Assembly (NCBI GenBank): GCA_946479015.1
Contig: CAMLEQ010000094.1
Location: 1 to 11,074 of the forward strand
DNA from: an uncultured Gemmatimonadota bacterium
Lineage (GTDB): Bacteria; Gemmatimonadota; Gemmatimonadetes; Gemmatimonadales; Gemmatimonadaceae
Reading direction: 5' to 3'
DNA length: 11,074 nt
The notes under the pieces are model-generated. The model made no database searches and was not told the DNA's origin. It saw nothing but the letters and a program-made list of their open reading frames with translations. Each line of letters starts with the position of its first letter. Position 1 is the stretch's first letter. A program made the translations under genes and the position numbers. Below, piece by piece: positions 1 through 11,074 of the stretch.

Positions 1-80
1 CGCACTTCCTCGACCGGCACCGAGACTTCGAGCAGGCGCTCCAGTCCCTCGGTCTTCTTGGGGGTGATGGCGATGTTCAT
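1..80 (-). CDS. tig: Trigger factor, N-terminal fragment (runs off the left edge)
   Basis: Only the first 26 codons are present. They read MNIAITPKKTEGLERLLEV followed by SVPVEEV. This matches the opening of the ribosome-binding domain of trigger factor, whose first strands typically read '...GLERRLEVSVPxxxV'. Trigger factor is a ribosome-associated peptidyl-prolyl isomerase and chaperone that meets nascent chains at the exit tunnel. The ATG at 80-78 overlaps the TGA (79-77) of the upstream methyltransferase gene as ATGA. No Shine-Dalgarno sequence is visible before it. The preceding 20 nt are unusually A/T-rich (TTATCTTTATCACC), which may keep the start unstructured. The call rests on a short N-terminus, so it is good but not certain. 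Confidence 0.8.
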   Translation of the reverse strand, partial: MNIAITPKKTEGLERLLEVSVPVEEV

Positions 81-742
81 GGTGATAAAGATAATCGGTC
101 CACCAAGCCGGAAGGGGCGGGGGTGGCCGCGATAGCGGGGGTGGCCTCGATGACGTGCACGATGCCGAGGAGCGTCCGGCGCGCGCCGACGATCCCGAGC
201 CCCGCGCGCCGCGCCAGCTCCAGGGGCTCGCGGTTGGGGTGGCACCCCATCCGCGCCACGCTCCGTGCCTCCGCCCGGTCCTGCCAGCGCCCGAGCCACC
301 CCCGGTCGCTCCGCCCATGCTCCAGCAGGAAGATCCGCCCGTCCGGGCGGCAGACGCGCGACATCTCCCGCAGCGCGCGGATGGGATCGGGGAAGGTGCA
401 CACGCTCAGCGTGGACACCACGCCATCGAAGCGCGCATCGGCGAACGGGAGCGCCTCGGCGTCCGCCGCCGCGAAGTCCACCGCCACGCCGAGGGCGCGG
501 GCGCGCCGGCGGGCGCGCGCGAGCATCGCGGTACTCGCGTCCACCGCCGCCGGACGGAGCCCGCGCGGGTAGTGGCGCAGGTTGGCTCCAGTTCCCACCG
601 CCACCTCCAGCACCCGGCCGCGCGCGCGCGCCACGTGGCCGGCACGCAGCCGGCGCAGCGCCACCCACTCCGACACCGCCACCAGCAGATCGTAGCGCCC
701 CGCCAGGCGGTCGTAGATGCGACGCACCTCGCGCGTGTCCAC
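77..742 (-). CDS. Class I SAM-dependent methyltransferase (UbiE/PmtA-like)
   Basis: A 221-residue Rossmann-fold methyltransferase. Visible landmarks are YDRLAGRYD near residues 10-18, motif I VLEVAVGTG at 44-52, the acidic ribose-binding residue in AAVDAS (65-70), ADAEALPF at 93-100, the post-II region FDGVVSTLSVCTFPDP (105-120), and motif III-like CRPDGRIFLLEHG (131-143). The late GCHPNREPLELARRAG stretch (166-181) resembles UbiE-, PmtA- and METTL7-type enzymes. A lipid or quinone substrate is therefore plausible, but the substrate cannot be read from sequence. I chose the GTG at 742. It gives the family's normal N-terminus, and GGGAG lies about 11 nt upstream. An upstream in-frame extension to 892 is Gly/Arg-rich and overlaps the 58-residue gene. 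The stop overlaps the tig ATG, suggesting translational coupling. Confidence 0.85.
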   Translation of the reverse strand: MDTREVRRIYDRLAGRYDLLVAVSEWVALRRLRAGHVARARGRVLEVAVGTGANLRHYPRGLRPAAVDASTAMLARARRRARALGVAVDFAAADAEALPFADARFDGVVSTLSVCTFPDPIRALREMSRVCRPDGRIFLLEHGRSDRGWLGRWQDRAEARSVARMGCHPNREPLELARRAGLGIVGARRTLLGIVHVIEATPAIAATPAPSGLVDRLSLSP

Positions 743-747
743 GGGGG

Positions 748-924
748 TCAGTCTCCCTCGTCCTCGCGCACGCGCTTCACGGTGAAGCGCAGCTCGGGGT
801 GCGCCTTCGCCCCGGCCGCGACCACATCGCGCACCGCCTTCGACGTGGATGCGAAGAAATCGTGCGCCGGTTCGTCCTCCCCCTCCACCCACACCGTCAC
901 CTGCAGCCGGATCGCCTTCCGCAT
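748..924 (-). CDS. 58-residue hypothetical protein
   Basis: A small protein starting MRKAIRLQVTVWVEGEDEPA. It has no signal peptide, membrane segment or cysteine. It looks like strand (IRLQVTVWV, residues 5-13), helix (about 23-42, FFASTSKAVRDVVAAG), strand (ELRFTVKRV, 44-52), with an acidic tail REDEGD, i.e. a compact beta-alpha-beta unit. The start at 924 is fixed by a strong GGAGGAGG Shine-Dalgarno sequence about 6 nt upstream. Longer in-frame starts would run into the preceding gene. It sits 16 nt after the upstream membrane-protein gene and 5 nt before the methyltransferase, so it is co-transcribed with both. I do not recognise the family. The strong ribosome-binding site and tight packing argue it is real. 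Confidence 0.7.
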   Translation of the reverse strand: MRKAIRLQVTVWVEGEDEPAHDFFASTSKAVRDVVAAGAKAHPELRFTVKRVREDEGD

Positions 925-940
925 GTGACCCCTCCTCCGC

Positions 941-1753
941 TCAATCGGTGCTCGCGCCGTCCAGCGACACCCACCGCCCCCCACGCCGCGTCTCGATGCG
1001 CATGATGGGGTGGATCTCCCAGATCGTTCCGCGCGTCTTCCCCACCTGGTCCGGGTGCTCGGGATCGAGCATCAGCCAGCCGCTGATGCGCACGCGGTCG
1101 CCGCGCCGCGCCAGCGCCTGCAGCGTGCCGATGCGCCACGCCGGGTGCGACGCGCGCACCCGCGGCGTGGTCTCCACCACGATCGACCGGCGGCGGTCCT
1201 TCCCCGGCGTGGACGAGAGCCAGATGTGCCAGTCGCGATACTTCGAGTCCGCGCCGTGGCAGTTCGGCGTCTCCGGCCCCTCCACCTTCGCCCCCGCCAG
1301 GTACCCCTCGATCTGCACCGGAATCCCCTCCCACTTCGCCACCGCCTTCCGGTCGGCGGTGGACCACTGCCGCCGCGCGCGCCGCTCCACCGTGCTCGGC
1401 CATGGCAGCGACTCCACCGAGTCGAATGGGACGCTCACCCACGCGCCGTCGTCCACGCGGTTCTTGAGCCGGTTGAGCTCCGCGTCGCGACCATCTCCCT
1501 GCGGAGGGCAGCCGTCGAAGGTGATCTCCTTCGGCTGTGGCTTCACCGGCATCACCGGCAGCCCGTGCTCCATCGCCGGCGCCGCCGCGGGCACCACCGC
1601 GCCGCTCGCCGACTGGGTGGTGGCCGCCGTCGGCGCGTGCGCGCGACGCGACCGCACCACGATCACGATCGCGATGATCACCGCGATCGCGAGCAGGATG
1701 AGCACGAGCTGATACACCAGCAGCCCGCGCCGACGTCCAGCGAATCGCATCAT
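941..1753 (-). CDS. Single-pass membrane-anchored protein of unknown function
   Basis: A 270-residue protein. A basic N-terminus (MMRFAGRRRG) precedes one clear transmembrane helix at about 11-33 (LLVYQLVLILLAIAVIIAIVIVV), then an Ala/Pro-rich linker (39-75). A folded domain at about 76-258 probably lies in the periplasm. It has two cysteines, Cys82 (DGCPPQGDG) and Cys165 (PNCHGAD), which could pair. Landmarks are DAELNRLKNR (90-99), DWHIWLS (174-180), a strand-rich part VRISGWLMLDPEH (221-233), and TIWEIHPIMRIE (243-254) at the end. The strand-rich second half suggests an OB-like beta-barrel, but I cannot name the family. Two consecutive ATGs (1753 and 1750) follow GAGGAG by 3 and 6 nt, so the second may be the true start. 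It begins 7 nt after the M1 peptidase stop. Confidence 0.8.
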   Translation of the reverse strand: MMRFAGRRRGLLVYQLVLILLAIAVIIAIVIVVRSRRAHAPTAATTQSASGAVVPAAAPAMEHGLPVMPVKPQPKEITFDGCPPQGDGRDAELNRLKNRVDDGAWVSVPFDSVESLPWPSTVERRARRQWSTADRKAVAKWEGIPVQIEGYLAGAKVEGPETPNCHGADSKYRDWHIWLSSTPGKDRRRSIVVETTPRVRASHPAWRIGTLQALARRGDRVRISGWLMLDPEHPDQVGKTRGTIWEIHPIMRIETRRGGRWVSLDGASTD

Positions 1754-1760
1754 GCGCTCC

Positions 1761-3677
1761 TCACCGGGCGGCGCGCGACGCCGCCGCCCAACCGTTGTTC
1801 GACCGGTCGACGTCCTGGAACCGGTTCTCCGGATCGAGCATCACCCGGGCCACGTGCCGGCCGTGCAGCGGCTGCGTGATCGTCACCTCGCGCGTGCCGC
1901 CGAACCACACCGAGGCGGGGCGCGTCACCGTCACCGAGGAGCCGTCGGTGAGCTCCACGCGCGCGATCACGGGCATCGCCATCTCCCCGGCGTCGCGCAC
2001 CGCGAGCTCGAGCGCTCCCCCGCGCTCCCGCACGGACGCCACCCGCTGGTCCACCGTGCCGCTGGTGAACCACCACGCGTTCCAGAACCACCCCAGATCC
2101 GTCCCCAACCGCCGCTGCATGAACATGAAGAAGTCCCACGGCGAGGGGTGCTTGTACTTCCACGCCTGCGCGTACGCCGCGAACGCCCGGGTCACCGCGC
2201 TGTCGCCGGCGACGCCGCCGAGCGCGCGCATGGCGAGCGGCGCCTTCGCGTACGCCTGCTCCTCGTACAGCGGCCCGGCGAAATCCGACGGCCACATCAT
2301 CGGCGGCTCGAGCTCCGACCCGGCCACCTTCCGGTACTCGGCGCCCACCAGCATCGGATCGGCGGGGCGGCCTTCGCGCGCGGTCTGCGCGCCGGCATCG
2401 ATCCACTCGTTGAGCCCCTCGTCCTGCCAGCCGTACCACGTCTCGTTCGATCCCACCATCATCGGGAACCACTGGTGCCCGAGCTCGTGCGTGGTCACCC
2501 CCACCCCGGGGCCGGAGAAGATGATCATCGGGTACTCCATCCCCGTCTCCGGCCCGTCGGCCACCGTGGCCTGCGGGAAGTCGTACGGCATCACCGTCTT
2601 TCCGAAGTACTCCAGCGCGGTCTTCGCGTACTCGGCCGTCCGCGCGTACGCCGCGTGCTCGGGCCAGTAGAGCACCTGGACCAGCGTGGACTCGGGCGCC
2701 ATGGCGTGCGTGGCGTCGAGCACGAAGTTCTTGGATGTGGCGAACGCGAAGTCGTTCACGCGCGGCGCCGTGAAGTGCCAGGTGAGCGATTGTCCGGCGG
2801 CGGTGGACTGGCCGGGCGCGCGCTCGGCGGCGCTCACCACGTGCACGGTGCTGTCGCTGCGCATGGCGAGCGCGAGCCGCTCGCGCGTGGTCGGCGAGAG
2901 CACCTCCTCCGGATTGCGCAGCGTCCCCGTCGCGCCCACCAGCCACCCCGATGGCACGGTGATCTTCACGTCGAAGCTGCCGAACTGGTTGTAGAACTCC
3001 CCCTTCCCCAGGTACTGGTCGGTGTCCCACCCGCGCAGGTCGTCGTACATCGCCACCTGCGGATACCACTGCGCCACCTGGTACAGCTCGTGTCCCCAGC
3101 GTCCCATCCGCTCCCCGCGCATCCCCTGCGGCACGTCGGGCACCTCGAACTCCCAATCCACGTCGAGCGTCGCGGTGGCGCCGGGGAGCACGGGGCTCGC
3201 CGGGTGGATGGTGGCGACGGTGCCGTCCACGGAGTACGCGTCCTGGTCGCCGAGCGCCACCGGCGCGCCGTTCACCACCAGCCGCTCCACCTTCATCCCA
3301 TCGGTGATGTCGGTGACGTAGTCGTTCCGCGATTCCTCGGCGCGGAAGTAGTTCTGGTAGAGCCGCAGCACGATCGCGTCGAGCGTGTCGGGGGAGGTGT
3401 TGTGCAGCGTGATGTGCTCCCGCCCGCGGAGCGTGGCGGTCTCCACCTCGAGGTTGGCGTCGATGACGTAGTCCACCGACTGCTGCCAGTACTGCCTCCC
3501 CGGGGCGCCGGTGGAGTCGCGCGTGCCGGCGGCGTAGGCGCGGCGGATCATCGGGCCGAGGGGGATGTCCCGAGGCACGGCGCGCTCCGGCCAGTGTTCG
3601 GCGGAGGTGCGCTGGGCGGCGAGCGGCGCGGCGAGCGCGACGCAGAGCAGGGGGGCGAGCAGGGCTTTGGCGTTCAT
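1761..3677 (-). CDS. M1 family (gluzincin) metallopeptidase, secreted
   Basis: A 638-residue zinc aminopeptidase-like protein. A signal peptide covers residues 1-21 or so (MNAKALLAPLLCVALAAPLAAQ), directing export. Residues 65-250 form the N-terminal beta domain. The catalytic domain carries the substrate-binding GMEYP (379-383, equivalent to GxMEN), the zinc site HELGH (His397, Glu398, His401), and the third zinc ligand Glu420, exactly 18 residues after the second His, as in M1 enzymes. Trp403 and the DEGLNEW segment also match. The length and the lack of a large C-terminal helical domain fit the shorter bacterial M1-like enzymes. The role is probably periplasmic or extracellular peptide trimming, and the substrate is unknown. 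The ATG at 3677 lacks an obvious ribosome-binding site. This is the promoter-proximal gene of the minus-strand cluster that ends in tig. Confidence 0.93.
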   Translation of the reverse strand: MNAKALLAPLLCVALAAPLAAQRTSAEHWPERAVPRDIPLGPMIRRAYAAGTRDSTGAPGRQYWQQSVDYVIDANLEVETATLRGREHITLHNTSPDTLDAIVLRLYQNYFRAEESRNDYVTDITDGMKVERLVVNGAPVALGDQDAYSVDGTVATIHPASPVLPGATATLDVDWEFEVPDVPQGMRGERMGRWGHELYQVAQWYPQVAMYDDLRGWDTDQYLGKGEFYNQFGSFDVKITVPSGWLVGATGTLRNPEEVLSPTTRERLALAMRSDSTVHVVSAAERAPGQSTAAGQSLTWHFTAPRVNDFAFATSKNFVLDATHAMAPESTLVQVLYWPEHAAYARTAEYAKTALEYFGKTVMPYDFPQATVADGPETGMEYPMIIFSGPGVGVTTHELGHQWFPMMVGSNETWYGWQDEGLNEWIDAGAQTAREGRPADPMLVGAEYRKVAGSELEPPMMWPSDFAGPLYEEQAYAKAPLAMRALGGVAGDSAVTRAFAAYAQAWKYKHPSPWDFFMFMQRRLGTDLGWFWNAWWFTSGTVDQRVASVRERGGALELAVRDAGEMAMPVIARVELTDGSSVTVTRPASVWFGGTREVTITQPLHGRHVARVMLDPENRFQDVDRSNNGWAAASRAAR

Positions 3678-3797
3678 CGTCGGTCGCGAGTGAGGAGGTG
3701 TGGCCGCTCCCGCTCGCGGGCGGGCGCGGCACCTCGAATCTCTCGCGCGGTGCGCGGAGGCGCCAGCGGCGGCCGCGTGCGTGGCGCGAGTCGTCGC

Positions 3798-3827
3798 TTG
3801 ACATCGTCGCCGGCACGTGAGTAGACT
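3798..3827 (+). promoter_or_regulatory. Sigma70-type promoter of the metZ leader
   Basis: A perfect -35 hexamer TTGACA (3798-3803) and a 4/6 match to the -10 hexamer, TAGACT (3822-3827), are separated by 18 nt. Transcription would begin near 3834, about 10 nt before the first base of the SAM-II aptamer. That placement supports the call independently of the hexamer match. Confidence 0.65.
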
Positions 3828-3843
3828 GCGGCCACAATCGATG

Positions 3844-3896
3844 TCGTGGTGATTTGCCGCCTATTGCAGCCACGTTAAACAAGTGCTAAAACGCGA
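3844..3896 (+). ncRNA. SAM-II (SAM-alpha) riboswitch aptamer
   Basis: This S-adenosylmethionine-sensing RNA lies in the metZ leader. The conserved SAM-II string is present in order: GATTTG (3851-3856), TTGCA (3864-3868), GCCACGTTAAA (3869-3879), and GCTAAA (3885-3890). Stem P1 is CGTGGT (3845-3850) with GCCACG (3869-3874): five Watson-Crick pairs plus a U-G wobble. The H-type pseudoknot expected for this class can form between loop 1 and the 3' segment: CGC (3858-3860) with GCG (3893-3895), and GCA (3866-3868) with TGC (3884-3886). SAM-II (Rfam RF00521) is best known upstream of methionine genes in Alphaproteobacteria and represses when SAM is abundant. Promoter upstream, terminator downstream and a methionine gene as target all agree. 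Confidence 0.92.
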
Positions 3897-3899
3897 CCC

Positions 3900-3933
3900 T
3901 GCCCGGCGGCATCCTCGCCGGGCATTTCGTTTT
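3900..3933 (+). terminator. Intrinsic terminator acting as riboswitch expression platform
   Basis: A 9-bp perfect stem: TGCCCGGCG (3900-3908) pairs with CGCCGGGCA (3916-3924) around a 7-nt loop. It is followed by TTTCGTTTT (3925-3933). It begins 4 nt after the aptamer and ends 45 nt before the metZ ATG, so it can only act on the metZ leader. This is the classic arrangement for a transcription attenuator that stops synthesis when SAM is bound. The T-tract is interrupted by CG, so termination may be incomplete. Confidence 0.85.
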
Positions 3934-3978
3934 CCGATCGCCGTGGCGGCACCGACCTCTTTCTCTCGAGGCTGCGCC

Positions 3979-5217
3979 ATGAGCCGGTCGCCCGACACGC
4001 CGTCCCCATTCGATTCCTCCACGCTGCACCCCGAGACGCTCGCGGTGCGCGCGCAGGCCCCCCGCACCGGGGAGCGCGAGCACTCCGTGCCGCTCTTCCT
4101 CACGTCGAGCTTCGTCTTCGAGAGCGCCGAGCAGGCGCGGGCGATGTTCGCCGACGAGATCCCGGGGAGCATCTACAGCCGCTACTCCAACCCGAACGTG
4201 GACGAGCTGGTGCGGAAGCTCTGCCTGCTCGAGGGCGCGGAGGAGGGGATCGCCACCGCGAGCGGGATGGCGGCGGTGTTCGCCACGCTCGCCGCGCTCC
4301 TCCAGCAGGGCGATCACGTGCTCGCCTCGCGCGCGCTCTTCGGCTCCACGCACCAGCTCCTCACGCGCGTGCTGCCGAAGTGGGGGATCACATCCACGTA
4401 CGCCGACAGCGACGCGACGATCGAGGATTGGGAGCGCCTCGTGCGCCCGGAGACGAAGCTCGTGTTCGTGGAGACGCCGTCGAATCCCGGGCTCGACCTG
4501 ATCGACCTGGAGGCGCTCGGCGCGCTCTGCCGCCGGCGCGGGCTCACGTTCGTGGTGGACAACTGCTTCACCACCCCGTGGCTGCAGCAGCCGATCCGCT
4601 TCGGCGCGCACGTGGTGGTGCACTCGGCCACGAAGTTCATCGACGGGCAGGGGCGCACGCTCGGCGGCGCGGTGGTGGGCTCCGCCGACCGGATCGCCGA
4701 CATCCGCTGGTTCGCCCGGCACACCGGCCCCGCGCTCTCGCCCTTCAACGCCTGGGTGCTCTCGAAGAGCCTGGAGACGCTCCCCGTGCGCATGGAGCGG
4801 CACTGCGCGAGCGCGCTCGCGGTGGCGCGGCACTTCGAGGGGCACCCCGAGGTGGAATCGGTGCGCTATCCCTTCCTGGAGAGCCACCCGCAGCACGAGC
4901 TGGCGCGGCGGCAGATGTCGGCGGGGGGCGGGATCGTGGTGCTCGTGGTGCGCGGCGGGCTCGCGCGCGCGCGCCGCTTCCTCGACTCGCTCGATCTGCT
5001 CTCGCACTCGGCGAACCTCGGCGACACGCGCACCATCGTGACCCATCCCACGTCCACCACGCACTCCAAGCTGAGCGAGGAGGAGCGCCAGCGCGTCGGG
5101 ATCGTGCCGGGGCTGATCCGCATCTCCGTGGGACTCGAGCATCCGTCGGACATCATCGCGGATCTGGAGCGCGCGCTGGCGCGGTCGGCCGCCCCGGTGA
5201 CGGCCGCCGCGTCCTGA
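3979..5217 (+). CDS. metZ: O-succinylhomoserine sulfhydrylase (PLP-dependent)
   Basis: A 412-residue cytosolic enzyme of the Cys/Met-metabolism PLP family. It condenses O-succinylhomoserine with sulfide to homocysteine, the direct-sulfhydrylation route to methionine. Visible residues are the phosphate-contacting YSRYSNP (66-72), the Ser-Gly pair in TASGMAAV (93-100), the cofactor-ring aspartate in VVDNC (192-196, Asp194), and the Schiff-base lysine Lys219 in HSATKFIDGQGR. The latter string and TLPVR, GDTRT and HPTSTTH resemble MetZ more than MetY or cystathionine gamma-synthase. An O-acetylhomoserine substrate is not excluded. The ATG at 3979 has GAGG 7 nt upstream and gives the family's normal N-terminus. 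A longer in-frame start at 3883 lies inside the riboswitch and terminator and is rejected. It is controlled by the SAM-II riboswitch upstream. Confidence 0.93.
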   Translation: MSRSPDTPSPFDSSTLHPETLAVRAQAPRTGEREHSVPLFLTSSFVFESAEQARAMFADEIPGSIYSRYSNPNVDELVRKLCLLEGAEEGIATASGMAAVFATLAALLQQGDHVLASRALFGSTHQLLTRVLPKWGITSTYADSDATIEDWERLVRPETKLVFVETPSNPGLDLIDLEALGALCRRRGLTFVVDNCFTTPWLQQPIRFGAHVVVHSATKFIDGQGRTLGGAVVGSADRIADIRWFARHTGPALSPFNAWVLSKSLETLPVRMERHCASALAVARHFEGHPEVESVRYPFLESHPQHELARRQMSAGGGIVVLVVRGGLARARRFLDSLDLLSHSANLGDTRTIVTHPTSTTHSKLSEEERQRVGIVPGLIRISVGLEHPSDIIADLERALARSAAPVTAAAS

Positions 5218-5272
5218 CGCGGCGCGCACAGGAGACTTGTGCAACGCCGGCGGACGCGGTCGTCTTCACGAC

Positions 5273-7222
5273 ATGCACACCCACCGGCGCCGTCCCCTCG
5301 TGCGGCAAGCGCTCCCGATGCTACTCGCCTGGCTGCCGGCCCTCGGCGGGTGCGGCCATCCACCCGCGCCACCCGCGCCGGCCGCCGCGGCGCCCGCCGA
5401 CTGTCACGAATCGGCAGGGCAGACCACCTCACACGCGGAGGTGCGAGGGCGCGTGACGGGGAGGGGAGGGCGGCCGCTCTGGGGCGTGTTCGTGATCGCG
5501 GCGCTCCGGCCGGGGTGCGGCGAGAGCTACGGCGCCAACGAGCCAGCCACCGACTCCGCTGGGCGGTTCACCCTGCGCATCGATCATGGCGGACCGCCGC
5601 GCAAGGCGATCTCGATTCCGATCACGGTCACCATTCCGCCGACGCCGCCGAGTGGTGCGGCCGACCGCGCGCACGCCGCCGCCCGCCCCGTGGAACCGTG
5701 GGAGCCATCGCTGGTGCGGGACGTCCGCGTGCGCTTCGGCCGCATCGACCGCCCCGCTCCCGTGACACGGCTCGCGCTCGAGCTTCCCGGCGTCGCGCCG
5801 GAGAGCGTGCCGACGCCACCGGAGACCACCCTCGCGGGGCTCGCGTACGGCGCGCGCGCCGAGATGGTGGGGGCGGCGCCGCGGCAGCTCCACGTGTCGT
5901 TCTCGGTGGTGAACACCGCCGCTCGCGCGCGCCACCTGGAGTGGGGCGCGTGCTCGCTCCGGCTCCGGGCGTATCGCGCGGGGGAGGGCGGGGCGCCGGT
6001 GTGGCGCTCCGAGGCGCGGCGTCCGGTGGGGAGCGAGACGCCGTACGTGTGTCCACTGTACCTGGCGACGGGGGACCTGGCGCCGGGGGACAGCATGCGC
6101 GCGGGGGAGCTGCAAGCGTACGTGTCCGTCCCCGAGATCCTCGCCGACTCGCTCCCCGCGGGGCGCTACCACATCACGGCACTCATGGAGCTGAACGACC
6201 GCTGGACTCCGGAGCTGTCCGCGGGGGACGTGTATCTCGATCCGGCCGTGGACCCGCTGCCTGACGAGCGCGAGATCGACTCCGTGGTCTACCGCGCCGC
6301 CGTGCTCGTGGGGGATGGCCCGCGCACCCTCCGGCTCCGCATCACCGCCAGGAATCGTGGGTCGGCCCCGGCCACGATCGGCGGGTCGCCGGCGGTCAGC
6401 TGTCCCGTGCTGCTCTACGCCGTGGCATCTCGGGAGCGGCGCGACCGCTGGTACGTGCCGGGGCACGCCGAAGCGTGGGACGCCCGCGGCTGTCCCCTCG
6501 AGATCCCCCGCGTGACGATCGCTCCGGGGGAGACGCGCACGTTCGAAGGGGTCGTCGGCACCGCCGGCGGCGCGCCGGACAGCACGGCGGTCGGGCGCCT
6601 CTACTTCATCGCGGGGCTCTGGCTTGCGAACGCCTCGGGGAAGGTGAGACACGCCGTGCTGTCGGCCGGCGATGCCGATGTGCGCGCGGTGCTGCGCGCG
6701 GCGCCGGTGGGCGACGTGCCCCCCGGCTTCCCTCCCGCGTTCGCTCCGGGGCGAGCATCCGGGAGCGACACGACCATCGGCGGACTGCGCTATCGGGCGA
6801 CGAGCCATCTCGACACGAACGGCTGGTTGGAGACAGAGGTGACCGTCACCAACGTGTCCGCCCGGCCGGTCCGCATCGGCTGGGAGTTCTGCGCGGTCGC
6901 TCAGCGGCTGTATCGGGATCCCACGCTCCGCGGCGCGCCGGTGTTCGACTGGCTCGCGCTCCCCGGCACCGGCTGCATGCAGTACCTCACCACGGTGACG
7001 GTCGCGCCGGGGGCCTCGGTGTCGCCGCACGAGCTGCACGTGCGGATGAGCGCGCCGCGCGCGGCGGGGGACTCGCTCCCCGCGGGGCGCTACTATGTGG
7101 CGGCGCAGCTTCGTCTGCACCTGGGCGCGCGCGCCGCGAGCCGCGAGGCGGGCGCGGCCGATACGCTCCTGCTCCGCGCGGGGGAGGTCGAGCTGCGGCG
7201 ATCGGGGCTGGCGCCCCGCTGA
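5273..7222 (+). CDS. Predicted lipoprotein with three BsuPI-like repeats
   Basis: A 649-residue protein. Residues 1-27 are a lipoprotein signal: basic MHTHRRR, hydrophobic core, and lipobox LGGC with acylated Cys27. A Pro/Ala linker follows. Residues 55-104 look like a carboxypeptidase-regulatory-like beta fold (VRGRVTGRGGRPLWGVFV, then TDSAGRFTLRI). Three related beta-sandwich units follow at about 190-322, 338-470 and 500-642. Each reads roughly 'xVxNxxxxxxxxxWxxCxxxLRxY...APVWxxx...C...LAPGxS...DSLPAGRYxxxAxL', close to the BsuPI-type domain known from a Bacillus protease-inhibitor and spore proteins. Unit 2 is the most diverged. The function is unknown, and protease inhibition is only a structural hint. 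The ATG at 5273 is chosen because it starts the signal peptide. A TTG at 5237, 2 nt after AGGAG, would add 12 residues. Confidence 0.8.
   Translation: MHTHRRRPLVRQALPMLLAWLPALGGCGHPPAPPAPAAAAPADCHESAGQTTSHAEVRGRVTGRGGRPLWGVFVIAALRPGCGESYGANEPATDSAGRFTLRIDHGGPPRKAISIPITVTIPPTPPSGAADRAHAAARPVEPWEPSLVRDVRVRFGRIDRPAPVTRLALELPGVAPESVPTPPETTLAGLAYGARAEMVGAAPRQLHVSFSVVNTAARARHLEWGACSLRLRAYRAGEGGAPVWRSEARRPVGSETPYVCPLYLATGDLAPGDSMRAGELQAYVSVPEILADSLPAGRYHITALMELNDRWTPELSAGDVYLDPAVDPLPDEREIDSVVYRAAVLVGDGPRTLRLRITARNRGSAPATIGGSPAVSCPVLLYAVASRERRDRWYVPGHAEAWDARGCPLEIPRVTIAPGETRTFEGVVGTAGGAPDSTAVGRLYFIAGLWLANASGKVRHAVLSAGDADVRAVLRAAPVGDVPPGFPPAFAPGRASGSDTTIGGLRYRATSHLDTNGWLETEVTVTNVSARPVRIGWEFCAVAQRLYRDPTLRGAPVFDWLALPGTGCMQYLTTVTVAPGASVSPHELHVRMSAPRAAGDSLPAGRYYVAAQLRLHLGARAASREAGAADTLLLRAGEVELRRSGLAPR
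6146..6169 (+). repeat. 24-nt direct repeat, copy 1 (in lipoprotein unit 1)
   Basis: Encodes DSLPAGRY (residues 292-299). It is identical base for base, synonymous positions included, to 7070-7093 in repeat unit 3. Confidence 0.9.
7070..7093 (+). repeat. 24-nt direct repeat, copy 2 (in lipoprotein unit 3)
   Basis: Encodes DSLPAGRY (residues 600-607) and is identical to 6146-6169. The flanking sequence differs, so only this loop-and-strand segment is preserved exactly. Confidence 0.9.
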
Positions 7223-7321
7223 CACCCTGTCCGGGCGGCGCTATCATGGAGCGCCCCGCTGCACGCCGGCGAACGCGGCGCGCGTCACGCGCCTCGAGCT
7301 GCAGCCACCGGAGAAGGCGAC

Positions 7322-8536
7322 GTGGCCACGGCAATCCGCACGCGGAACGATGTCTCCCCCGGCGGCGCGCTCGCGCCGGTGCACGGTCACATCCCGGCGC
7401 TCGATGGGCTGCGCGGGATCGCGATCCTGCTGGTCATGTACGCGCACTTCACCATGCCGCACGCGACCACCCCCTCCGGCCAGCTCCTGGCCGGGCTCTC
7501 GGTGTTCGGGCTCACCGGCGTGGACCTGTTCTTCGTGCTCTCCGGCTTCCTCATCACCGGAATCCTCGCCGACGCCCGCGGGACGCCGAACGCCTGGCGG
7601 AACTTCTACGCGCGGCGCGTGCTCCGCATCTTCCCGCTCTACTACGGCTACCTCGCGGTGGTCTTCTTGCTGCTGCCGGCGATCGGCGCCGCGAGCGCTC
7701 CCGCCTACCGCGACGTGCTCGCGCACCAGGGGTGGTACTGGGCGTACGCGGGGAACGTGTGGCAGGCGCGGCACGGGCAGGACGCGTGGCCGTTCGTGAA
7801 TCACTTCTGGACGCTCGCCGTCGAGGAGCAGTTCTACCTGGTGTGGCCGATGGTGGTGCTCCTGCTCCCGCGCCGCGGCGCGATCGCGGCGTGCGCGGCG
7901 ATGGTGCTGGGGGCGCTCCTCGCGCGCGTGGTGCTGGTGCTCGACGGCGGCACGAGCATCGCCATCCACGAGCTGCTGCCGACGCGCGTGGACACCCTCG
8001 CCATGGGGGCGCTCGTCGCGCTGCTCGCAAGGGAGCCGGGGTGGTGGGCGCGGCTCGCGCGGCACGCCCGCGCGGCGGCGCTCGCGGCGTATCTCGCCTT
8101 CTGCGCCAGCCTCGCCCTCGCCGGGATGGGCGGCGGCCGGTTGTTCGACTCGGGGGTGTCGTACACCGCGCTCGCGGTGATGTACGCGGCGATGCTGGTG
8201 CTGGCGGTGGGCGCCACGCCGGGCTCGCGGCTGCACCGCGTACTCTGTGGCGCGCGGCTCCGCGCCATCGGCCGCTACAGCTACGGCCTGTACGTGCTAC
8301 ACCTTGCGGTGGCGCGGCTGCTGCTCGCTCCACTCGAGGCGCGCGGAGTGCCGACGATCTGGGGGAGCACTCTTCCGGCGCAGCTCGCGCTGTGGGGGGC
8401 GGGGTTCTCGCTCTCCCTCGCGCTCGCGTGGGCGAGCTGGCGCTGGTACGAGACGCCGTTCCTCGCCCTCAAGCGCTACGTGCCGGTCGGGACGCCGCGC
8501 CGCGTGGTGGCGGCGCGGGTGGAGGCGGAGGCGTGA
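7322..8536 (+). CDS. Acyltransferase 3 (AT3/OafA-like) family membrane protein
   Basis: A 404-residue integral inner-membrane acyltransferase with about ten hydrophobic helices. AT3 hallmarks are visible: the R-x10-H motif (Arg31 to His42 in LRGIAILLVMYAH), VDLFFVLSGFLITGIL (67-82), FYARRVLRIFPLYY with an RxxR (Arg99, Arg102), the NHFWTLAVEEQFYLVWP block (160-176), and a terminal RWYETPFLALKR (374-385). Family members move acyl, often acetyl, groups onto sugars of lipopolysaccharide, O-antigen, peptidoglycan or secondary metabolites. The acceptor here is unknown, and there is no fused SGNH domain. The GTG at 7322 is chosen because GGAGAAGG sits about 8 nt upstream and the next in-frame candidate would cut into helix 1. 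It lies 99 nt after the lipoprotein gene, on the same strand, possibly co-transcribed. Confidence 0.93.
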   Translation: MATAIRTRNDVSPGGALAPVHGHIPALDGLRGIAILLVMYAHFTMPHATTPSGQLLAGLSVFGLTGVDLFFVLSGFLITGILADARGTPNAWRNFYARRVLRIFPLYYGYLAVVFLLLPAIGAASAPAYRDVLAHQGWYWAYAGNVWQARHGQDAWPFVNHFWTLAVEEQFYLVWPMVVLLLPRRGAIAACAAMVLGALLARVVLVLDGGTSIAIHELLPTRVDTLAMGALVALLAREPGWWARLARHARAAALAAYLAFCASLALAGMGGGRLFDSGVSYTALAVMYAAMLVLAVGATPGSRLHRVLCGARLRAIGRYSYGLYVLHLAVARLLLAPLEARGVPTIWGSTLPAQLALWGAGFSLSLALAWASWRWYETPFLALKRYVPVGTPRRVVAARVEAEA

Positions 8537-8566
8537 TGCGGAGTTATTCGTCGATAGACCACGCAG

Positions 8567-8650
<84 letters not shown>

Positions 8651-8717
8651 TAAGCTGCAAGCTAAGGCGCGCCCGCAGCGGATGCCAGCGATTCCGTCCC
8701 GCTCCGGCGCGGACCAG

Positions 8718-8772
8718 TGCGGATGCACGACGGCCCGGCGGATCGTTCCACCGGGCCGTCGTGCATCGCGCA
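8718..8772 (-). terminator. Long perfect hairpin downstream of htrA (probable transcription end)
   Basis: GATGCACGACGGCCCGG (8722-8738) pairs perfectly, 17 bp, with CCGGGCCGTCGTGCATC (8751-8767) around a 12-nt loop in which GGA and TCC can pair further. Beyond a one-base bulge, TGCG (8718-8721) pairs with CGCA (8769-8772). It starts 26 nt after the htrA stop and lies before tRNA-Leu. There is no T-tract on either strand, so it is either a U-independent terminator or a 3'-end stabiliser. Confidence 0.5.
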
Positions 8773-8797
8773 TCCGGGCGTCGCGAAGCGCTCCTCC

Positions 8798-10345
8798 TCA
8801 CCCACCCACGCGCAGGTTCACCACGCGCGTCTGTTTCAGGTCGGTGTTGTACACGAGCAGGCTCACCACGTCGCCGTCGTGCAGGTGCGACACGACCTGG
8901 TCGAGGTCGGCCGGCGCGCGGAGCTGCCGCTGCGGGGAGGGGCTCAGCACCTTCACCAGCACGTCGCTCCCCGCGACGAGCTTCTGGTACGCCGGTCCGT
9001 CGGCCTGCACGTCGGTGACCGCCACGCCGCGCTGCGTCTCCGGAATCTGGGCCCGGCTCGCGCGGTCCACGCTCACCGTCTCCACCGAGATCCCGAGCTT
9101 GTCGTAGCTCGCGGGACGGCCGCCGCTGTCCTCACCGCCGGCGTCGTTGCTCGCCACCTGCTCCTCCCCCGGCGCCTCGGCGAGCTTCACCTTGAAGTCC
9201 ATCTTCTTGCCGTAGCGCATCACGGTCACGTCCACCGTCTGCCCCGGCTTGTGGCTGCGGATCAGCCGCTGGAGCTGCGCCACGCGATCGATGTCCTTGC
9301 CGTCGAGCGAGATGATGACGTCGCCCGGCTGGATCCCCGCCTTCGCCGCGGGGCTGTCGCCGCCCGGGCTCGCGCCGCCGACGAGCGCGCCGCGGATCTC
9401 CTTCATCCCCGCCGCCTGCGCGTCCTCGGCCTTCACGTCCTGGATCGACACGCCGAGGATCGGGCGCCGCACGCGACCGTACTGGATCAGGTCGTTCATG
9501 ACGGTCTTCGCGAGCGTGATCGGGATGGCGAAGCCGTAGCCGGAGTAGTAGCCCGTGGCGCTGGCGATCGCGCTGTTGATCCCGATCACCTCGCCGCGCG
9601 TGTTCACCAGCGGGCCGCCGGAGTTGCCGGGATTGATCGCCGCATCCGTCTGGATGTAGTCCACGATCGCGTACTGGCTCGCGTAGAGGCCGCGGAGCTG
9701 CCCGCTGCGCCCCTTCGCGCTGATGATCCCCGCCGTCACCGTGAAGTCGAGGCCGAGCGGATTCCCCACCGCCAGCACCCACTCGCCCACGCGCGACTGC
9801 GTGTCGTCGCCCAGCGACACGGTGGGGAAATCGGAGCCGTCGATCTTGATCACCGCGACGTCGGTGGTGGGATCGCGTCCGATGACCTTCGCGGTGAAGG
9901 TGCGCTTGTCGAGCATCGTCACCGTCACCTTGTCGGCGTCCGCCACCACGTGGTTGTTGGTGAGGATGTAGCCGTCGGGGGAGACGATGAATCCCGAGCC
10001 GCTCCCCTCCATGGGCGGGGTGCGATTGGGCTCGAACTGCCGGAAGAAGTCCTCGAGCCCCGGCGGCACGTTCTGCTCGCCGCGCGGACGCCGGATCTCG
10101 CGAGGGCCGCGCTCCGTCTGGATGGAGACGACCGCCGGCGTGACGTGCTCGGAGATGGAGACGAAGCTGTTGCTGAGATCGGCGACCGGCTGAACGGCCT
10201 GGGCCGGCGGCTTCCCCCCCTGGCCACGCTGCTGCGCATAGCCGAAGGGAGTGAGGCTCAGCCCCGAGGCGATCACCAGACCGCCCGCGAACGCGACCAC
10301 GGCAACGACACCGAGTCGCACGTGCGAGAGAGCTCGAGACGTCAT
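8798..10345 (-). CDS. Periplasmic serine protease/chaperone, DegP/HtrA family, two PDZ domains
   Basis: A 515-residue Do-type protease that degrades or holds misfolded proteins in the cell envelope. An N-terminal signal or anchor helix lies at about 10-30 (RLGVVAVVAFAGGLVIASGL). The trypsin-like domain covers about 60-290, with catalytic His132 (TNNHVV), Asp162 (TTDVAV) and Ser242 (INPGNSGGP), all intact. PDZ1 is at about 293-390 (PILGVSIQDV, then IQPGDVIISLDGKDI). PDZ2 is at about 415-512 and more diverged (KLGISVETV, GSDVLVKV). A Gly/Glu/Asp linker separates the PDZs. The domain order and length are those of full-size DegP/DegQ. The ATG at 10345 is chosen because it directly precedes the signal sequence. 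A 30-codon upstream extension looks like non-coding leader. No clear Shine-Dalgarno is seen. It lies 265 nt downstream of dnaK on the same strand. Confidence 0.95.
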   Translation of the reverse strand: MTSRALSHVRLGVVAVVAFAGGLVIASGLSLTPFGYAQQRGQGGKPPAQAVQPVADLSNSFVSISEHVTPAVVSIQTERGPREIRRPRGEQNVPPGLEDFFRQFEPNRTPPMEGSGSGFIVSPDGYILTNNHVVADADKVTVTMLDKRTFTAKVIGRDPTTDVAVIKIDGSDFPTVSLGDDTQSRVGEWVLAVGNPLGLDFTVTAGIISAKGRSGQLRGLYASQYAIVDYIQTDAAINPGNSGGPLVNTRGEVIGINSAIASATGYYSGYGFAIPITLAKTVMNDLIQYGRVRRPILGVSIQDVKAEDAQAAGMKEIRGALVGGASPGGDSPAAKAGIQPGDVIISLDGKDIDRVAQLQRLIRSHKPGQTVDVTVMRYGKKMDFKVKLAEAPGEEQVASNDAGGEDSGGRPASYDKLGISVETVSVDRASRAQIPETQRGVAVTDVQADGPAYQKLVAGSDVLVKVLSPSPQRQLRAPADLDQVVSHLHDGDVVSLLVYNTDLKQTRVVNLRVGG

Positions 10346-10479
10346 GGAAGAATTCCGCTCGTGTCTAGAGAACAATGAAACTGTACACTGATGGGCAGGC
10401 AAGGTGCCTCGCGCCATCGGCGCGCAACGGCGCACCGGACACGGACATGGCCCACGATGAAACAGTCACGCCCCGCGCC

Positions 10480-10496
10480 GAAACGGTTGCCGTTTC
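10480..10496. promoter_or_regulatory. Inverted repeat GAAACGG-TTG-CCGTTTC, possible operator
   Basis: A perfect 7-bp dyad with a 3-nt spacer, 135 nt upstream of the htrA start. Its A/T-containing arms stand out from the surrounding GC-rich DNA. Size and symmetry fit a dimeric regulator's site, but the transcription start of htrA is unknown, so the role is a guess. Confidence 0.35.
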
Positions 10497-10535
10497 ACAC
10501 GCGAGGCGTGCAAGCCAGCGCATCGGAGCCAGGGA

Positions 10536-10564
10536 GGGGACGGGGATCCGCGATCCCCGTCCCC
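10536..10564 (-). terminator. GC-rich perfect hairpin downstream of dnaK
   Basis: GGGGACGGGGATC (10536-10548) and GATCCCCGTCCCC (10552-10564) form a 13-bp uninterrupted stem with a 3-nt loop, starting 46 nt after the dnaK stop. No T-run follows on the minus strand (the next bases are TCCCTGGC). It probably ends or stabilises the dnaK transcript and separates it from htrA. Confidence 0.5.
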
Positions 10565-10610
10565 GCACTCCCCCGAATCCCCCCGGCCGCCGGCCCCCGA
10601 TCCCCAGCCC

Positions 10611-11074
10611 CTACTTCTTCTCCTCGTCCACGATCTCGTAGTCGGCCTCGACCACCTCGGACTCCCGGTCGGTCCCCTTCGGGTGATCGGCCGCGCTCTC
10701 GTGGGCGGCGTGCGCGGTCGCCTCGGCGCCCGCCTGCTGCTGCCCCGCCGCGTACAGCGACTGTCCCGCCTCGCTGTACACCCGCGTGAGCTCCTCGTGG
10801 GCGGCGCGGATCTCGCCGACGTCATCGCCGCGCAGCGCCTTGCGCGCGCGCTCCACGGCGCTCTCGAGCCGCGACTTGAGCGACGCGTCCAGCTTGTCCG
10901 CCCACTCCTTGGAGTTCTTCTCCACCTCGTACGCCAGGCTGTCCAGGCGGTTGCGCGTGTCGATCTCCTCGCGCCGCTGCTTGTCCTCCTGCGCGTGCGA
11001 CTCGGCGTCCTTCACCATCCGCTGGATCTCGTTCTCCGAGAGCCCGCTCGACGCCTCGATGCGGATCTTCTGCT
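10611..11074 (-). CDS. dnaK: Molecular chaperone DnaK (Hsp70), C-terminal fragment (runs off the right edge)
   Basis: The last 153 residues of DnaK. The fragment opens in the end of the substrate-binding domain with QKIRIEASSGLSENEIQRM, a highly conserved DnaK string. The alpha-helical lid follows, with AYEVEKNSKEWADKL (cf. 'iyxtEKxLkE'), LKSRLESAVERARKAL, and a coiled helix ending near LYAAGQQQAGAEA. The disordered acidic tail ends EADYEIVDEEKK, replacing the usual '...EVVDxxxK' tail of bacterial DnaK. The ATP-dependent chaperone acts in the cytosol with DnaJ and GrpE, which are not in view. The reading frame is open to the window edge. A conserved Met inside the fragment is not the start. 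Confidence 0.96.
   Translation of the reverse strand, partial: QKIRIEASSGLSENEIQRMVKDAESHAQEDKQRREEIDTRNRLDSLAYEVEKNSKEWADKLDASLKSRLESAVERARKALRGDDVGEIRAAHEELTRVYSEAGQSLYAAGQQQAGAEATAHAAHESAADHPKGTDRESEVVEADYEIVDEEKK

Follow-up and report, generated by a model that had tools for sequence, protein, structure and literature searches.

The window analysed here, a stretch of 11,074 nucleotides from an uncultured Gemmatimonadaceae bacterium, carries a metZ-family gene whose leader contains a likely promoter, a small pseudoknotted aptamer and, directly 3' of the aptamer, an intrinsic terminator that is absent from the preliminary description of this DNA (Table 1). The TTGACA/TAGACT pair, which we take to be a promoter from its likeness to the sigma-70 consensus, ends 17 bases 5' of P1. 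Naming the downstream gene metZ, as had been done from the sequence, is appropriate at the level of the family: its best NCBIfam models are NF006003 (519.8 bits, cut-off 522) and TIGR01325 (492.2 bits, cut-off 510.05), and it falls just below both curated cut-offs. Scanning the window against 4227 Rfam families with cmscan placed the SAM-II model RF00521 over the leader at 39.1 bits (gathering score 36, E 4.6e-6); apart from this, only a tRNA at 8567-8649 on the minus strand reached its cut-off in the scan.

Table 1. Features of the metZ leader and its surroundings in the window.
Feature	Coordinates	Strand	Basis
Likely sigma-70 promoter: TTGACA 3798-3803, 18-nt spacer, TAGACT 3822-3827	3798..3827	+	by eye
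SAM-II aptamer	Rfam extent 3836..3906; core by sequence 3845-3898	+	cmscan; R1 match at 3839-3898
P1 hairpin, 6 bp: CGUGGU 3845-3850 / GCCACG 3869-3874	3845..3874	+	Rfam alignment
Loop strand UGCCGCC	3855..3861	+	5' side of both the outer pseudoknot helix and the putative antiterminator
Linker, 10 nt, UUAAACAAGU, without a stem	3875-3884	+	read from sequence
Pseudoknot P2 3' strand: GCUAAA 3885-3890 and tail ACGCG 3891-3895	3885..3895	+	Rfam alignment; outer-helix covariation in relatives
Intrinsic terminator: stem of 10 bp (3900-3909/3915-3924) with loop 3910-3914, followed by TTTCGTTTT	3900..3933	+	fold, -19.9 kcal/mol
GGCGGCA in terminator 5' arm, complementary to 3855-3861: putative antiterminator partner	3905..3911	+	transcript folds; covariation test
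Second GGCGGC copy 3945-3950 in predicted hairpin with Shine-Dalgarno GAGG 3968-3971 and AUG 3979	3945..3982	+	fold
metZ-family gene (O-succinylhomoserine sulfhydrylase), 412 aa	3979..5217	+	best NCBIfam families

The host had been placed in Gemmatimonadota, and two protein markers support this. Among the best 80 MetZ loci, the six from Gemmatimonadota encode proteins 69-79% identical to that of the window and the other 74 proteins 61-67% identical; inside the family of genome G005 the identity is 63 to 79%. The second marker, a DegP-like protease encoded at 8798-10435 on the minus strand, is 53-59% identical to its counterparts in G171, G182, G004, G005 and G002 and 52% identical to that of G003; G001 and G006 give partial matches, at 55% and 43% respectively, and the non-Gemmatimonadota genomes G007, G012, G010 and G011 give 42-44%.

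To assess the aptamer independently of Rfam, we used a covariance model, R1, built from 39 diverse Gemmatimonadota elements with the window and all metZ/Y and metX members left out. The window scored 70.8 bits with R1 (E 1.7e-16 over 73,835 bases); matches were obtained in 7 of the 12 sources searched, among them Gemmatirosa kalamazoonensis (locus L291; 72.1 bits), the MetZ relative L262 (69.4) and the metZ leader of Sinorhizobium meliloti (60.1). Together with the Rfam score, which clears its cut-off by only 3 bits, this places the element in the SAM-II class, as had been proposed on the strength of 3844-3896, the aptamer core; chance is excluded. In the Rfam and R1 alignments the conserved blocks GAUUU (3851-3855), UUGC (3864-3867), UUAAACAA (3875-3882) and GCUAAA (3885-3890) are present, and P1 and both pseudoknot helices are found as described, the outer helix being only 3 bp long (CGC 3858-3860 with GCG 3893-3895). 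An outer helix of about 5 bp, a common, non-defining feature of the class, is thus lacking in the window; PMC6061858 gives it as 5 bp in 60% of SAM-II and as 2 bp in metX SAM-II. What defines membership is the score over the cut-off, P1 and the pseudoknot P2 with covariation, the core and linker blocks and the position in a methionine-gene leader, all of which are found here. S-adenosylmethionine is very likely the ligand of the switch. SAM-II elements usually follow a near-consensus promoter with a start site a few nucleotides 5' of P1, according to Corbino 2005 (PMC1273637).

Pairing across the 39 relatives supports the SAM-II structure. Paired cells amounted to 94.6% (88.7 in shuffles) and the covariation measure to 0.179 (0.087 in shuffles), and none of 500 shuffles was as high on any of five pairing and covariation measures. 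When partners were slid, paired cells dropped to 24.7-33.8%. Two-sided changes occurred in 4 of 12 pairs, a number likewise reached with partners slid by -1. P1 cells were 100% paired, with two-sided changes in two of the six P1 pairs, in one sequence each. For the outer pseudoknot helix, at least 3 bp (G-U counted) could be formed in 67 of 77 distinct loop/tail combinations; 2000 swaps gave a mean of 55.2 and a maximum of 63. PMC2258182 predicted that in SAM-II the end of the P1 loop pairs with the linker; the corresponding columns 36/53 (last P1-loop base and linker) hold GC in 18, AU in 12, CG in three and GU in two of the 39 sequences and are unpaired in four.

For comparison of whole leaders, 177 elements were parsed (176 loci and the window). 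Four (L139, L140, L169 and L239) were dropped as having no core and a further 16 loci were excluded as belonging to the phylum of G007; the remaining 157 elements comprise 156 Gemmatimonadota loci and the window. Best-scoring matches listed supplied 147 of these and a separate search nine, the last being the window, and low scorers are under-represented accordingly. L145 has no clear loop, and it was left out of alignment A1 together with L161 and L228, the parsed ends of all three looking wrong.

Most probably, the window element is a SAM-II riboswitch that turns metZ off by premature transcription termination. The aptamer identity, the conserved core, the terminator, two mutually exclusive pairings and their covariation in relatives were all computed; from these we infer that SAM binds, which way the switch works and that it acts in the cell. 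At low SAM, the loop strand UGCCGCC would pair with GGCGGCA as soon as the latter is transcribed; this antiterminator would tie up the terminator's 5' arm, letting RNA polymerase continue into metZ. At high SAM, the pseudoknot between the loop strand and the GCUAAA tail would be locked, the loop strand would be unavailable, and the terminator stem (3900-3924) would form and stop transcription ahead of metZ. A terminator of equivalent design was recognised by eye in L262, L269 and L291.

Folding energies, calculated with pseudoknots and ligand left out, are consistent with such a switch. The loop strand forms a duplex of -15.5 kcal/mol with the terminator arm and of -4.3 kcal/mol with the tail in the absence of ligand; with so little from the loop/tail duplex, the terminator would prevail in time only if SAM kept the pseudoknot together. 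In folds of the growing transcript, the P1 hairpin is present up to 3892. Once GGCGGC (3905-3910) has been made, the antiterminator is the minimum at each step examined from 3910 to 3934; at 3926 it reaches -33.5 kcal/mol, against approximately -29.3 summed from the parts for P1 (-9.4) plus the terminator (-19.9).

In the longer transcript ending at 3985, the lowest-energy fold contains the terminator and pairs the loop strand with the second GGCGGC copy at 3945, in a duplex that at -15.2 kcal/mol is nearly equal to the first. This raises the alternative of a two-step switch, whereby the loop strand serves first as antiterminator and then moves to the second copy, opening the hairpin that holds the Shine-Dalgarno sequence and start codon, so that SAM would shut both transcription and translation. 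The isolated segment 3935-3985 does fold at -19.7 kcal/mol with GAGG and AUG paired, and in nine of the 157 related leaders a GAGTGCC-type stretch at the start codon is complementary to a preceding GGCGGCACTCA. These nine (L084, L085, L206, L210, L229, L232, L242, L250 and L259) are metX/metY-type leaders, and the GGCGGC of their GGCGGCACTCA is complementary to the aptamer loop strand. However, the closest relative, L262, has no second copy, the GGCACTCA motif is absent from the other 148 leaders (some of which end early at contig ends), and leaders this rich in G+C fold by chance. We regard the two-step switch as unlikely, and the folds hint at best weakly at a function for the 3945-3982 hairpin.

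Translational control without termination is a very unlikely account of the window element, whose Shine-Dalgarno sequence lies some 70 bases 3' of the aptamer with the strong terminator in between; a terminator-like hairpin is likewise present in 146 of the 157 related leaders. Precedent for such control may nevertheless exist within the phylum, since in six metH leaders (L096, L097, L100, L103, L105 and L147) the start codon comes only a few bases after the aptamer, and no terminator was picked up by a simple detector; these six are likely to be of the translational type. A different ligand, or decay to a relic, as the short outer helix and low Rfam score of the window element might suggest, is scarcely credible given the SAM-II core blocks, the intact terminator, the likely promoter, the methionine gene downstream and the same design in both L262 and Gemmatirosa kalamazoonensis.

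Termination through the loop strand, the preferred reading, predicts complementarity between loop strand and terminator arm in other leaders. We examined 46 distinct non-metH leaders with a terminator, counting G-U pairs and leaving out the window; metH leaders L156, L182 and L212 were excluded from this set, and including these and the window gave a like result. At least 5 bp could be formed in 42 of the 46, against a mean of 14.4 (maximum 24) for arm shuffles and of 32.7 (maximum 38) for swaps between leaders, with none of 500 swaps reaching 42. At least 6 bp were found in 30 of the 46 (swap mean 15.3, maximum 23, none of 500 as high). Since swaps already give 32.7 of 46, part of the complementarity is common to related leaders. 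Across all 147 distinct loop/terminator pairs, with Watson-Crick pairs only, 69 reached at least 5 bp (300 swaps: mean 39.7, maximum 52).

The same rule failed for metH leaders, of which 44 of 85 reached at least 5 bp, under the swap mean of 46.3. In these leaders the GCUAAA strand plus five bases fits the terminator arm or loop, with at least 6 bp in 38 of 84; arm shuffles gave a mean of 3.6 and a maximum of 11, and swaps a mean of 29.3 and a maximum of 37, none of 500 reaching 38. Conversely, a GCUAAA-strand antiterminator was rejected for the non-metH leaders (3 of 46; swap mean 3.8). There seem to be two antiterminator designs, each using one strand of the same pseudoknot.

Among close relatives, the expectation that the element would be conserved holds in part. 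A MetZ match at E<=1e-120 was found in 26 of 118 genomes of the G005 family, with the leader visible in 25. The closest of these, L262 (MetZ 79% identical), keeps both the element and its pairings; SAM-II lies in the retrieved flank of only one other, L269, and the remaining 23 of the 25 orthologues have no element within theirs. The gene order metX-hom-metZ occurs in five of the 25, neither L262 nor L269 being among them. Of the six Gemmatimonadota loci in the MetZ comparison above, L004 alone has SAM-II, and L072 is cut at its start. Outside the 25-locus tally, L084 (G006) has SAM-II before a metZ/metY-type gene. A metZ leader with SAM-II is thus a minority arrangement that is conserved where present. 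In L262 and L263 a RimK-like gene lies near metZ.

The preliminary description had raised the question of how far the class has spread or been transferred. Wide spread is evident: in 395 Gemmatimonadota genomes (sampled from the phylum of G002), RF00521 was matched in 262 at E<=0.001 and in 221 over the cut-off, and this phylum-wide count rules out stray horizontal transfer into one genome. Corresponding figures were 17 and 8 of 296 in the phylum of G007 (Kapaibacterium), 3 and 0 of 198 in that of G010 (Spirochaetia), and 0 of 14 named control genomes. R1 at E<=0.001 matched 302 of the 395 against 10 of 148 comparison genomes, the gain consisting partly of short forms. Five of the retrieved elements (L182, L213, L214, L222 and L230) lie on contigs of 3.0 to 5.5 Mb, for which binning error is no explanation, and the named species Gemmatirosa kalamazoonensis carries SAM-II on a 1.1-Mb plasmid. 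In the phylum of G007, L126 and L141 (G638:C1:136915-137102) are tandem SAM-II-like elements approximately 40 nt apart, scoring 43.5 and 33.5 bits.

Previous accounts placed SAM-II in Proteobacteria and Bacteroidetes (Barrick and Breaker 2007, PMC2258182); Corbino 2005 (PMC1273637) names the Bacteroides group and, among Proteobacteria, the alpha class with a few others; within Proteobacteria, Leyn 2014 (PMC4239095) lists SAM_alpha in Rhizobiales and Rhodobacterales, where metY is the core target, joined by hom, metA, metX, metC and metW. A search of open-licence literature, mainly titles and the beginnings of abstracts and with Rfam's hit lists outside its scope, returned no description of SAM-II in Gemmatimonadota, and the available portions of PMC12452182, PMC10469786, PMC9331176, PMC4055693 and PMC5317091 contain none for this phylum. 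SAM-I (RF00162) exceeded its cut-off in 61 of the 395 genomes, and 20 carried both SAM-I and SAM-II at E<=0.001; among the matches listed, both classes were over the cut-off in 13 of those 20 (G054, G058, G066, G068, G072, G084, G161, G175, G213, G222, G271, G303 and G356). In 2007, no species with both had been found, as far as the accessible text of PMC2258182 goes.

The genes downstream of the 157 elements clustered as metH (106), metX/metZ-metY/hom (23), thrC (11), panB (8), RimK-like (3) and unassigned (6), each named from one representative per cluster; the longest-frame rule applied may misassign in G+C-rich DNA. The thrC cases (L142, L143, L178, L189, L201, L203, L225, L235, L240, L245 and L248) concern threonine synthase, on the other branch of homoserine use. 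An unexpected target is panB, encoding 3-methyl-2-oxobutanoate hydroxymethyltransferase, which follows a SAM-II element with terminator in L091, L099, L111, L114, L118, L144, L148 and L257, in two of the eight behind an aminotransferase gene. A RimK-like ATP-grasp gene, under the curated RimK cut-off, follows SAM-II in L089, L090 and L246. Neither thrC, panB nor the RimK-like gene is among the SAM-II targets named in the available parts of the literature examined. Gemmatimonadota thus add a further phylum with wide use of SAM-II, some genomes with both classes, and three candidate new targets.

In 23 metH-leader elements of relatives, P1 is shortened and the linker altered, and three of them have an extra hairpin. 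Ten (L294-L303), taken from weak R1 matches in SAM-I-carrying genomes, have a P1 of 3-4 bp and a linker of approximately 6-10 nt without UUAAACAA, the longer version being that of L294 and L295, and a common core of GAUUUG(A/U)GGCRUAUUGCGGCC and GCUAAAAAGCCA. RF00521 scored at most 22.8 bits (E 0.35) on these ten. A model built from them, R2, gave matches in 13 of another 21 genomes, with E<=2.5e-14 in ten (L304-L313) and weaker scores in three (L314-L316, E 2.9e-6 to 2.1e-4); the 21 were chosen partly for weak R1 matches, and 13 of 21 is therefore no measure of prevalence. The 20 metH leaders L294-L313 have the core GAUUUG...UUGCGGCC...GCUAAAAAGCCA. In 22 of the 23 short-form loci the motif DGAMGTM, which we take to mark metH, lies downstream. 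The ten training sequences covary little, with two-sided changes at a single pair, and the case for a short form is accordingly carried by conservation, position and core. Contig C1 of G029 and contig C1 of G070 each carry a SAM-I match together with a short form, so that the two coexist in one genome.

L314-L316, also upstream of metH, have an insert of 31-41 nt between P1 and GCUAAA, before AACGA-GCUAAAA. The inserts fold as hairpins, two of the three clearly so (shuffles as low: 5, 4 and 72 of 500). This gives the three the layout of SAM-V, for which PMC6061858 describes a 4-bp P1, a P3 hairpin and adenines ahead of P2. Rfam's own SAM-V model, RF01826, gave no match at E<=10 in L294-L303 or L314-L316, and no Rfam model reached its cut-off in these 13 of the 23 loci.

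It is quite possible, though we advance it tentatively, that the SAM-II fold has a major home in Gemmatimonadota, in which metH leaders form a graded series, running from ordinary SAM-II (6-bp P1, 10-11-nt linker with UUAAACAA) through the shortened form to the linker-hairpin form with SAM-V layout, and in which the loop strand serves as antiterminator before metZ, metX, thrC and panB and the GCUAAA strand before many metH genes. If so, SAM-II and SAM-V would be one evolving family with intermediates before orthologous genes. The short metH forms are a more novel lead than the window element; spread, targets and possible intermediates towards SAM-V together offer material on how a small pseudoknot class spread and changed shape.

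Of the known systems, SAM-I has the ligand and target pathway in common with the window element; its fold is an unrelated four-way junction, and the Rfam scan found none in the window at cut-off. SAM-V shares the pseudoknot with SAM-II and a SAM-binding core described as nearly superimposable (PMC6061858). Unlike SAM-V, with its 4-bp P1, extra P3 stem-loop in the linker and action on translation, the window element combines a 6-bp P1 with a terminator and lacks P3, and RF01826 is absent among its matches at cut-off. Among the closest is the element on plasmid 1 of Gemmatirosa kalamazoonensis KBS708 (L291, NZ_CP007129.1; RF00521 38.1 bits), 88.4% identical over 40% of the query, in which the design of aptamer and terminator is nearly that of the window. 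It precedes, by inspection of an unannotated record, a putative metX-like frame followed by PLP sulfhydrylase-like and aspartokinase-like frames, rather than metZ.

The preliminary description had considered metZ informative as a target; metZ is already known for SAM-II in S. meliloti (PMC9373788; L292, CP090106.1), so that the window element adds a further SAM-II switch at an established target. In both leaders the same aptamer class stands ahead of the same gene family (annotated in S. meliloti as O-succinylhomoserine sulfhydrylase), a terminator adjoins the aptamer and the loop strand is, by inspection in S. meliloti, complementary to the arm of that terminator. The two differ in phylum and in RF00521 score (85.2 bits in S. 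meliloti against 39.1), and by inspection the S. meliloti loop and outer helix are longer. For the S. meliloti element, PMC9373788 predicts termination on SAM binding and reports an sRNA of fitting size on Northern blots that is more abundant in high-SAM medium.
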